A stretch of DNA of 64,000 bases, taken from the NCBI GenBank assembly GCA_017792405.1, contig CP051231.1, forward strand, positions 1,342,011 through 1,406,010, given 5' to 3'. Below the pieces are notes generated by a model. It did not search any database and was not told the origin of the DNA. It saw only the letters and a list, made by a program, of their open reading frames with translations. Each line of letters starts with the position of its first letter. Positions within the stretch are counted from its first letter, which is position 1. The stretch comes from Oceanicola sp. (lineage in GTDB: Bacteria > Pseudomonadota > Alphaproteobacteria > Rhodobacterales > Rhodobacteraceae). The translations under genes and the position numbers were made by a program. Shown here piece by piece: positions 1 to 64,000 of this stretch.

Positions 1-68
1 GCGGTGGCTCTGACCCGTCCAAGGCCGCCGAGGCGATTGCCGCCGCTGAAGCCGTTATCGGAGGATAA
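1..68 (+). CDS. 3' end of an unidentified gene (partial)
   Basis: An open frame enters from the left edge in frame 3 and stops with TAA at 66-68. The visible C-terminus is Ala-rich (GGSDPSKAAEAIAAAEAVIGG in two short blocks: GGSDPSKAAEAIAAAE then AVIGG). Its last codons carry the GGAGG-like ribosome binding site of the DUF1330 gene starting 4 bases later, so the two genes are probably co-transcribed. Too little is left to name a family. Confidence 0.55.
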   Translation, partial: GGSDPSKAAEAIAAAEAVIGG

Positions 69-71
69 GAC

Positions 72-359
72 ATGCCCGCACTCTGGATCGCCCACGTGAC
101 CGTCACCGACGCCGAGGCCTACGGCAAATACGCCGAGCTGGCGGGCCCGGCCATTGCCAAGCATGGCGGCACCTTCATCGCGCGGGGCGGCAAGTTCGTG
201 CAACTCGAAGGCAAGGAGCGGCCGCGCAACGTGGTGGCCCGCTTCCCCTCGGTGGAGGCGGCGGTGGAGTGCTACAACTCGCCTGAGTATCAGGCCGCGC
301 TCGACCATGCCCGAGGGGCCAGCGAGCGCGAATTGATGGTGGTTGAAACCTCCGAGTAA
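72..359 (+). CDS. DUF1330 domain protein
   Basis: The 95-residue protein has the DUF1330 pattern, a small ferredoxin-like (dimeric alpha-beta barrel) fold: an N-terminal strand (ALWIAHVTVTD), then AYGKYAELAGPAIAKHGGTF, a middle strand RNVVARFPS and the block CYNSPEYQAAL. The family has no settled biochemical role. It has no signal peptide or membrane segment, so it is probably cytosolic. GGAGG lies just before the ATG and overlaps the end of the upstream gene, suggesting an operon. It converges on the VOC gene with only 5 bases between the stop codons. Confidence 0.85.
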   Translation: MPALWIAHVTVTDAEAYGKYAELAGPAIAKHGGTFIARGGKFVQLEGKERPRNVVARFPSVEAAVECYNSPEYQAALDHARGASERELMVVETSE

Positions 360-364
360 GCCCT

Positions 365-949
365 TCAGGCGTAGGGGTTCTTTGCGCTCCGGTCATCCGA
401 GAGCGAACCTGATTGCCGCGCCACCAGCGCCTCGATGGCATCGGCGAGATGCACGTCGCCGATGGCTTCATCGCCGGCCGCGACCCGCAGCTTGTGCGCC
501 TCTGCCAGTACCTCGGCGTGGGTGCAGCCCGCGGGCGGCTCGAACTTGTAGCAGGCCAGCTCAATCAGCAGGCCGAGCGGATCCTTGAAATAGAGGGAAT
601 CCATGAAGCCGCGGTCCTTGGGGCCGGAATGGCCGATGCCCCGTGCCTCCAGCCGGGCCTGCGCCTGGTTCCATGTGACCTTGGAGACGATGAAGGCGAT
701 ATGGTGAACGCAGCCCGGCTCGGTCGGGGTGCGGCGCCGGTCGGCCTTGCGCTCTTCATTGGTGAAGATGGTGATCAGCCGGCCATCGCCGGGATCAAAG
801 TAAAGGTGGCTCTCGTTTGCATCGTCGAGGTTGGGCTGCTCGAAGATGAAGGGCATGCCCAGCACGCCCTCCCAGAAATCGATCGAGGTTTGCCGGTCGG
901 CGCCGGTCAGAGTGATGTGGTGCACGCCCTGGGATTGGATCTTTTGCAT
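365..949 (-). CDS. VOC (glyoxalase/dioxygenase) family protein
   Basis: The 194-residue protein has two vicinal-oxygen-chelate modules: GVHHITLTGADRQTSIDFWEG near the N-terminus and CVHHIAFIV near residue 90. Likely metal ligands are the His of each HHI block, a Glu in SHLYFDPGDG-ITIF context and a Glu in LLIELACYKFE. The family covers glyoxalases, extradiol dioxygenases and resistance proteins, and the substrate here cannot be read. The ATG at 949 is preferred because GGAGG lies 8 bases upstream; the open frame continues further but without a good start. It follows typA on the same strand after 55 bases. Confidence 0.8.
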   Translation of the reverse strand: MQKIQSQGVHHITLTGADRQTSIDFWEGVLGMPFIFEQPNLDDANESHLYFDPGDGRLITIFTNEERKADRRRTPTEPGCVHHIAFIVSKVTWNQAQARLEARGIGHSGPKDRGFMDSLYFKDPLGLLIELACYKFEPPAGCTHAEVLAEAHKLRVAAGDEAIGDVHLADAIEALVARQSGSLSDDRSAKNPYA

Positions 950-1004
950 GGGAGCCTCCGGGTGGTGGGTTTGGATCACCCTACACCCACCCGGCGGCCC
1001 GGTG

Positions 1005-2825
<1,821 letters not shown>

Positions 2826-2884
2826 GGGGCTCTCTTTGACTGTTCGCGCCGCGCATATCCTGCACTGCGGCGAAAGGCTAGGGG

Positions 2885-3496
2885 CTATGTGACCACATAC
2901 CAGTCGCGGCGGTGATTGAAGGCCACCACGAGGTTGAGGACGACCGCGCCGAGGAGCGACCAGCCGACCGCTTCGAGTGGCAGGACAAAGGCGGCGACGG
3001 TGAAGAGGATCACATCGTGGATGAGCTGGGTCCAGCCGGCGCGGAAGCCGTATTTGTCTTGCAGGATGAGCGCGATGATCGAGACCCCGCCAAGCGAGGC
3101 CGTATGCCGGAAGAGGCCCAGCAGCCCCACACCAGCCGCGACGCCGAAGAGCAGCGCGGAGGCGGCGGGGTGGATGTGGTCGATGACGAGGGCAGGGTCG
3201 AGCGCTGCGGTCAGCAGCGAGAGCAGGGTCACCGTTGCCAATGATTTCAGGCAAAAGACCGGCCCGCGCGCGTGCCAGGCAAAGGCATAGAACGGGATGT
3301 TGATGACAAAGAACACAAGGCCGAAGGACCAGCCAGAGAGGTAGGCGATGATCAGGGCAGTGCCCGCCGTGCCGGAGGAGATGAGGCCCGCCGCGCGCAG
3401 CAGGTGCACGCCAAGGGCGGCCTGCGCGGAGGCGATCAGGAGGCCTTGGGCATCTTCGAGGAGGGTGTAATGCGGTTTTTCGTCAGCAAGCGCCAT
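2885..3496 (-). CDS. YitT family integral membrane protein
   Basis: The 203-residue protein has five or six hydrophobic helices, beginning near residue 17 ([21 protein letters not shown]). The [27 protein letters not shown] stretch, read in parts, is the recognisable YitT (PF02588) core with a Gly-rich second helix and a conserved NIPFY. Its function is unknown; related proteins are sometimes linked to export. It precedes typA on the same strand and may share its transcript. Confidence 0.82.
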
Positions 3497-3586
3497 GGGC
3501 CTGCTGTGGCGCAGGGGGAGGGTGGCGTCAAACCCGCGCGGGAGCCGGCGGGCGTGACGTGGCGTCCGATGCCTGATGGGCGGGCC

Positions 3587-3922
3587 TCAGTGGCCGGTGG
3601 TTGCCGAGAAAAGATGCAGCACGAGGACGCCGGAGAGGATCAGGCCGAGGCCGAGCACGGCGGGCAGATCGAGCCGCTGGTTGTAGAGCAGGAAGCCCAT
3701 GAGCGCGATCAGCACGATGCCGAGGCCGGACCAGATGGCATAGACCACGCCCACCGGCATCACCTTTACCGTCAGGGACAGAAAGTAGAACGACACCGCA
3801 TAGGCGACGACCACCACGGCGGCGGGCGCGAGTCGGGTGAAGCCCTTGGTCGCCGGAAGGGCCACCGTGCCGATGGTTTCGGCCACGATTGCGAGCACGA
3901 GGAAGAGATAGGTTTTGGGCAT
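3587..3922 (-). CDS. SMR family small multidrug/guanidinium exporter
   Basis: The 111-residue protein has four hydrophobic helices, the size and layout of small multidrug resistance (EmrE/QacE) pumps, which work as proton-coupled dimers in the inner membrane. The essential membrane Glu is present in helix 1 (VLAIVAETIGTV, Glu15). Helix 2 has YAVSFYFLSLTVKVMPVGVVYAIWSG, read in parts, and helix 4 LILSGVLVLHL. I looked for a guanidine riboswitch upstream and saw none. It is divergent from the SGNH gene across a 306-base region. Confidence 0.92.
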   Translation of the reverse strand: MPKTYLFLVLAIVAETIGTVALPATKGFTRLAPAAVVVVAYAVSFYFLSLTVKVMPVGVVYAIWSGLGIVLIALMGFLLYNQRLDLPAVLGLGLILSGVLVLHLFSATTGH

Positions 3923-4228
3923 GATGGCACCGAATGCAGAGGGGAGGGATCACGGCGCACCGCTCTGCTCCCTGTAGCTCATGGCGGCGTTTGTGGCGAG
4001 TCATCGCTGTGTGGATGTTCACACAGAGACGCGATTGAGTGTGTGGGTTTTCGCACGTTGAGAGTGTGGCGGAGGTTCAGGTGCACCATGCAAGCCATTG
4101 ATATTATTTCGGTTGAACGGGTTGTCTGCTGTGAGCATATTTTTGCGTTGTCAGCCCACCGGCGGCTCCCGACAGTGCTGGCACATCGTTTGCGAAACGC
4201 GCAGACCAATCCAATGGGAGGAAAAAAC
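3923..4228. promoter_or_regulatory. divergent intergenic region with a 20-bp dyad
   Basis: This 306-base gap separates the minus-strand SMR gene from the plus-strand SGNH gene. It is less GC-rich than its surroundings in 4070-4150. A perfect dyad lies at 4007-4026: CTGTGTG, six bases, CACACAG. Such a dyad is a plausible repressor operator for the SMR gene, but no regulator gene adjoins. The reading frame of the downstream gene stays open through this region; this is taken as chance because a good signal peptide begins only at 4229. Confidence 0.35.
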
Positions 4229-5026
4229 ATGATCCGCCGGACAGTGATCCGCGCGGCCCTGATGGCCGCATGCCTTACACCGCTCACGCTGCAGCCGCTC
4301 GCGGCGCAGGACGCTTCGCCCGAAGTAACCCAGCCGCAGGCTGAAAGCCCAGCCCGCGTGCTGCTCGTGGGGAACAGCTACCTGTATTACAACGACAGCC
4401 TGCACAATCACCTGCGCCGCATGGTCATGGCGGGCACCGAGGTTGAACCTCAGTACAAGTCGGCCACCATCGGCGGCGCGCGGCTCGATCATCACAACAT
4501 CGATTGGCTCACCCAGCCCGGGGCGATCGGGGTGGAAGAGCCGTTCGAGTTGGTGATCCTTCAAGGCCACTCCAACGCTGCGCTCTCGGAGAAGAACCAG
4601 ACGCGCTACATGGAGGCTGCGAAGGCCGCGGCGGCGTTGATTGCCGAGCGCGGGGGCAAGGTGGCGCTTTACATGCCGCATGCCTATGTGGACCCGCATA
4701 AGAGTGCGGATCCGGAGAATATCCGCGCCAACGAGCGGTTCTATACCGAGGCGGGCAACGAGCTCGACGCCATCGTTATCCCCGTCGCGCTGGCCTTCGA
4801 GGAGGCCTACAAGCGGCGGCCCGATATGGCTTTGCACAAGGACTACGATGGGTCGCACCCGAGCCTGCTCGGCAGCTTCCTTGCGGCAGCCACGGCCTAT
4901 GCGACGCTCTACGGCGCCGATCCTGTAGGCAATGAATACGATTATTTCGGCAAGGTCGGCGCCGAAAATGCGGCCTTCCTTCAGGAAGTCGCCCGCGACA
5001 CCGTGAACGCCTACTTCGGGCGGTAA
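4229..5026 (+). CDS. secreted SGNH/GDSL-hydrolase-like protein
   Basis: The 265-residue protein starts with a signal peptide (MIRRTVIRAALMAACL..LAAQD, cleavage near residue 27). The mature part opens with VLLVGNSYLYYND, which fits block I of SGNH hydrolases with the nucleophile Ser in GNS. A GHSN block lies mid-protein and DGSHPS near the C-terminus supplies the Asp-x-x-His pair. The substrate is unknown; an ester or acetyl group is the family expectation. The start at 4229 is chosen for the GGGAGG site 8 bases before it and the signal peptide. A hairpin terminator follows. Confidence 0.75.
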   Translation: MIRRTVIRAALMAACLTPLTLQPLAAQDASPEVTQPQAESPARVLLVGNSYLYYNDSLHNHLRRMVMAGTEVEPQYKSATIGGARLDHHNIDWLTQPGAIGVEEPFELVILQGHSNAALSEKNQTRYMEAAKAAAALIAERGGKVALYMPHAYVDPHKSADPENIRANERFYTEAGNELDAIVIPVALAFEEAYKRRPDMALHKDYDGSHPSLLGSFLAAATAYATLYGADPVGNEYDYFGKVGAENAAFLQEVARDTVNAYFGR

Positions 5027-5035
5027 ATCAAGGAA

Positions 5036-5060
5036 GGGCCCGCTTTGCACGGGCCCTTTT
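5036..5060 (+). terminator. rho-independent terminator after the SGNH gene
   Basis: Perfect 7-bp stem GGGCCCG / CGGGCCC (5036-5042 and 5050-5056), loop CTTTGCA, then TTTT. It sits between two convergent genes (SGNH and icd) and may also work weakly on the minus strand. Confidence 0.85.
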
Positions 5061-5063
5061 GCC

Positions 5064-6278
5064 TCAGCCGGTGAGGGCTTTGTTCAGGTTCTCGTCGATC
5101 TTTTCGAGGAAGCCGATGGTGGTGAGCCAGCCCTGATCAGGGCCGACGAGGAGGGCCAGATCCTTGGTCATATGCCCTGCTTCCACCGTGTCGATGATCA
5201 CGTGTTCCAGCGTTTCGGCGAAGGCCCGCAACGCCACGTTGCCATCGAGCTTGGCGCGGTGCTTCAGCCCGCCGGTCCAGGCGTAGATCGAGGCGATGGA
5301 GTTGGTGGAGGTGCTCTTGCCCTCCTGATGCTGGCGGTAGTGGCGGGTGACCGTTCCGTGCGCCGCTTCGGCCTCGACGATCTTGCCATCGGGGGTCATC
5401 AGCTGCGAGGTCATCATGCCCAAGCTACCGAAGCCCTGTGCCACCGTGTCGGACTGAACATCGCCATCGTAGTTCTTGCAGGCCCATACGAACTTGCCGT
5501 TCCACTTGAGGGCGCAGGCCACCATATCGTCGATCAGGCGGTGCTCGTACCAGATGTCCTTGGCCTTGAATTTCTCTTCAAATTCAGCCTCGTAGATCTC
5601 CTGAAACAGGTCTTTGAAGCGGCCGTCATAGGCCTTGAGGATGGTGTTTTTGGTGCTCAGGTAAACCGGCCAGCCGATGTTGAGGCCGTAATTGAAAGAG
5701 GCGCGGGCGAAGTCGCGGATGCTTTCATCCTGATTGTACATGCCCATGTAAACGCCGGCATCGGGGGCGTCGTAAACCTCGCGTTCGATGACTTCACCAT
5801 TGGCGCCTTCCCATTTCATCGTCAGCTTGCCGCCGGACGGAAAGTGGAAATCGGTCGCCTTGTATTGGTCGCCAAAGGCGTGGCGACCGACGACGATTGG
5901 CGAGGTCCAGCCCGGCACGAGGCGCGGGACGTTCTTGCAGATGATCGGCTGGCGGAAGACCACGCCGCCGAGGATGTTGCGGATGGTGCCATTGGGCGAG
6001 CGCCACATCTTCTTGAGGCCGAACTCCTCCACCCTCGCTTCGTCGGGCGTGATGGTGGCGCATTTCACCCCAACGCCGACTTCCTTGATCTTTTCGGCGG
6101 CGTCGATGGTGATCTGGTCGTCGGTCTCGTCGCGCACCTGAATCGAAAGGTCGTAGTAGAGCAGGTCGATGTCGAGATAGGGCTCGATCAGCTTTTTCTT
6201 GATGAAATCCCAGATGATCCGGGTCATCTCGTCACCGTCGATCTCGACCATCGGGTTCTCGACTTTGATCTTCGACAT
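5064..6278 (-). CDS. icd: NADP-dependent isocitrate dehydrogenase, homodimeric type
   Basis: The 404-residue protein belongs to the eukaryotic-like dimeric NADP-IDH subfamily. It converts isocitrate to 2-oxoglutarate and CO2 with NADPH formation in the TCA cycle. The N-terminus [20 protein letters not shown] is typical (read as two blocks, IKVENPMVE and [11 protein letters not shown]), followed by the substrate loop [34 protein letters not shown] in parts (metal-binding Asp region), and the cofactor region [15 protein letters not shown]. It lies downstream of, and on the same strand as, an unrelated monomeric isocitrate dehydrogenase, separated by a terminator. Confidence 0.96.
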
Positions 6279-6333
6279 CTTGGCTCCTTGGGTTTCTGCC
6301 CGCAGCTATGGCGCGCTTTGGTTAAGCGCCGGT

Positions 6334-6362
6334 AAAACTGCGGCGGCCTTTTGGGCCGCCGC
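6334..6362 (-). terminator. terminator after the monomeric isocitrate dehydrogenase gene
   Basis: Perfect 9-bp stem GCGGCGGCC / GGCCGCCGC (6340-6348 and 6354-6362) with a 5-base loop. On the minus strand the stem is followed by AGTTTTA. It separates transcription of the upstream idh gene from icd, so the two dehydrogenase genes are probably separately expressed. Confidence 0.8.
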
Positions 6363-6369
6363 GAGAGGT

Positions 6370-8574
<2,205 letters not shown>

Positions 8575-8677
8575 GTCTGAGCCCCCTCGCTAGGTGTTGG
8601 TCCGGCCCGATGTGCACCGCTGCGGCGCGGAATCGGGATGTTGCCGCTCTCCTATCTCAAATCCCCGGCGCATGGAA

Positions 8678-8695
8678 GGTATGCCGTTGTATACC
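8678..8695 (-). promoter_or_regulatory. ATAC-N6-ATAC motif upstream of idh
   Basis: On the plus strand the site reads GGTATGCCGTTGTATACC. Read toward idh it is two ATAC boxes six bases apart, so one helical turn start to start, and the ends form a GGTAT/ATACC dyad. The same arrangement occurs upstream of acnA (37653-37668), which encodes the preceding TCA-cycle enzyme. It lies about 100 bases before the idh start, a place suited to an operator. No regulator is identified. Confidence 0.45.
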
Positions 8696-8709
8696 AATTG
8701 TCGCGGGAG

Positions 8710-9399
8710 TCAGTTTTCGGAGGCCTTGAGGGCGGCCGAGAGGGTTTGCCCAAGCTCCACCAGTGCATCAGCTTGCTCGGGCCGCTTGAGCGCGCCGTGA
8801 TGTCGAATAGAGAACCCCTCGCGGCTGCGGATCACGGCGGGGCGTGCGCTACCTGCAAGGGGGCTGTCGGAAAGCGCGGGGTGCAGGGCGATCGGGCGTA
8901 GGGCATCTTCGGCGCCCGGGGTGGCCATGAGCAGGGCAGGGCTGCCCTCCAGCGGCACGGGTTTCAGGTCTGGCGCCTCTGCCGCCATGCTGCCGAGGAG
9001 TTTGCCGAGCACGGCTTGGGCCAACCCACCACCAAGCATGCCCGAGAACCGCTCCACATCGGCGGCCCGGCTGGCCGGAATATCGAGCGTCAGGAGGGAT
9101 AGGCCGTGGGACAGGGCGAGGGACGGGTCATTCCACGAGCTGTAGCGGGTGGAACTGCTGGATTGTGAACTGCCCGAACGCTGCACCACGCTTTGCAACT
9201 CCCAACCCTCGCGCGGGCTGGTGATGCGGGTGATCCGCTTGTTGCCCTCGCGGCTCTGGGCATAGCTCCAGCCAGCGGCGGCGCAATGCGCCCTGAGCAG
9301 GGCCTCGCGTTTCTTGGCCCACCAGAGCAGCGCCCCGACCAGCGCGATCTGGCCAAGGAACACGACCGTAACGAGGATGATGATGACCGTGGTCGACAT
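8710..9399 (-). CDS. hypothetical protein with N-terminal membrane anchor
   Basis: The 229-residue protein begins with one strong transmembrane helix (about residues 3-27, VIIILVTVVFLGQIALVGALLWW in parts) followed by KKREALLRAHCAAAGW. A Ser-rich stretch (SGSSQSSSSTRYSSW, about residues 75-90) and a soluble C-terminal part with no known motif follow. I do not recognise the family. The coding call rests on the clear helix, codon use like its neighbours and an uninterrupted frame between the idh promoter and the divergent DUF2235 gene. Confidence 0.65.
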   Translation of the reverse strand: MSTTVIIILVTVVFLGQIALVGALLWWAKKREALLRAHCAAAGWSYAQSREGNKRITRITSPREGWELQSVVQRSGSSQSSSSTRYSSWNDPSLALSHGLSLLTLDIPASRAADVERFSGMLGGGLAQAVLGKLLGSMAAEAPDLKPVPLEGSPALLMATPGAEDALRPIALHPALSDSPLAGSARPAVIRSREGFSIRHHGALKRPEQADALVELGQTLSAALKASEN

Positions 9400-9546
9400 T
9401 TGACCTCTCTGCGAAGTTTCGCCGCCACCCTAGCCACGCGTGCCTGAACTGTCACCGGACCCGCGACAGAGACCACAGCCTATGGTAGAATGCCTGCATT
9501 TCCTGCCGGGCCTGCCCGGACATTTCAGACCGGAGCATTTAAGCCC

Positions 9547-10737
9547 ATGAAGCGTATCGCGATATTCTGCGACGGCACCTGGAACACGCCAGACGCGCCG
9601 TTTCCGACCAATGTCTTCCATCTCCACAAGATGGCCAAACGCACGGCCGAGGATGGCACGACCCAGATCCTCAAATACATCCCCGGCGTTGGCACCGGCT
9701 TTGGCAAGACCGGCTGGCGCAAGCGGCTCGACAAGGTGACGGGCGGAGTGTTTGGCGTGGGGGTCACCAAGAACATTCTGGCCGGCTACACCTTTCTGAT
9801 CGAACAGTATGAACCGGGAGACGAGATATATGTGTTCGGGTTTTCGCGGGGTGCATTCACCGCGCGGTCTCTTGTTGGATTGCTTCGCGCCTCTGGCCTG
9901 CCGCGCCACACCGAGGCGTGGAAGGCCCCCGAGGCGCTGAAGCGCTATCGCGATGACGACCCGGCGACCAAACCCTCCAGCGAGGAGAGCCACCGCTTTC
10001 GGCTCGGCTACTCGCCCGATGTGGTCACCTCGGAGAAGGAGGAGGACTGGCGCCGCGCGCAGGGCCATCCGGTGCCGCCGCGGCTGACGGTCACCTACCT
10101 TGGCATCTGGGATACGGTCGGCGCGCTTGGCATTCCGAGCTACTACAAGTGGCTGGCGCAGGTGTTCAACCACAGCCAGGGGTTCCATGACACTCAGCTC
10201 AGCTCGATGGTCATGGCCGCCCGGCATGCGGTGTCGCTCGACGAGCGGCGCAAGGCCTTCCCGCCGACGCTCTGGGGCAACCTTGGGGAGTTGAACCGCG
10301 AGAACCCGGAGCGCAAGCGGGCTTATCAGCAGCTCTGGTTCGCGGGCGATCATGGCTCGGTGGGCGGGGGCGGCGATATTGACGGGCTGAGTAACATCAC
10401 CCTGCGTTGGGTGGTGGACGGCGCGAAGGATCAGGGGCTGGAGTTTGACCCCACGGCGCTGGCGGTGTTTGAGGCGGAGGAAGACCCGCTGGAGCCATCG
10501 CTCTTCAACAAGTCGAGCAAGCCGGGGTTCTTTACCCGGATGCTGCGCAAGCGTGTGCTGGACCGGGTGGGGAGGATGGAGGTGCCGGACCCCGCGACGG
10601 GCGGCACGGTTGAGGTCGCGATCGGGCCGGAGTTTGCGTGGAACATCTCGGAGCCTGCGCGCCAGAGATACAATGCGCTGCCGAACTATCGCCCGCCGTC
10701 GCTGGTGCCCTTCGACGCCGATCTAAAAGATAGCTAG
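9547..10737 (+). CDS. DUF2235 (Tle1-like) alpha/beta hydrolase
   Basis: The 396-residue protein has the DUF2235 hallmarks: IAIFCDGTWNTPD at residues 4-16 and the nucleophile elbow GFSRGAFTAR near residue 97. The family includes type VI secretion phospholipases (Tle1) and many orphan housekeeping members; no secretion genes are nearby, so this looks like an orphan. The block usually written HSDVGGG reads DHGSVGGGGD here, with Ser in place of the usual Asp. The ATG at 9547 is chosen because the family motif starts directly after it. It converges on the next operon with overlapping TAG stops. Confidence 0.85.
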   Translation: MKRIAIFCDGTWNTPDAPFPTNVFHLHKMAKRTAEDGTTQILKYIPGVGTGFGKTGWRKRLDKVTGGVFGVGVTKNILAGYTFLIEQYEPGDEIYVFGFSRGAFTARSLVGLLRASGLPRHTEAWKAPEALKRYRDDDPATKPSSEESHRFRLGYSPDVVTSEKEEDWRRAQGHPVPPRLTVTYLGIWDTVGALGIPSYYKWLAQVFNHSQGFHDTQLSSMVMAARHAVSLDERRKAFPPTLWGNLGELNRENPERKRAYQQLWFAGDHGSVGGGGDIDGLSNITLRWVVDGAKDQGLEFDPTALAVFEAEEDPLEPSLFNKSSKPGFFTRMLRKRVLDRVGRMEVPDPATGGTVEVAIGPEFAWNISEPARQRYNALPNYRPPSLVPFDADLKDS

Positions 10738-11396
10738 TTGGCGGGCAGGTCACCCACGATCCGGCCCGGCACGGCCTCCACCACCCGGCCAGCGGCGGCG
10801 CGGGCATCTTCGGCGTCATGGGTGACCATCAGCACGGGCAAGCCGCGATCCCGGGCGCGGGTGAAGGTGAGGTGGCGGACATCCTCGCGCCGGGCGGCAT
10901 CGAGCCGGGAGAAGGGCTCATCCAGCAGAAGAGCACGCGGCTCGGCCAGCAGGGTACGCATGAGCGCGACGCGGGCCTGCTCGCCGCCCGAGAGGGTTGC
11001 CGGGTCACGCGAACCGAAGCCCTTCAGCCCGACCTCGGCCAAGGCCTCCTCGATGGCGGCTCGCCGGGCCGCGCGGGGGCCGGGGGGCAGCGCGAAAGCA
11101 AGGTTGCCGGCCACCGAGAGGTGCGGAAAGAGCAGGCTCTCCTGAAACAGGATGCCGAGGCGGCGGCGCTCTGGCGGCAGCGAGGTGATCTCTGTCCCAT
11201 CCAGCGCGGCGGTGCCTGCGGCGGAGAGTGGCGCGGTCAGCGTGCCGGTGAGCGCCGCGAGCAGCGCCGATTTACCCACGCCGGAAGGCCCCATGAGGGT
11301 AAGCACCTCGCCCGGCGCGATCCGGGCGGAAAGGCCGAGCAGGCAGGTTCCGCCCAGCATGACCTCCAGCCTGTCGAGGGTGAGCCCCTTATCCAC
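10734..11396 (-). CDS. ABC transporter ATP-binding protein (YnjD-like)
   Basis: About 220 residues form a complete ABC ATPase: Walker A GPSGVGKSALL, Q-loop ILFQESLLFPHLSV, signature LSGGEQARVALMRTLL, Walker B ALLLDEPFSRLDA and the H-loop VTHDAEDA. It energises the fused permease encoded just upstream, with which it overlaps by 8 bases if the GTG at 11396 is the start; a TTG at 11420 is an alternative. Gene set and order match E. coli ynjBCD, an importer of unknown substrate. It also resembles thiamine/molybdate-type importers. Confidence 0.85.
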   Translation of the reverse strand: MDKGLTLDRLEVMLGGTCLLGLSARIAPGEVLTLMGPSGVGKSALLAALTGTLTAPLSAAGTAALDGTEITSLPPERRRLGILFQESLLFPHLSVAGNLAFALPPGPRAARRAAIEEALAEVGLKGFGSRDPATLSGGEQARVALMRTLLAEPRALLLDEPFSRLDAARREDVRHLTFTRARDRGLPVLMVTHDAEDARAAAGRVVEAVPGRIVGDLPAN

Positions 11397-13083
11397 CGCG
11401 CATCCCGTTTCGGCCCGCAAACATCAGGCGCGGAATGGCCAACGCCAACGCGAAGGGCAAGAGGGCGGCGGCGGTTTGCGCCAGCGCGTAGGCACCGATG
11501 GCCCGGCGGTCGCCGCCAGAGGTGAGGGCGACGGCCTCGGTCGTCAGGGTTGTCACCCGTCCGCCGCCTAGCAGCAGCGTGGGCAGGTATTGCCCGACCG
11601 AGACGGCGAAGCCCACGGCGAAGGCGGTGAGCAGCGGGGCGAGCAGCAGCGGCAGGCGCAGTCGCCAGAACCGGCGGGTCGGCCCCGCGCCAAGGCTGGC
11701 GGCAGCGGTGAAGTAGCGGGTGTCGACTGCGTGGAACGGGCCTGAGAGGGCGATGAGCGTGTAGGGCAGCACGAAGGTGAGGTGCGAGAGGACGACGGGC
11801 CAGAGCCCCTCGCGCAGCCCGAGGGTGAGCATGAGCACCTGAAGGCCGGGCAGAAAGGCGATCTGCGGGATCAGCAGCGGCAGATAGAGGATCAGCCGCC
11901 CGGCAGGCCCCATGCGGAAGCCGTGCCGTGCCTCGGCCTCGAGGCAACCGGTGACGAGGGACAGCGCGGCGAGGGCGGCGAGCGTGGCGATCAGCAGGGT
12001 GGTCACGGCGATGGGCCAGAGCATCGGGCCGTGGCGGCCCCATGTGCGCAGGCTCAGCGCGTCGGGCAGGGCATCGGGGAAGCTCCAGTATCCGGCGACG
12101 GACCAGAGCGCCTGCGAGGCCAGCCCGGCGAGCACCGAGAGGGCAACGGCGAGGCCGAGGGCGAGGCCAAGGGCGCGGAGGGGGGCGTTCAGCCGCGGCA
12201 GGCGGCGCCCGGACATGGCGAGCGCGGTGCCTGCGCGGGCGGCCAAGGCCTCCAGCCCGCGCCAGAGGGCGAGGCCCGCGAGCACCAGCGCCAGTTGCCA
12301 GAGCGCTCCGGCGGCGGCCACACCGCGCAAGGACAGGTCCGGGTCCGCCATCCAGCGGGTGATCTGGACCGCGAGGGTGGGCGGCGTGTTGGGGCCGAGG
12401 ATCATCGCCACGTCAACAACCGACATGGAGTAGGCCAGCACCACGTAGACCGGCAGGCGGATCTGGGCGTAGAGCGCGGGGAAGGCCACGAGCAGCCAGC
12501 CGATCGCGCGGGGATAGCCGAGCGTGGTGGCCACGCGGGCATGAGCCTCGGACCGGGTCTGGGAGCGGGCGGCGAGCAGCATGAGCAGCAGGAACGGCAC
12601 CTCCTTGGCGGTCAGGCCCGCGATGAGGGCGACACCGGCGCTGTCTTGCACGATAAGTAGATCGGGTGGCCTGTTCCAGCCGGTGAGCCAGGGCGAAAGG
12701 GTGCGGGCGAGCCAGCCTGAGGGCGCGATGAGAAAGGCGAGGCCGAAGGCGGCGGCGGCGTGCGGCACGGATAGCAGCGGCGAAAGCAGCCGCTGGAGGG
12801 CGGTGAAGGCGCGGGTGCCATGCCAGCCTGCGGCGATCAGCGCGGTGATGGTGAGCGAGAGCAGGGTAGCGGCAAAGCCGGTGGTGAGCGAGAGGCGGGT
12901 GGCCGGGGCGATGCCGGGCCAGTCCATGAGCCGCATGAAGGGGGCCGCGCCCGGCGCGCCCATGTACCCCAGAGCCGGGGCAAGGGTGAAGAACAGCCCC
13001 AGCCCGACAGGCAGGGTCAGCAGCGCGATGGTAAGCGCGGGCAGGGTGGCGCGGGGCAGTGACATGAGAGGCTGCGGGCTCAT
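11389..13083 (-). CDS. ABC transporter permease, two permease domains in one chain (YnjC-like)
   Basis: The 564-residue protein has about twelve hydrophobic helices and two copies of the binding-protein-dependent permease domain. Each has an EAA-like loop contacting the ATPase: one around residues 175-200 (ARVATTLGYPRAIGWLLVAFP in parts) and one around 470-490 (AAASLGAGPTRRFWRLRLPL). One chain can therefore form the whole channel, as in YnjC or ThiP. The substrate is unknown. A hairpin at 13099-13116 separates it from the binding-protein gene upstream. Confidence 0.88.
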   Translation of the reverse strand: MSPQPLMSLPRATLPALTIALLTLPVGLGLFFTLAPALGYMGAPGAAPFMRLMDWPGIAPATRLSLTTGFAATLLSLTITALIAAGWHGTRAFTALQRLLSPLLSVPHAAAAFGLAFLIAPSGWLARTLSPWLTGWNRPPDLLIVQDSAGVALIAGLTAKEVPFLLLMLLAARSQTRSEAHARVATTLGYPRAIGWLLVAFPALYAQIRLPVYVVLAYSMSVVDVAMILGPNTPPTLAVQITRWMADPDLSLRGVAAAGALWQLALVLAGLALWRGLEALAARAGTALAMSGRRLPRLNAPLRALGLALGLAVALSVLAGLASQALWSVAGYWSFPDALPDALSLRTWGRHGPMLWPIAVTTLLIATLAALAALSLVTGCLEAEARHGFRMGPAGRLILYLPLLIPQIAFLPGLQVLMLTLGLREGLWPVVLSHLTFVLPYTLIALSGPFHAVDTRYFTAAASLGAGPTRRFWRLRLPLLLAPLLTAFAVGFAVSVGQYLPTLLLGGGRVTTLTTEAVALTSGGDRRAIGAYALAQTAAALLPFALALAIPRLMFAGRNGMRGG

Positions 13084-13098
13084 CCGCCCTTCGAGGCG

Positions 13099-13116
13099 TC
13101 TTCGCGGGGGCGAAGA
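13099..13116 (-). other. hairpin between binding-protein and permease genes
   Basis: Perfect 7-bp stem TCTTCGC / GCGAAGA with a GGGG tetraloop, inside weaker outer pairing (GCCCT at 13087-13091, AGGGC at 13116-13120). It has no T-run. It lies directly after the solute-binding-protein gene, a position also taken by hairpins in the two other transporter operons here, and may protect the upstream mRNA or reduce read-through. Confidence 0.5.
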
Positions 13117-13147
13117 GGGCCTGAAAGGTGCGATGAGCGCGCGGGCG

Positions 13148-14374
13148 TCACTCCTTGACGCCGTGCTTTTCGATCCACTCTTCGGTGAGCTTGGTCATCC
13201 ACGAGGGGTGCGGCTCGGGCTGGGCCTTGCCAAGCTCGGCGGGCGAGAGGGTGGCGACGCCCAGATCGAGCGCCTCGAAGGCGGCGCGGTCTGTCTCCGG
13301 CAGCTTGTCCATCGACAGCACGGTGCCATAGCCCAGCACCTCCGGATCCTGCGCGCGCATCTGCGCTTCGGGCGACATCAGGAAGTTGGCCACCACCATT
13401 GCGCCGGATTTGACCGAAGAGTTGTAGGGGATCGCCACGAAGCTGGCGTTGCCGATGGTGCCGCTCTCCAGCACGTAGGTGCGGGCGGTGGGGGGCAGCT
13501 CGTTGTTGGCAATCGCCGTGGAGGCCTCGCCCGGAGAGAAGGAGATTGCGATATCCACCTCGCCATCGGCGATGAGTTGAAGCTGGCGCGGGCCGGTTTG
13601 CGGATAGGCGCGGCCTTGGCGCCAGAGGTTTGGCGTGAGGTCATCGATGAAGGACCAGAGTGCCTCTGTGCTGGCGGCGTAGTCGTCTGCCGCCTCGACC
13701 GGCTCGGAGAGTGCCGGGTCATCCCCGTTCAGATCGATCAGCGCCTGCTTCAGGAAGGTCGAGCCCAGAAAGTCGGGCGGCTGGGGGAAGGTGAAGCGGC
13801 CGGGGTTGGCCTTGGCCCATTCGAGCAGCGCGGACATCGAGCGGGGCGGTTCGGGCAGGCGGGCCTCGTCATAGATGAAGACCACCTGCGCCATCGCCCA
13901 AGGGGCCTCGTAGCCCTCGACCGGCAGGGTGAAATCTGTCTGCACATCCTTGTTCTCGACATCGACATACTGCCAGTTGGGCAGGGCCTCGGCGAAGGGG
14001 CCGAAGAGCAGGTTCTGCCCCTTCATCGCGGCGAAGTTCGGGCCGTTGATCCAGATCATGTCGACCGCGCCGCTCTCTTTCTGCCCGGCCTGCTGCTCGG
14101 CCAGCACGCGGGAGACGGCATCGGCGGTGTCCGACAGCTTCACATGCTCCAGAGTGACGCCATACTCCTCCTTCACTCGGTTGCCGACCCAGTCGATGAA
14201 CGCGTTGGTGGTGGTCGAGCCACCCCATGCGTTCCAATAGACGGTCTGGCCCTCGGCGGCCTCCAGCACGGCCTGCCACTCTTCGGCGGAGAGGCCATCG
14301 GAGAGGCTCTCCGGGTCCGGCCCGGCGAGGGCCGGGGTGGCCAGCAGGGTGACGAATGCGAGGGCGTATTTCAT
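13148..14374 (-). CDS. ABC transporter solute-binding protein (YnjB-like)
   Basis: The 408-residue protein has a short signal peptide (MKYALAFVTLLATPALAGPD, cleaved near residue 17) and a periplasmic binding fold: VYWNAWGGSTTTNAFIDWVG, read in parts, then DMIWINGPNFAAMK and APWAMAQVVFIYDEARLP in parts. The WNAWGG opening resembles YnjB. The start at 14374 overlaps the stop of the CDP-alcohol gene as ATGA, indicating translational coupling. The substrate is unknown. Confidence 0.85.
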   Translation of the reverse strand: MKYALAFVTLLATPALAGPDPESLSDGLSAEEWQAVLEAAEGQTVYWNAWGGSTTTNAFIDWVGNRVKEEYGVTLEHVKLSDTADAVSRVLAEQQAGQKESGAVDMIWINGPNFAAMKGQNLLFGPFAEALPNWQYVDVENKDVQTDFTLPVEGYEAPWAMAQVVFIYDEARLPEPPRSMSALLEWAKANPGRFTFPQPPDFLGSTFLKQALIDLNGDDPALSEPVEAADDYAASTEALWSFIDDLTPNLWRQGRAYPQTGPRQLQLIADGEVDIAISFSPGEASTAIANNELPPTARTYVLESGTIGNASFVAIPYNSSVKSGAMVVANFLMSPEAQMRAQDPEVLGYGTVLSMDKLPETDRAAFEALDLGVATLSPAELGKAQPEPHPSWMTKLTEEWIEKHGVKE

Positions 14375-15009
14375 TGGGTCTCCTCCCCGGAGAAGGTCTG
14401 GCGGGCGAGTAGCACCCGGCTGATGGCAGTAACGAGGCACAGGCCGCCGAAGGCCCATGCCAGAGGGGTGAACAGGTGCGGCAGCAGGCAGAGGGCGCAG
14501 AAGAACACGATGGTCTCGGTGCCCTCCAGCAGGCCGCCGGTGAAATAGAGCGTTTTCGCGCCACGCGAGGTGGTCTGCATCTTGGCGCGTTCGGCCAGCA
14601 CGGCGTAGCCGAGAAAGGTGGAGCCGTTGATGTAGAAACTGGCCAGCAGGAAGGCTCCGGCGGCACCGTTCTGCGCGGGGCCCGCGAGCACGAAGGCCAG
14701 CGGTATGGCGGCGTAGAAGGCGAAATCGGCGCAGATGTCGAGGTAGCCGCCAAAGTCGGTTTTTGCGGTGGCGCGGGCCACGGCACCATCCAGCCCGTCG
14801 GCGAGGCGGGAGGCGAGGAGGAAGGCCAGTGCGATCAGCGGCCATCCGGCCCAGATCAGCCCCGCGGTGAGCAGCCCGAGGGCGAGGCCAGCCAGCGTGA
14901 CATGGTCGGCCTGCCAACCACGGGCGGCCAGAGCCGTGCCCGCCCGGTTCAGCGGCGGATCGATCAGTTTGCGCGCGACGCCGTCGAGCATGTCAAAAGC
15001 CATCCCCAT
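14371..15009 (-). CDS. CDP-alcohol phosphatidyltransferase family protein (YnjF-like)
   Basis: The 212-residue membrane protein has about six helices and the CDP-alcohol signature ADGLDGAVARATAKTDFGGY followed by LDICAD. The four metal-binding Asp residues are present, though the gap between the AR and the following Gly is seven residues rather than the usual eight. Such enzymes swap CMP of a CDP-lipid or CDP-alcohol for another alcohol. It heads the ynj-like operon (ATGA overlap with the binding-protein gene). E. coli ynjF belongs to the same family and lies near ynjBCD, supporting a shared role. Confidence 0.85.
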   Translation of the reverse strand: MGMAFDMLDGVARKLIDPPLNRAGTALAARGWQADHVTLAGLALGLLTAGLIWAGWPLIALAFLLASRLADGLDGAVARATAKTDFGGYLDICADFAFYAAIPLAFVLAGPAQNGAAGAFLLASFYINGSTFLGYAVLAERAKMQTTSRGAKTLYFTGGLLEGTETIVFFCALCLLPHLFTPLAWAFGGLCLVTAISRVLLARQTFSGEETQ

Positions 15010-15101
15010 GGTTTCAGGGGGTTATGGCGCGTTGATCCGTCGCCTGACAACCGGCTGTAACAGCGCGTGACGTGTTTGTGAGACGCTCGGAGCCCCGCGC
15101 G

Positions 15102-15983
15102 CTACCACTTGCCCGAAGCGCCACCGCCCGAAGAAGAGCCTCCGCCGAAGGAGCCGGACGAACTGGAGGAGGATTTGGTGATCCTGGAAATCGTGTAGGC
15201 AGAAACGGCGCTGTAGCCGCAGGCGGCGCAGGTAATGGTCTTTTCTCCGGTGCCGGTGGAACTGCGGGTCGCGCTTTGAATGGTCCGCTTGGACACGTCC
15301 ACCTGACCCTTCTGTCCACACTGAGGGCAGGCGCGGAACTTCTTGGCGATCCTGCCGCCAAAGGCGATGGCGCCGACGAAGACGGCAAAGAAGCCGCCCA
15401 TGATCCAGCCAAGTATGCCGAGCCCGCCCTCGCCGCCCGAGACCTTGGGCGGCTCGGTGCCTGCGGCGAAGGGCCGAGCGATGGTTTCGATCACGGCTTG
15501 CGTGCCGGTCATGATGCCGTCGGCGTAGCGATCTTCGCGGAAGGCGGGCAGAAACTGGCTGTCGATCACCTGAGCGGCGGTTTTGTCGAAGGCGGCCGGA
15601 AAGCCCGAGCCCAGCTCGATCCGCATTTCGCGGTCGGCACGGGCCACCAGAACGAGGATGCCGTTGTTGGTTTCGGCATTGCCGATGCCCCACTGGTTGA
15701 ACAGTGCGGTCGCGAATTCTTCGATGGTTCCGTAATGGCCGTAATCGGCGGTGGAGAAGATGGTGAGCACCGTGGCCTCGACCCCGGTTTCCTCGCGCAG
15801 TTTGGTCAACGCAGCGGTCAGCTCTGCTTCCTGATCGGCGGGCAGAAGGCCGGCGTAATCGTTCACATAGGGGGTCTCGTAGTCAGGAAATTCCTGTGCC
15901 CCGGCGAGCGCGGGGAGAAAGGTGAGGGCCAGGACGGCCATGAGAAAGGCGGCGGGGCGAAATGCGCGGATCGAAAATGTCAT
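15102..15983 (-). CDS. secreted/anchored TPM domain protein with zinc ribbon
   Basis: The 293-residue protein has a signal peptide (to about AGAQEFPD), a TPM domain (PF04536: YVNDYAGLLPADQEAELTAAL in parts, NNGILVLVARADREMRIELGSG in parts), one transmembrane helix near residue 195, then a zinc-ribbon-like part with CPQC (about residue 219) and CAAC (about 252). The tail is almost only Ser and Gly and ends GASGKW. TPM proteins such as YgcG have been linked to membrane stress and photosystem repair; its role here is unknown. The start at 15983 is set by the signal peptide. Confidence 0.82.
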   Translation of the reverse strand: MTFSIRAFRPAAFLMAVLALTFLPALAGAQEFPDYETPYVNDYAGLLPADQEAELTAALTKLREETGVEATVLTIFSTADYGHYGTIEEFATALFNQWGIGNAETNNGILVLVARADREMRIELGSGFPAAFDKTAAQVIDSQFLPAFREDRYADGIMTGTQAVIETIARPFAAGTEPPKVSGGEGGLGILGWIMGGFFAVFVGAIAFGGRIAKKFRACPQCGQKGQVDVSKRTIQSATRSSTGTGEKTITCAACGYSAVSAYTISRITKSSSSSSGSFGGGSSSGGGASGKW

Positions 15984-16025
15984 GGTCGGGATTTGGCCAT
16001 GCGCCGGACGATCTGGCAAGGAGAT

Positions 16026-16379
16026 TCAGGGCGTGAAGGGGGCCAGCGCGGCCTGCGCCTTCTTGGTCAGCCCGGCGCGAATGAGGGCATAGCTGGTGCG
16101 CAACCGTTCCTCCACCTCGGCATCGTCCACAAGGCCCCAAGGGAGCAGGAGCCAGCTGCGGTGAAAGTAGGGGGCCTTCTCGCCGCGCCCGGCCTCGATC
16201 ACCAGTTGCGCGGTTTCGATGCTGTCGGTCTTAACACTGACGCCCTGATCCATAGCGCCGATGCAGGCGAACATCTTGCCGCCCACCTTCCATGCATCAT
16301 GACCGCCGCCCCAAGGGTCCGAGACCTCGGCCCCGGGAAAGGCCTTGCAGATCGCATTCACACCGGCTCGGTCCATCAT
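16026..16379 (-). CDS. MmcQ/YjbR family protein
   Basis: The 117-residue protein shows the YjbR/CyaY-like fold features of the MmcQ/YjbR family: an N-terminal helix with the FPGAEVSDPWGGGHDAWKVGGKMFA region (in parts) and a C-terminal SWLLLPWGLVDDAEVEERLRTSY region (in parts). The family is often annotated as DNA-binding, with weak evidence. It lies between the TPM gene and an ICL/PEPM-family gene on the same strand with short gaps. Confidence 0.82.
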   Translation of the reverse strand: MMDRAGVNAICKAFPGAEVSDPWGGGHDAWKVGGKMFACIGAMDQGVSVKTDSIETAQLVIEAGRGEKAPYFHRSWLLLPWGLVDDAEVEERLRTSYALIRAGLTKKAQAALAPFTP

Positions 16380-16410
16380 ACGCTCCTGTGCATGTTCGCA
16401 TTGAAGTGGG

Positions 16411-17247
16411 TCATCCCCGGCCCGTCCCGCTTGGTGCCCCGCGGTCGATCAGATCCTGCACCTGGTCTCCGGCGATGGATTGTGCCAGCGGGGAGAAATC
16501 TCCCTTGGTGAGCATCGCCTCTGCGGCATCGAAGATCACCCGGTGCGTGGCGCGCGCCAAGGCCGAGCCGAGCGAGATACGCGCCACCCCTGCGGCGGCG
16601 AAATCGGCGAGCGTGGCGGCGGTGAAGGCCCCTGCGGCCAGCGCGTTCACCGGCTTCTTCGTGGCGGCGCAGATGCGCGCGAGATCCGCTATGCTGGGCG
16701 GCAGGGGCACGTAAAGCCCGTCTGCCCCGGCCTTGTCGAAGGCCTGCACGCGGGTCAGCGCCTCCTCCATGCCGTAGAGGCCGTTCATCACGCCATCGGC
16801 GCGGGCGACGAAAAAGAAATCCCGCCCGAGGGACTGTGCCGCATAGGCGCCTGCGCGCATCCGTTCGGTGGCGAGCTCCAGCGGGTAGGGGCGGTTGTCG
16901 GTGTAGCAGATGTCTTCGACGCAGATCCCGGCGAGGCCGATCTCGCCGGCGAGGCGCACGGTTTCTGCCACCGTGTCTGGGTCGTCGCCAAAGCCGTTCT
17001 CGAAGTCGCCCTGCACCGGCAGGTCGGTTGCGGCGACGATCTCTTCGGCATGGGCCAGCGCATCATCGCGGCTGATCGCGCCCATGTCTCGGCTGCCCTG
17101 TACGAAGGCGAGCGCGGCGGAGGAGGTGGCCAATGCCTTGGCGCCCATCCCGGCCAGCATCCGGGCCGAGCCGACATCCCAGACATTGGCGAGGATGAAA
17201 GGGTCACCCGGCACATGCAGGGCGCGGTAGCTTTCGAACTTGTCCAT
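16411..17247 (-). CDS. isocitrate lyase/PEP mutase superfamily enzyme
   Basis: The 278-residue protein has the beta/alpha-barrel pattern of the ICL/PEPM superfamily: PFILANVWDVGSARMLAGMG in parts, the ALATSSAALAFVQG block, VQGDFENGFGDDPDTVAETVRL in parts and GICVEDICY. These enzymes cleave or form C-C or P-C bonds of 2-oxo acids. The KKCGH-type loop of true isocitrate and methylisocitrate lyases is not seen, so a different activity such as oxaloacetate or acyl-pyruvate cleavage is more likely. The start at 17247 (MDKFESYRAL) follows a GAGAG purine run. It is divergent from cysS. Confidence 0.82.
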   Translation of the reverse strand: MDKFESYRALHVPGDPFILANVWDVGSARMLAGMGAKALATSSAALAFVQGSRDMGAISRDDALAHAEEIVAATDLPVQGDFENGFGDDPDTVAETVRLAGEIGLAGICVEDICYTDNRPYPLELATERMRAGAYAAQSLGRDFFFVARADGVMNGLYGMEEALTRVQAFDKAGADGLYVPLPPSIADLARICAATKKPVNALAAGAFTAATLADFAAAGVARISLGSALARATHRVIFDAAEAMLTKGDFSPLAQSIAGDQVQDLIDRGAPSGTGRG

Positions 17248-17303
17248 GTCACTCTCCCTCACTGATGGCAGGCTGGCCTGCGGCGGCCCGCAGCACAAGA
17301 GGC

Positions 17304-17332
17304 TTGGCAGGGGCCGGGCGGGCTGCTACTGA
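17304..17332 (+). promoter_or_regulatory. predicted sigma-70 promoter of the cysS operon
   Basis: TTGGCA (17304-17309), a 17-base spacer and TACTGA (17327-17332) form a good housekeeping-type promoter. The ATG of the leader peptide begins 7 bases after the -10 box, close to the expected +1, so the leader would be translated from a leaderless or nearly leaderless transcript. Confidence 0.55.
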
Positions 17333-17338
17333 CAGCTC

Positions 17339-17383
17339 ATGACCCGCGCCGCGACCATCATCATTTGCTGCATTACCTGCTGA
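17339..17383 (+). CDS. Ile/Thr/Cys-rich leader peptide upstream of cysS-cimA
   Basis: A 14-codon frame encodes MTRAATIIICCITC followed by TGA. Ten of the 13 residues after Met are Ile (4), Cys (3) or Thr (3), with TGC TGC ATT ACC TGC as its last five sense codons. The operon it precedes encodes cysteinyl-tRNA synthetase and citramalate synthase (first step of threonine-independent isoleucine synthesis). A ribosome slowed at these codons would cover the left arm of the hairpin that starts 10 bases after the stop. The match of codon content to downstream functions is the evidence; no data exist for it. Confidence 0.6.
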   Translation: MTRAATIIICCITC

Positions 17384-17392
17384 CATCAGTCA

Positions 17393-17441
17393 CGCGGGCC
17401 CGGTCTCTTTTCACGAAACGATGAAGTTGCTAAAGCCCGCG
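17393..17441 (+). promoter_or_regulatory. candidate attenuator hairpin before cysS
   Basis: CGCGGGC (17393-17399) can pair perfectly with GCCCGCG (17435-17441), which ends 10 bases before the GAGGAG ribosome binding site of cysS. An alternative small hairpin, CGGG (17440-17443) with CCCG (17448-17451), shares bases with the right arm and touches the ribosome binding site, so the two are mutually exclusive. There is no T-run, which suits control of translation rather than termination. Confidence 0.4.
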
Positions 17442-17461
17442 GGGACGCCCGAGGAGCCTTC

Positions 17462-18859
17462 ATGGACATTCATCTGCACAATACGAAAACCCGGAAGAAA
17501 GAGCTTCTGACCCCTGTCACGCCGGGGCGGGTGGGCATGTATGTTTGTGGGCCGACGGTCTATGACCGGGCGCATATCGGCAATGCCCGCCCCGTGATCG
17601 TGTTCGATGTGCTCTACCGCCTGCTGCGCCATGCCTATGGGGCCGAGAACGTGACCTATGTGCGCAACTTCACAGACGTGGATGACAAGATCATCGCGCG
17701 GGCGGAGGAGAGCGGGCGAGAGATCGGGCACATCACGGCCGAGACCACTGAGTGGTATCTGGAGGATATGGCGGCGGTCGGGGCGCTGGAGCCGAACGAG
17801 ATGCCCCGCGCGACCGAGTGGATCGGCGCGATGGTGGAGATGATCGAGGGGCTGATTTCGGGCGGCCATGCCTATGCGGCGGAGGGGCATGTGCTGTTCC
17901 GGGTGCGGAGCTATGAGGCCTATGGCGCGCTGTCGGGCCGCTCGGTGGACGACATGATCGCCGGGGCGCGGGTCGAGGTGGCTCCTTACAAGGAAGACCC
18001 GATGGACTTTGTGCTCTGGAAGCCCGCGAAGGCGGGCGAGCCAGGGTGGGACTCGCCATGGGGCAAGGGACGGCCCGGCTGGCACATTGAGTGCTCGGCG
18101 ATGGCGGACGCGCTGCTGGGGGAGTCCTTCGACATTCACGGCGGCGGGAATGACCTGATGTTCCCGCACCACGAGAACGAGATCGCGCAAAGCAAATGCG
18201 CCCATCCTGAGGGCGACTTTGCCCGGATCTGGATGCACAACGAGATGCTTCAGGTCGAGGGAAAGAAAATGTCCAAGAGTCTGGGGAATTTCTTTACGGT
18301 CAGGGACTTGCTGGATCAGGGTGTGCCGGGCGAGGTGATCCGCTTCGTGTTTTTGGGCACACATTATCGCAAGCCGATGGACTGGACGGAGAAGAAGCGG
18401 GGCGAAGCGGAGGCGACGCTGCGGAAATGGCGGGCGCTGGTGGCGGGTGTTGAGCCGGGCGAGGTTCCGGAAGGTGTAATCGCAGCTTTGGCCGATGACC
18501 TAAACACTCCAAGCGTCATTACTGAAATGCACCGACTGGCAGCTGACGGCGACGTTGCTGGCTTGCTGGCAGCCGGGCATATCATCGGCGTTCTCACCGA
18601 AGAACTTGGCGGTTGGGAGCAACCGCGATTTGTCGAGCATCTTGGACTCGAAACTGCGATGAATGAGGGTTATGCAACTTGGATCGACAACCTGATCAAG
18701 AAGCGAACCAACGCGAAGTCCGCGAAAAGGTTCTCTGAGGCGGACCGTATACGCGACGGTTTGAATGAAGCTGGGATCATCCTGAAAGACGGACCGACAG
18801 GAACCGAGTGGGAATTCGGCGCAGATGTGGACATATCCAAGTTGGAGGCCTTGAAATGA
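17462..18859 (+). CDS. cysS: cysteinyl-tRNA synthetase
   Basis: The 465-residue class I synthetase charges tRNA-Cys. It has the zinc ligand Cys29 in YVCGPTVYD, the HIGH-type motif HIGN (residues 38-41), the second zinc cluster around WHIECSAMA and [11 protein letters not shown], and KMSKS near residue 270. The C-terminal part from about 18481 to 18840 is much less GC-rich (about 54% by hand count against about 67% just before) with different codon choice, though the frame and family length are intact. Its last bases overlap cimA as ATGA. Confidence 0.97.
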
Positions 18860-20487
18860 CCGAACGCCTCTACCTCTACGACACCACCCTGCGCGACGGG
18901 CAGCAAACCCAAGGCGTTCAGTTTTCACTCGACGAGAAGCAGGAGATTGCTTCGCTGCTCGACGGGTTGGGCGTCGATCATATCGAGGGCGGGTGGCCGG
19001 GGGCGAACCCGACCGATAGCGCCTTCTTCGAAGCCAAGCCGAAACTTCGCGCCACCTTCACCGCCTTCGGCATGACCAAGCGGGCCGGGCGCAGCGCGGA
19101 GAATGACGAAGTGCTGGCGGGCGTGCTCAACGCCGGCACGCCCTCGGTTTGCCTTGTCGGCAAGACCCATGACTTCCACGTGACCGACGCCCTCGAAATC
19201 ACGCTCGAGGAAAACGTGGAGAACATCCGCGCCTCGGTGGCGCATATCGTGGCGCAGGGCCGCGAGGCCCTGTTTGATGCCGAGCATTTCTTCGATGGCT
19301 ACAAGGCCAACCCTGAGTATGCGCTGAGCTGCCTCAAGGCTGCGCTCGACGCGGGCGCGCGCTGGGTCGTGCTCTGCGACACAAACGGGGGCACTTTGCC
19401 CGGAGAGATTTACGAAATCGTAAAGGCCGTGATCGACGGCGGCATTCCGGGCGACCATCTGGGTATTCACACCCATAACGACACCGGAAATGCGGTGGCG
19501 GGCAGCCTTGCGGCGGTGGACGCAGGCGCGCGGCAGATTCAGGGCACGCTGAACGGGCTGGGGGAGCGTTGCGGAAATGCGAGCCTGACCACGCTGATCC
19601 CGATCCTGCTGCTGAAGGAGCCGTACCGGAGCCAGTACACGACCGGCGTGACGGCGGAGGGCTTGGCCCGGATGACGCTGATCAGCCGCAAGCTGGATGA
19701 CATCCTCAACCGCGTGCCGATGCGAGCTGCGCCCTTTGTGGGGGCCTCGGCCTTTGCGCATAAGGCCGGGCTGCATGCCAGCGCGATCCTTAAGAACCCG
19801 GCGACCTATGAGCACATAGAGCCGGAACTGGTGGGCAATGCGCGGGTCATCCCGATGAGCAATCAGGCCGGCACCTCGAACCTGCGCAAGCGGCTGGCGG
19901 AGGCCGGGCTGGAGGCGGAGAAGGAGCAGCTGGCGGCGATCCTGAACACGATCAAGGAGCGGGAAAGCCAAGGATTCTCGTATGATACCGCGCAGGCAAG
20001 CTTCGAGATTCTGGCCCGCCGCGAGCTGGGGCTTCTACCCGATTTCTTCGACGTGGAGCGCTACCGGGTGATCTCGGAGCGCCGCCGCAACGCCAAGGGG
20101 CAGATCGTGGTGGAGAGCGAGGCCGTGGTGGCCGTGAGCCTGCCGGGTGGCGGGCTGACGACCAACTACTTCAAGAACGAGCACCCTGAGGAGATGCAGG
20201 ACGCAGGCCCGGTTCACGCCCTGTGGAACGCGCTGATTGCCGATCTGGGGCCTTACGCGGGCCGTCTGGAAGGCATGCGGCTGGTGGACTTCAAAGTGCG
20301 GATCACCAATGGCGGCACCAAGGCCGTGACCCGCGTGATCATCGACAGCGAGGACGGCGCCGGGCGGCGCTGGAGCACTGTGGGGGTGAGCGCGAACATC
20401 GTGGACGCCAGCTTTGGTGCCTTGATCGACGCGGTGACGTGGAAATTGGTGCAGACCGGATCGGAGCTGCGTAAAGTAGGGGAATGA
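18856..20487 (+). CDS. cimA: (R)-citramalate synthase
   Basis: The 543-residue enzyme belongs to the LeuA/CimA family and condenses pyruvate with acetyl-CoA to citramalate, opening a threonine-independent route to isoleucine. The N-terminal motif [17 protein letters not shown], metal-binding HTHND and [11 protein letters not shown] are present, and the length of about 540 with a C-terminal regulatory LeuA-dimer domain fits CimA rather than the shorter homocitrate enzymes. The ATG at 18856 overlaps the cysS stop, so it is translationally coupled to cysS and probably under the same leader. Confidence 0.93.
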
Positions 20488-21200
20488 GCGCATTTCTTGA
20501 GCTGTTCTCGGCAGTGCCTCGGCAGGGGCCGGGGTTGGCCAAGGATGTCGCCTGGGCGGTGGCTCAGGCGGGCAGCGAATGCGCCCTCAGCGTCTGCGAT
20601 GCGGGCTGCGGCAATGGCGGTGATACGGCGGCGCTGCTGGCGGCGATGCCGGAGGCGCAGGTGGTGGCCTGCGACAAGGATGCGACCCTGCTGAAGGCTG
20701 CCGGCGCACGGCATTTCGGCGTGCCGAGGTTGCGGGTTGGCACCGGAGACCTCGCAGCGCTTGAGGCACTGCCAGAGGCGCCGTTCGACTTTATCTGGTG
20801 TGCAGGCGCAATCTATTTTCTGGGCACGGTCAAAGGGTTGCGCGGCTTTCGTAAAGCACTGAAACCGGGCGGGGTTGTGGCTTTTTCGGCGCCGGTCTAC
20901 TTCAGCCCTCCGTCGCCGGAGGCGCAGGGCTTCTGGATGGACGTTCCGGTGCCCGACGAGGCGGAATTGCGGGCGCAGGTGGCGGAGGCGGGCTTTGAGC
21001 TGATCGCCGACAGGCCGCTCAGCAACGCGGCATGGGCGGCGCTCTACATGCCGCTGAAAAAAGAGATCTCCCGGCGCAGGGCCGAGGGGGCGGATGCCGA
21101 GATGGAGGGCGTCATGGCGGCGATGGAGCAGGAGATGGCGCGCTGGGCGCGGGTGAAGCGGGAAACCGGCTATCAGCTGGTCGTGGCGCGGCTGGCATGA
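20484..21200 (+). CDS. class I SAM-dependent methyltransferase
   Basis: The 238-residue protein has the Rossmann-type methyltransferase motif I (VCDAGCGNGGDTAALLAAMP in parts, residues about 36-55), acidic motif II (VVACDKD), and the post-motif FDFIWCAGAIYFLG with GFRKALKPGGVVAFSAPVYF in parts. The target is not known. It overlaps cimA (ATGA, 20484-20487) and the next gene in the same way, so it belongs to the cysS operon. Confidence 0.85.
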   Translation: MSAFLELFSAVPRQGPGLAKDVAWAVAQAGSECALSVCDAGCGNGGDTAALLAAMPEAQVVACDKDATLLKAAGARHFGVPRLRVGTGDLAALEALPEAPFDFIWCAGAIYFLGTVKGLRGFRKALKPGGVVAFSAPVYFSPPSPEAQGFWMDVPVPDEAELRAQVAEAGFELIADRPLSNAAWAALYMPLKKEISRRRAEGADAEMEGVMAAMEQEMARWARVKRETGYQLVVARLA

Positions 21201-21973
21201 GCCTGCAGGCCTGCGCCGATCTGGTCGCCCGCGCGGGGCGCGAGAGCTTTGCCGCTGTGATGGCCGCGCCCGTGGAGGCCCGGCGCATTCTCTTTCCGGT
21301 TCAGGCTTTTGCGCTGGAAGTGGCCCGCGCGCCGTGGGCCAGCGAAGAGCCGATGATCGCGCAGATGCGGTTGCAGTTCTGGCGCGACGTGCTGGAGGAG
21401 GCCGAGGCCGGGAAGGCGCGGGCGCATGAGGTGGCGGCCCCGCTCGCGGAGGCGGTTGCGGCGGGCGTGCCGGTGGCGCCGCTAATGGCCTGCGTGGATG
21501 CGCGGGAGTGGGACATCGGGCGCGAGCCGTTCAAGGATGAGGCGGCCTTCTGGGCCTATCTCGATGCGACCGGCGGCGGGCTGGTTTGGGCCGCTGCCGC
21601 GGCGCTTGGCGCGGGCGCTGAGGCCGAAGAGGGCTTGCGCGCCTGGGGCCGGGGCGCGGCGCTGGCGCGGTATTTTCAGGCGGTGCCCGAGTTGGAGAGC
21701 CGGGGTCGTATGCCGCTGGTGGATGGTCGGCCCGATGCGGTGAAAGCGCTGGCGGAACAGGGGCTTGCGGACATGACTTCAGGTGCGGTGCAGCGTGGGG
21801 CGTTGGGGCAGGTCGGCTCCGCGCCGATGCTGCTGGGTGCGATGGCGCCGGTGCTGCTGCGCAAAGCGATCAGCGCGCCCGGCCGGGTGGCGGCAGGCGC
21901 GCTGGAGATGAGTGAGTTTCGCAAGCGGTTCCGGCTCATGCGGATGGCCGCGACGCCAGAATGGAAGATGTAA
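21197..21973 (+). CDS. squalene/phytoene synthase family protein (NDUFAF6-like)
   Basis: The 258-residue protein has the helical pattern of the squalene/phytoene synthase superfamily (RRILFPVQAFALEVARAPWASEEPMIAQMRLQFWRDVLEE in parts). It lacks the two Asp-rich DxxxD motifs of true prenyl synthases. Alphaproteobacterial relatives of this type resemble mitochondrial NDUFAF6, an assembly factor for complex I, so an assembly role is more likely than terpene synthesis. It starts by ATGA overlap with the methyltransferase and ends the four-gene operon. Confidence 0.75.
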   Translation: MSLQACADLVARAGRESFAAVMAAPVEARRILFPVQAFALEVARAPWASEEPMIAQMRLQFWRDVLEEAEAGKARAHEVAAPLAEAVAAGVPVAPLMACVDAREWDIGREPFKDEAAFWAYLDATGGGLVWAAAAALGAGAEAEEGLRAWGRGAALARYFQAVPELESRGRMPLVDGRPDAVKALAEQGLADMTSGAVQRGALGQVGSAPMLLGAMAPVLLRKAISAPGRVAAGALEMSEFRKRFRLMRMAATPEWKM

Positions 21974-22007
21974 CCTCGGGCCGTAAAGCGTTGGCCCGGA
22001 TGCGAAA

Positions 22008-22367
22008 TCAGGCGTTGGCTTCGCGGATCTTGTCGGCGGCTTCCTTGTTGTAGGCGACGCCGTTCTGCTCGAAGAGCGTGTCGAGTTCGCCGGAGAGGGT
22101 CATCTCGGTGATGATATCGCAGCCACCCACGAATTCGCCCTTCACATAGAGCTGCGGGATCGTCGGCCAATCGGAGAAGTCTTTGATTCCCTGACGAATT
22201 TCCTCGTCGGCCAGCACGTTCACATCCTTGAATTCGACGCCCATGAAGTTGAGCACGCCAGCCACGCGGGAGGAAAACCCGCACTGCGGCATCTCCTTGG
22301 TGCCCTTCATGTAAAGGACGACATCGTTGGCTTTGTTGGTCTCGGCGATCTGGTCTTGTGCGGACAT
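22008..22367 (-). CDS. grxD: monothiol glutaredoxin, CGFS type
   Basis: The 119-residue protein has the CGFS active site in [16 protein letters not shown] (about residues 20-35), the conserved [19 protein letters not shown] block (in parts) and the GGxD glutathione site. Grx4-type proteins bind a shared [2Fe-2S] cluster with glutathione and pass it on in iron-sulfur assembly. A bolA gene lies 0.8 kb away on the same strand; BolA and CGFS glutaredoxins form complexes, so their proximity fits. Confidence 0.95.
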
Positions 22368-22475
22368 TGCTGTCTCCTTCGGCCTGCGCGGCCTTTCGGG
22401 CGGTGTGTTTCGGGGTAAGAGATAGAGTGGCGCAGCGCTGATTTCCAGCGGGTTTGCACCCTGGGGTCATGATGG

Positions 22476-22790
22476 CTACGAGTGGCGCTTAACCCAATTG
22501 ACGACCTTTCGGACAGTTAGGTGGGTATCATGCCGTTTACCATTGGCCCAAGTCGCTCGGTCGTTGCGGCTTTCGATCTCCTCGTTACGTCGTTGGGTGG
22601 CGTTTACAGGCGATAGGTCGGTTGCCTCCATTCCGAGCGGCACCCGCTTCGAACCATCTACGGAGTAACGTTTTTCGGGGCGGATACTGGAGAGCTTCCG
22701 ATGCTTGCCGCGGCGTAGGAAGGCCTCTGCCACGGCGGCCAAGATGACGAGGGACAAAATGGCAAGGATGATCCAGAGGCCTGTGCTCAT
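22476..22790 (-). CDS. hypothetical membrane-anchored protein
   Basis: The 104-residue protein has one N-terminal helix (residues 4-24, LWIILAILSLVILAAVAEAFL in parts) and a basic, polar cytoplasmic tail (LRRGKHRKLSS, RRNEEIESRNDR, WVKRHS). No motif is recognised. The base composition is lower in GC than its neighbours, hinting at a faster evolving or acquired gene. It sits between grxD and bolA on their strand. Confidence 0.6.
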   Translation of the reverse strand: MSTGLWIILAILSLVILAAVAEAFLRRGKHRKLSSIRPEKRYSVDGSKRVPLGMEATDLSPVNATQRRNEEIESRNDRATWANGKRHDTHLTVRKVVNWVKRHS

Positions 22791-22806
22791 GTGCGCGATT
22801 GTCCCT

Positions 22807-23004
22807 TTATTTCAACTTGTTGCGGGTTCTGGAGCGGGCGGCGCCATAGGAGGCGCGGCGCTTTTGGGCGGGGTCCGGCGGGGCTTCGGGTTCGTCCGGC
22901 TCAGGATCGGGGTTGATCTTGTACTTCTTCCGTGCGGCGAAGCTGGCGCGCAGCATGGCGACCCCGGCGAGGAACCCCACGAAGAGGATCAGGGCCGGAT
23001 CCAT
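22807..23004 (-). CDS. small hypothetical membrane protein
   Basis: The 65-residue protein has one hydrophobic segment (DPALILFVGFLAGVAMLRASF in parts) and a charged tail rich in Pro, Glu and Arg (KYKINPDPEPDEPEAPPDPA, then KRRASYG). No family is recognised. The frame, strand and spacing (16 bases from the next gene) suit a small operon running bolA to grxD. Confidence 0.55.
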   Translation of the reverse strand: MDPALILFVGFLAGVAMLRASFAARKKYKINPDPEPDEPEAPPDPAQKRRASYGAARSRTRNKLK

Positions 23005-23142
23005 ACCACCCTCAACTCGCCCTGCGGGATGGGGCGTTTACCAATTGGCCGTGTTTGTGGACGTTCCAAAGCTCTGTAATCGCTTTGTAAATCCACCCGG
23101 CGGAGTGGAGGGCCACGTTGATGCAGAGGCCCCGCACCTCCA

Positions 23143-23376
23143 TCAGGGCGCCCGGGTGGTCAGGGCCAGCGCGTGGAGCTCGCCGGCGGGGCCGTCCATC
23201 TTGCCCTTGAGGGCGGCATAGACGGCGCGTTGCTGTTGCACCCGGTTCTGGCCGCGAAAGCTCTCGTCGACCACCTCGGCGGCGAAATGCTGGCCGTCAT
23301 CGCCCTGAACCGAAACCTGCGCGTTCGGAAAGGCTTCGCGGATGAGGTTTTCGATGTCGGTCGCGTCGATGGCCAT
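23143..23376 (-). CDS. bolA: BolA family protein
   Basis: The 77-residue protein is a small class II KH-fold BolA: IENLIREAFPNAQVSVQGDDGQHF (in parts) gives the N-terminal helix and loop, the conserved FRGQNRVQQQRAVYAAL helix carries the signature R-x-x-x-x-x-H/Q-R, and the C-terminus has ELHALALTT. BolA proteins partner CGFS glutaredoxins in iron-sulfur and redox regulation; grxD is close by on the same strand. Confidence 0.92.
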   Translation of the reverse strand: MAIDATDIENLIREAFPNAQVSVQGDDGQHFAAEVVDESFRGQNRVQQQRAVYAALKGKMDGPAGELHALALTTRAP

Positions 23377-23436
23377 GGGGGCTCCCTTGTCTTGCTCCCC
23401 CAGATGTAGGCTGCGGGCCTCGGGGGAGCAAGGGGA

Positions 23437-24729
23437 TCAGGCGAGGGTGCCTTGCGGGGTGAGGGTGGTGCGGCCGCCAGTATAGGCATGCAGCACCTCA
23501 GGAAGTGTTACCGAGCCGTCCTCCTGCTGGCCGTTCTCCAGCACCGCGATCAGCGCGCGGCCCACGGCGAGGCCGGAGCCGTTGAGCGTGTGCACGAACT
23601 CGGGCTTGCCGCCGCCTTCCGGGCGGAAGCGGGCGTTCATCCGGCGGGCCTGGAAGGCGCCGCAGTTGGAGACCGAGGAGATCTCGCGGTAGCAGTTCTG
23701 CCCCGGCAGCCAGACCTCGATATCGTGGGTGCGGACGGCGCCGAAGCCGGTGTCGCCCGAGCAGAGCACAACCGTGCGGTAGGGCAGGCCGAGTGCCTCC
23801 AGCACCGCCTGGGCACATCCGGTCATACGCTGTTGTTCTTCAACGCTTTTCTCCGGATGAACGACGGAGACCATCTCGACCTTTTCGAACTGGTGCTGGC
23901 GCAGCATGCCGGCGGTATCGCGGCCCGCAGAGCCCGCCTCGGAGCGGAAGCAGAGCGAATGCGCGGTATAGCGGCGCGGCAGGTAGCTCTCCGAGATGAT
24001 GCAATCGTTCACGATGTTGGTCAGCGTCACCTCGGATGTGGGGATGAGCCACCAGCCTTCACGGGTCTGGTAGCTGTCTTCCCCGAACTTGGGGAGCTGG
24101 CCGGTGCCGAGCATCATCTCTTCGCGGACGAGGACGGGGGCGTTGACCTCGGTGAGATCATGTTCGTTCACGTGCAAATCAAGCATGAACTGAGCGAGCG
24201 CTCGGTGGATGCGGGCGATGCCGCCGCTCATCAGCACGAAGCGCGAGCCGGCGAGTTTGGCGGCGGTTTCGAAGTCCATCGCCTCCTTGGCGCCGGGCAA
24301 TTCGTAGTGCTCGAGGGGCGTGAAGGCAAAGTCGCGGGGGGTGCCCCAGCGGTGGATTTCGACGTTGTCCGCCTCGTCGGCGCCGTCCGGCACATCGTCT
24401 TGCAGGAGGTTGGGCAGGCCCATGAGAAGGTCGCGCAGCTCGGCGTCCTTGGCCTTTGAGTCTTCCTCCAAGCGGGCGATTTCGTCTTTCTTTTCAGCGA
24501 CAAGGGCGCGGAGGCGCTCGAACTCGGCCTCATCCCCGGCGGCCTTGGCGGCGCCGACCTGCTTGGAAGCGGCGTTGCGCTCGGCCTGGGCGGCCTCGGC
24601 CTCGGTGATGGCGGCGCGGCGGGCTTCGTCCAGCGCGAGGATCGGCGCGGAGGCCGAAGAGATCCCGCGCCGCGCCATGGCGGCATCGAAGCCGGCGGGG
24701 TTGTCACGGATGGTGCGTATATCGTGCAT
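23437..24729 (-). CDS. serS: seryl-tRNA synthetase
   Basis: The 430-residue class II synthetase charges tRNA-Ser. It has the N-terminal antiparallel coiled coil that reads the long variable arm (about residues 30-105), motif 2 [21 protein letters not shown] (in parts) and motif 3 [16 protein letters not shown]. The conserved start [11 protein letters not shown] at 24729 is preferred to a start 42 bases upstream. It is divergent from yajC-secDF across a 556-base intergenic region. Confidence 0.97.
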
Positions 24730-25285
24730 CTCTTGGTCCTCTGATGGTCGTTTCGGGCCTAGCAGACCCACCGTGCCGAGGGGTTAACGCGGGGCCGTTA
24801 ACTTTGGAAGCGTTAACCAGCATATCCCATGCACATCTGATGCACATTCCATACATACGCGGTTTTCGCACAGAATCGGCGGGTTAACCGGGCGGGCTGT
24901 GCGGCGGTGTGGGGAAGCGGTGATTGGGAGCGCCTTGCCCGGTGCGCGCCGTAAGGCGCCGGGCAGCGCCGTCCCGCCCCACGGGGCGGCGCTTGGGTGA
25001 GGTTGGGGGTTACCTCGAAGGGAAGATGACTGCTGTGCGATAAAGTGGCACGCACAGGCGTTGCGTGCGCCACCCCACGGGACGGCGCTGACCGGCGCGC
25101 ACCGGGCGGGGGCGGGGGCGCGGGCAACAGCGCGACACTTTCACCGCCCCCTCTGGTGCTCCGGTCAAATCGCCCTTATCTGCCCCGCACGCGCTTGCAT
25201 CGGCCCTGACCGGGCCATAGGGTGCGCGCCGACATGCCCGCCCCTCGTGCGGGGACCGCAAAAACAAGACCAAGAAGGAGCTCCC
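24730..25285. promoter_or_regulatory. serS-yajC divergent region with GTTAAC cluster and direct repeat
   Basis: This 556-base gap holds the serS and yajC promoters. GTTAAC occurs four times (24783, 24797, 24812, 24883), the first three at 14- and 15-base steps. ATGCACAT occurs twice 11 bases apart (24829-24836 and 24840-24847), one helical turn, as an operator for a dimer might be. A 127-bp palindromic repeat occupies 24964-25090. The remaining 25091-25285 is GC-rich with no gene that I can support, apart from a purine run and the yajC ribosome binding site. Confidence 0.35.
24964..25090. repeat. 127-bp palindrome-ended repeat, copy A
   Basis: The element begins CAGCGCCGTCCCG and ends CGGGACGGCGCTG, a perfect 13-bp terminal inverted repeat. 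The left end also forms its own hairpin (GCGCCGTCCCG with CGGGGCGGCGC). A second copy of exactly the same length lies at 29074-29200; without gaps about 70% of positions agree over 130 bases, mainly in the outer arms. This looks like a REPIN or MITE, that is, a small non-coding mobile repeat. Confidence 0.65.
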
Positions 25286-25576
25286 ATGGAGGGCTTTCAA
25301 TCTATCGTCCCGCTGATCCTGATCTTCGGGATCATGTACTTTCTGCTCATCCGTCCGCAGCAAAAGAAGCTGAAGGAGCATCAGGCGATGGTCTCGGCTC
25401 TGCGCCGGGGCGACCAGGTGATCACGCAGGGCGGGATCGTCGGCAAGGTGACCAAGGTGCGCGACGACAACGAGGTCGAGGTCGAGATCGCCGAGGGCGT
25501 GAAGGTGCGTGTGGTCAAATCCACCGTGGCCCAGGTGCTCAGCAAGACCGAACCGGCGGCAGACGCCAAAGCATAA
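25286..25576 (+). CDS. yajC: preprotein translocase subunit YajC
   Basis: The 96-residue protein has one N-terminal transmembrane helix (VPLILIFGIMYFLLIRPQQ, about residues 8-24) with the typical RPQQKKLKEHQ following, then a small soluble domain (RRGDQVITQGGIVGKVTKV). YajC joins SecDF and the SecYEG channel. AAGGAG lies before the ATG at 25286. secD follows after 45 bases. Confidence 0.96.
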   Translation: MEGFQSIVPLILIFGIMYFLLIRPQQKKLKEHQAMVSALRRGDQVITQGGIVGKVTKVRDDNEVEVEIAEGVKVRVVKSTVAQVLSKTEPAADAKA

Positions 25577-25621
25577 ATCAGCCTCCCGAGCGGGGCGCGG
25601 CGACAGACCGGCGGGGGCACG

Positions 25622-27289
25622 ATGCTTCAGATTTCTTTCTTCAACCGGCTGGTGATCTGGCTGCTGGTGGCCGTTGGGCTGCTGGTGGCGATGCCGAACG
25701 CCTTTTACTCCCGCGTGGAGAGCCACAATGACGCCGTGGCGGCGATCGAGAGCGGCGGGGCCACGCCCGAGCTGGAGGCCGATGCGGCCAAGTGGCCGGG
25801 GCTGCTGCCCAACAACCTCGTGAACCTCGGGCTGGACCTGCGGGGCGGCGCGCATTTGCTGGGCCGCGTGCAGGTTGAAGAGGTCTATGCCGAGCGGATG
25901 AAGGCGATGTGGCCCGAGGTGCGCGATGCGCTGCGCGACGAGCGCGGCACCATCGGCACGATCCGCCGGGTCGACGGCCCCGAAGATCAGCTGCGCATCC
26001 GGATTCAGAACTCCGACCAGATGGCCGCCGCAATGGACAAGGTCCGGGGGCTGGCGCGGCAGGTGGTTTCGCTCTCCTATCCGGGCGCGACCGATATCGA
26101 GGTGAGTGCCGAGGGCGATGTGCTGGTGGTCCAGCTCAGCCAGGCAGAGCGCGAGCTGAGCGATCAGCGCACCGTGCAGCAGAGCCTCGAAATCATCCGC
26201 CGCCGGGTTGACGAGGTGGGCACCCGCGAGCCGACGATCCAGCGGCAGGGCAGCGACCGGATCATCATTCAGGTGCCGGGCATCGGTTCGGCGCAGGAGC
26301 TGAAAGACCTTATCGGCACCACCGCCAAACTGACGTTCCACCCGGTGGTGCAGCGGGTCTCCAGCCCCGATGCAGATGCCACCGGCCGCACCGTGACCCT
26401 GCCAAGCGCCGACCCCTCGGAAGAGGGCGTGTACTACGTGCTGGAGGAGAACCCGGTGGTGACCGGCGAGGAACTGGTGGACGCGCAGCCGGACTTCGAC
26501 CAGAACGGTCAGCCTGCGGTGAACTTCCGCTTCAACGCCAGCGGCGCCCGCAAGTTTGGCGATTACACCGCCGAGAACGTGGGCAGCCCCTTTGCCATCG
26601 TGCTCGATGGCGAGGTGATCAGCGCGCCGGTGATCCGGCAGCACATTCCGGGCGGCACCGGGATCATCTCGGGCAACTTCACCGTGCAGGAAAGCTCTGA
26701 CCTTGCGGTGCTGCTCCGCGCGGGCGCGCTGCCTGCGGGCATGGACTTTTTGCAAGAGCGCACGATTGGCCCCGAGCTTGGGGCGGACAGCATCCGCGCG
26801 GGTGCCATTGCCTGCGTGGTGGCCTTTGCCGCCGTGCTGGTGTTCATGGCGCTCAGCTACGGGCTCTTCGGGATTTTCGCCAATATCGCGCTGCTCATCA
26901 ACGTGGGCCTGATCTTTGGCCTGCTGAGCACCATCGGCGCTACGCTCACGCTGCCGGGGATCGCCGGGATCGTGCTGACCATCGGCATGGCGGTGGACGC
27001 CAATGTGCTGGTGTTCGAGCGAATACGCGAGGAGCTGAAAACGGCGAAGGGGCCGAGCCGCGCCATTTCGCTCGGCTACGAGAAGGCGCTGAGCGCGATC
27101 ATCGACGCGAACATCACCACCTTCATCACCGCCGCGATCCTCTTCGTGCTCGGCTCCGGCCCGGTGCGGGGCTTCTCGGTGACGCTGGCGCTCGGGATTA
27201 TCACCTCGGTCTTCACCGCGATCTACGTGACGCGGCTTCTGATCGTGACATGGTTCGAACGGGCGCGGCCCAAGACGATTGAGGTGTAA
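25622..27289 (+). CDS. secD: protein translocase subunit SecD
   Basis: The 555-residue RND-family protein helps draw exported proteins into the periplasm using proton motive force. It has an N-terminal helix, the motif LGLDLRGGAHLLG, a large periplasmic P1 domain, and five C-terminal helices with GALPAGMDFLQERTIGPELGADSI (in parts), GMAVDANVLVFERIREE and the region around FITAAILFVLGSGPVRGF. secF follows 3 bases later and completes the complex. Confidence 0.97.
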   Translation: MLQISFFNRLVIWLLVAVGLLVAMPNAFYSRVESHNDAVAAIESGGATPELEADAAKWPGLLPNNLVNLGLDLRGGAHLLGRVQVEEVYAERMKAMWPEVRDALRDERGTIGTIRRVDGPEDQLRIRIQNSDQMAAAMDKVRGLARQVVSLSYPGATDIEVSAEGDVLVVQLSQAERELSDQRTVQQSLEIIRRRVDEVGTREPTIQRQGSDRIIIQVPGIGSAQELKDLIGTTAKLTFHPVVQRVSSPDADATGRTVTLPSADPSEEGVYYVLEENPVVTGEELVDAQPDFDQNGQPAVNFRFNASGARKFGDYTAENVGSPFAIVLDGEVISAPVIRQHIPGGTGIISGNFTVQESSDLAVLLRAGALPAGMDFLQERTIGPELGADSIRAGAIACVVAFAAVLVFMALSYGLFGIFANIALLINVGLIFGLLSTIGATLTLPGIAGIVLTIGMAVDANVLVFERIREELKTAKGPSRAISLGYEKALSAIIDANITTFITAAILFVLGSGPVRGFSVTLALGIITSVFTAIYVTRLLIVTWFERARPKTIEV

Positions 27290-27292
27290 GCG

Positions 27293-28267
27293 ATGCGTTT
27301 GAGACTGGTTCCCCAAGAGACCAACATCAACTTCTTCGCCGCCCGAAAGGTGACCTTCGGGGCCTCGATGGTGCTGATGGTACTTTCGGTCGTGGCATGG
27401 GCGCTGATGGGCCTGAACTTCGGCATCGACTTTCAGGGCGGCACCACGATCCGGACGCAGGCGGAGCAGCCTGTGGACGTGGCGGCCTATCGCGATGCGC
27501 TGCAGCCGCTGGAACTGGGCGATGTGGCGATCAGCGAGGTTTATGACCCGACCTTTGCCGCAAACGAGCACGTTGCGATGCTGCGCATTCAGGCGCAGGA
27601 AGGCGCGGAGAGTGCCGAGAACGAGATGGTCGCCAACGTCGAGGCGGCGCTGAAGGGGGTGGATGAGACCATCCAGTTCACCTCGGTTGAGAGCGTGGGT
27701 CCCAAGGTGAGCGGCGAGCTGGTGCAGAGCGCGGTTCTGGCCGTGCTGGCGGCGCTCGGGGCGATCATGGTGTATATCTGGCTGCGCTTCGAGTGGCAGT
27801 TCTCGCTCGGTGCCGTGGTTGCGCTGTTCCATGACGTGCTGCTGACCATCGGCCTTTTTGCGGTGCTGCAGATCCGGTTTGATCTTGCGACCATCGCGGC
27901 GCTGCTGACCATCGTGGGCTACTCGATCAACGATACCGTGGTGATCTTCGACCGGGTTCGGGAGAACCTGATCAAGTACAAGAAGATGGCCCTGCAGGAC
28001 GTGATGAACCTGTCCGTGAACGAAACGCTGAGCCGGACGGTGATGACCTCGGGCACCACGTTGATTGCGCTGATCGCGCTTCTGGTGCTGGGCGGGGACG
28101 TGATCCGCGGTTTCGTCTTTGCCATCACGTGGGGCGTGATCGTGGGCACCTATTCGTCGGTCTACGTGGCTAAGAACGTGGTGCTGATGCTCGGCACCAA
28201 GCGGGACTGGTCGAAGCCGTCGGACGGCGGGCCGGGCGGCACGCAGTTTTCCACCTCGGATGCCTGA
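27293..28267 (+). CDS. secF: protein translocase subunit SecF
   Basis: The 324-residue partner of SecD has an N-terminal helix, FGIDFQGGTTIRTQ, a small periplasmic domain, and five more helices with SINDTVVIFDRVRENL and NETLSRTVMTSGTTL. It overlaps the first TauE-type gene by 8 bases, so transcription clearly continues downstream. Confidence 0.97.
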   Translation: MRLRLVPQETNINFFAARKVTFGASMVLMVLSVVAWALMGLNFGIDFQGGTTIRTQAEQPVDVAAYRDALQPLELGDVAISEVYDPTFAANEHVAMLRIQAQEGAESAENEMVANVEAALKGVDETIQFTSVESVGPKVSGELVQSAVLAVLAALGAIMVYIWLRFEWQFSLGAVVALFHDVLLTIGLFAVLQIRFDLATIAALLTIVGYSINDTVVIFDRVRENLIKYKKMALQDVMNLSVNETLSRTVMTSGTTLIALIALLVLGGDVIRGFVFAITWGVIVGTYSSVYVAKNVVLMLGTKRDWSKPSDGGPGGTQFSTSDA

Positions 28268-29009
28268 ACCGCTCGTCGCGGCGCTGGACACACCCGGCCT
28301 TGGCTGGGTGCTGGTGGCGGCGCTGGCGGCGGGGCTGGCCTATGGCTTCGCGGGCTTCGGCGCGGCGCTGATCTTCATGCCGGTCGCCGCCGCGCGCGTG
28401 GGGCCGGTGGAGGCGGTGACGCTGGAGGCCTGCATGGGGCTGGCGAGCGTGGTCACGGTGCTGCCGCGGGCGCTCAAGCTGGCGGACAAGAGGGACACCG
28501 GCGTGCTGCTGGCGGCCTCGCTGGTGGGCTTGCCGCTCGGGGTGTGGCTCTTGAAGGTGGTGGACCCGGAGCTGATGCGCTGGGGCATCTGCGGCGTGGC
28601 GGCGCTGACGCTGGCGGCACTGGTCGCCGGGTGGCGGCGCAAGACGCAGGACACGCGCGGCGCCCTCATCGGCGTCGGCGCGGCTTCGGGCGCTCTGGGT
28701 GGCGCGACGGGGCTGACCGGACCGGTGATGATCCTGTTCAAGCTGAGCGGGCAGGGCAGCGCGGCGGAGGTGCGGGCCTCGACGATCTCCTTTTTGACGC
28801 TGCTTTCGATGCTGCTGCTGCCGATGCTCTGGGTGCAGGGGTTGATCCGCGTGGAGGCGCTGTGGATGGCGGTTTTGGTGCTCCCGGTCTACATGGCGGG
28901 GGCGCTGACCGGGCAAGGGCTGTTCCGGCCGGAGCGCGAGGGGCTTTACCGGCAGGTGGCCTACGGGCTTATCGGGCTGGCGGTGGTGATGAGCCTGCCG
29001 CTGTGGTGA
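28260..29009 (+). CDS. TauE/SafE family membrane exporter, first copy
   Basis: The 249-residue protein has about eight hydrophobic helices with the two-fold repeat of the TauE/SafE (PF01925) family, which moves sulfite, sulfonates or similar organic anions. GLAYGFAGFGAALIFMPVAA and GALGGATGLTGPVMILFKLSGQ, read in parts, are the repeated cores. A second, related gene follows, separated by the repeat element. Its start overlaps secF. Substrate unknown. Confidence 0.88.
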   Translation: MPEPLVAALDTPGLGWVLVAALAAGLAYGFAGFGAALIFMPVAAARVGPVEAVTLEACMGLASVVTVLPRALKLADKRDTGVLLAASLVGLPLGVWLLKVVDPELMRWGICGVAALTLAALVAGWRRKTQDTRGALIGVGAASGALGGATGLTGPVMILFKLSGQGSAAEVRASTISFLTLLSMLLLPMLWVQGLIRVEALWMAVLVLPVYMAGALTGQGLFRPEREGLYRQVAYGLIGLAVVMSLPLW

Positions 29010-29073
29010 GGGGGAGATGGAGGGCTGTGGGATGAGCTTGGCACCGGCACGGAATCAAGGCGCAGCCGCCGCG

Positions 29074-29200
29074 CAGCGCCGCCCCGCCCCCCGGGGCGGC
29101 GCTTTGGTGAAGGCTGCGCTGACCACGGAGGTCGAGTTACCAGGTCACCATAAGGTGCCATGCGCATCTGTTGCGAGCGCCCCCCTGCGGGTCGGCGCTG
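29074..29200. repeat. 127-bp palindrome-ended repeat, copy B
   Basis: It begins CAGCGCCGCCCCG and ends CGGGTCGGCGCTG, terminal inverted repeats that agree at 12 of 13 positions. It aligns without gaps to copy A at 24964-25090. It fills most of the gap between two TauE-type genes, so it interrupts what would otherwise be a tight operon. A separate perfect dyad GTCGGGAC-AA-GTCCCGAC follows at 29233-29250. Confidence 0.65.
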
Positions 29201-29258
29201 CACGGCTAGTGATGTGCCGGATGTCGCGGGGCGTCGGGACAAGTCCCGACTTGCAACG

Positions 29259-30014
29259 ATGGTGAGTGCGTTTCAGGAGGCCTGGGCCATTGAGGGGTTC
29301 TGGTGGCTGGTGGCGATCATCGGGCTGGCCGGGCTTGTGCGCGGGTTTGCGGGGTTCGGCACCGGCATGGTCTTCATCCCGCTGGCCTCGATCTTTTTGC
29401 CGCCGCTCTGGGTGCTGGCCGCGGTGATCGCGGTGGATGTGGCCGGCTCGGCCCCGGTGCTGCCGCGCGCCATCCGCGATGTGCGCGGGCGAGATCTGGG
29501 CTGGATGTTGGCGGGCTGCGCCGTGGCGCTGCCTTTGGGCACCTATGCGCTCACAGCCTCGGACCCGGCGGTATTCAGATGGGGCGTGTCGGGCCTCGCG
29601 CTGGCGCTGGTGGCGCTGCTGATCTCGGGCTGGCGGCACCATGTGGAGCTGGGGCCGAAGGGGCTGATCGGCGTGGGCGCGGCCTCGGGCTTTCTGGGCG
29701 GCTTTGTCGGGATGCCCGGCCCGCCGGTGGTGCTGGCCTATCTCGGCGGGCAATACCGGCCCGAACGGGTGCGGGCGACGACCCTACTGTTCATGCTGTT
29801 GTTCGTGGCCATGCTGGGCGTGGTCTTTGCGCTGCGCGGGGTGCTCGTGTGGCCCGGGATCGCGCTGGGGCTGATGCTGATCCCGTCCTACGTGGCGGGC
29901 AATCTCGCGGGGCAGGCGCTGTTCGACCCGGACAAGGCGCGGCTTTATCGCGCGGTGGCCTACGGGGTCTTCATTGCCTCGGCCCTTGCGGGGCTGCCGA
30001 TCTTTGGCGATTAA
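29259..30014 (+). CDS. TauE/SafE family membrane exporter, second copy
   Basis: The 251-residue protein has the same eight-helix, two-repeat layout as its neighbour: GLVRGFAGFGTGMVFIPLAS in parts and GAASGFLGGFVGMPGPPVVLAYLGGQ in parts. The pair is probably an old tandem duplication. The longer open frame from 29160 is rejected because it runs into the repeat element; the ATG at 29259 gives the family N-terminus. The Mth938-type gene follows after 7 bases. Confidence 0.86.
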   Translation: MVSAFQEAWAIEGFWWLVAIIGLAGLVRGFAGFGTGMVFIPLASIFLPPLWVLAAVIAVDVAGSAPVLPRAIRDVRGRDLGWMLAGCAVALPLGTYALTASDPAVFRWGVSGLALALVALLISGWRHHVELGPKGLIGVGAASGFLGGFVGMPGPPVVLAYLGGQYRPERVRATTLLFMLLFVAMLGVVFALRGVLVWPGIALGLMLIPSYVAGNLAGQALFDPDKARLYRAVAYGVFIASALAGLPIFGD

Positions 30015-30021
30015 GGCTGCC

Positions 30022-30384
30022 ATGCGGATCAATGAAGTCGAGTTCAGGGGCGAAATGCCGGTGGAGGGCTACGGGCCGGGGTTCTGGCGCGTGGGCGGCG
30101 AGGTTGTGCGCGGCCCGGTGCTGCTGGGGCCGGGCGGGCTGCACGACTGGGCCGGGCTGGAGGATGTGGCCGCGCTGGTGGAAATGGCCGGGCGGGTCGA
30201 TGTGCTGTTTCTCGGCATGGGCAGTGAGATTGCCCCGGTGCCGCGCCGCTTGCGGGAGGCAGTGGAACTGACCGGGCAGGGCCTGGATGTGATGGCCTCA
30301 CCCACGGCGGCGCGCAGCTACAACGTGCTGCTCAGCGAAGGCCGCAGGGTGGCGGCGGCGCTGATCCCGGTGGGCGGCGTTTGA
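30022..30384 (+). CDS. Mth938-like domain protein (NDUFAF3-like)
   Basis: The 120-residue protein has the Mth938 (DUF498) pattern: INEVEFRGEMPVEGYGPGFWRVGGEVVRGPVLL in parts, VDVLFLGMGSEIAPVP, and DVMASPTAARSYNVLLSEGRRVAAALIPV in parts. The mitochondrial relative NDUFAF3 helps assemble complex I, and in alphaproteobacteria the gene often lies beside secDF, suggesting a role in membrane protein insertion or assembly. It overlaps ccmA. Confidence 0.88.
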   Translation: MRINEVEFRGEMPVEGYGPGFWRVGGEVVRGPVLLGPGGLHDWAGLEDVAALVEMAGRVDVLFLGMGSEIAPVPRRLREAVELTGQGLDVMASPTAARSYNVLLSEGRRVAAALIPVGGV

Positions 30385-30995
30385 GCCTTTTGCGGGCAGA
30401 GGGGCTGGCCGTGGCGCGCGGCGGGGTGCCGGTGCTGGAAGGCCTGACGTTTGAGCTGGCGCCCGGCGAGGTGCTGGTGCTGCGTGGGCCGAACGGTGTG
30501 GGCAAGACCTCGCTCCTGCGGGTGCTGGCCGGGCTGGCGGAGCCGCTCGAGGGCGCGGTGGAGAGCGAGGGCGCGGGTTATGCCGCCCACGCGGACGGGC
30601 TGAAAGCCACACTGACGGTGCGCGAGAACCTCGGCTTTTGGGCAGAGCTGCACGGGGCGCAGGTGGGGGACGCGCTGGAGCGCATGAACCTTGCGGCGCT
30701 GGCCGAGCGGCAGGCCGGGAGCCTGAGCGCGGGTCAGAAGCGGCGGCTGGGGCTGGCGCGGCTCTTGGTGACGGGCCGGGCGTTGTGGCTGCTGGATGAG
30801 CCAACGGTTTCGCTCGATGCGGACTCGGTGGCGCTCTTTGCCGGTGTGGTGCGGGCGCATGTGGCGGCGGGCGGTGCGGCGGTGATCGCCACGCATATTT
30901 CGCTCGGGCTGGAGGAGGCGCGGGTGCTGGAGCTTGGCGGCTACAAGGCGGTGGAGCGGGCCGCGCCGGGTGGGTTTGACGAGGCTTTCCTGTGA
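30381..30995 (+). CDS. ccmA: heme exporter ATP-binding subunit CcmA
   Basis: The 204-residue ABC ATPase has Walker A GPNGVGKTSLL, signature LSAGQKRRLGLARLL and Walker B LWLLDEPTVSLD. With CcmB, CcmC and CcmD it releases heme-loaded CcmE during cytochrome c maturation. The start is TTG at 30381, overlapping the upstream stop codon as TTGA. The gene order ccmABCDG settles the identity. Confidence 0.95.
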   Translation: MSLLRAEGLAVARGGVPVLEGLTFELAPGEVLVLRGPNGVGKTSLLRVLAGLAEPLEGAVESEGAGYAAHADGLKATLTVRENLGFWAELHGAQVGDALERMNLAALAERQAGSLSAGQKRRLGLARLLVTGRALWLLDEPTVSLDADSVALFAGVVRAHVAAGGAAVIATHISLGLEEARVLELGGYKAVERAAPGGFDEAFL

Positions 30996-31648
30996 GGGCC
31001 TTGCTGATCAGGGACATCCGGCTCGCGGTGCGGGCCGGGGGCGGCTTTGGGCTGGCGCTGGCGTTCTTTTTGATCGTCGTGGTGCTGGTGCCCTTCGCGG
31101 TCGGGCCGCAGCCTGACGTTCTGGGCGAGATCGCGGCGGGGGTGCTCTGGCTGGGCGCTCTGCTGGCCTGTCTGCTCTCGCTCGACCGGATCTTTGCGCT
31201 CGACCACGAGGACGGCTCGCTGGACCTGCTGGCAACCGCGCCGGTGCCGATGGAGGGCGTGGTGGCGGTGAAGGCCTTGGCCCATTGGCTGACCACGGGC
31301 TTGCCACTGGTGCTGGCCGCGCCGGTGCTGGGGGTGCTGCTCCACCTGCCGGAGCCGGGATTCGTGTGGCTGACGGTGTCGCTGGCGGTGGGGACGCCCG
31401 CGCTCTCTGTCATCGGCTGCTTCGGGGCGGCGCTGACGGTGGGGCTGAAGCGGGGTGGCTTGTTGCTGAGCCTCATCGTGCTGCCGCTCTACGTGCCGGT
31501 GCTGATCTTCGGGGCCGAGGTGGCACGGCGGGGCGTGGAGGGCTTTGCCGTGGGCACGCCGCTGGCGCTGCTCGGAGGGCTGGCGGCGGGGGCGGTGGCG
31601 CTGCTGCCCTTCGCCTCGGCTGCGGCAATACGTATCAACTTGCGCTAA
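30992..31648 (+). CDS. ccmB: heme exporter membrane subunit CcmB
   Basis: The 218-residue protein has six hydrophobic helices and the CcmB block DRIFALDHEDGSLDLLATAP (in parts, about residues 65-85). It forms the membrane part of the CcmAB ABC complex. It begins with GTG overlapping the ccmA stop (GTGA). There are 56 bases before ccmC. Confidence 0.95.
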   Translation: MRALLIRDIRLAVRAGGGFGLALAFFLIVVVLVPFAVGPQPDVLGEIAAGVLWLGALLACLLSLDRIFALDHEDGSLDLLATAPVPMEGVVAVKALAHWLTTGLPLVLAAPVLGVLLHLPEPGFVWLTVSLAVGTPALSVIGCFGAALTVGLKRGGLLLSLIVLPLYVPVLIFGAEVARRGVEGFAVGTPLALLGGLAAGAVALLPFASAAAIRINLR

Positions 31649-31704
31649 GGACCTCCGGGGTATGTGTATTGAGCCGAAACGGGACGGGGCCTAGGGTGCG
31701 CGGC

Positions 31705-32460
31705 ATGTCGCTTTGGGAATATGCAAATCCGGTGAAGTTCATGGCCACCAGCGGGCGGATTCTGCCCGCTTTTGCCGTGGCCGCCGCCGTGGTGACGCTG
31801 GCGGGCGTGGCCTGGGGCTTTTTCGCGACGCCGGAGGATTACAAGCAGGGCGCGACGGTGAAGATCATCTTCCTGCATGTGCCGGCGGCGATGATGGCGA
31901 TCAACGCTTGGGCCATGATGCTGGTCTGCTCGCTGATCTGGGTCGTGCGGCGGCACCATGTGAGCGCGCTGGCGGCCAAGGCGGCTGCGCCGGTGGGCGT
32001 GGCGATGACGTTGATCGCGCTCTTTACCGGCGCGGTCTGGGGCCAGCCGATGTGGGGGACATGGTGGGCATGGGACCCGCGGCTGACCTCCTTTCTGATC
32101 CTGTTCCTGTTCTACCTCGGCTACATGGCGCTTTGGGCGGCAATCGATGATCCGGACACGGCGGCCGACCTGACCTCTGTGCTTTGCCTCGTGGGCTCGG
32201 TCTTTGCGATCCTGAGCCGGTACGCGGTGAATTTCTGGAACCAGGGGCTGCATCAGGGCGCCTCGGTGCTGCGGGCGGGCGCGGTGACAGGCGCGGACAC
32301 GGAGGAGAAGGTGAGCAACGTCTATGCCGTGCCGCTCTTCGTGAGCATGGCGGGCTTCGTGCTGCTCTTCATCGCGCTGGTGCTGCTGCGCACGCGCACG
32401 GAGATCCGGGCGCGGCGGATCAAGGCGCTGGAGGCGCGGGCGAGGATGGCGGATGCCTGA
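31705..32460 (+). CDS. ccmC: heme handling protein CcmC
   Basis: The 251-residue protein has six membrane helices and the periplasmic tryptophan-rich WWD motif PMWGTWWAWDPRLTS (about residues 114-128) that presents heme to CcmE. Conserved His residues flank it (FLHVPAAMM and NFWNQGLHQGASV). The ATG at 31705 gives the family N-terminus MSLWEYANPVKF. Confidence 0.96.
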   Translation: MSLWEYANPVKFMATSGRILPAFAVAAAVVTLAGVAWGFFATPEDYKQGATVKIIFLHVPAAMMAINAWAMMLVCSLIWVVRRHHVSALAAKAAAPVGVAMTLIALFTGAVWGQPMWGTWWAWDPRLTSFLILFLFYLGYMALWAAIDDPDTAADLTSVLCLVGSVFAILSRYAVNFWNQGLHQGASVLRAGAVTGADTEEKVSNVYAVPLFVSMAGFVLLFIALVLLRTRTEIRARRIKALEARARMADA

Positions 32461-32599
32461 ACTGGGGAAATACGCAGGTGAGGTGCTGGCGGCCTATGGC
32501 GGCTCCATCGCGATACTGGGCGGACTGGTCTGGCTCTCGATCCGCAGCGGCGCGAAGGTGCGCGCGCGGCTGAGGGCGATGGAGGAGACGCGCAAATGA
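32453..32599 (+). CDS. ccmD: heme exporter small subunit CcmD
   Basis: A 48-residue frame lies exactly between ccmC and ccmG, overlapping ccmC by 8 bases and ccmG by 4 (ATGA). The protein reads MPELGKYAGEVLAAYGGS then a single helix IAILGGLVWLSIRSGAK and a charged tail RARLRAMEETRK, the size and layout of CcmD. It stabilises the CcmABC complex and helps release holo-CcmE. It is easily missed because of its size. Confidence 0.9.
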   Translation: MPELGKYAGEVLAAYGGSIAILGGLVWLSIRSGAKVRARLRAMEETRK

Positions 32600-33159
32600 A
32601 GCCGCTCTATTTTGTGCCCTTCGCGGTGGTGGCGCTGCTGCTGGGCGCGATTTTTCTGCCCAAGCTGATGGCGAACAAGGCGGACCCGGAGGCGGCGGAG
32701 GCCTTGCCCTCGACCTTCATCGGCAAGCCCGCGCCGGAGTTGAAGCTGGACGGCTTTGCCGGGCAGCCGGAGCTGACGGCGGAGTTGCTGGCGGGCGAGG
32801 GGCTGAAGCTGGTGAACTTCTGGGCCAGCTGGTGCGCGCCCTGCCGAGTGGAGCATCCGAACCTCGTGGCCATCGCAGAAGCGGGGGTGCCGATCTACGG
32901 GATCAACTACAAAGACGACCCGGCGAAGGCGGCGGATTTTCTGGCTGAGCTGGGCAACCCCTATGCTGCCATCGGGGCCGATACTGAGGGGCGCAACGGC
33001 TTTGGCTGGGGCGTTTACGGTGTGCCGGAGACCTATCTGATCGACGGCGAGGGCCGGATCGTGCTGCGGGTGGCGGGGCCGGTGACGTCATCGAGCTATG
33101 CCCGTGACCTCGGGCCTGCGCTGGAGGCGGCGGGCATCGAGGTGACGCTCGGGGAGTAG
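32596..33159 (+). CDS. ccmG: thiol:disulfide interchange protein CcmG/DsbE
   Basis: The 187-residue protein has an N-terminal membrane anchor (residues 4-24) and a periplasmic thioredoxin fold with the active site WCAPC in NFWASWCAPCRVEHP. It keeps apocytochrome c cysteines reduced for heme attachment. The family cis-Pro site VPETYLIDGEG is present. It ends the ccmABCDG operon. Confidence 0.95.
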   Translation: MKPLYFVPFAVVALLLGAIFLPKLMANKADPEAAEALPSTFIGKPAPELKLDGFAGQPELTAELLAGEGLKLVNFWASWCAPCRVEHPNLVAIAEAGVPIYGINYKDDPAKAADFLAELGNPYAAIGADTEGRNGFGWGVYGVPETYLIDGEGRIVLRVAGPVTSSSYARDLGPALEAAGIEVTLGE

Positions 33160-33212
33160 CCGCGCGGCGCATGCCGTATCGGCTGGCTGCGCGGGTGGCG
33201 CGGGCCGGGATG

Positions 33213-33248
33213 GATATTTTCAGCAAGAAAATGCAGTTGGGTGGTGGC
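33213..33248. repeat. intergenic repeat GATATTT..AGCAAGAAAATGCA, copy 1
   Basis: Thirty of 36 positions agree with the copy at 60433-60468, including the unbroken block AGCAAGAAAATGCA. A 6-bp dyad ATTTTC/GAAAAT lies in this copy. Similar GATATTT-type repeats downstream of genes are, from memory, common in Rhodobacteraceae. Confidence 0.5.
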
Positions 33249-33454
33249 TTTGCGGCGCGGCGACGGGCTTTTGCGGCTCGCGGGTTGCCCCAGCGTTAAT
33301 CAGGCGTGAATTGGCGGTGAAAGCGCGGGGGCGGGCGTGGCGCGACTCGGGGCGGGGTGGCAAAGCTGTTGGTGCGGGCCGTGGTGGACCGCAGATTTTA
33401 GAGACCGAGATTTGCAAGTACGCAGGCCATTTCAGGCAAGCATTTGAGACCAAG

Positions 33455-33556
33455 ACAGGCCGGACCTCCCCGATGCCGGCTACCCCGGGCGCCACTCGCC
33501 CGACATTGTGAGAAGACCCCGGCATTCCTCCCCGTGGCCGGGGTCTTCTTCTGTCT
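33455..33556 (+). ncRNA. candidate three-hairpin small RNA with CTCCCC loops
   Basis: Three hairpins follow in line: GCCGG/CCGGC (33459-33463, 33476-33480) with loop ACCTCCCCGATG; CGGGCG/CGCCCG (33486-33491, 33497-33502); and a 12-bp terminator stem with loop ATTCCTCCCCGTG. Hairpins 1 and 3 expose the same CTCCCCG, complementary to Shine-Dalgarno sequences. Known alphaproteobacterial RNAs (the alpha-r14/NfeR1 family and Rhodobacter CcsR RNAs) have this kind of anti-Shine-Dalgarno loop repeated in hairpins. No ribosome binding site or convincing frame is present. The 5' end is uncertain. Confidence 0.5.
33512..33556 (+). terminator. strong rho-independent terminator
   Basis: Perfect 12-bp stem GAAGACCCCGGC (33512-33523) and GCCGGGGTCTTC (33537-33548), 13-base loop, then TTCTGTCT. 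It lies 350 bases after ccmG, more than a simple ccm terminator needs, and so probably ends a small RNA. Confidence 0.8.
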
Positions 33557-33560
33557 GGGG

Positions 33561-33854
33561 TCAGGTCTTGTAGAGGCGGACGGGCGGGGCCTCGGCGCGG
33601 GCGATGGTGCCCTTGGCCTCCAGATCGAGCTGCACGCATTTCAGCCACCAGCCGGCGGTGTCGCCGCCCGGAAAGAGATCGCCCGGCAGGGCGGGCAGCA
33701 GCGCCTCCTTGGCGTCGGCCACCTTCATTCCCGGCGGCGCGGTGGGCAGGACCGAGAGCAGGGCCGCGCGCATGGCCTCGAATTTCGGACGGTTCACGCG
33801 GGTGGTCTTGCCCGGTGTGTTCACGTTCTCGACTTCGATGCGGTCGTCACTCAT
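33561..33854 (-). CDS. small hypothetical protein (possibly DUF6958)
   Basis: The 97-residue protein begins MSDDRIEVENVNTPGKTTRVNR and continues KFEAMRAALLSVLP, then a Gly-rich segment GDLFPGGDTAGWWLKCVQLDLEAKG (in parts) and a basic end PPVRLYKT. I recall such small proteins as DUF6958, without certainty. The middle looks like a winged-helix or small helical domain. GGGGAGG lies 8 bases before the ATG at 33854, which sets the start. Confidence 0.7.
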   Translation of the reverse strand: MSDDRIEVENVNTPGKTTRVNRPKFEAMRAALLSVLPTAPPGMKVADAKEALLPALPGDLFPGGDTAGWWLKCVQLDLEAKGTIARAEAPPVRLYKT

Positions 33855-34065
33855 GGCCCATCCTCCCCTGATGCCCGGCTCGCAGCATAGCACCGTGCGG
33901 CGGGGAGGGGGAGGCGGGCCGGGAGGTGCGGAGGAGTGGCGGGGTGCAGAGCGTGAAAGCGCAGGGAAATCGGCGTGAGTTCGGCGGGGCGGGGATGGCG
34001 CGGAGCAGGGGGTGTGTGGGAGGCTGGGGGCATTCATTTATGAAGTCATTCAAGGGAATTTTGCC

Positions 34066-34383
34066 ATGACCCTGCCCAGACATTTTGCAGTTTCACTCCT
34101 GCTCGACACGCCGCTCCCCACGCGCGGCTCCACGGTGATCGAGTTGACGCGCGAGGCGGGCGGTTGGATCGCCTGGCTCGTGGATATGGACGTGCCGGAG
34201 AACACCCGCAGCCTCGGGCCGTTTCGTGGACGCCGGGAGGCGCGGCGGGCGGCGAAGGCGGCGTTGGACGGGGTGGCCGATTGCCCGGAGCCGAAGGCGG
34301 TGCGGGTAGCCAAGACCGCCGGTTCAGGCGTTGGTCTTCGGCCGATCTTGGATCTGGTGGGGCAACGCTACGCGTCTGGTTGA
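34066..34383 (+). CDS. hypothetical protein
   Basis: The 105-residue protein begins MTLPRHFAVSLLLDTPLP and has a strand-rich first half (GSTVIELTREAGGWIAWLVDMD in parts) and a basic second half (RGRREARRAAKAALDG). There is no signal peptide or known motif. Its 3' end overlaps the convergent gene at 34368-34383 by 16 bases. The call rests on the uninterrupted frame and codon use. Confidence 0.5.
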   Translation: MTLPRHFAVSLLLDTPLPTRGSTVIELTREAGGWIAWLVDMDVPENTRSLGPFRGRREARRAAKAALDGVADCPEPKAVRVAKTAGSGVGLRPILDLVGQRYASG

Positions 34384-34673
34384 CCCGCAGCCAAGGTGAG
34401 CTGGCGCGTCAGGCCCGTGCGGAACAGGGTGCCTTTGCAGGAGGGGCAAATCTGGTTGTTCACTGAAGGAACCGGCTTGCAGCCTATCGGATAAAGGTCG
34501 CTTTTGAGGTTGCTGTCGAAGGCTGCTTCGAGAAGCCAACCCGTCCAGCCACAGTTGCTATCGTTCCCCAGACAGGTGGACAGCGTGAGGAAGGCGATGT
34601 CCGGCCCGGCTCCGGCGTGGCGGTGTTCGATGTCGTCGATGGCGGCGTTGAACTCCGGTGTGTCGATCTTCAT
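34368..34673 (-). CDS. hypothetical Cys-containing protein
   Basis: The 101-residue protein begins MKIDTPEFNAAIDDIEHRH and has six Cys, including NDSNCGWTGW, PIGCKPV and a CPSC knuckle in NNQICPSCKGTLFRTGL, suggesting metal binding. The family is not recognised. The start at 34673 is preferred over an upstream start that runs into the acnA terminator. It overlaps its convergent neighbour by 16 bases. Confidence 0.55.
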   Translation of the reverse strand: MKIDTPEFNAAIDDIEHRHAGAGPDIAFLTLSTCLGNDSNCGWTGWLLEAAFDSNLKSDLYPIGCKPVPSVNNQICPSCKGTLFRTGLTRQLTLAAGQPDA

Positions 34674-34723
34674 GGCGTCGTCTCCGGTGTCTGGATTGCG
34701 CCTACCCTGCATGACCCGATTAG

Positions 34724-34757
34724 AAAGAAAAGGCCCCGCCGGTGGGGCGGGGCCTTT
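34724..34757 (-). terminator. terminator of acnA
   Basis: Perfect 12-bp stem AAAGGCCCCGCC / GGCGGGGCCTTT (34729-34740, 34746-34757) with a 5-base loop, followed on the minus strand by a run TTCTTTC. It lies 23 bases after the acnA stop codon. Confidence 0.88.
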
Positions 34758-34780
34758 GAGGGGGTGCGGTGCCGTTCGGC

Positions 34781-37558
<2,778 letters not shown>

Positions 37559-37652
37559 GGGGGGCTCCCTTGGCTTCGGTGGCTGCACCTGTTTTCATTA
37601 TCCCCTCAACGCGCCACCCCGCAAGGAGGTTCAAACGCGCCGGGTCTGTTTT

Positions 37653-37668
37653 GTATACTGTGGTATGC
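37653..37668 (-). promoter_or_regulatory. ATAC-N6-ATAC motif upstream of acnA
   Basis: On the plus strand it reads GTATACTGTGGTATGC. Read toward acnA it gives two ATAC boxes six bases apart, identical in spacing to the site before idh (8678-8695). It lies between acnA and the divergent DUF1223 gene and could act on either. Confidence 0.45.
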
Positions 37669-37812
37669 AAAGCGGATTTCAAGGGGGAGGCGCGAGAGAA
37701 TTGCGGGAGGGGCCGGGGAAGCGGCGCTGTCACATCTCTCGCGTTTCGTTGATTGGCGCTTCGGGGCCTATGGGTCTAAACCCTGTATAAGGGATGACAT
37801 TGGCAGGATGAT

Positions 37813-38523
37813 ATGGCCTTGAAATCAGGCATGAAAAAGCTCCTTGGAGCCATGGTCGCATGCGCGGCGTTCGCCGGCCCCGCCGCGGCCGAGCCGCCGG
37901 TGGTGGTGGAACTCTACACCAGCCAGGGCTGCTCCAGCTGCCCGCCGGCGGATGAGATCCTGGCCAAGCTGGCGAAGAAACCGGGCGTGATCGCGCTGGC
38001 GCTGCATGTGGACTACTGGGATTACATCGGCTGGAAGGACGCCTTTGCCCGGCCCGAGCATACCAAGCGCCAGAAGGCCTATGCGGCCAAGGCAGGCGCG
38101 CGGACGATCTACACGCCGCAGATGGTGATTGCCGGGGTGGACCACGTGGTCGGCGCCCGGCCGATGGACGTGGTGGACCTGTTGCAGGCGCACAAGGCGC
38201 GGCCTGCCGTGATGCAGCTCACCGCCCGCCGCGAGGGCGGCGAGGTGGAGATCGACGGCACGGTGCCGGTGCCGGCGCAAGGCGCGCTGGTGGTGCAGCT
38301 GGTGCGCTATGCGCCGGAAGAGACCGTGGCGATCAAGCGTGGCGAGAATGCCGGGCTGACGGTGAATTACCACAACATCGTGCGCGACTGGCAGGTGCTG
38401 GGCGAGTGGGACGGTGCCGAGGCGCTGGAACTGCGGGTTGACGCCCCCGGCGAGGAGCCTGCCGTGGTGATCGTGCAGAAGCCGGGGCCGGGCGAGATTG
38501 TGGCTGCCGCGCGGGTCGAGTAA
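37813..38523 (+). CDS. DUF1223 secreted thioredoxin-like protein
   Basis: The 236-residue protein has a signal peptide (MKKLLGAMVACAAFAGPAAAEP, from residue 7) and the DUF1223 pattern: VVVELYTSQGCSSCPPADEIL with a CSSC thiol pair, ALHVDYWDYIGWKDAFARPE in parts, YTPQMVIAG. It is likely a periplasmic thioredoxin-fold protein of unknown substrate. Its placement divergent from acnA recurs in this bacterial group, as far as I recall. Confidence 0.9.
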   Translation: MALKSGMKKLLGAMVACAAFAGPAAAEPPVVVELYTSQGCSSCPPADEILAKLAKKPGVIALALHVDYWDYIGWKDAFARPEHTKRQKAYAAKAGARTIYTPQMVIAGVDHVVGARPMDVVDLLQAHKARPAVMQLTARREGGEVEIDGTVPVPAQGALVVQLVRYAPEETVAIKRGENAGLTVNYHNIVRDWQVLGEWDGAEALELRVDAPGEEPAVVIVQKPGPGEIVAAARVE

Positions 38524-38544
38524 GGGCGTTTTGCTCTGAGGTTG

Positions 38545-38597
38545 GGCCGTGCGTGGCGGAACGCCCACCCACCCACCCCGTTCCGCCACGCACGGCC
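38545..38597. other. 19-bp hairpin with G-quadruplex/i-motif loop
   Basis: Perfect arms GGCCGTGCGTGGCGGAACG (38545-38563) and CGTTCCGCCACGCACGGCC (38579-38597) enclose the 15-base loop CCCACCCACCCACCC, whose complement GGGTGGGTGGGTGGG is a textbook tight G-quadruplex. There is no T-run on either side, so it is not an ordinary terminator. It begins 22 bases after the DUF1223 stop codon. Confidence 0.75.
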
Positions 38598-38709
38598 TGC
38601 GAGGGATGTCTGAGGGGCTTTAAGCTCCGGACTCACCAAAGCAGGAAACCTGCTTCGAAGACCTCCATCACCTGACCCCTGCATGGCCGACGTGCCGCCC
38701 GGCATCAAC

Positions 38710-38750
38710 GAAAATAGCCGTATCCCCGGAGGGGGCCCTCGGCGATTTTC
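38710..38750. terminator. hairpin, possible bidirectional terminator
   Basis: GAAAATAGCCG (38710-38720) pairs with CGGCGATTTTC (38740-38750) with one mismatch, and an inner CCCC-GGA-GGGG hairpin lies between. The A-run before and T-run after suit a weak terminator on both strands, or a structured RNA. Confidence 0.35.
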
Positions 38751-38862
38751 ATTGACCCCGGTCTGCCCGCCGTCCTTTGGGGTGTCAGGCGACCCCGACT
38801 CCGCAGATGCTGCGCATCCGCTCTGTCGTCAGTGGAGGGCTCCGAAGCAGGAATGGGCGAAA

Positions 38863-38880
38863 TGTGCGGAAATCCGCACA
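38863..38880. promoter_or_regulatory. perfect dyad upstream of the TRAP operon
   Basis: TGTGCGGA-AA-TCCGCACA is an 18-base perfect dyad about 200 bases before dctP. Its symmetry and placement suit a repressor site of the LacI or GntR kind; no regulator gene is adjacent. Confidence 0.4.
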
Positions 38881-39083
38881 GGTGCGCGGGTGGCGTGTGT
38901 GGGAAAAGGGACGCTTGGCCGCAAGTGACCTTGGGGGAGATTGGGAAATGCGATTTATAACAGGGGGTTGAGGGCGGTTTTTTGCGCCATGCAAGGAGGG
39001 CTTGCGGGGGAGTGGCGCTTGGTTGTTTGCTCCGGCAGGCGCTGGGAGGCGCTGAAACCAAACATGTCTGGGAGGACATCCAT

Positions 39084-40085
39084 ATGAAATTCGCGACCCT
39101 TTCCGCCACCGCCGTGGCGCTGGTCATGTCTGCCGGTGCGGGCTTTGCCGCCTGCGACGATGGCGAGATCGTCGTCAAGTTCAGCCACGTCACCAACACC
39201 GACCGTCACCCCAAGGGCATCGCTGCCAGCCTGTTCATGGAGCGGGTGAACGAGGAGATGAACGGCAAGGCCTGTGTCGAGGTCTACCCGAACTCCACTC
39301 TCTACAACGATGACCAGGTTCTCGAAGCCATGCTTCAGGGCGACGTGCAGCTGGCCGCGCCCTCGCTGTCGAAGTTCGAGACCTTCACCAAGCAGTTCCG
39401 CATCTTCGACCTGCCGTTCATGTTCAAGAACATCGACGCCGTGGACGCCTTCCAGAACTCTGACACCGGTCAGGCGATGAAGGACTCCATGCAGCGCCGC
39501 GGCCTTCAGGGCCTCGAGTTCTGGCACAACGGCATGAAGCAGTTCTCGGCCAACAAGCCGCTGGTCGAGCCGGGCGATGCCGCTGGCCTGAAGTTCCGCG
39601 TGCAGCCCTCCGACGTGCTGGTTGCCCAGATGGAAGCGCTGCAGGCCTCGCCGCAGCCGATGGCCTTCTCGGAAGTCTACGGCGCGCTGCAGCAGGGCGT
39701 TGTGGACGGTCAGGAGAACACCTGGTCCAACATCTATGGCCAGAAGTTCTTTGAGGTGCAGGACGGCACCACCGAGACCAACCACGGCATCATCGACTAC
39801 CTCGTCGTGGCCTCCGTCGACTGGCTCGACAGCCTTGAGCCCGATGTGCGCGACCAGCTGCTGACCATCCTTACCGAAGTGACCGCCGAGCGGAACGCGG
39901 CCGTGGGTGGCGTGGACCAGGAAGCCCGTCAGGCCGTTCTGGACGCTGGTGGCGAGATCCGCGAGCTGAGCGCCGAGCAGCGTCAGGCTTGGGTCGACGC
40001 GATGAAGCCGGTGTGGGAGCAGTTCGAGGGTGACGTGGGCGCGGACAACATCGCCGCCGCTCAGGAGATCAACGCCTCATTCTAA
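39084..40085 (+). CDS. dctP: TRAP transporter solute-binding protein DctP
   Basis: The 333-residue periplasmic protein has a signal peptide (to about GAGFAACDD) and the DctP family core: VVKFSHVTNTDRHPKGIAASLF in parts, the conserved GLKFRVQPSDVLVAQMEALQASPQPMAF region in parts with its substrate-clamping Arg, and DGQENTWSNIYGQKF in parts. TRAP systems import organic acids such as C4-dicarboxylates, using sodium or proton gradients. The exact ligand cannot be read. A hairpin separates it from dctQ. Confidence 0.93.
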   Translation: MKFATLSATAVALVMSAGAGFAACDDGEIVVKFSHVTNTDRHPKGIAASLFMERVNEEMNGKACVEVYPNSTLYNDDQVLEAMLQGDVQLAAPSLSKFETFTKQFRIFDLPFMFKNIDAVDAFQNSDTGQAMKDSMQRRGLQGLEFWHNGMKQFSANKPLVEPGDAAGLKFRVQPSDVLVAQMEALQASPQPMAFSEVYGALQQGVVDGQENTWSNIYGQKFFEVQDGTTETNHGIIDYLVVASVDWLDSLEPDVRDQLLTILTEVTAERNAAVGGVDQEARQAVLDAGGEIRELSAEQRQAWVDAMKPVWEQFEGDVGADNIAAAQEINASF

Positions 40086-40107
40086 GCCTATGGCTTGATT
40101 GAAAAAT

Positions 40108-40136
40108 ACGGCCTCGCGCAGAGAGCGCGGGGCCGT
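40108..40136 (+). other. hairpin between dctP and dctQ
   Basis: ACGGCC-T-CGCGC (40108-40119) pairs with GCGCG-G-GGCCGT (40125-40136), an 11-bp stem with one T-G position and an AGAGA loop. There is no T-run. It may stabilise the dctP message or cut read-through, giving more binding protein than membrane subunits. Confidence 0.55.
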
Positions 40137-40183
40137 GCTGCAAGCGGGCAGCGCTTTTTGGGGACAATGGGGGAGGCACGCAG

Positions 40184-40894
40184 ATGTCGTCCTATGCCGG
40201 GGAAGGCTCCAAGCTGGGCCGGATCATCAATACATTCGAGGAAAGTTTCATCGCGCTCCTGCTGGGGCTGATGACGATCCTGACCTTCGTAAACGTGGTT
40301 TTGCGCTACGCCTTCAACTCGTCGCTGATCTGGGGGCAGGAGGTGGTGCTGATCCTCTTCGCGTGGCTGGTCCTGTTCGGGATCGCCTATGCCTTCAAGA
40401 TCACCGCCCATCTGGGCGTGGATGCGCTGACTGGCATGTTGCCGAAGAAGGGCCAGCGGGTGATGGCGCTGCTCGCGGCGGCGGCCTGCCTCATCTATGC
40501 CATTCTGCTGATGAAGGGCGCGTGGGACTACTGGGCGCCGTTTGCCGGGTTGCCGCCGACCGAGGGCCGGTGGTTTCCGACCGGGCTGAACACCGGCGCG
40601 CGCAACAACAGCTTTTACATGACCGATCAGGTGCCGATGCTGGAGTGGCTGCGCTGGCTGGAGCCGATCACGCTGAACAAGGGCTTCCCTGAGGATCAGT
40701 GGGAGCATTGGGAGAAACTGCCACGGCTGATCCCTTACGCCATGCTGCCGATTGCGGTGGCGCTGATGCTCTTCCGCCTGATCCAGGCGACGCTGCGGAT
40801 CATCGCAGGCAAGCAGGAGAGCCTGATCGTGAGCCATGAGGCCGAAGACGAAGTGGCCGCCGTGGCCGCAACCCATGACGCGGAGCAGAAATAA
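40184..40894 (+). CDS. dctQ: TRAP transporter small membrane subunit DctQ
   Basis: The 236-residue protein has four main helices in the DctQ layout: the N-terminal FEESFIALLLGLMTILTFVNVVLRYAF (in parts), SLIWGQEVVLILFAWLVLFGIAYAFK (in parts) with the typical E-x-x-x-x-x-F-x-W, and AHLGVDALTGMLPKKGQ. A periplasmic insertion of about 60 residues before the last helix makes it longer than usual. It overlaps dctM by one base. Confidence 0.9.
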   Translation: MSSYAGEGSKLGRIINTFEESFIALLLGLMTILTFVNVVLRYAFNSSLIWGQEVVLILFAWLVLFGIAYAFKITAHLGVDALTGMLPKKGQRVMALLAAAACLIYAILLMKGAWDYWAPFAGLPPTEGRWFPTGLNTGARNNSFYMTDQVPMLEWLRWLEPITLNKGFPEDQWEHWEKLPRLIPYAMLPIAVALMLFRLIQATLRIIAGKQESLIVSHEAEDEVAAVAATHDAEQK

Positions 40895-42339
40895 TGGATG
40901 TCGTTCTTCTCTTCGTGATGATCATCGGCTTGCTGATGATCGGCGTGCCGATTGCGGTTTCGCTCGGCCTTTCCTCGATGGTCTTCTTGCTGGTGCTGTC
41001 CGACACCTCGCTGGCAAGCGTGGCGCAGAGCCTCTATCAGGCGATGGCGGGGCACTACACGCTTTTGGCCATTCCCTTCTTCATCCTTGCCTCCAGCTTC
41101 ATGAGCACGGGCGGGGTGGCCAAGCGGATCATCCGCTTCTCCATCGCATGCGTGGGGCACCTGCGGGGCGGACTGGCGATTGCGGGCGTCTTCGCCTGTA
41201 TGCTCTTTGCCGCGCTCTCGGGCTCCTCGCCCGCCACCGTGGTCGCCATCGGCACGATCGTGATCGCGGCGATGAAGCAGGCGGGCTACACCAAGGAGTT
41301 CGCCGCGGGCGTCATCTGTAACGCAGGTACGCTGGGCATCCTGATCCCGCCGTCGATCGTGATGGTGGTCTACGCCTCGGCGACCGATGTGTCGGTGGGC
41401 CGGATGTTCCTTGCCGGGGTCATTCCGGGGCTGCTGGCCGGTGTCATGCTGATGGTGACCATCTACGTGATGGCCATTCTGCGCGGCATGCCTGCGGGCG
41501 AGTGGAAGGGCTGGGGCGAGATTGCCCGCAGCTTTGGCGAGGCCTTCTGGGGCTTGATGCTGATCGTCATCATCATGGTGGGGATCTACGGCATTCCGGG
41601 GATCACGCCTGCGATCTTCACGCCAACGGAGGCGGCGGCGGTGGCCTCTGTCTATGCCTTCATCGTGGCGGTCTGGGTTTACCGCGACATGGGGCCGCTG
41701 GCGGAGCGTGAGGGGGTGGCCCGGGCCAGCCTGCTGACCAAGCCGCAGGCGCTGATCACGGCCTTCTTCCACCCCGACACGCGGCACACGCTCTTTGAGG
41801 CGGGCAAGCTGACGGTCACGCTGATGTTCATCATCGCCAACGCGCTGATCCTGAAGCATGTGCTGACCGATGAGCAGATCCCGCAGCAGATCGCCGGTGC
41901 GATGCTGAGCGCCGGGTTCGGGCCGATCATGTTCCTCGTGATCGTGAACGTCATCCTGCTCATCGGCGGGCAGTTCATGGAGCCTTCGGGGTTGATCGTG
42001 ATCGTGGCGCCTCTGGTCTTCCCCATCGCCTTGGAGCTGGGGATCGACCCGATCCATCTGGGCATCATCATGGTGGTGAACATGGAGATCGGGATGATCA
42101 CGCCGCCGGTGGGGCTGAACCTCTTCGTGACCAGTGGCGTGGCCGGGATGCCGATGATGCGGGTGGTGAAGGCGGCGTCGCCGTTCCTCGCCGTGCTCTT
42201 CGTCTTCCTGCTGATGATCACCTACATCCCGTCGCTGTCGACGGCGCTGCCGAACGCCTCGAGCCTCGGGCCGCAGATCCGATGCGATCCGCTGCCCTCT
42301 GACAGCCTGGAACGCGCCTTCTGCGAAGCGCGCCAGTAA
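40894..42339 (+). CDS. dctM: TRAP transporter large membrane subunit DctM
   Basis: The 481-residue protein has twelve or so helices and the DctM blocks IPFFILASSFMSTGGVAKRI in parts, AALSGSSPATVVAIGTIV, LGILIPPSIVMVVYAS and MEIGMITPPVGLNLFVTSG. It is about 50 residues longer than the common 430, with an insertion after residue 250 and a C-terminal tail ending in ERAFCEARQ. It carries the transport path and is driven by an ion gradient. Confidence 0.95.
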   Translation: MDVVLLFVMIIGLLMIGVPIAVSLGLSSMVFLLVLSDTSLASVAQSLYQAMAGHYTLLAIPFFILASSFMSTGGVAKRIIRFSIACVGHLRGGLAIAGVFACMLFAALSGSSPATVVAIGTIVIAAMKQAGYTKEFAAGVICNAGTLGILIPPSIVMVVYASATDVSVGRMFLAGVIPGLLAGVMLMVTIYVMAILRGMPAGEWKGWGEIARSFGEAFWGLMLIVIIMVGIYGIPGITPAIFTPTEAAAVASVYAFIVAVWVYRDMGPLAEREGVARASLLTKPQALITAFFHPDTRHTLFEAGKLTVTLMFIIANALILKHVLTDEQIPQQIAGAMLSAGFGPIMFLVIVNVILLIGGQFMEPSGLIVIVAPLVFPIALELGIDPIHLGIIMVVNMEIGMITPPVGLNLFVTSGVAGMPMMRVVKAASPFLAVLFVFLLMITYIPSLSTALPNASSLGPQIRCDPLPSDSLERAFCEARQ

Positions 42340-42358
42340 GGGGTTGGTAACGAGTAAG

Positions 42359-42389
42359 AGGGGCTGCCCCGCGCGGGTGGCCCCTTTTT
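42359..42389 (+). terminator. terminator of the TRAP operon
   Basis: AGGGGC / GCCCCT outer stem and CCCCG/CGGG inner stem followed by TTTTT (42385-42389), 20 bases after the dctM stop codon. Confidence 0.85.
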
Positions 42390-42463
42390 GTTGGGCTCTG
42401 GGGAGGCTTGGCGCGCGGCGGGCTAGATGGCTGTTGGGCTTTGAGGCCAAGGCATCGGCGATG

Positions 42464-43165
42464 TCAGTTGAGACAGCTGCCCCGTTCTATTCCGACATCC
42501 CTCATCGCGCCATCGCGTGCATAGACGACCCGCACCCCAGATGCGTTTTGGCGTATGTTCCAGCTCCACCGGGACGGGTTGAAGATCGGGTCAACGAACA
42601 GGTCGTAGAGGCTGCATGACTGCGGAACGTTCTCCGGGAAGGTCGCGCGTAGGATTGTGTAAGCCATTGGTGGCTCGGAGGTCCCCGGGACTGTTGTGAT
42701 ATGCACGCTCATCTCTTGGGCACGAAACCACGCCTCGGTCCTTTCGGAGCTGCCCAGAATATCCGCGATGTAGAACAGGCAGAGCCTGACCTCTTCATCC
42801 GATTTTAGAGACGCCCACTTCAGATCCAACAGGTTCAACGTCGTGTCCGAGCCCTCAACCTTGGCGAGACAGGCCTCCGCGTTGGGGACCGTCTTGTAGG
42901 CATCCTTGATGAAGGCATGGTCAAAACTCATTTCCTTTCCAGCATACTTGAAAGGAGACGGGTTTCTGAGCTTGGGATGAGAGACAGGGATCTGGAAGCT
43001 GGCGCGCACTGCCGTGTCAATTGGTGGCGGCTGGGTGCCGGATGACTGGCTTTCGGAGTTGCGCACATGGCTTTGATACAGGCCGATGGCTGCACCGAGG
43101 GTGGCGAGGCCCAGAACACCAAACAGGCCAACCCGTAACGATCTTTTCACCAAGTTACTCCGCAT
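42464..43165 (-). CDS. orphan hypothetical membrane-anchored or secreted protein
   Basis: The 233-residue protein has an N-terminal helix (residues 11-30, VGLFGVLGLATLGAAIGLY) and a soluble rest with five Cys, of which NAEACLAKVEG, RLCLFYIADILGS and PQSCSLYDLF may pair after export. I do not recognise the family. Hand counts give about 43-50% GC for two 60-base samples, well below the flanking genes, and codon use is mixed. This hints at horizontal gain. Confidence 0.65.
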   Translation of the reverse strand: MRSNLVKRSLRVGLFGVLGLATLGAAIGLYQSHVRNSESQSSGTQPPPIDTAVRASFQIPVSHPKLRNPSPFKYAGKEMSFDHAFIKDAYKTVPNAEACLAKVEGSDTTLNLLDLKWASLKSDEEVRLCLFYIADILGSSERTEAWFRAQEMSVHITTVPGTSEPPMAYTILRATFPENVPQSCSLYDLFVDPIFNPSRWSWNIRQNASGVRVVYARDGAMRDVGIERGSCLN

Positions 43166-43357
43166 AGAGGTTTGGGTTACCTACGGTTGGCTTTGGGCGT
43201 GATCAAGGCGCGGGGATGGCGCGCCTGAACAGTTCATAAATCGCGCGCCGATGCTCGTGCATCAGTCGAGGTGCGTGCGTTATGGCAATGTGAGTTTCAG
43301 GCCTTGAGGGAACCGGGAGTGGTGTGGGCGCGTCCTTTTAGCAAAGGAGGAGTGCCG

Positions 43358-44215
43358 ATGTCTGATACCTGTCCCGCTTGGGTCGTGCCGGTGATGCGGG
43401 CGGGATATCTCTCGCGTGCGGTGGTTTACACGGTGGTTGGCGGGCTGGCGCTCGTGGCTGCGGTCGAGGGGCAGGAGGCGGAGGGCACGACCGATGCGCT
43501 GGCCGATTTGCAAGCGCATTGGTGGGGCACGCCGCTGCTCTGGCTCATTGCCCTCGGACTTTGGGCCTACATGGTTTGGCGGCTGGTCGATGCGGCGCTG
43601 GACCTTGAGGACTATGGGCGCGACCTGAAGAGCGTCGTGGCGCGGGCCGGGCTGATTGTGACCGGGGTCATTCACGGCGCGATTGGTGTTTCGGTGGCCG
43701 GGCTAGCGCTGCGGGGCGGCGATGGCGAGGGCGGGGGCACCCAGAGCATGACCGCGCAGCTGATGGCGATGCCGCTGGGGCCGTGGCTGGTGGGCGCGGT
43801 GGGGCTCGTGACCATCGGGGCGGGCGTTTACTACGGCTACAAGGGCATTTCGGAGAAATACAAGGAGCACATCCGGGTCACCGCCACAGCGGAGCGGCTG
43901 GACCCTGTGCTGAAGTTTGGCTGCATCGAGCAGGGCGTGGTGATTGCCGTGATCGGGGTGCTGATCTGCTATGCCGCGCTCACTGCCGATCCCCAGGCGG
44001 CGGGCGGTGTGGGCGAGGCGCTGGGGCAGATCCGCGCCGCGCCCTTTGGCCGGGTGATGCTCGGCGTGGTCGCGGTGGGGCTGGTGGCCTTTGCGGTGGA
44101 AAACGCGGTGGAGGCGATTTACCGGGTCATCCCGCGCTGCGACGGGCCGGATGTGATGACGCTGGCGCGGCAGGCCCGGCAGAAGGCGGAACGCGGGCTT
44201 CAGGCGGCGGGCTGA
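43358..44215 (+). CDS. DUF1206 membrane protein
   Basis: The 285-residue protein has six helices arranged as three copies of a two-helix unit, the pattern of DUF1206: VMRAGYLSRAVVYTVVGGLAL in parts, VARAGLIVTGVIHGAIGVSVAGLA in parts and FGCIEQGVVIAVIGVLICYAAL in parts. The function is unknown. AAAGGAGG lies before the ATG at 43358. Its end overlaps the convergent MFS gene by 16 bases. Confidence 0.88.
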   Translation: MSDTCPAWVVPVMRAGYLSRAVVYTVVGGLALVAAVEGQEAEGTTDALADLQAHWWGTPLLWLIALGLWAYMVWRLVDAALDLEDYGRDLKSVVARAGLIVTGVIHGAIGVSVAGLALRGGDGEGGGTQSMTAQLMAMPLGPWLVGAVGLVTIGAGVYYGYKGISEKYKEHIRVTATAERLDPVLKFGCIEQGVVIAVIGVLICYAALTADPQAAGGVGEALGQIRAAPFGRVMLGVVAVGLVAFAVENAVEAIYRVIPRCDGPDVMTLARQARQKAERGLQAAG

Positions 44216-45639
44216 GGGCCGGGCGGGGGCGTATCGGGCTGCGGGCCATCGGCGCTGTGCAACCGGCGGGCGGCCAGCAGGGCGGCGCAGGCGGTGAGGG
44301 TGGCCACGCCCCAGAGCGCGGAGAGCGGCAGGGCAGGGGTGTCGGACGCCAGCCCGGGCACGAGGCCGGTGGCGCCCGCGATCCAGCCGAAGAGCCCGGC
44401 GCCGGTGGCGAAACCCATGGTTTGCACGGTCGGCATGAAGGAGGCGGTGCGCGGGCGCTCGGCCTCGGGCGCGGCCTCCATGATCAGCTGGTTCGCTGGC
44501 CCCCATGAGAAGCCGAAGGCTGCACCGGAGAGCGACTGGCCCAGCAGCACCAGCGGCAGGGTGGCGGTTACAAAGCCTGCGCCGACGCAGGCGGCCCCGG
44601 CGATTTGCAGCGCGGGGGCGAAGCGCAGGGCGGCGAGGCGGCGCTGCGCGGGCAGGCGGCCTGCCACCATTGCCCAGAGGCTCCAGTTCAGCGCCATCGT
44701 CACCACCACCCAGCCGGTGAGCACGGTGGAGAGGCCGAAGATCGCGCGGGTGCAGAGCGCGGTGAAGATCGATGAGACGCTTTGGGCCACCGGCATCAGG
44801 AAGATCAGCCATGTGCCCGCGCCCATCGGCGTGAGGGTGAAGGCCTCGGACGGGAAGAACCGGGGCCGGGGTTTGCGCCGGTCGATCCAGAGCGCGAGGG
44901 CGATGAGAAGGAGGCCCGCGGGCAGGCCGAGGGCGGCAGCGGGCGCTTGGGGCAGGGCGGAGGGCAGGGCGAGGATGCCTGCGCCCGCGAGGCAGAGCGC
45001 GACGGGGCGCAGTGGGGTGCGGCGCTTGATGACGAAGCTGTCAGCGGCGCGGGCGGGCAGGATGAGGGCGGCGGTCACGAAGAAGGTGAGCGCCAGCGGC
45101 AGGCCGGTGAGCATGGCCAGCGGCCAGCCTGCGTGCTCGGTGGCATAGCCCCCGGTCAGGGGGCCGAGCGCGGCGGCGAGCGCCCAGACGGTGGCCTCCA
45201 CCGCGAAGACCCGCGCCACGATGGAGGCGGCAAAGAGCTGGGGGATGAGGGCGTAGCAGAGTGCGGCGATCACCCCATCGGAGAAGCCCTGAAGTGCCCG
45301 GCCGACGGCGAAGGCCAGCCCGGACGGCGCGGTGGCGGTGAGCAGCATGCCCAAGAGGAAGACGCTGGCCGCCCCGAGGGCGGTGGCGCGGGCGCCGATG
45401 CGGGCGCGGATCTCGGCGCTTGTCACCCCGCCGGCGACCACGCCGATGAAGAAGAGCGCATAGACCAGTGGCAGCATCGGCAGCGCGCCGAGCGCCTCCA
45501 TCGCCACGGGGATCGAGGCGGAGATCGCGAGATCGTTGAAGGCGTGCATCCCGATCCCGGCGGAGATCGCCAGAACGGGGCCGCGGGTGCCGGGGGCAAG
45601 CAGGGCGGGGCCGGGAGAGGGGGGTGCAGTGCGGGTCAT
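44200..45639 (-). CDS. MFS transporter
   Basis: The 479-residue protein has about fourteen hydrophobic helices. The loop 2-3 motif reads SAEIRARIGARATALGAASVF in parts, and the helix 5 area GPLTGGYATEHAGWPLAML is typical of drug:H+ antiporters of the 14-helix type. The substrate is unknown. The ATG at 45639 is preferred; the frame continues only to a TTG. It lies back to back with the HU-like gene. Confidence 0.88.
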   Translation of the reverse strand: MTRTAPPSPGPALLAPGTRGPVLAISAGIGMHAFNDLAISASIPVAMEALGALPMLPLVYALFFIGVVAGGVTSAEIRARIGARATALGAASVFLLGMLLTATAPSGLAFAVGRALQGFSDGVIAALCYALIPQLFAASIVARVFAVEATVWALAAALGPLTGGYATEHAGWPLAMLTGLPLALTFFVTAALILPARAADSFVIKRRTPLRPVALCLAGAGILALPSALPQAPAAALGLPAGLLLIALALWIDRRKPRPRFFPSEAFTLTPMGAGTWLIFLMPVAQSVSSIFTALCTRAIFGLSTVLTGWVVVTMALNWSLWAMVAGRLPAQRRLAALRFAPALQIAGAACVGAGFVTATLPLVLLGQSLSGAAFGFSWGPANQLIMEAAPEAERPRTASFMPTVQTMGFATGAGLFGWIAGATGLVPGLASDTPALPLSALWGVATLTACAALLAARRLHSADGPQPDTPPPGPQPAA

Positions 45640-45750
45640 GCCGGGCAAGCTGGGGGCTCAACCATGGTTGAGGTCAAGAGCAAGATTGCGCCTGACCGAG
45701 GGTTTGCTAGGCTGCGCCCCAAGAGCAGCACGAACCAGATGAGGCATTCG

Positions 45751-46191
45751 ATGGCCGGACCACGCAAGACCACGGGCGGCGGCAAGACCGCGCCCAACCG
45801 CAAGACCAACGCCGCGCGGGGGAAAGCCGGTGCCAAGACCGGCGCCAAGACGCCGCCGGTGAAGCTGGTGGAAAACACGCCGAAGCCCGACATCACCGTT
45901 GTCACCCCCGCCGAGCCAGTGGTGGCCGAGGGGCTGGTGAAGAAGGTCGCGCTGATCGACAGCGTGGTTGAGGCCACGGGGATGAAGCGCAAGGATGTGA
46001 AGCCGGTGGTCGAGGCCACGCTGGCCGAGATCGGCAACATCATCGGCAAGGGCGCGAACATGCAGATCCCCGAGCTGGGCAAGCTCATGGTGCACAAGCG
46101 CAAAGAGCTGCCGAACGGCGAGATGGTGATGCTGAAACTCCGTCGAAAAACTGTGGCCAAGCCTCTTGCAGAGGACGACGACAACGGCTAA
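45751..46191 (+). CDS. HU-family DNA-binding protein with long basic N-terminal tail
   Basis: The 146-residue protein has a 60-residue N-terminal tail rich in Lys, Thr, Ala, Gly and Pro (MAGPRKTTGGGKTAPNRKTNA), then an HU/IHF-like domain: KKVALIDSVVEATGMKRKDVKPVVEA in parts, then GKGANMQIPELGKLMVHKRKELPNG in parts. It ends in an acidic AEDDDNG. A plain HU is about 90 residues, so the histone-like tail is an addition that probably binds DNA. GAGG lies 7 bases before the start. Confidence 0.85.
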   Translation: MAGPRKTTGGGKTAPNRKTNAARGKAGAKTGAKTPPVKLVENTPKPDITVVTPAEPVVAEGLVKKVALIDSVVEATGMKRKDVKPVVEATLAEIGNIIGKGANMQIPELGKLMVHKRKELPNGEMVMLKLRRKTVAKPLAEDDDNG

Positions 46192-46203
46192 ATCGCCCCC
46201 CAC

Positions 46204-46278
46204 GGGTGATTAGCTCAGTGGTAGAGCGCTTCGTTCACATCGAAGATGTCAGGAGTTCAAATCTCTTATCACCCACCA
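46204..46278 (+). tRNA. tRNA-Val (anticodon CAC)
   Basis: Acceptor GGGTGAT / ATCACCC, D-arm GCTCAGTGGTAGAGC, anticodon stem CTTCG / CGAAG with loop TTCACAT (anticodon CAC), T-arm with TTCAAAT loop, encoded CCA at the end. The T-stem has one G-T pair. It reads GTG codons. Confidence 0.93.
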
Positions 46279-46284
46279 GTTTCG

Positions 46285-46315
46285 AGGCCCCGCCGCTGAA
46301 AAGCGCGGGGCCTTT
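46285..46315 (+). terminator. terminator between the two tRNA-Val genes
   Basis: GGCCCCGC / GCGGGGCC (46286-46293, 46305-46312) followed by TTTC, just after the first tRNA, so the two are likely separate transcripts or processed apart. Confidence 0.65.
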
Positions 46316-46372
46316 CACTGAAACGGGGGCTTGATCCGGGTGCGGATCTCAAGGTAAAGCCCTCGCCGGTCC

Positions 46373-46448
<76 letters not shown>

Positions 46449-46491
46449 CCTTCCTACCTGCTAACCCTTACTTGCGCGCAAGGTGACGAGC

Positions 46492-47178
46492 CTATCCTGG
46501 CGCGGCTTTCGCTTTCAGCAGGGTTTCGGCCATCGTGTCGTAGGCGGCGAGGATGTCTTGCGCGAGGGCCTCGGTGGCGCCGGTCGCGTCGCCTTCGCAG
46601 ATCGCCTTGTGCAGCAGGCGGTGGTGGGTGTTGGAGACCCGCAGGTTGCCGCGTTCGCGCAGGGCGTGGAAGTAGGGGCCGACGCGGAGCCAGAAGTTCT
46701 CGATGATCTCCAGCAGCAGCGGCGAGCCGCTTTGCCGGTAGATGGTGAAGTGGAACTCGTAGTTGGTGCGGATATGGGCCTTCAGGTCGCGGTTCTGCTC
46801 GGCCTTGTCCATCTCTTCCAGAAGCGCGGCGAGGCGGGCCTCGAAGGCGGCATCGCGGTTGGCGATGGCCCAGCGGAGCGCGGTGGACTCGACCTCGATG
46901 CGCACGTTCTTGAGATCTTCGAAGGCCGCCGGATCGGGGGTGGGCACGCCGATGGAGCGGCCGGAGATGACGGTGAGCGCCCCGGCCTCCATCAGCCGGG
47001 TCAACGCCTCGCGCACCGGCATCGGGCTGACGTTGAAGGCCTCGGCGATGCTCGCCACGGTGACCGATTCCCCCGGAGCGAGGCCGCCTTCGAGGATCAG
47101 TTCGCAGAGTTCGCGGTAGACCTGGTTCTGCAAAGTTTCCTTGCGGAGGGGGCGGGCGCGCCCGGCGAGATTGGCCAT
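46492..47178 (-). CDS. GntR family regulator, FadR/FCD type
   Basis: The 228-residue protein has an N-terminal winged helix-turn-helix (LQNQVYRELCELILEGGLAPGESVTVASIAEAFNVSPMPVREALTRL in parts, residues about 16-62) and a C-terminal helical FCD ligand domain with the metal-binding Asp/His pattern (NYEFHFTIYRQSGSP, LRERGNLRVSNTHHRLLHKAI in parts). It is divergent from the sugar operon across 141 bases holding a TTTGATCAAA dyad, so it most likely represses that operon until its sugar acid ligand is present. Confidence 0.92.
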   Translation of the reverse strand: MANLAGRARPLRKETLQNQVYRELCELILEGGLAPGESVTVASIAEAFNVSPMPVREALTRLMEAGALTVISGRSIGVPTPDPAAFEDLKNVRIEVESTALRWAIANRDAAFEARLAALLEEMDKAEQNRDLKAHIRTNYEFHFTIYRQSGSPLLLEIIENFWLRVGPYFHALRERGNLRVSNTHHRLLHKAICEGDATGATEALAQDILAAYDTMAETLLKAKAAPG

Positions 47179-47257
47179 GTATGTTACCTTTCAACTGCTT
47201 GGCGCACCGGCTTGGCTGCCCCTCTTATCGCAGGTTTCGCGGCGCTTGAAAACGCGC

Positions 47258-47290
47258 TTTGACATTTGATCAAAAATCAGCAATCAAAAT
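47258..47290 (+). promoter_or_regulatory. promoter/operator of the BKACE sugar operon
   Basis: TTGACA at 47259-47264 is a consensus -35 box; a weak CAAAAT lies near 47285-47290. The perfect 10-base dyad TTTGATCAAA (47265-47274) sits in the spacer, ideally placed for the divergent GntR regulator to block transcription. Confidence 0.5.
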
Positions 47291-47319
47291 GTGGCATGGA
47301 GAATTTGGGAGGATTTCTG

Positions 47320-48438
47320 ATGTTCAACAAGACACTGAAGGGCGCGATGACAGCGGCCTCGATGCTGGCGCTCTGCGCCGGTGCTGCCACCGCGCAGGAC
47401 GAGAAGCACAAGGTTTTCCTGTCGATGAGCTACATCGGCAATGACTGGCAGGCCGAGGCCTCGAATATGGTGAAGGCAATGGCCGCGCATGAGAGCATGG
47501 CCGACAAGATCGACCTGCAGGTGCAGGTGGCCGGGCCGAACGCGCAGCGGCAGATCCAGCAGATCAACGCGATGGTGCAATCGGGGGCCGATGCGATCGT
47601 GGTCTTTCCGATCTCGCCGACGGCGCTGAACAACGTGGTGAAGAACGCCTGCGACAAGGGCGTGATCGTGATTGCCTATGACGGCGAGATTACTGAGCCC
47701 TGCGCCTACAACGTGACCATCGACCAGACCGAAGCCGGCAAGGTGACGGCCGAGTGGCTGGTCGAGGAGATGGGCGGCGAAGGCAAGGTGATGCTGCTCA
47801 CCGGCGTGCCGGGCACCTCGGTGGATGCGGCCCGGACCGCCGCCGCCAAGGAGGTTTTCGAGGATGCGGGCGTCGAGGTTGTGGGCGAGGCCGTGGGCAT
47901 GTGGAGCCAGGCCGTGGCGCGGACCGAACTTTCGAAGCTGATGTCGACCCGCAGCTGGGATGACATCGACGGGCTCTGGCTGCAGGTCGGGTGCTACACC
48001 GCCAATTCGATGCAGCTCGAAGCCGGGCGCAGCGCCGAAGAGCTGCTGCCCTGTGCGGGCGAAGGCTCCAACGGCGGGCGCATTCAGATGCTGCCGGCGG
48101 GCACCGAGGTGGAGGGTGCATCGGGCGCCTACATGCCGCTCGGCGCGCGGCGGATTTCCTATGCCTCGCCGCCCTATTCGGGCGCGCTGGCGCTGAAGCT
48201 GGCGGTGTCGATGCTGGAAGGCGCCGAGGTGTCGAAGCTGACCACGCTGCCGCTGCCGGTGGTGACCAGCGACACGGTGCAGCTGTGCGAGACCGGCTCG
48301 TGGGAAGAGATGCGCGACGGCTGCAATGCCTTCCTGCCGTCGATCGTGAGCAACCCCGGCTGGTTTGCTTCGATCTTCTCGTCGGAGACGCCGGAGGTGG
48401 GGCTGAACGCAGCCCTCGTCGGCCAGCCGGAACTCTGA
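47320..48438 (+). CDS. sugar ABC transporter solute-binding protein (RbsB-like)
   Basis: The 372-residue periplasmic protein has a signal peptide (MFNKTLKGAMTAASMLALCAGAATA) and a type I sugar-binding fold: VFLSMSYIGNDWQAEASNMV in parts, the IQQINAMVQSGADAIVVFPIS block, VIAYDGEITEPCAYNVTIDQ in parts with the conserved D-G/D sugar contacts, and VMLLTGVPGTSVDAAR. It delivers the sugar to the fused permease. GGGAGG lies before the start. A perfect 11-bp hairpin follows the gene. Confidence 0.92.
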   Translation: MFNKTLKGAMTAASMLALCAGAATAQDEKHKVFLSMSYIGNDWQAEASNMVKAMAAHESMADKIDLQVQVAGPNAQRQIQQINAMVQSGADAIVVFPISPTALNNVVKNACDKGVIVIAYDGEITEPCAYNVTIDQTEAGKVTAEWLVEEMGGEGKVMLLTGVPGTSVDAARTAAAKEVFEDAGVEVVGEAVGMWSQAVARTELSKLMSTRSWDDIDGLWLQVGCYTANSMQLEAGRSAEELLPCAGEGSNGGRIQMLPAGTEVEGASGAYMPLGARRISYASPPYSGALALKLAVSMLEGAEVSKLTTLPLPVVTSDTVQLCETGSWEEMRDGCNAFLPSIVSNPGWFASIFSSETPEVGLNAALVGQPEL

Positions 48439-48458
48439 GCCCGACAGGCTGAAAGACA

Positions 48459-48493
48459 GCCACGCGCCCTGCCAATGCGGCCGGGCGCGTGGC
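48459..48493 (+). other. hairpin between sugar-binding protein and ATPase genes
   Basis: Perfect 11-bp stem GCCACGCGCCC (48459-48469) and GGGCGCGTGGC (48483-48493), 13-base loop, no T-run. It probably shields the 3' end of the binding-protein message, as the malE-malF repeat does in E. coli. Confidence 0.6.
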
Positions 48494-48528
48494 CTGACCG
48501 TTCGACCCCAAGCAGCAGGCAGGCACAG

Positions 48529-50073
48529 ATGACCCCGGACGACACCAGCGAGCCGCTGATCGAATTGCGCGGCGTGACCAAGGCTTACGGGCCGACCATC
48601 GCCAATGACGATGTGAGCTTTGCCGTGCGGGCCGGTTCGGTGCATGCCTTGTTGGGCGAGAACGGGGCAGGCAAATCGACCACGATGAAGCTGCTCTCGG
48701 GGCTGATCCAGCCGGACCGGGGCGAGATCTTGCTGGATGGGGAACCGCTGGCCTTGGGCAGCGCGCGGGCGGCCCATGCGGCGGGGATACAGACGGCGTT
48801 TCAGGAACTGACGCTGATCCCCGATCTGACGGTGCTGGACAACATGATGCTGCCGCGCGGCGCGGTGGGGCCGCTCGGCGTGCTGCGGCGGCGCAGCAGC
48901 CGGCAGGAGATCAGGGTCTTCCTCGATGGGCTCGATCTGCGGGTCGATCTGGGCGCACTGGCCTGCGAGCTGGATCTGGCCACGCGGCAGAAGGTGGAGA
49001 TCGCCCGTGCGCTCTATCGCAACCCGCGCATCCTGCTGCTGGACGAGCCGACCTCGGCGCTCTCGGGCGGGGATGTGCAGTGGCTGGGCGATATCATCGC
49101 CAAGGCCAAGGCGCGGGGCGTCACGGTGCTGTTCATCTCGCACCGGATGCCGGAGGTGCGGGCGTTTTGCGACCACATGACCATTTTGCGCAACGGCAAG
49201 CACATTCGCAGCGGCGCGGTGGAGAGCTTTACCGATGCCGAGGTGGTCGAGTTGATCATCGGGCGCTCGGTTGAAAACACCTTTCCTGCCAAGCCCGACG
49301 CGGCGGCGGTGGAGGCGCGCGAGCCGGTGCTGGAGGTGCGCGGGTTGAGCGCGGGGCCGAAGTTGCGGGATGTGTCCTTCGTTCTGCGGCCCGGTGAGAT
49401 CCTTGGCGTGGCGGGGTTGCAGGGGATGGGGCAGAACAGCCTCTTTTCGGCGCTCTTTGGCGAGGAGCGGCTGAAGAGCGGCGAGATCCTCGTGGATGGG
49501 GCGCCGGTGCATTTGGCGTCGCCCGCCGATGCGCTGCACCCCTCGGTCGCCATCGGCCTCGTGCCGGAGGAACGCAAGACGCAGGGGCTGTTTTTGCAAC
49601 TGAACGGGCGGCTGAACGCCAGCCTGCCTGTGATCGGGCGGTTCCACCGGGGGCCGCTGATTGATGCCGCCCGCGAGAGCCGTGCCACGGCGGAGGCCTT
49701 CGACGTGGTCGAGTTGGACGAGCGGGCGCAATACATGGCGGCCGGGGCGTTCTCTGGCGGGAACCAACAGAAGATTTCAATCGCCAAGTGGCTGGTGGCG
49801 CAGAGCCGGATTCTGCTGCTGTTCGACCCGACGCGGGGCATCGACGTGGGCACCAAGCACCAGCTTTACGACATGATGCGCGCCTTCACGGCGGCGGGTG
49901 GGGCGATCTTGCTGCATTCGACCGAGATCCCGGAGTTGGAGTTCCTCTCCGATAGGGTGGCGGTGCTCTACGAGGGCCGGGTCGACCGCTGGCTGGAGGG
50001 CGATGCGATCACCGAGGTTGCAATGATGGAGGCGGCGCTGGGTGGCGCCAGCCTGACGACGGGAGCGGCATGA
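48529..50073 (+). CDS. sugar ABC transporter ATPase, two ABC domains
   Basis: The 514-residue protein has the RbsA/XylG layout. Domain 1: Walker A GENGAGKST (residues 43-51), Walker B ILLLDEPTSALS; its signature is degenerate (ACELDLATRQKVEIARAL instead of LSxGQ). Domain 2: a degenerate Walker A (GLQGMGQNSLFSALFG), intact signature FSGGNQQKISIAKWL and ILLLFDPTRGIDVG. So each composite ATP site may keep only part of its motifs. It overlaps the permease start as ATGA. Confidence 0.9.
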   Translation: MTPDDTSEPLIELRGVTKAYGPTIANDDVSFAVRAGSVHALLGENGAGKSTTMKLLSGLIQPDRGEILLDGEPLALGSARAAHAAGIQTAFQELTLIPDLTVLDNMMLPRGAVGPLGVLRRRSSRQEIRVFLDGLDLRVDLGALACELDLATRQKVEIARALYRNPRILLLDEPTSALSGGDVQWLGDIIAKAKARGVTVLFISHRMPEVRAFCDHMTILRNGKHIRSGAVESFTDAEVVELIIGRSVENTFPAKPDAAAVEAREPVLEVRGLSAGPKLRDVSFVLRPGEILGVAGLQGMGQNSLFSALFGEERLKSGEILVDGAPVHLASPADALHPSVAIGLVPEERKTQGLFLQLNGRLNASLPVIGRFHRGPLIDAARESRATAEAFDVVELDERAQYMAAGAFSGGNQQKISIAKWLVAQSRILLLFDPTRGIDVGTKHQLYDMMRAFTAAGGAILLHSTEIPELEFLSDRVAVLYEGRVDRWLEGDAITEVAMMEAALGGASLTTGAA

Positions 50074-52157
50074 TGAACACGCAGAGCATGACGGGCCAGC
50101 CGCAGGGCTCCATCCCGCGCATCCGGCAGGACTTGCGCCGCCATCAGGCGGTGCTGGTCGCCATAGCGGTCTTTGTCGGCCTCTTCGGCCTGACCAATGC
50201 GATTAGCCCCTATCCGCTGACCTATTTCGACGTGTCCTTCATGGCCTCGGGCGGCATGACGCTGGCGCTGGCGGCGATGGGGCAGACGATGGTGATCCTG
50301 TCGGGGGGCTTCGACCTTTCGGCGGGGGCCACGGTATCGCTCGTGAACGTGGTGCTGGCGACCCAGATGGACCCGGCGGATTTTGAGGCCAATGTCGCGC
50401 TCTGGACGGCTATCGGCATCGGCACGGGCATGGTGGTGGGGGCGTTCAACGGCTTCTTCGTTGCCGTCCTGCGGCTTCAGCCGATCGTGGTGACGCTGGC
50501 GACCATGTTCATCGTGCAGGGGTTGACGCTGCTGATCATGGACAAGCCGGGAGGCTTTGTCTCTCCCAGCCTCGGCGGTTTCTACCTTGGCGATGCGGTG
50601 CCGAACCTGCTGCCGGCCTCGGTGCTGGTGATCGGGGTGGCGGTGCTGTTCTGGGTCTGGCTGAAGAACACGCGGTATGGCGTGTCGCTCTATGCCGTAG
50701 GCAGCGACCCGGCGGCGGCGGAGGCGAGCGGGATGCGGCGGATGCTGACCGTGTTCCTGACCTACACCTTCGCGGGCGGGTTCTACGGGCTGGCGGGCGT
50801 GTTCGTGAGTGCGCAGACCGGTTCGGGCGACCCGCTGGTGGGCAACTCGCTGCTGCTGCCGATGTTCGCCGCTGTCGTGATCGGCGGCACCCGGCTGGGC
50901 GGCGGCAGGGGCGGGCTGCTGGGCACGGTCTTTGGCGCGTACATCCTGATGATCGTGGTCAACATGCTGCTGACGCTGAACATCTCGGCCTATTACTCGA
51001 CCATCGCGGAAAGCTGCGTGCTGCTGGCGGCGGTGCTGGCGGGCTCGATGTCGAAGGACTCGCCGCTGGCGCAGAAGCTTCAGGCGGCGGGCGATTACCT
51101 ACTGGCGCGGCGCGGCGGGCTGCTGGTGTCGCAGCGCGAGCAGGTGGATAGGCGATTGCCGTTCTCCGCCCCGGCGGGTGGCGCGCGGGTGGCGCAGGCC
51201 CGGCCAGCGAGCTGGTGGAAGGCCAATGCCTCGACCCTGCGCTATGCGCTGCCGGCCTATGGTGCGCTGCTGCTGGTGCTGATCGTCACCCAGGTGACGC
51301 TTGGCAATGTGTTCAACAATTTTGGATACTGGAACACGCTTCTCGTGCTCTCGGCCTTCCTAGCGATCCTGGCATTGGGGCAGGGCGCGGTGATCTTGAC
51401 CGGGGGGCTGGATCTTTCGGTGCCGTGGACGATTGCGCTTTCGGGTATTCTGGTGGCGGGCGTGGTGCAGGGCTCGGATGTGGCGCTGGTCTATGCGGTG
51501 CCGCTGGTGCTGGGCATCGCGGTGGCGATCGGGTTTTTGAACGGGCTGGGGATCGTGGCGCTTGGCCTGTCGCCCATCGTGGTGACGCTGGCGATGAACG
51601 GTCTGCTGCAGGGCGCGGCGCTGCTGTGGTCGGACGGGACGCCTGCGGGCTTTGCCGCCCCGGCGCTGCGCTGGATCATGACCGGCAAGCTGCTCGGCGT
51701 AACCCCGGTGATCCCGCTGCTGGCGCTCTTCATCATCGGCGCGGTGCTGATGCTGGGGCACACGGCTTTCGGGCGGCGGATCTACGCGCTCGGCAACAGC
51801 GAGGAGGCGGCGCGGCTTTCGGGCGTGAAGACCGGGCGGGTGCTGATCTCGGTTTACATTCTCTCGGCGCTCTGCGCGGCCTTGGTGGGCATTCTGCTCA
51901 CCGGGTTCTCGGGGCAGGCGAGCCTTGGGATGGGCGACGATTACCTGCTGCCCTCCATCGCTGTGGTCGTGGTGGGCGGGGCGCTGATCACCGGCGGGCG
52001 CGGGCATTACATGGGCATGTTCGGCGGCGCGCTGCTGCTGACGGCGATGCAGATGCTGCTGGCGGGCACCTCGCTGCCCTATGCCTTCCGCTCGGTGTTC
52101 TTCGGGTTTGTCATACTGGCGGCGGTGATAGCGCTGCGCGATAGGAAAGGTGGTTGA
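50070..52157 (+). CDS. sugar ABC transporter permease, two RbsC-like domains fused
   Basis: The 695-residue protein holds two full BPD_transp_2 (RbsC) permeases joined by a linker near residues 345-385. The first half has the family block LSGGFDLSAGATVSLVNVVLA (in parts) and GTRLGGGRGGLLGTVFGAYIL; the second half LTGGLDLSVPWTIALSGILV and GNSEEAARLSGVKTGRVLI with GGALITGGRGHYMGMFGGALLL, in parts. RbsC proteins are normally single and pair up in the membrane, so a fusion forms the channel in one chain. The SDR follows directly. Confidence 0.92.
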   Translation: MMNTQSMTGQPQGSIPRIRQDLRRHQAVLVAIAVFVGLFGLTNAISPYPLTYFDVSFMASGGMTLALAAMGQTMVILSGGFDLSAGATVSLVNVVLATQMDPADFEANVALWTAIGIGTGMVVGAFNGFFVAVLRLQPIVVTLATMFIVQGLTLLIMDKPGGFVSPSLGGFYLGDAVPNLLPASVLVIGVAVLFWVWLKNTRYGVSLYAVGSDPAAAEASGMRRMLTVFLTYTFAGGFYGLAGVFVSAQTGSGDPLVGNSLLLPMFAAVVIGGTRLGGGRGGLLGTVFGAYILMIVVNMLLTLNISAYYSTIAESCVLLAAVLAGSMSKDSPLAQKLQAAGDYLLARRGGLLVSQREQVDRRLPFSAPAGGARVAQARPASWWKANASTLRYALPAYGALLLVLIVTQVTLGNVFNNFGYWNTLLVLSAFLAILALGQGAVILTGGLDLSVPWTIALSGILVAGVVQGSDVALVYAVPLVLGIAVAIGFLNGLGIVALGLSPIVVTLAMNGLLQGAALLWSDGTPAGFAAPALRWIMTGKLLGVTPVIPLLALFIIGAVLMLGHTAFGRRIYALGNSEEAARLSGVKTGRVLISVYILSALCAALVGILLTGFSGQASLGMGDDYLLPSIAVVVVGGALITGGRGHYMGMFGGALLLTAMQMLLAGTSLPYAFRSVFFGFVILAAVIALRDRKGG

Positions 52158-52158
52158 T

Positions 52159-52947
52159 ATGGAGCAGAGCGGAGGGTTCCCCGGCCTTGAGGGCAAGCGG
52201 GTTGCGATCTCGGCTGGAGCAGGCGGCATTGGCCTTGCGATTGCGCGGGTGCTGCACCGGAACGGCGCGAAGCTGGCGATCTGCGATGTGGACGAGGCGG
52301 CGCTGAAGGCGGCCTCAGCGGAGCTGGGCGATTGCCTCGCGCTGCGCTGCGACGTGTCGGACGAGGGGCAGGTGGATGCCTTCTTCGATGCCATTGAGGC
52401 GCAGCTTGGCGGGCTGGATGCACTGGTGGCCAATGCGGGCATCGCTGGCCCCACAGGCAAGGTCGATGAGCTGGACCCGGCGGAGTGGCGGCGTTGCCTC
52501 GATATCGGGCTGACCGGGCAGTTCCTGTGCGCCCGCCGGGCGGTGCCGATGATCCGCGCGGCCGGAGGCGGGGCGATCATCCACATGGGGTCCGCCGCAT
52601 CGAAGCACGGCTACGCCTATCGCACCCCCTATTCGGCGGCAAAGTTCGGGGTGATCGGGCTGATGCAGTCACTCGCCAAGGAGCTGGGGCCGGAGAACAT
52701 CCGCGTCAACGCGATCCTGCCGGGCATCGTGGACGGGCCACGCATGGAGGGCGTGATCCGCGATCGGGCGGCGCAGAAGGGCGTCTCTTACGCGGAGATG
52801 GAGGCGGAATACCTCAAGAATGTGTCGCTGCGCCGGATGGTGAGCATGGAGGATGTGGCGGCCAGCGCGGCGATGCTGCTCTCGGACCACGGGCGCAACC
52901 TGTCGGGCCAGTCGCTCGCCGTTGACGGAAACGTGGAGACGCTTTGA
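52159..52947 (+). CDS. SDR family dehydrogenase
   Basis: The 262-residue protein is a classical short-chain dehydrogenase: nucleotide motif SAGAGGIG (residues 18-25), NAG block VANAGIAG, catalytic Ser in HMGSAAS, and Tyr158-x-x-x-Lys162 (YSAAK). The acidic residue in ICDVDE after strand 2 favours NAD. In this operon it most likely oxidises the imported sugar to its lactone, or a later hydroxyl. A GTG 9 bases upstream is an alternative start. Confidence 0.9.
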   Translation: MEQSGGFPGLEGKRVAISAGAGGIGLAIARVLHRNGAKLAICDVDEAALKAASAELGDCLALRCDVSDEGQVDAFFDAIEAQLGGLDALVANAGIAGPTGKVDELDPAEWRRCLDIGLTGQFLCARRAVPMIRAAGGGAIIHMGSAASKHGYAYRTPYSAAKFGVIGLMQSLAKELGPENIRVNAILPGIVDGPRMEGVIRDRAAQKGVSYAEMEAEYLKNVSLRRMVSMEDVAASAAMLLSDHGRNLSGQSLAVDGNVETL

Positions 52948-52949
52948 CC

Positions 52950-53900
52950 ATGGCGCGGGGGAGGATCACCATCGTCGGCGCCGGGCTGATCGGGCGGGCC
53001 TGGGCCGTGGCCTTTGCGCGGGGCGGCTGCGATGTGACGGTCTGGGACGGCGTGCCGGAGGTGCTGGCGGGCTTTGGCGGCCTTGCTGGGGAGATGGTGG
53101 GCGGGCTGGAAGAGGCCGGGCTGCTGGAGGAGCCTGCGGCGGCGGTGCTGGCGCGGATCACCACCGAGCCGAACCTCGAATCCGCGCTGGCGGGCTGCGA
53201 CATGGTGCAGGAGAGCCTGCCCGAAGAGCTTGCGATCAAGCGCGAGATCTTCGCCCGGCTCGATGCGCTGGCCCCGGCGGATGCGGTGCTGTCCAGCTCC
53301 TCCTCGGCGCTGCTGCCCTCGGCCATTTCCGAAGGGCTGGAGGGGCGGGCGCGTTGCATGGTCTGCCATCCGCTGAACCCGCCCTACCTGATCCCGGCAA
53401 TCGAGATCGTGCCGGCCCCTTGGACCGCGCCCGAGGCGCTGGCGAAGGCGGAAGCGCTGATGCGCGGCATCGGGCAGGCGCCCATCGTGATGGGCAAGGA
53501 GATCGACGCCTTCGTGATGAACCGGCTGCAAGGCGCGTTGCTGAAAGAAGCCTTCGACCTCGTGGGCGGCGGCTATGCCACGCCGGAGGAGATCGACATT
53601 TCGATCCGTGACGGGCTGGCGATGCGGTGGGCGGTGGTCGGCCCCTTTGAGACCATCGACCTGAATGCTCCCGGCGGTGTGCGCGACTACGTGGAGCGCT
53701 ATGCGGGTATCTACGAGGCGTTGCCAGAGAGCGCCCCGCCTGCCGCAAGTTGGCGCGGCGAGGTGCTTGACCGGATCGAGGCGGAGCGCCGGGCGGCGCT
53801 GCCGCTGGAGGATATCCCCGCCCGCCAGCATTGGCGCGACCGGGGGCTGATGGAACTTGCGGCGTTCAGGAACGCCCGGAACAGGGAGAATAGCAAATGA
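52950..53900 (+). CDS. 3-hydroxyacyl-CoA dehydrogenase family; L-gulonate 3-dehydrogenase-like
   Basis: The 316-residue protein has the NAD-binding GAGLIG (residues 10-15), the QESLPEELAIKREIFARLD block (in parts), catalytic His140 in CHPLNPPYLIPAIEIVP and the C-terminal 3HCDH domain. The HPxNPPYxIPxxExVP pattern resembles lambda-crystallin/L-gulonate 3-dehydrogenase more than carnitine dehydrogenase. It is expected to oxidise the C3 hydroxyl of a sugar acid to a 3-keto acid. The start overlaps or abuts the SDR stop (TTG at 52944 is an alternative). It overlaps the BKACE gene as ATGA. Confidence 0.85.
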   Translation: MARGRITIVGAGLIGRAWAVAFARGGCDVTVWDGVPEVLAGFGGLAGEMVGGLEEAGLLEEPAAAVLARITTEPNLESALAGCDMVQESLPEELAIKREIFARLDALAPADAVLSSSSSALLPSAISEGLEGRARCMVCHPLNPPYLIPAIEIVPAPWTAPEALAKAEALMRGIGQAPIVMGKEIDAFVMNRLQGALLKEAFDLVGGGYATPEEIDISIRDGLAMRWAVVGPFETIDLNAPGGVRDYVERYAGIYEALPESAPPAASWRGEVLDRIEAERRAALPLEDIPARQHWRDRGLMELAAFRNARNRENSK

Positions 53901-54853
53901 GCGCGGGCAAAGCGGGAGCGGACCTTCAGAAGGACAAGGTGATCATCACCTGTGCGATCACTGGGGCGATCCATACGCCCTCGATGTCGCCTCATCTGCC
54001 GGTGACGGCGGATGAGATCGTGGAGCACGCGCTGGCCGCGGCGGAGGCGGGGGCGGCGATCTTGCACCTGCACGCACGTGACCCGGAGACCGGCAAGCCG
54101 GACCAGTCGCCAGAGGGGTTCGAGCCCTTCCTCGGCCGGATCAAGCAGAGCACGGATGCGGCGCTGAACATCACCACCGGTGGCAGCCCCTTCATGACCG
54201 TGGAGGAGCGGGTGCGCCCGGCGGCGCAGTTCCGGCCCGAGGTGGCCTCGCTCAACATGGGGTCGATGAACTTTGGGCTCTACCCGATGCTGGAGCGCTA
54301 CAAGGAGTTCAAGCATGACTGGGAGCGGGAGGCGCTGGAGGCCTCGCGGGGGCTGATCTTTCGCAACAGCTTTGCCGATATCGAATACGTCATGCAGGAG
54401 TGCTACGGCAACGGCACGCGCTTCGAGTTCGAGTGCTACGACATCTCGCATCTCTACAACCTTGCCCATTTCGCCGACCGGGGTCTCGCCAAGCCGCCGT
54501 TCTTCGTGCAGTCGGTCTTTGGCCTGCTGGGCGGGATCGGGGCGCACCCCGAGGACGTGGCGCACATGAAGCGCACCGCCGACAGGCTGTTCGGTGCCGA
54601 CTACCGCTGGTCGGTGCTGGGCGCCGGGGCCGGGCAGATGCGGATCGCCGCGCAGGCCGCCGCGATGGGCGGCAACGTGCGCGTGGGGCTGGAAGACAGC
54701 CTCTGGGCCGGCAAAGGCCGGCTGGCGGAATCGAACGCCGAGCAGGTGCGGATGGTGCGCGGCATCATCGAAGGGCTGGGCAAGAGCGTGGCCACGCCGG
54801 ACGAGGCGCGCGAGATTCTGGAACTCAAGGGCGGCGATCAGGTGGGTTTCTGA
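53897..54853 (+). CDS. beta-keto acid cleavage enzyme (BKACE, former DUF849)
   Basis: The 318-residue protein belongs to the BKACE family, which splits a 3-keto acid with acetyl-CoA to acetoacetate and a new acyl-CoA. The zinc ligands His57 and His59 (AAILHLHARDPETG) and Glu266-Asp267 (VRVGLEDSLWAGKG) are present, with TTGGSPFMTVEERV and LNMGSMNFGLYPM between them. The preceding gene would make exactly this type of 3-keto acid. The well-known members act on 3-keto-5-aminohexanoate or dehydrocarnitine; a sugar-derived substrate is inferred here from context. Confidence 0.92.
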   Translation: MSAGKAGADLQKDKVIITCAITGAIHTPSMSPHLPVTADEIVEHALAAAEAGAAILHLHARDPETGKPDQSPEGFEPFLGRIKQSTDAALNITTGGSPFMTVEERVRPAAQFRPEVASLNMGSMNFGLYPMLERYKEFKHDWEREALEASRGLIFRNSFADIEYVMQECYGNGTRFEFECYDISHLYNLAHFADRGLAKPPFFVQSVFGLLGGIGAHPEDVAHMKRTADRLFGADYRWSVLGAGAGQMRIAAQAAAMGGNVRVGLEDSLWAGKGRLAESNAEQVRMVRGIIEGLGKSVATPDEAREILELKGGDQVGF

Positions 54854-54882
54854 TCGCGCCAGGCAGGGGAGGTCCTTTGGAG

Positions 54883-55755
54883 ATGCTTCGGATAGAGCAA
54901 TTGGTGCAGGAGCCGGACCGGCTTGGCGAGGGGCCGCTCTGGGACGTGCGCGAGCAGCGGTTTTACTGGATCGACAGCTACGGCCCGGCGGTGAAGAGCT
55001 GCGATGCGGCGGGCGGCGACATCAAGCGGTGGCCGCTGCCGCAGCCGGTGGGGTCGATGGCGCTGCGCGAGGGCGGCGGCGCGGTGCTGGCGCTGCGCGA
55101 CGGCTTTCACTTTCTGGACTTCGAGAGCGGCGAGACCGAGCTGATCCATGCCACCCAGCCGGGCGAGCTGCGCCCGCGGCTGAACGATGGCAAGGTGGAT
55201 CGGCGCGGGCGATTCATTGCGGGCTCGATGGACTACGAGGAGCGCGATCCGGTGGGCAAGCTCTTCCGGCTCGACCCGGACCTTTCGGTGCATTTGCTGG
55301 AGGAGGGCATCACCTGCTCCAACGGTCCGTGCTGGAGCCCGGATGACAGCACCTTCTACTTTGCCGATACCAGGCCGGGGCTGATCTATGCCTATGGCTA
55401 CGACATCGAGACCGGCAACCTGACTTTGCGCCGGATATTCGCCAGCTTCGAGGGGCTGCGCGGCTACCCCGACGGGGCGACGGTGGACGAGGAGGGCTAC
55501 CTCTGGTCGGCCGAGGTCTATTCCGGGCGGCTCATCCGGTTCGACCCGGAGGGCGTGGTGGACCGGATCGTGGGGCTGCCGGTGCAATCGACCACCAGCG
55601 TCACCTTTGGCGGGCCGGATCTGGACATTGCCTATGTGACCTCGATGGCGCGGCCAATGGGTGGGCAATACCACAAGGAGCGGGAGGCGGGCGCCGTCTT
55701 CGCCATTCACGGATTGGGCGTGCGCGGCATCGAAGAGCCGCGCTTCGCAGGATAA
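54883..55755 (+). CDS. SMP-30/gluconolactonase family lactonase, first copy
   Basis: The 290-residue beta-propeller has the SMP-30 metal ligands: Glu in RLGEGPLWD, Asn in ITCSNGPCWSPDD, Asp in YPDGATVDEEGYLW, and the substrate block RLNDGKVDRRGRFIAGSMD. It opens a sugar lactone to the aldonic acid with Ca or Zn. A second copy follows 18 bases later; the two differ enough to have different substrate rings or stereochemistry. The start may be a TTG 6 bases upstream. Confidence 0.92.
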   Translation: MLRIEQLVQEPDRLGEGPLWDVREQRFYWIDSYGPAVKSCDAAGGDIKRWPLPQPVGSMALREGGGAVLALRDGFHFLDFESGETELIHATQPGELRPRLNDGKVDRRGRFIAGSMDYEERDPVGKLFRLDPDLSVHLLEEGITCSNGPCWSPDDSTFYFADTRPGLIYAYGYDIETGNLTLRRIFASFEGLRGYPDGATVDEEGYLWSAEVYSGRLIRFDPEGVVDRIVGLPVQSTTSVTFGGPDLDIAYVTSMARPMGGQYHKEREAGAVFAIHGLGVRGIEEPRFAG

Positions 55756-55773
55756 ACAGGGAGACAAGACGCC

Positions 55774-56652
55774 ATGAAGATCGACGTGCTGATAGACGTG
55801 AAGACCACCCTCGGCGAAGGGCCGATCTGGGATGTGGAACAGCAGCGGCTCTACTTCATCGACTCGATGGATGGCCGGGTGTTTCGCTGCACCGAATCCG
55901 GCGGCGAGGTGCGGGCCTGGGATGTGCCGGGCAAGATCGGCTCGATGGCGCTGCGCAAGGATGGCAACGGCGCGATTGTGGCGCTGCAGAACGGCTTTCA
56001 TCTGCTCGACTTCGAGACCGGCGACTGCGAGTTGCTGCACGACCCGGAGCCGGGCATGCCCGAGACCCGGTTGAACGACGGCAAGGCTGACCGGCGCGGA
56101 CGGTTCTTTGCCGGCTCGATGGACACCGGCGAGGACAGCCCCGCAGGCTCGCTATACCGGGTGGACCCGGACTTCAGCGTGACCAAGGTGGATGAGGGCA
56201 TCGTCTGCTCCAACGGCCCCTGTTTCAGCCCCGATGACAAGACCTTCTACTTTCAGGACACGTGGTCGGGCGAGATCTGGGCCTATGACTACGACATCGA
56301 GAGCGGCGCGCTCTCCAACCGCCGGACCTTCGCCAAGGTGGACGGCTCGAACGGCGGCGCGGCGGATGGCTCGACGGTGGATGCCGAGGGCTACCTGTGG
56401 AACGCGCTGGTCTACGACAGCAAGATCGTCCGCTACGCGCCCGACGGCACGGTGGACCGGGTGATCGAGATGCCGGTGAAGAAGGTCACCAGCATGAACT
56501 TTGGCGGCCCGGAGATGGATGTGCTTTACGTCACCTCGATGGCCAAGCCGCCGCTGCCGCGCTTCCCCGGCGACGGGCCGCTCAGGGGCAGCGTGTTTGC
56601 GATCACCGGCTTGGGGATCAAGGGCGTGCCGGAGCCGCGCTTCGGCGCGTGA
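55774..56652 (+). CDS. SMP-30/gluconolactonase family lactonase, second copy
   Basis: The 292-residue protein has the same ligands as its neighbour: LGEGPIWD, RLNDGKADRRGRFFAGSMD, VCSNGPCFSPDD and AADGSTVDAEGYLWNA. It is the last gene of the catabolic operon. Both copies share a C-terminus ending in EPRF, supporting tandem duplication with later divergence. Confidence 0.93.
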   Translation: MKIDVLIDVKTTLGEGPIWDVEQQRLYFIDSMDGRVFRCTESGGEVRAWDVPGKIGSMALRKDGNGAIVALQNGFHLLDFETGDCELLHDPEPGMPETRLNDGKADRRGRFFAGSMDTGEDSPAGSLYRVDPDFSVTKVDEGIVCSNGPCFSPDDKTFYFQDTWSGEIWAYDYDIESGALSNRRTFAKVDGSNGGAADGSTVDAEGYLWNALVYDSKIVRYAPDGTVDRVIEMPVKKVTSMNFGGPEMDVLYVTSMAKPPLPRFPGDGPLRGSVFAITGLGIKGVPEPRFGA

Positions 56653-56886
56653 GGCGGGCAGGGGGCGGGGCTTTGGCTGCCCTTTGGGTGTGTGTTCAGC
56701 GGGTTTCGCCCCTGCCGTGGGCGGGGCCGCAGAGTGGCGATTTCGGGGCTGAAATGCCCCGGAGTCGCAGCCAGACAAGGGGGCAGGCACAAGCCGTGCG
56801 ATTTCTGCGTTTTACCCCCTTGCAAACCCCCCGGCAGGGCCGTAGAACCGCGCCACCCTGAGGGGCGGCCCAGCCGCTTCTCCCGT

Positions 56887-56961
56887 GCCCGGGTAGCTCA
56901 GGGGTAGAGCAGTGGATTGAAAATCCTCGTGTCGGTGGTTCGATTCCGCCCCCGGGCACCA
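56887..56961 (+). tRNA. tRNA-Phe (anticodon GAA)
   Basis: Acceptor GCCCGGG / CCCGGGC, D-arm GCTCAGGGGTAGAGC, anticodon loop TTGAAAA (anticodon GAA), T-arm GGTTCGATTCC, encoded CCA. The anticodon stem has one T-T mismatch next to its outer pair as read. It closely resembles the E. coli tRNA-Phe. Confidence 0.95.
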
Positions 56962-57163
56962 TCCTTACCTTCTTCCAGATCGATAGCGTATTGCGATGGC
57001 CTTTTGGGCGTTTGGCGGCTGTGTTGCTCTGCCTGTGGCATATTGGCGTGTGGCCCGGTCTGAGAGGAGCGTGGACGGGGAGGGGGGAAAGCTGCTTAGT
57101 TGAGTGGAGGGCCGCCCTGTGGCGGAGCGGGCCGGGGCGGGAGGTGCGCGTGGAGCCTGTTGT

Positions 57164-58282
57164 ATGAAGAAAGCTCTCATCACCGGGATCACGGGGCAGG
57201 ATGGCTCATATCTGGCGGAGTTGCTGCTGGAGAAGGGTTACGAGGTGCATGGCATCAAGCGCCGGGCTTCGCTGTTCAACACCCAGCGGGTCGATCACAT
57301 CTATCAGGATCCGCATGTCGAAGAGCCGCGGCTGAAGCTGCATTACGGTGACCTGACGGACACCTCCAACCTCACTCGCCTGCTGGCCGATATCGAACCG
57401 GACGAGGTGTATAACCTCGGGGCGCAGAGTCATGTGGCGGTGAGCTTCGAGGCGCCGGAATACACGGCGGATGTGGATGGGATGGGCACGCTGCGGCTGC
57501 TGGAGGCCATCCGCTTTCTCGGGCTGGAGAAGACAACGCGGTTTTATCAGGCCTCCACTTCGGAGCTTTACGGGCTGGTGCAGGAAACGCCGCAGCGGGA
57601 GACGACGCCCTTCCACCCGCGCAGCCCCTATGCGGTGGCCAAGCTCTATGCCTATTGGATTACGGTGAATTACCGCGAGAGCTACGGGCTCTATGCCTGC
57701 AACGGCATCCTCTTCAACCATGAGAGCCCGCGCCGGGGCGAGACTTTCGTGACCCGCAAGATCACTCGGGGGCTGGCGAATATCGCCATGGGGCTGGAGC
57801 CCTGTCTCTATATGGGCAACATCGACGCGCTGCGGGATTGGGGCCACGCCAAGGACTACGTGCGGATGCAGTGGCTGATGTTGCAGCAGGAGGCAGCGGA
57901 GGACTTCGTGATCGCCACGGGCAAGCAGTATTCGGTGCGCGAGTTCATCCGCTGGACGGCGGCGGAACTTTCGATGGAGTTGGCGTTCGAGGGCGAAGGC
58001 ACGGAGGAGGTGGCGCGGGTGGTGAAGCTCGACAACAACGTGGCGCCGGGGGTGAAGCCGGGCGACGTGGTGATGCGGATCGACCCAAGGTATTTTCGGC
58101 CCGCGGAGGTGCAGTCGCTGCTGGGGGCGCCGGAGAAGGCGAAGGAAAAGCTTGGCTGGGAGCCGGAGATTACGGCGCAGGAGATGTGCGCAGAGATGGT
58201 GGAGAGTGACTTGAAGGCGGCACGGCGGATGGCGCTGTTGAGGCAGCACGGGCTGGACTTGCCGGTGAGTTTCGAAGGGTGA
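57164..58282 (+). CDS. gmd: GDP-mannose 4,6-dehydratase
   Basis: The 372-residue extended SDR makes GDP-4-keto-6-deoxymannose from GDP-mannose. The nucleotide motif [13 protein letters not shown] is at residues 7-19, the active site has STSELYG and YAVAK ([12 protein letters not shown]), and [16 protein letters not shown] (in parts) is typical of Gmd. The start at 57164 ([14 protein letters not shown]) is set by the family N-terminus. The next gene, overlapping by 4 bases, completes GDP-L-fucose synthesis. Confidence 0.97.
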
Positions 58283-59223
58283 CGGGGCGGGAGATGCAGC
58301 TTGACGGCAAGCGCATCTGGGTCGCGGGCCATCGGGGGATGGTGGGCGGGGCCGTGGTGCGGCGGCTGGAGCGTGAAGGCTGCAAGGTGATCTGCGCCGG
58401 GCGGGATGTGGTGGACCTTGTCGACCAGCGGGCGGTGCAGGACTGGATGGCCGAGACGCGGCCCGATGCCATTGTGCTGGCGGCGGCGAAGGTGGGGGGC
58501 ATCGCGGCGAATGCGGCGCGGCCTGCAGAGTTTCTCTACGAGAACCTGATGATCGAGGCCAATGTGATGCAGGTGGCGCATCTGTGCGGGGTCGAGCGGC
58601 TGCTGTTTCTCGGCTCCTCCTGCATCTATCCGAAGATGGCGGCGCAGCCGATCTCGGAGGAGAGCCTGCTGACCGGGCCGCTGGAGCCGACCAACGAGGC
58701 CTATGCGATTGCGAAGATCGCGGGCATCAAGCTGGTGCAGGCCTATCGCGCCCAACACGGGCGGCGGTGGATTTCGGCGATGCCGACAAATCTTTACGGG
58801 CCGGGCGACAGCTATGATCTTGAGACGAGCCATGTGCTGCCGGCGCTGCTGAGGAAGTTCCACGAGGCGAAGCTGCGGGGCGCGCGCGAGGTGGTTATCT
58901 GGGGCACGGGGGCGCCGCTGCGGGAGTTTTTGCACTGCGATGATCTGGCTGATGCGCTGGTGTTTCTGCTGAAGCGCTATGACGGCGATGCGCCTGTGAA
59001 CGTGGGCTCGGGGGTGGAGGTGTCTATCCGCGAACTGGCGGAGGTGATTGCGGATGTCGTTGGCTATGAGGCGAAGCTGGTCTTTGACGCCAGCAAGCCG
59101 GACGGGACGCCGCGCAAGCTGATGGACAGCGCGAAGCTTCATGCGATGGGGTGGAACGGCGCGCGGGGCCTGCGGGAGGGCATTGCCGAGACCTATGCGG
59201 GCGTGCTGCGGGACGGGTTCTGA
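58279..59223 (+). CDS. fcl: GDP-L-fucose synthase
   Basis: The 314-residue epimerase-reductase turns the Gmd product into GDP-L-fucose with NADPH. It has [16 protein letters not shown], the active site [10 protein letters not shown] and AYAIAKIAG (Tyr-x-x-x-Lys), and [13 protein letters not shown]. The GTG at 58279 overlaps the gmd stop as GTGA; an ATG at 58294 is an alternative. The product suggests fucose in exopolysaccharide, lipopolysaccharide or a holdfast-like polymer. Confidence 0.95.
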
Positions 59224-59328
59224 CGCGGGACTCGGTGGCCTTGGACGGGTGGCCCGGCGGACTGGACAAGCCGGGGAAGGGCGGCCTAGCCTTTGCGCAT
59301 ATTGAGAAGTCATTCCGGATTTTGATTA

Positions 59329-60174
59329 ATGCTGCGCTGGATCTTTGCTGCCGTTCTCTCTGTTGGAATGCCCGGCCTTGCCGCGGCGCAGGAGAGCCTG
59401 CCGTGTGACCGCCCGTTGCTGCTGGGCGGCGCGGAGGAGGGGGCGGAGATCGACAAGGTGCATCGCCCGGTGGCCCACCCGGGGGCCTTCGGGGGGACGG
59501 TGACCTGCGTGCAGGAGCAGCGCGCGGGCGGCGTGGAGCAATATTGGGTGGAGTTCCTGCCGGAGAACGGCACCACGCAGGAACATGTGACCTACCTCGA
59601 TGGGCGGATCAGCTATCATCTGAAGTTCAAGGGTGACGAGGGCGGCACCGCGGAGGTTGCGGCCTGTTCGCAGCGCAATGGCGGCGGACTGGTGTGCCGG
59701 GTCGATCTGGGCAGCGGCAAGGGGCTCTATCTGGCGCGGTTCTTCGGCCCGGATCTGGGGTTCACCGGTATTCGCGTGATGGCCTATCCGGGCAAGGGGA
59801 TCGTGAACGAGACGCTCTGGGATATGGTCAGCGGCGATGTGGAGGCCGGGACGGCGGGGCTGGAGATGGAGCTGATCCTGCCCGAGAAAGCGCTGCGCTG
59901 GAGCCTGCGGAGCCAGGAGGAATCGCGGCCGGGCGAGATGATCTTCGGGATGTCGGGCGATCCGGCGTGGGAGTTCATGCGGGAGATTTACGAGGTGCCG
60001 CAGGAGGTGGTGCTGGAGGCTCGCGTGACCAGCACGAGCAGCGGACAGGAGACGACCACTACCGCCACGCAGGACATTGCAAAGGGCAATGTGGCCTATC
60101 TGATCGACAAGCTCGCCAAGGTGGAGCAGCTGATGGTGGCGGGTTGGGAAAAGTCGAAGGGCATGAAATTCTGA
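59329..60174 (+). CDS. hypothetical secreted protein
   Basis: The 281-residue protein has a signal peptide (MLRWIFAAVLSVGMPGLAAAQES) and then a soluble domain with four Cys (LPCDRPLLL, TVTCVQEQ, VAACSQR, LVCRVDL), likely two disulfides. The C-terminal part has STSSGQETTTTATQDIAKGN and a helix AYLIDKLAKVEQLMVAG. No family is recognised. It may be a periplasmic or outer surface protein related to the polysaccharide genes beside it, but that is only position. Confidence 0.65.
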   Translation: MLRWIFAAVLSVGMPGLAAAQESLPCDRPLLLGGAEEGAEIDKVHRPVAHPGAFGGTVTCVQEQRAGGVEQYWVEFLPENGTTQEHVTYLDGRISYHLKFKGDEGGTAEVAACSQRNGGGLVCRVDLGSGKGLYLARFFGPDLGFTGIRVMAYPGKGIVNETLWDMVSGDVEAGTAGLEMELILPEKALRWSLRSQEESRPGEMIFGMSGDPAWEFMREIYEVPQEVVLEARVTSTSSGQETTTTATQDIAKGNVAYLIDKLAKVEQLMVAGWEKSKGMKF

Positions 60175-60238
60175 CAGCCGTGGATTGGCCGCTTGACGAG
60201 CCGGGCGGCCTTGCATAGAAGCCCCCCTACAGCGCTGC

Positions 60239-60315
60239 GCGGTTGTAGCTCAGTTGGTTAGAGTACCGGCCTGTCACGCCGGGGGTCGCGGGTTCGAGCC
60301 CCGTCAACCGCGCCA
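60239..60315 (+). tRNA. tRNA-Asp (anticodon GTC)
   Basis: Acceptor GCGGTTG / CAACCGC, D-arm GCTCAGTTGGTTAGAGT, anticodon stem CCGGC / GCCGG with loop CTGTCAC (anticodon GTC), T-arm GGTTCGAGCCC, encoded CCA. 77 bases. Confidence 0.95.
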
Positions 60316-60342
60316 CCTTTCCTTTGCTTCGATGATTTGGTT

Positions 60343-60368
60343 GCGCTCGCTTTTTGCGGGCGTTTTTT
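60343..60368 (+). terminator. terminator of tRNA-Asp
   Basis: CGCTCGC / GCGGGCG (60344-60350, 60356-60362) with a TTTTT loop and a run of six T (60363-60368). Confidence 0.88.
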
Positions 60369-60402
60369 GGCTTTTGGGGTCTGGCCTCTGGAACGCTTTT
60401 TT

Positions 60403-60422
60403 AGTGGGGGGCCAGCCCCCCA
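60403..60422. repeat. GTGGGGGGC hairpin next to intergenic repeat
   Basis: GTGGGGGGC-CA-GCCCCCCAC is a perfect 9-bp dyad with a two-base centre, directly before the GATATTT repeat. Such G-run hairpins beside this repeat are, as I recall, frequent in this family. Confidence 0.45.
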
Positions 60423-60432
60423 CACCCCCCGG

Positions 60433-60468
60433 AGATATTTGAAGCAAGAAAATGCAATCTGGGGGTGG
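60433..60468. repeat. intergenic repeat GATATTT..AGCAAGAAAATGCA, copy 2
   Basis: It matches the copy at 33213-33248 at 30 of 36 positions. Both lie past the 3' ends of genes and are followed within about 80 bases by a CGTTAA-type site. Confidence 0.5.
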
Positions 60469-60522
60469 CGGCGGGCGCGTTAACCTCAGTGGGCGTTAAG
60501 GTTTGTGCCGAAGAGGCTTCGG

Positions 60523-61389
60523 TCAGAGGCTTGCGAGGAAGGATTTGACTGCTTCTGCTGTTTCTTCCGGAGCCGTATCGGGGAAGAAGTGGCCGCCGGG
60601 GAGGGCGGTGGGGGTCATTTGGGTGGTCTTGGGCGCCCAGGTGGCGGGGACATCGTAGAGTTTGGCCATGGCGCCGCTCGCGCCGTAGAGGATTTGGGCG
60701 GGGCATTGGATCGTGGCGCCGAGGTCGGCCTCATCGTCGGCGAGGTCCAGCGTGAGGGCGGTGCGGTAGTCGTTGCACATGGCGCGGCGGGTGTCGGGGT
60801 TGGCCCATGCGGCGCGATAGGCGGCGATCTGGTCGGGGTGGAAATCGGTGAGCTTGGCGGCGCCCCAGCCGAGGAGGCAGGATTCGTAATAGGCGTTGGG
60901 GTCGGCCGCAATCATGGATTCCGGGAAGGGTTCGGGCTGGGCGAGGAAGAACCAGTGGTAATAGCTCTGCGCGACGGGGAGTTTCAGGTCGGTGAGCAGG
61001 GTGTGGGTGGGGACGATGTCCATCAGGGTGACGGCCTTGACCCGCTCAGGGTGATCGAGGGCCATGCGGTGGGCGACCCGCGCGCCGCGGTCGTGGGAGA
61101 TGACGGCGAAGGTCTCGTGGCCGAGGTGGGCCATGAGGGCGGCGAGGCGGCGGGCCATCTCTCGGAAAGAATAGGGCGCGAGGTCATGGGGTTTGCCCGA
61201 GGCGCCGTAGCCGGGGAGATCGGCGAGGATGATGGGGTGGTCTTGCGCGAAGGCTGGGGCGATGGGGTGCCACATGGCGCGGGTTTGGGGGAAACCGTGG
61301 AGGAAGAGGAGGGGGAGGCCCTCTGGCGCTCCGCCAGTTTCATAGGCGAGGGTGAGGCCGTCAATCTCGGTGGTTTGGGGGATGAACAT
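60523..61389 (-). CDS. alpha/beta hydrolase, fluoroacetate/haloacetate dehalogenase-like
   Basis: The 288-residue protein has the haloacetate dehalogenase pattern: LFLHGFPQTRAMWH, the nucleophile block ISHDRGARVAHRMALDHPERV (in parts) with Asp100, Arg101 and Arg104, MDIVPT with Asp124, and YYHWFF with His145-Trp146. Tyr208 and His267 (GGHFFP) complete the set. By spacing these match the Asp/Arg/Arg/His/Trp/Tyr/His residues known for the R. palustris fluoroacetate dehalogenase. An Asp nucleophile excludes a Ser esterase. The natural substrate may be another haloacid or an epoxide. Confidence 0.85.
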   Translation of the reverse strand: MFIPQTTEIDGLTLAYETGGAPEGLPLLFLHGFPQTRAMWHPIAPAFAQDHPIILADLPGYGASGKPHDLAPYSFREMARRLAALMAHLGHETFAVISHDRGARVAHRMALDHPERVKAVTLMDIVPTHTLLTDLKLPVAQSYYHWFFLAQPEPFPESMIAADPNAYYESCLLGWGAAKLTDFHPDQIAAYRAAWANPDTRRAMCNDYRTALTLDLADDEADLGATIQCPAQILYGASGAMAKLYDVPATWAPKTTQMTPTALPGGHFFPDTAPEETAEAVKSFLASL

Positions 61390-61448
61390 CGGGAGCTTCT
61401 TGGTGGCGTCATCCTCGGGCCGGGGCCTGAGGATGACGGTGATTTCGG

Positions 61449-62828
61449 TCAGCCGTTGGTGAGCGCGGCGAGTATGCGGGCCCAGCTGCGGGTGCCCTTA
61501 TGAAAGCTCTCGACGTCGTATTTTTCGTTGGGCGAATGGATCTGGTCGTCATCCTTGCCGAAGCCGATGAGCATGGCGTCCATGTCGAGGATGGTCTTGA
61601 AGTAGCCCGCAATGGGGATCGAGCCGCCGCAGCCGACGTAGGCGGCTTCGCGGCCGTATTCCTCTGTCAGCGCCTGACGGGCAGGCTCGAAGGCGGCGTG
61701 GGTGGTGTCCATGTGGCCGGCGGGGCCGGCGCCGTGGCCGTGAAACTCGACCTCGCAGTCGGGCGGCAGCATGGAGCGGACCATCTCGCGGAAGTTCTCG
61801 CGGATGGCGTGCGGGTCTTGCTCACCGACGAGGCGGAAGGAGACCTTGGCGGAGGCCTTGGAGGGCAGCACGGTCTTGAAGCCGTCCCCTGTATAACCGC
61901 CCTTGATGCCGTTGATCTCGCAGGTCGGGCGGGACCAGAGCTGCTCGAGCGCCATGCGGCCCTGCTCCCCGGCCAGTTCGGAGAGGCCAACCTCACCGAG
62001 GAAGGATTTTTCATCGAAGCCGAGAGCTTGCCAGCTTTTCTTCAGGTTGTCGCCAATCTCTGGCACGCCATCGTAGAAGCCGGGCACGGTGATGCGGCCC
62101 GTGTCATCATGTAGGGAGGCGAGGATGCGGGTGAGCACGCGAATGGGGTTCATCGCGGCGCCGCCATACATGCCGGAGTGCAGATCCTTGTTGGCCGCCG
62201 TGATGGTCAGCTCTTCGCCGAGAAGGCCGCGCAGCTGGGTGATGATGGCGGGGACGGTATCGGCGAAGAGGCCGGTGTCGCAGATCAGGGCGATGTCGGC
62301 TTTCAGCTCTTCGGCGTTTTCTTTCATGAAAGGAATAAGGGAGGGGGAGCCGGACTCTTCCTCGCCTTCGAAGAAGATGGTGAGCTTGCAGGGCAACTCG
62401 CCGTGCTCGGCGACCCAGGCGCGGAGGGCCTCGACGAAGGTCATCAGCTGGCCCTTGTCATCGGAGCTCCCGCGGGCGCGGATGACCTTGCCCTTGGGGG
62501 TGTCCTGAACCTCGGGGTCGAAAGGGTCACGGTCCCACAACTCGAGCGGGTCGACGGGCTGCACATCATAATGGCCGTAGAAGAGGAGGTGCGGTGCACC
62601 CTCGGGGCCGCCGTGGGCCACGACCATCGGGTGGCCCGGGGTTTCGCGCACGGAGGCGTCGAGCCCCAGTGATGCAAGGTCGGCGGCGAGCCACTCGGCG
62701 GCGCGGGTGCAATCTGCCTTGAAGGCCGGATCGGTGGAGATGGAGGGGATGCGCAGCAGCTCCATCAGGCGCTCCAGCGCCTCGGGCAGTTGAGAATCGA
62801 TACGGGCGAGAACGGGGTCGATGGACAT
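61449..62828 (-). CDS. M20 family metallopeptidase (dipeptidase-like)
   Basis: The 459-residue protein has the M20 zinc sites: HLLFYGHYDVQPVDP, RGSSDDKGQLM, FEGEEESGSPSL and the later ICDTG and DQIHSPNEKYDVESF. The middle holds the dimerisation or lid domain. It is closest in pattern to carnosinase/CPG2-type dipeptidases, cytosolic, with two metal ions. No partner gene is evident; the dehalogenase follows after 59 bases on the same strand. Confidence 0.92.
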   Translation of the reverse strand: MSIDPVLARIDSQLPEALERLMELLRIPSISTDPAFKADCTRAAEWLAADLASLGLDASVRETPGHPMVVAHGGPEGAPHLLFYGHYDVQPVDPLELWDRDPFDPEVQDTPKGKVIRARGSSDDKGQLMTFVEALRAWVAEHGELPCKLTIFFEGEEESGSPSLIPFMKENAEELKADIALICDTGLFADTVPAIITQLRGLLGEELTITAANKDLHSGMYGGAAMNPIRVLTRILASLHDDTGRITVPGFYDGVPEIGDNLKKSWQALGFDEKSFLGEVGLSELAGEQGRMALEQLWSRPTCEINGIKGGYTGDGFKTVLPSKASAKVSFRLVGEQDPHAIRENFREMVRSMLPPDCEVEFHGHGAGPAGHMDTTHAAFEPARQALTEEYGREAAYVGCGGSIPIAGYFKTILDMDAMLIGFGKDDDQIHSPNEKYDVESFHKGTRSWARILAALTNG

Positions 62829-62905
62829 GGTGGCTCCTTTGTTGGGCGGAGGGTAGCACCGGGAAAGGGACTGTCCAGCGGTGGAGATTCACGGCCCAGC
62901 GTGCG

Positions 62906-62975
62906 CATTTCGTGAATTCCACGTGATCTGGATCAAAGCGCCAAAATATCGCAGGTGCCACATATTCACGAAATG
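62906..62975 (+). promoter_or_regulatory. hemA upstream region: FnrL box inside a 12-bp inverted repeat
   Basis: GTGAT-CTGG-ATCAA (62923-62936) matches the FNR/FnrL consensus TTGAT-N4-ATCAA at 9 of 10 positions; hemA of Rhodobacter sphaeroides is known to respond to FnrL. CATTTCGTGAAT (62906-62917) and ATTCACGAAATG (62964-62975) are perfect inverted copies 46 bases apart around it. Each arm holds a small dyad TTC-NN-GAA, so a second regulator may bind both. Confidence 0.6.
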
Positions 62976-63031
62976 ATATGGCTCTGTTAAGACTTTCAAA
63001 CGCCGCAGAGCGGACAAGGAGGACGCGCCCC

Positions 63032-64000
63032 GTGACCAGCAAGACGGACATGCTCGAGAAATTTGATGCAGCCCTCGATCGGCTGCACGAAGAGGGCCGG
63101 TATCGGACCTTCATCGATATCGAGCGCCGTAAGGGGCAGTTTCCGCATGCCGTCTGGATGAAGCCCGATGGCTCGGAGCAGGATATCACCGTGTGGTGCG
63201 GCAACGACTACCTCGGGATGGGCCAGCATCCGGTTGTGCTTGCGGCCATGCATGAAGCGCTGGAGGCCACGGGCGCAGGCTCGGGCGGCACGCGCAACAT
63301 CAGCGGCACCACGGTGTATCACAAGCGGCTGGAGGCCGAACTGGCCGACTTGCACGGCAAGGAAGCCTCGCTGCTGTTCACTTCGGCCTATATTGCCAAT
63401 GACGCCACGCTGAGCACGCTGCCCAAGCTGCTGCCGGGGCTGATCATCTATTCGGACGAGCTGAATCACGCGAGCATGATTGAGGGCATCCGCCGCAATG
63501 GCGGGGCCAAGCGGGTGTTTCGCCACAATGACGTGGAGCATCTGCGCGAGCTGATGGCCGCGGATGATCCGGCGGCGCCGAAGCTGATTGCCTTCGAGTC
63601 GATCTATTCGATGGACGGCGATTTTGGCCCGATCCGAGAGCTGTGCGACCTGGCCGACGAGTTTGGCGCGCTGACCTACCTCGACGAGGTGCACGCGGTG
63701 GGCATGTACGGCCCGCGCGGTGGCGGCGTGGCGGAGCGGGATGGTCTGATGGACCGGCTCGACATCATCAACGGCACGCTTGGCAAGGCCTTTGGCGTGC
63801 ATGGTGGATACATCGCGGCCAGCGCGAAAATCTGCGATGCTGTAAGGTCTTATGCGCCGGGCTTCATCTTTACCACCAGCCTGCCGCCGGTTGTGGCTGC
63901 GGGGGCTGCTGCGAGTGTGGCGCACCTGAAGCAGGACCAGACGATCCGCGACCAGCATCAGACCAATGCGCGCATTCTGAAGACCCGGCTGAAGGCGTTG
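63032..64000 (+). CDS. hemA: 5-aminolevulinate synthase (3' end beyond window)
   Basis: The frame runs open to the window edge and encodes about 323 residues of a PLP enzyme that joins glycine and succinyl-CoA to 5-aminolevulinate, the first step of heme and bacteriochlorophyll synthesis. Marks are [65 protein letters not shown] and the PLP-lysine block [13 protein letters not shown]. The start is GTG at 63032 with AAGGAGG 9 bases upstream; an ATG at 63050 is in frame. No stop is reached. Confidence 0.96.

Follow-up and report, generated by a model that had tools for sequence, protein, structure and literature searches.

A conserved isoleucine- and cysteine-rich leader frame upstream of cysS-cimA in Rhodobacteraceae as a probable two-signal attenuator

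Results

The window, i.e. the whole stretch of 64,000 nucleotides that was analysed, is part of a complete 4.3 Mb Rhodobacteraceae genome. The leader region studied here is flanked by an opposite-strand gene and by cysS, the start of which is 78 bases past the leader frame. CysS matched TIGR00435 with 456.6 bits (cut-off 340) and CimA matched TIGR00977 with 568.8 bits (cut-off 450), and cimA starts at 18856 with an ATG that forms ATGA together with the stop of cysS, which ends at 18859. The ATGA-coupled cysS-cimA operon described in an earlier reading of the letters alone (the sequence-only reading) was thus borne out, with both gene families confirmed. The features are:

17304-17309, + strand: -35 element TTGGCA of promoter P1 (TTGNC with a 16-18 base spacer, 146/167 leaders)
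17327-17332, + strand: -10 element TACTGA of P1, in the conserved context GCTA, placed by its spacing to the leader ATG
17339-17383, + strand: leader-peptide frame MTRAATIIICCITC, predicted to be leaderless, stop TGA, compared in 167 distinct relatives
17357-17365 and 17372-17374, + strand: leader Ile codons, read from the frame
17366-17371 and 17378-17380, + strand: leader Cys codons, read from the frame
17376-17384, + strand: segment 1 (CCTGCTGAC), last codon and stop, pairs with segment 2
17389-17399, + strand: segment 2 (GTCACGCGGGC), common to both competing helices (covariation 1:2 and 2:3)
17400-17412, + strand: C/U-rich stretch 3' of segment 2, the terminator U-run in the reading of a 2021 paper
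17408-17413, + strand: probable P2 -35 element, TTTTCA
17431-17436, + strand: probable P2 -10 element, TAAAGC, spacer 17
17435-17441, + strand: segment 3 (GCCCGCG), partner of segment 2 (helix 2:3 covariation)
17443-17456, + strand: segment 4 and Shine-Dalgarno sequence (SD; GAGGAG, 17451-17456), which may pair with segment 3
17462-18859, + strand: cysS, cysteine-tRNA ligase (cysteinyl-tRNA synthetase), TIGR00435 above cut-off
18856-20487, + strand: cimA, citramalate synthase, TIGR00977 above cut-off, ATGA overlap with the cysS stop

The leader frame and its distribution

The frame at 17339-17383 encodes M T R A A T I I I C C I T C stop in 14 codons, with tandem Cys (CC) at codons 10-11. Ten of the 13 residues after Met are Ile, Cys or Thr, in agreement with the sequence-only reading. 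A covariance model (R1, from the leader end through segment 3) matched the element in 162 of the 199 Rhodobacteraceae genera in a set with one genome per genus, nearly always once per genome; one second match (G131:C2, L156) lies in or near unrelated genes and was set aside as chance. When R1 was run on 289 genomes drawn from the class, the matches were five family members and a single out-of-family site (G051, L261) in an unrelated gene, again taken as chance, and in 17 other alphaproteobacterial families the region upstream of cysS showed no comparable leader. The relatives' frame upstream of cysS is mostly 13-14 codons long, ending some tens of bases upstream of cysS (examples are MKSICIICCIIPC, MNGSCIIIGCCIITC and MKQNAAICCICIIC). 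The leader frame is real and strongly conserved. At one locus, in a Neomegalonema MAG (L086, the 300 bases before cysS), the distance from leader to cysS is 172 bases, with an inserted long inverted repeat, GAGTGAAACTCGA ... TCGAGTTTCAC, that looks like a small mobile element.

Conservation of the Ile and Cys codons in relatives had been proposed earlier as a check on the reading, and among the 167 distinct leaders the content is kept. Residues after Met are Ile in 28.8%, Cys in 21.1% and Thr in 15.1%, compared with 4.2%, 0.9% and 4.8%, respectively, in CysS from the same loci; no residue is more frequent in the leaders than Ile, and few are Val, Leu, Phe or Met. Numbered back from the stop codon, codon -3 is Ile in 155/167 leaders, codon -4 encodes Cys in 123 leaders and Ile in 35 (either one in 158/167), and codon -5 encodes Cys in 114 leaders and Ile in 37 (either one in 151/167), while Ile occupies codon -7 in 108/167 and codon -8 in 92/167. 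The number of Cys (1-5 per leader) and Ile (1-6) and their order vary, and upstream of codon -9 there is free variation. The enrichment of Thr is mild, is seen mostly close to the start and at codon -2 (Ile and Pro being the alternatives there) and has no fixed position in the 167 leaders; Thr as a further signal was therefore rejected. The frame is enriched in codons for the amino acids related to the operon, Ile and Cys, as in ribosome-mediated attenuators.

Base-level constraints bear on some of these codons. In 145/167 leaders the final codon reads TGC, CGC or GGC, and because the helix described below also demands one of these triplets there, a Cys at this place says little in favour of a Cys signal. 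Of the leader Ile codons 57% are ATT, compared with 21% in cysS, despite the GC-rich genomes, and ATT is nearly fixed at codon -3 (146 of the 155 Ile codons), so that part of the signal at this position may lie in the bases and not in the amino acid. On the CysS tree, 52 synonymous changes were inferred at Ile codons between positions -9 and -3; 94 apparent Ile-Cys exchanges were also counted, these being partly block sliding and not clean substitutions. The number of Ile codons showed no correlation with the cysS-cimA gap.

Promoters and probable leaderless start

P1 in the window resembles a sigma-70 promoter, with TTGGCA, a 17-base spacer, TACTGA and 6 bases to the ATG at 17339; the elements and spacer of the sequence-only reading were recovered, and its gap of 7 bases was corrected to 6. 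The pattern TTGNC-N17-GCTA is present for 146/167 leaders, compared with 4% of control ATGs, and for 133 of the 146 the distance from the T of the P1 TA to the leader ATG is 12-13 bases, which makes the ATG the expected transcript start. SD-like 4-mers precede 10/167 leaders as opposed to 130/167 cysS starts. The leaderless start that had been proposed is supported by the P1 geometry, according to which the P1 transcript would begin at or beside the leader ATG. A second pattern, TTTYCA-N17-TTGCTAAGCCCG, lies inside the loop of helix 2:3 in 117/167 and is retained in several loci without the leader; it is probably an internal cysS promoter (P2). A simple promoter and terminator scan found nothing at the locus, its rules not fitting this clade.

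Competing RNA helices

Helix 1:2 pairs 17376-17384 with 17389-17398 and includes the stop codon (hairpin -12.2 kcal/mol, z -3.9), whereas the leader and 1:2 of the window folded together reached a z of only -0.9. Helix 2:3 joins CGCGGGC (17393-17399) to GCCCGCG (17435-17441), which lies ahead of the SD GAGGAG. Since segment 2 is common to both, the two helices cannot coexist. The sequence-only reading had placed a hairpin near the leader stop, with its right arm by the cysS ribosome site, and a competing hairpin that overlaps this arm; both were recovered, CGCGGGC starting at the 10th base after the stop and segment 2 serving 1:2 as well as 2:3. In 128 sequences of the family the mean z was -2.7 for 1:2, -2.5 for 2:3 and -0.4 for 3:4. 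On the CysS tree, covariation was found for 1:2 at s+3 x g-5 (coinciding changes on 22 branches, of which 13 gave a complementary pair, p 6e-10) and for 2:3 at g-1 x h+6 (20 branches, 16 complementary, 7.4 expected, p 6e-7), with p values that ignore unequal branch lengths, and g-1 x h+6 stands out against all other segment 3 columns. Repeats of the form GCGGGC-N-GCCCGC are not above chance in the window (5 found, 3.3 expected), and the case for the helices rests on conservation and covariation.

Helix 3:4 is predicted at -12.7 kcal/mol in the window and covaries weakly in the family, and the predicted access to the SD barely shifts between the two states (0.39 to 0.44). With the family z of -0.4 for 3:4, masking of the SD by this helix is weakly supported as the main output; in the window genome such masking is possible on the folding model.

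Association with cimA

At all loci with an Ile/Cys leader and enough downstream sequence, cimA directly follows cysS (156/156), which supports the tie between leader and operon that had been read from the window. At 10 further leader loci the contig ends before the next gene can be read, and four genomes that seemed to have the leader without cimA (G139, G174, G195 and G307) proved apparent only, with contigs that end early. The leader is dispensable, as 22 loci have cysS-cimA and no detectable leader. The 21 loci without cimA next to cysS never have an Ile-rich leader: 17 have no leader, one (L243) has a decayed frame without Ile, MTKQPASAQSFCSRR, and three have Cys-only leaders. Leader and adjacent cimA are associated with p about 4e-14 in a Fisher test (156, 22, 0, 17), in which related genera are not independent. 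The gene itself is present in 379/396 genomes of the family, and solo cimA genes had no such leader in the three genomes examined.

The Cys-only leaders, MDWICCLCRA and MEWICCPC, come from three species of a single genus (L112, L236 and L237). In two of these genomes (G130 and G234) cimA was not found, and in the third (G233) it was absent from the 1.5 kb after cysS. Their own CGCG-rich hairpins replace the usual arms. Conversely, a divergent cysS-cimA locus (L233) with cimA adjacent has an Ile-only leader, MNAPNRIIGIIIGG. At another cysS locus without adjacent cimA (L106), segment 2 and the C/U run are kept about 110 bases before cysS and the leader frame is lost, as if the leader had recently decayed.

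Discussion

There is little doubt that the element corresponds to the uORFC-8-2 motif (RNA Biol 2021, PMC8632094), of which that paper gives 145 examples, all upstream of Rhodobacterales cysS, and describes an upstream frame with tandem Cys codons, a hairpin and a C/U run, with Cys attenuation of cysS proposed and the 1:2 hairpin with the following U-run taken as an intrinsic terminator. The position upstream of cysS in Rhodobacterales and the AUG-started frame with conserved tandem Cys codons are alike in both. Of the two-stem feature, in which the first stem holds the Cys codons, the second stem in the window (1:2) has a z of -3.9, and the leader with 1:2 has -0.9; of the U-run feature, UCUCUUUU is present, and the terminator scan gave no call there. 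The tandem Cys is usually at residues 14-15 in the published description, compared with 10-11 here, and uORFC-8-2 was described as Cys-only, whereas Ile and Cys are found here. The sequence-only reading held that a combined leader would be new: the leader had been published in 2021 with Cys alone, but the text of PMC8632094 mentions neither isoleucine nor cimA nor citramalate. Nor does the available part of it describe a leaderless promoter, helix 2:3 or an inner promoter for the motif. No Rfam 15 family matched the element at E up to 1, and searches weighted towards literature outside subscription found no other paper naming uORFC-8-2, no described leader with both Cys and Ile codons and no study of mapped transcript starts in roseobacters. 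What appears to be new here is the Ile signal with its tie to cimA, the predicted leaderless promoter, and the competing helix together with the probable second promoter in its loop.

Leaderless polycysteine sORFs of mycobacteria are reported to act as Cys-responsive attenuators (Canestrari et al. 2020, as cited in PMC9031893), and related actinobacterial regions lack conserved hairpins (PMC1262725). The element resembles these sORFs in its predicted leaderless frame, in Cys codons near the stop and in the operon downstream. In contrast, the mycobacterial sORFs have Cys only, precede cys biosynthesis operons and belong to another phylum, whereas Ile outnumbers Cys in the leaders here.

In enteric bacteria thrL (Thr, Ile) and ilvL (Ile, Val, Leu) are multivalent attenuators with SD-led leaders and strong terminators, and the amino acids sensed share one pathway. 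As in these, one leader would serve more than one amino acid here, but Cys and Ile serve two unrelated gene functions within one operon.

We consider that the element is quite probably a two-signal (Cys and Ile) ribosome-mediated attenuator of cysS-cimA, as had been proposed with Thr included: the predicted leaderless leader, the Ile and Cys codons, the tie to cimA and the shared-arm helices argue for it, and the Thr signal has been dropped. The frame with its codon content, the promoter geometry, both helices and the cimA tie are read from the compared sequences, and we infer stalling, from geometry, as well as the identity of the 'on' state and the output step. The P1 transcript would start at or beside the leader ATG, where 70S ribosomes would initiate with no need of an SD. 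When tRNA-Cys and tRNA-Ile are both charged, translation would proceed to the stop and the ribosome would leave, 1:2 would form and expression from P1 would be low. A shortage of either charged tRNA would make the ribosome wait at Cys -4, Cys -5 or Ile -3 and cover segment 1, leaving segment 2 free for segment 3, and cysS-cimA would be expressed. The output step may be premature termination of transcription in the C/U-rich stretch or occlusion of the ribosome site of cysS. As stalling on either tRNA would suffice, a single 45-base frame would jointly raise the Cys charging enzyme and the enzyme at the entry to the pyruvate route to Ile. Since a Cys tRNA-charging enzyme and an Ile biosynthetic enzyme are combined in the operon, it is on balance likely that one leader senses two unrelated tRNAs and that over evolution its codon content follows the genes of the operon, Ile codons going with cimA.

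A variant with the same two signals and a purely transcriptional output, in which 1:2 and the C/U-rich run form an intrinsic terminator and 2:3 is a minor mRNA structure, has a substantial if lesser chance of being right. The strong 1:2 helix agrees with it, as do the 10 bases that follow the GCGGGC arm, with roughly 48% T in 128 sequences, and the run is so viewed in PMC8632094. However, the run is interrupted by C and begins 3-6 bases past the stem, the terminator scan was negative, and a terminator alone does not explain 2:3, since this helix covaries independently and lies beyond the proposed stop site. It is unlikely that the published account is complete, i.e. that the element attenuates cysS through Cys only, with Ile codons as loosely structured filler and cimA as a passenger. 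The near-fixed ATT at codon -3 would fit this view, and Cys codons are regulatory in the mycobacterial leaderless sORFs (as cited in PMC9031893). Against it, Ile-poor leaders are found just where cimA is missing, so that the device does not need Ile; Ile is more frequent than any other leader residue (28.8%, compared with 4.2% in CysS), few leader residues are Val, Leu, Phe or Met, and one leader has Ile and no Cys.

That the peptide itself acts, by nascent-chain arrest, by metal or thiol sensing through the Cys pair or as a small trans-acting peptide, seems very improbable. Cys-Cys pairs are common in the leaders and trans-acting leader peptides exist (peTrpL, PMC7298713), but the free variation before codon -9 and the variable number and order of Cys (1-5) and Ile (1-6) speak against it, and the tie to two enzymes fits tRNA charging. 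A chance frame in a GC-rich intergenic region is already refuted by a place and codon content fixed across 162 genera, even though the bare GCGGGC/GCCCGC pair does arise by chance in the window.

If the two-signal reading is true, attenuator leaders can combine the signals of unrelated pathways, and leader codons could be read as a record of the genes that an operon serves. It would also correct the Cys-only reading of a motif found across a very large family and provide citramalate synthase with a regulator that can be tested. A Cys-Ile link is suggested by E. coli, in which too much cysteine inhibits threonine deaminase and leads to isoleucine starvation (Harris 1981, as cited in PMC5376351), with citramalate synthase bypassing the step so blocked.

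The probable P2 would supply a basal, leader-free transcript. Its start region is GC-rich, which could mean stringent control.
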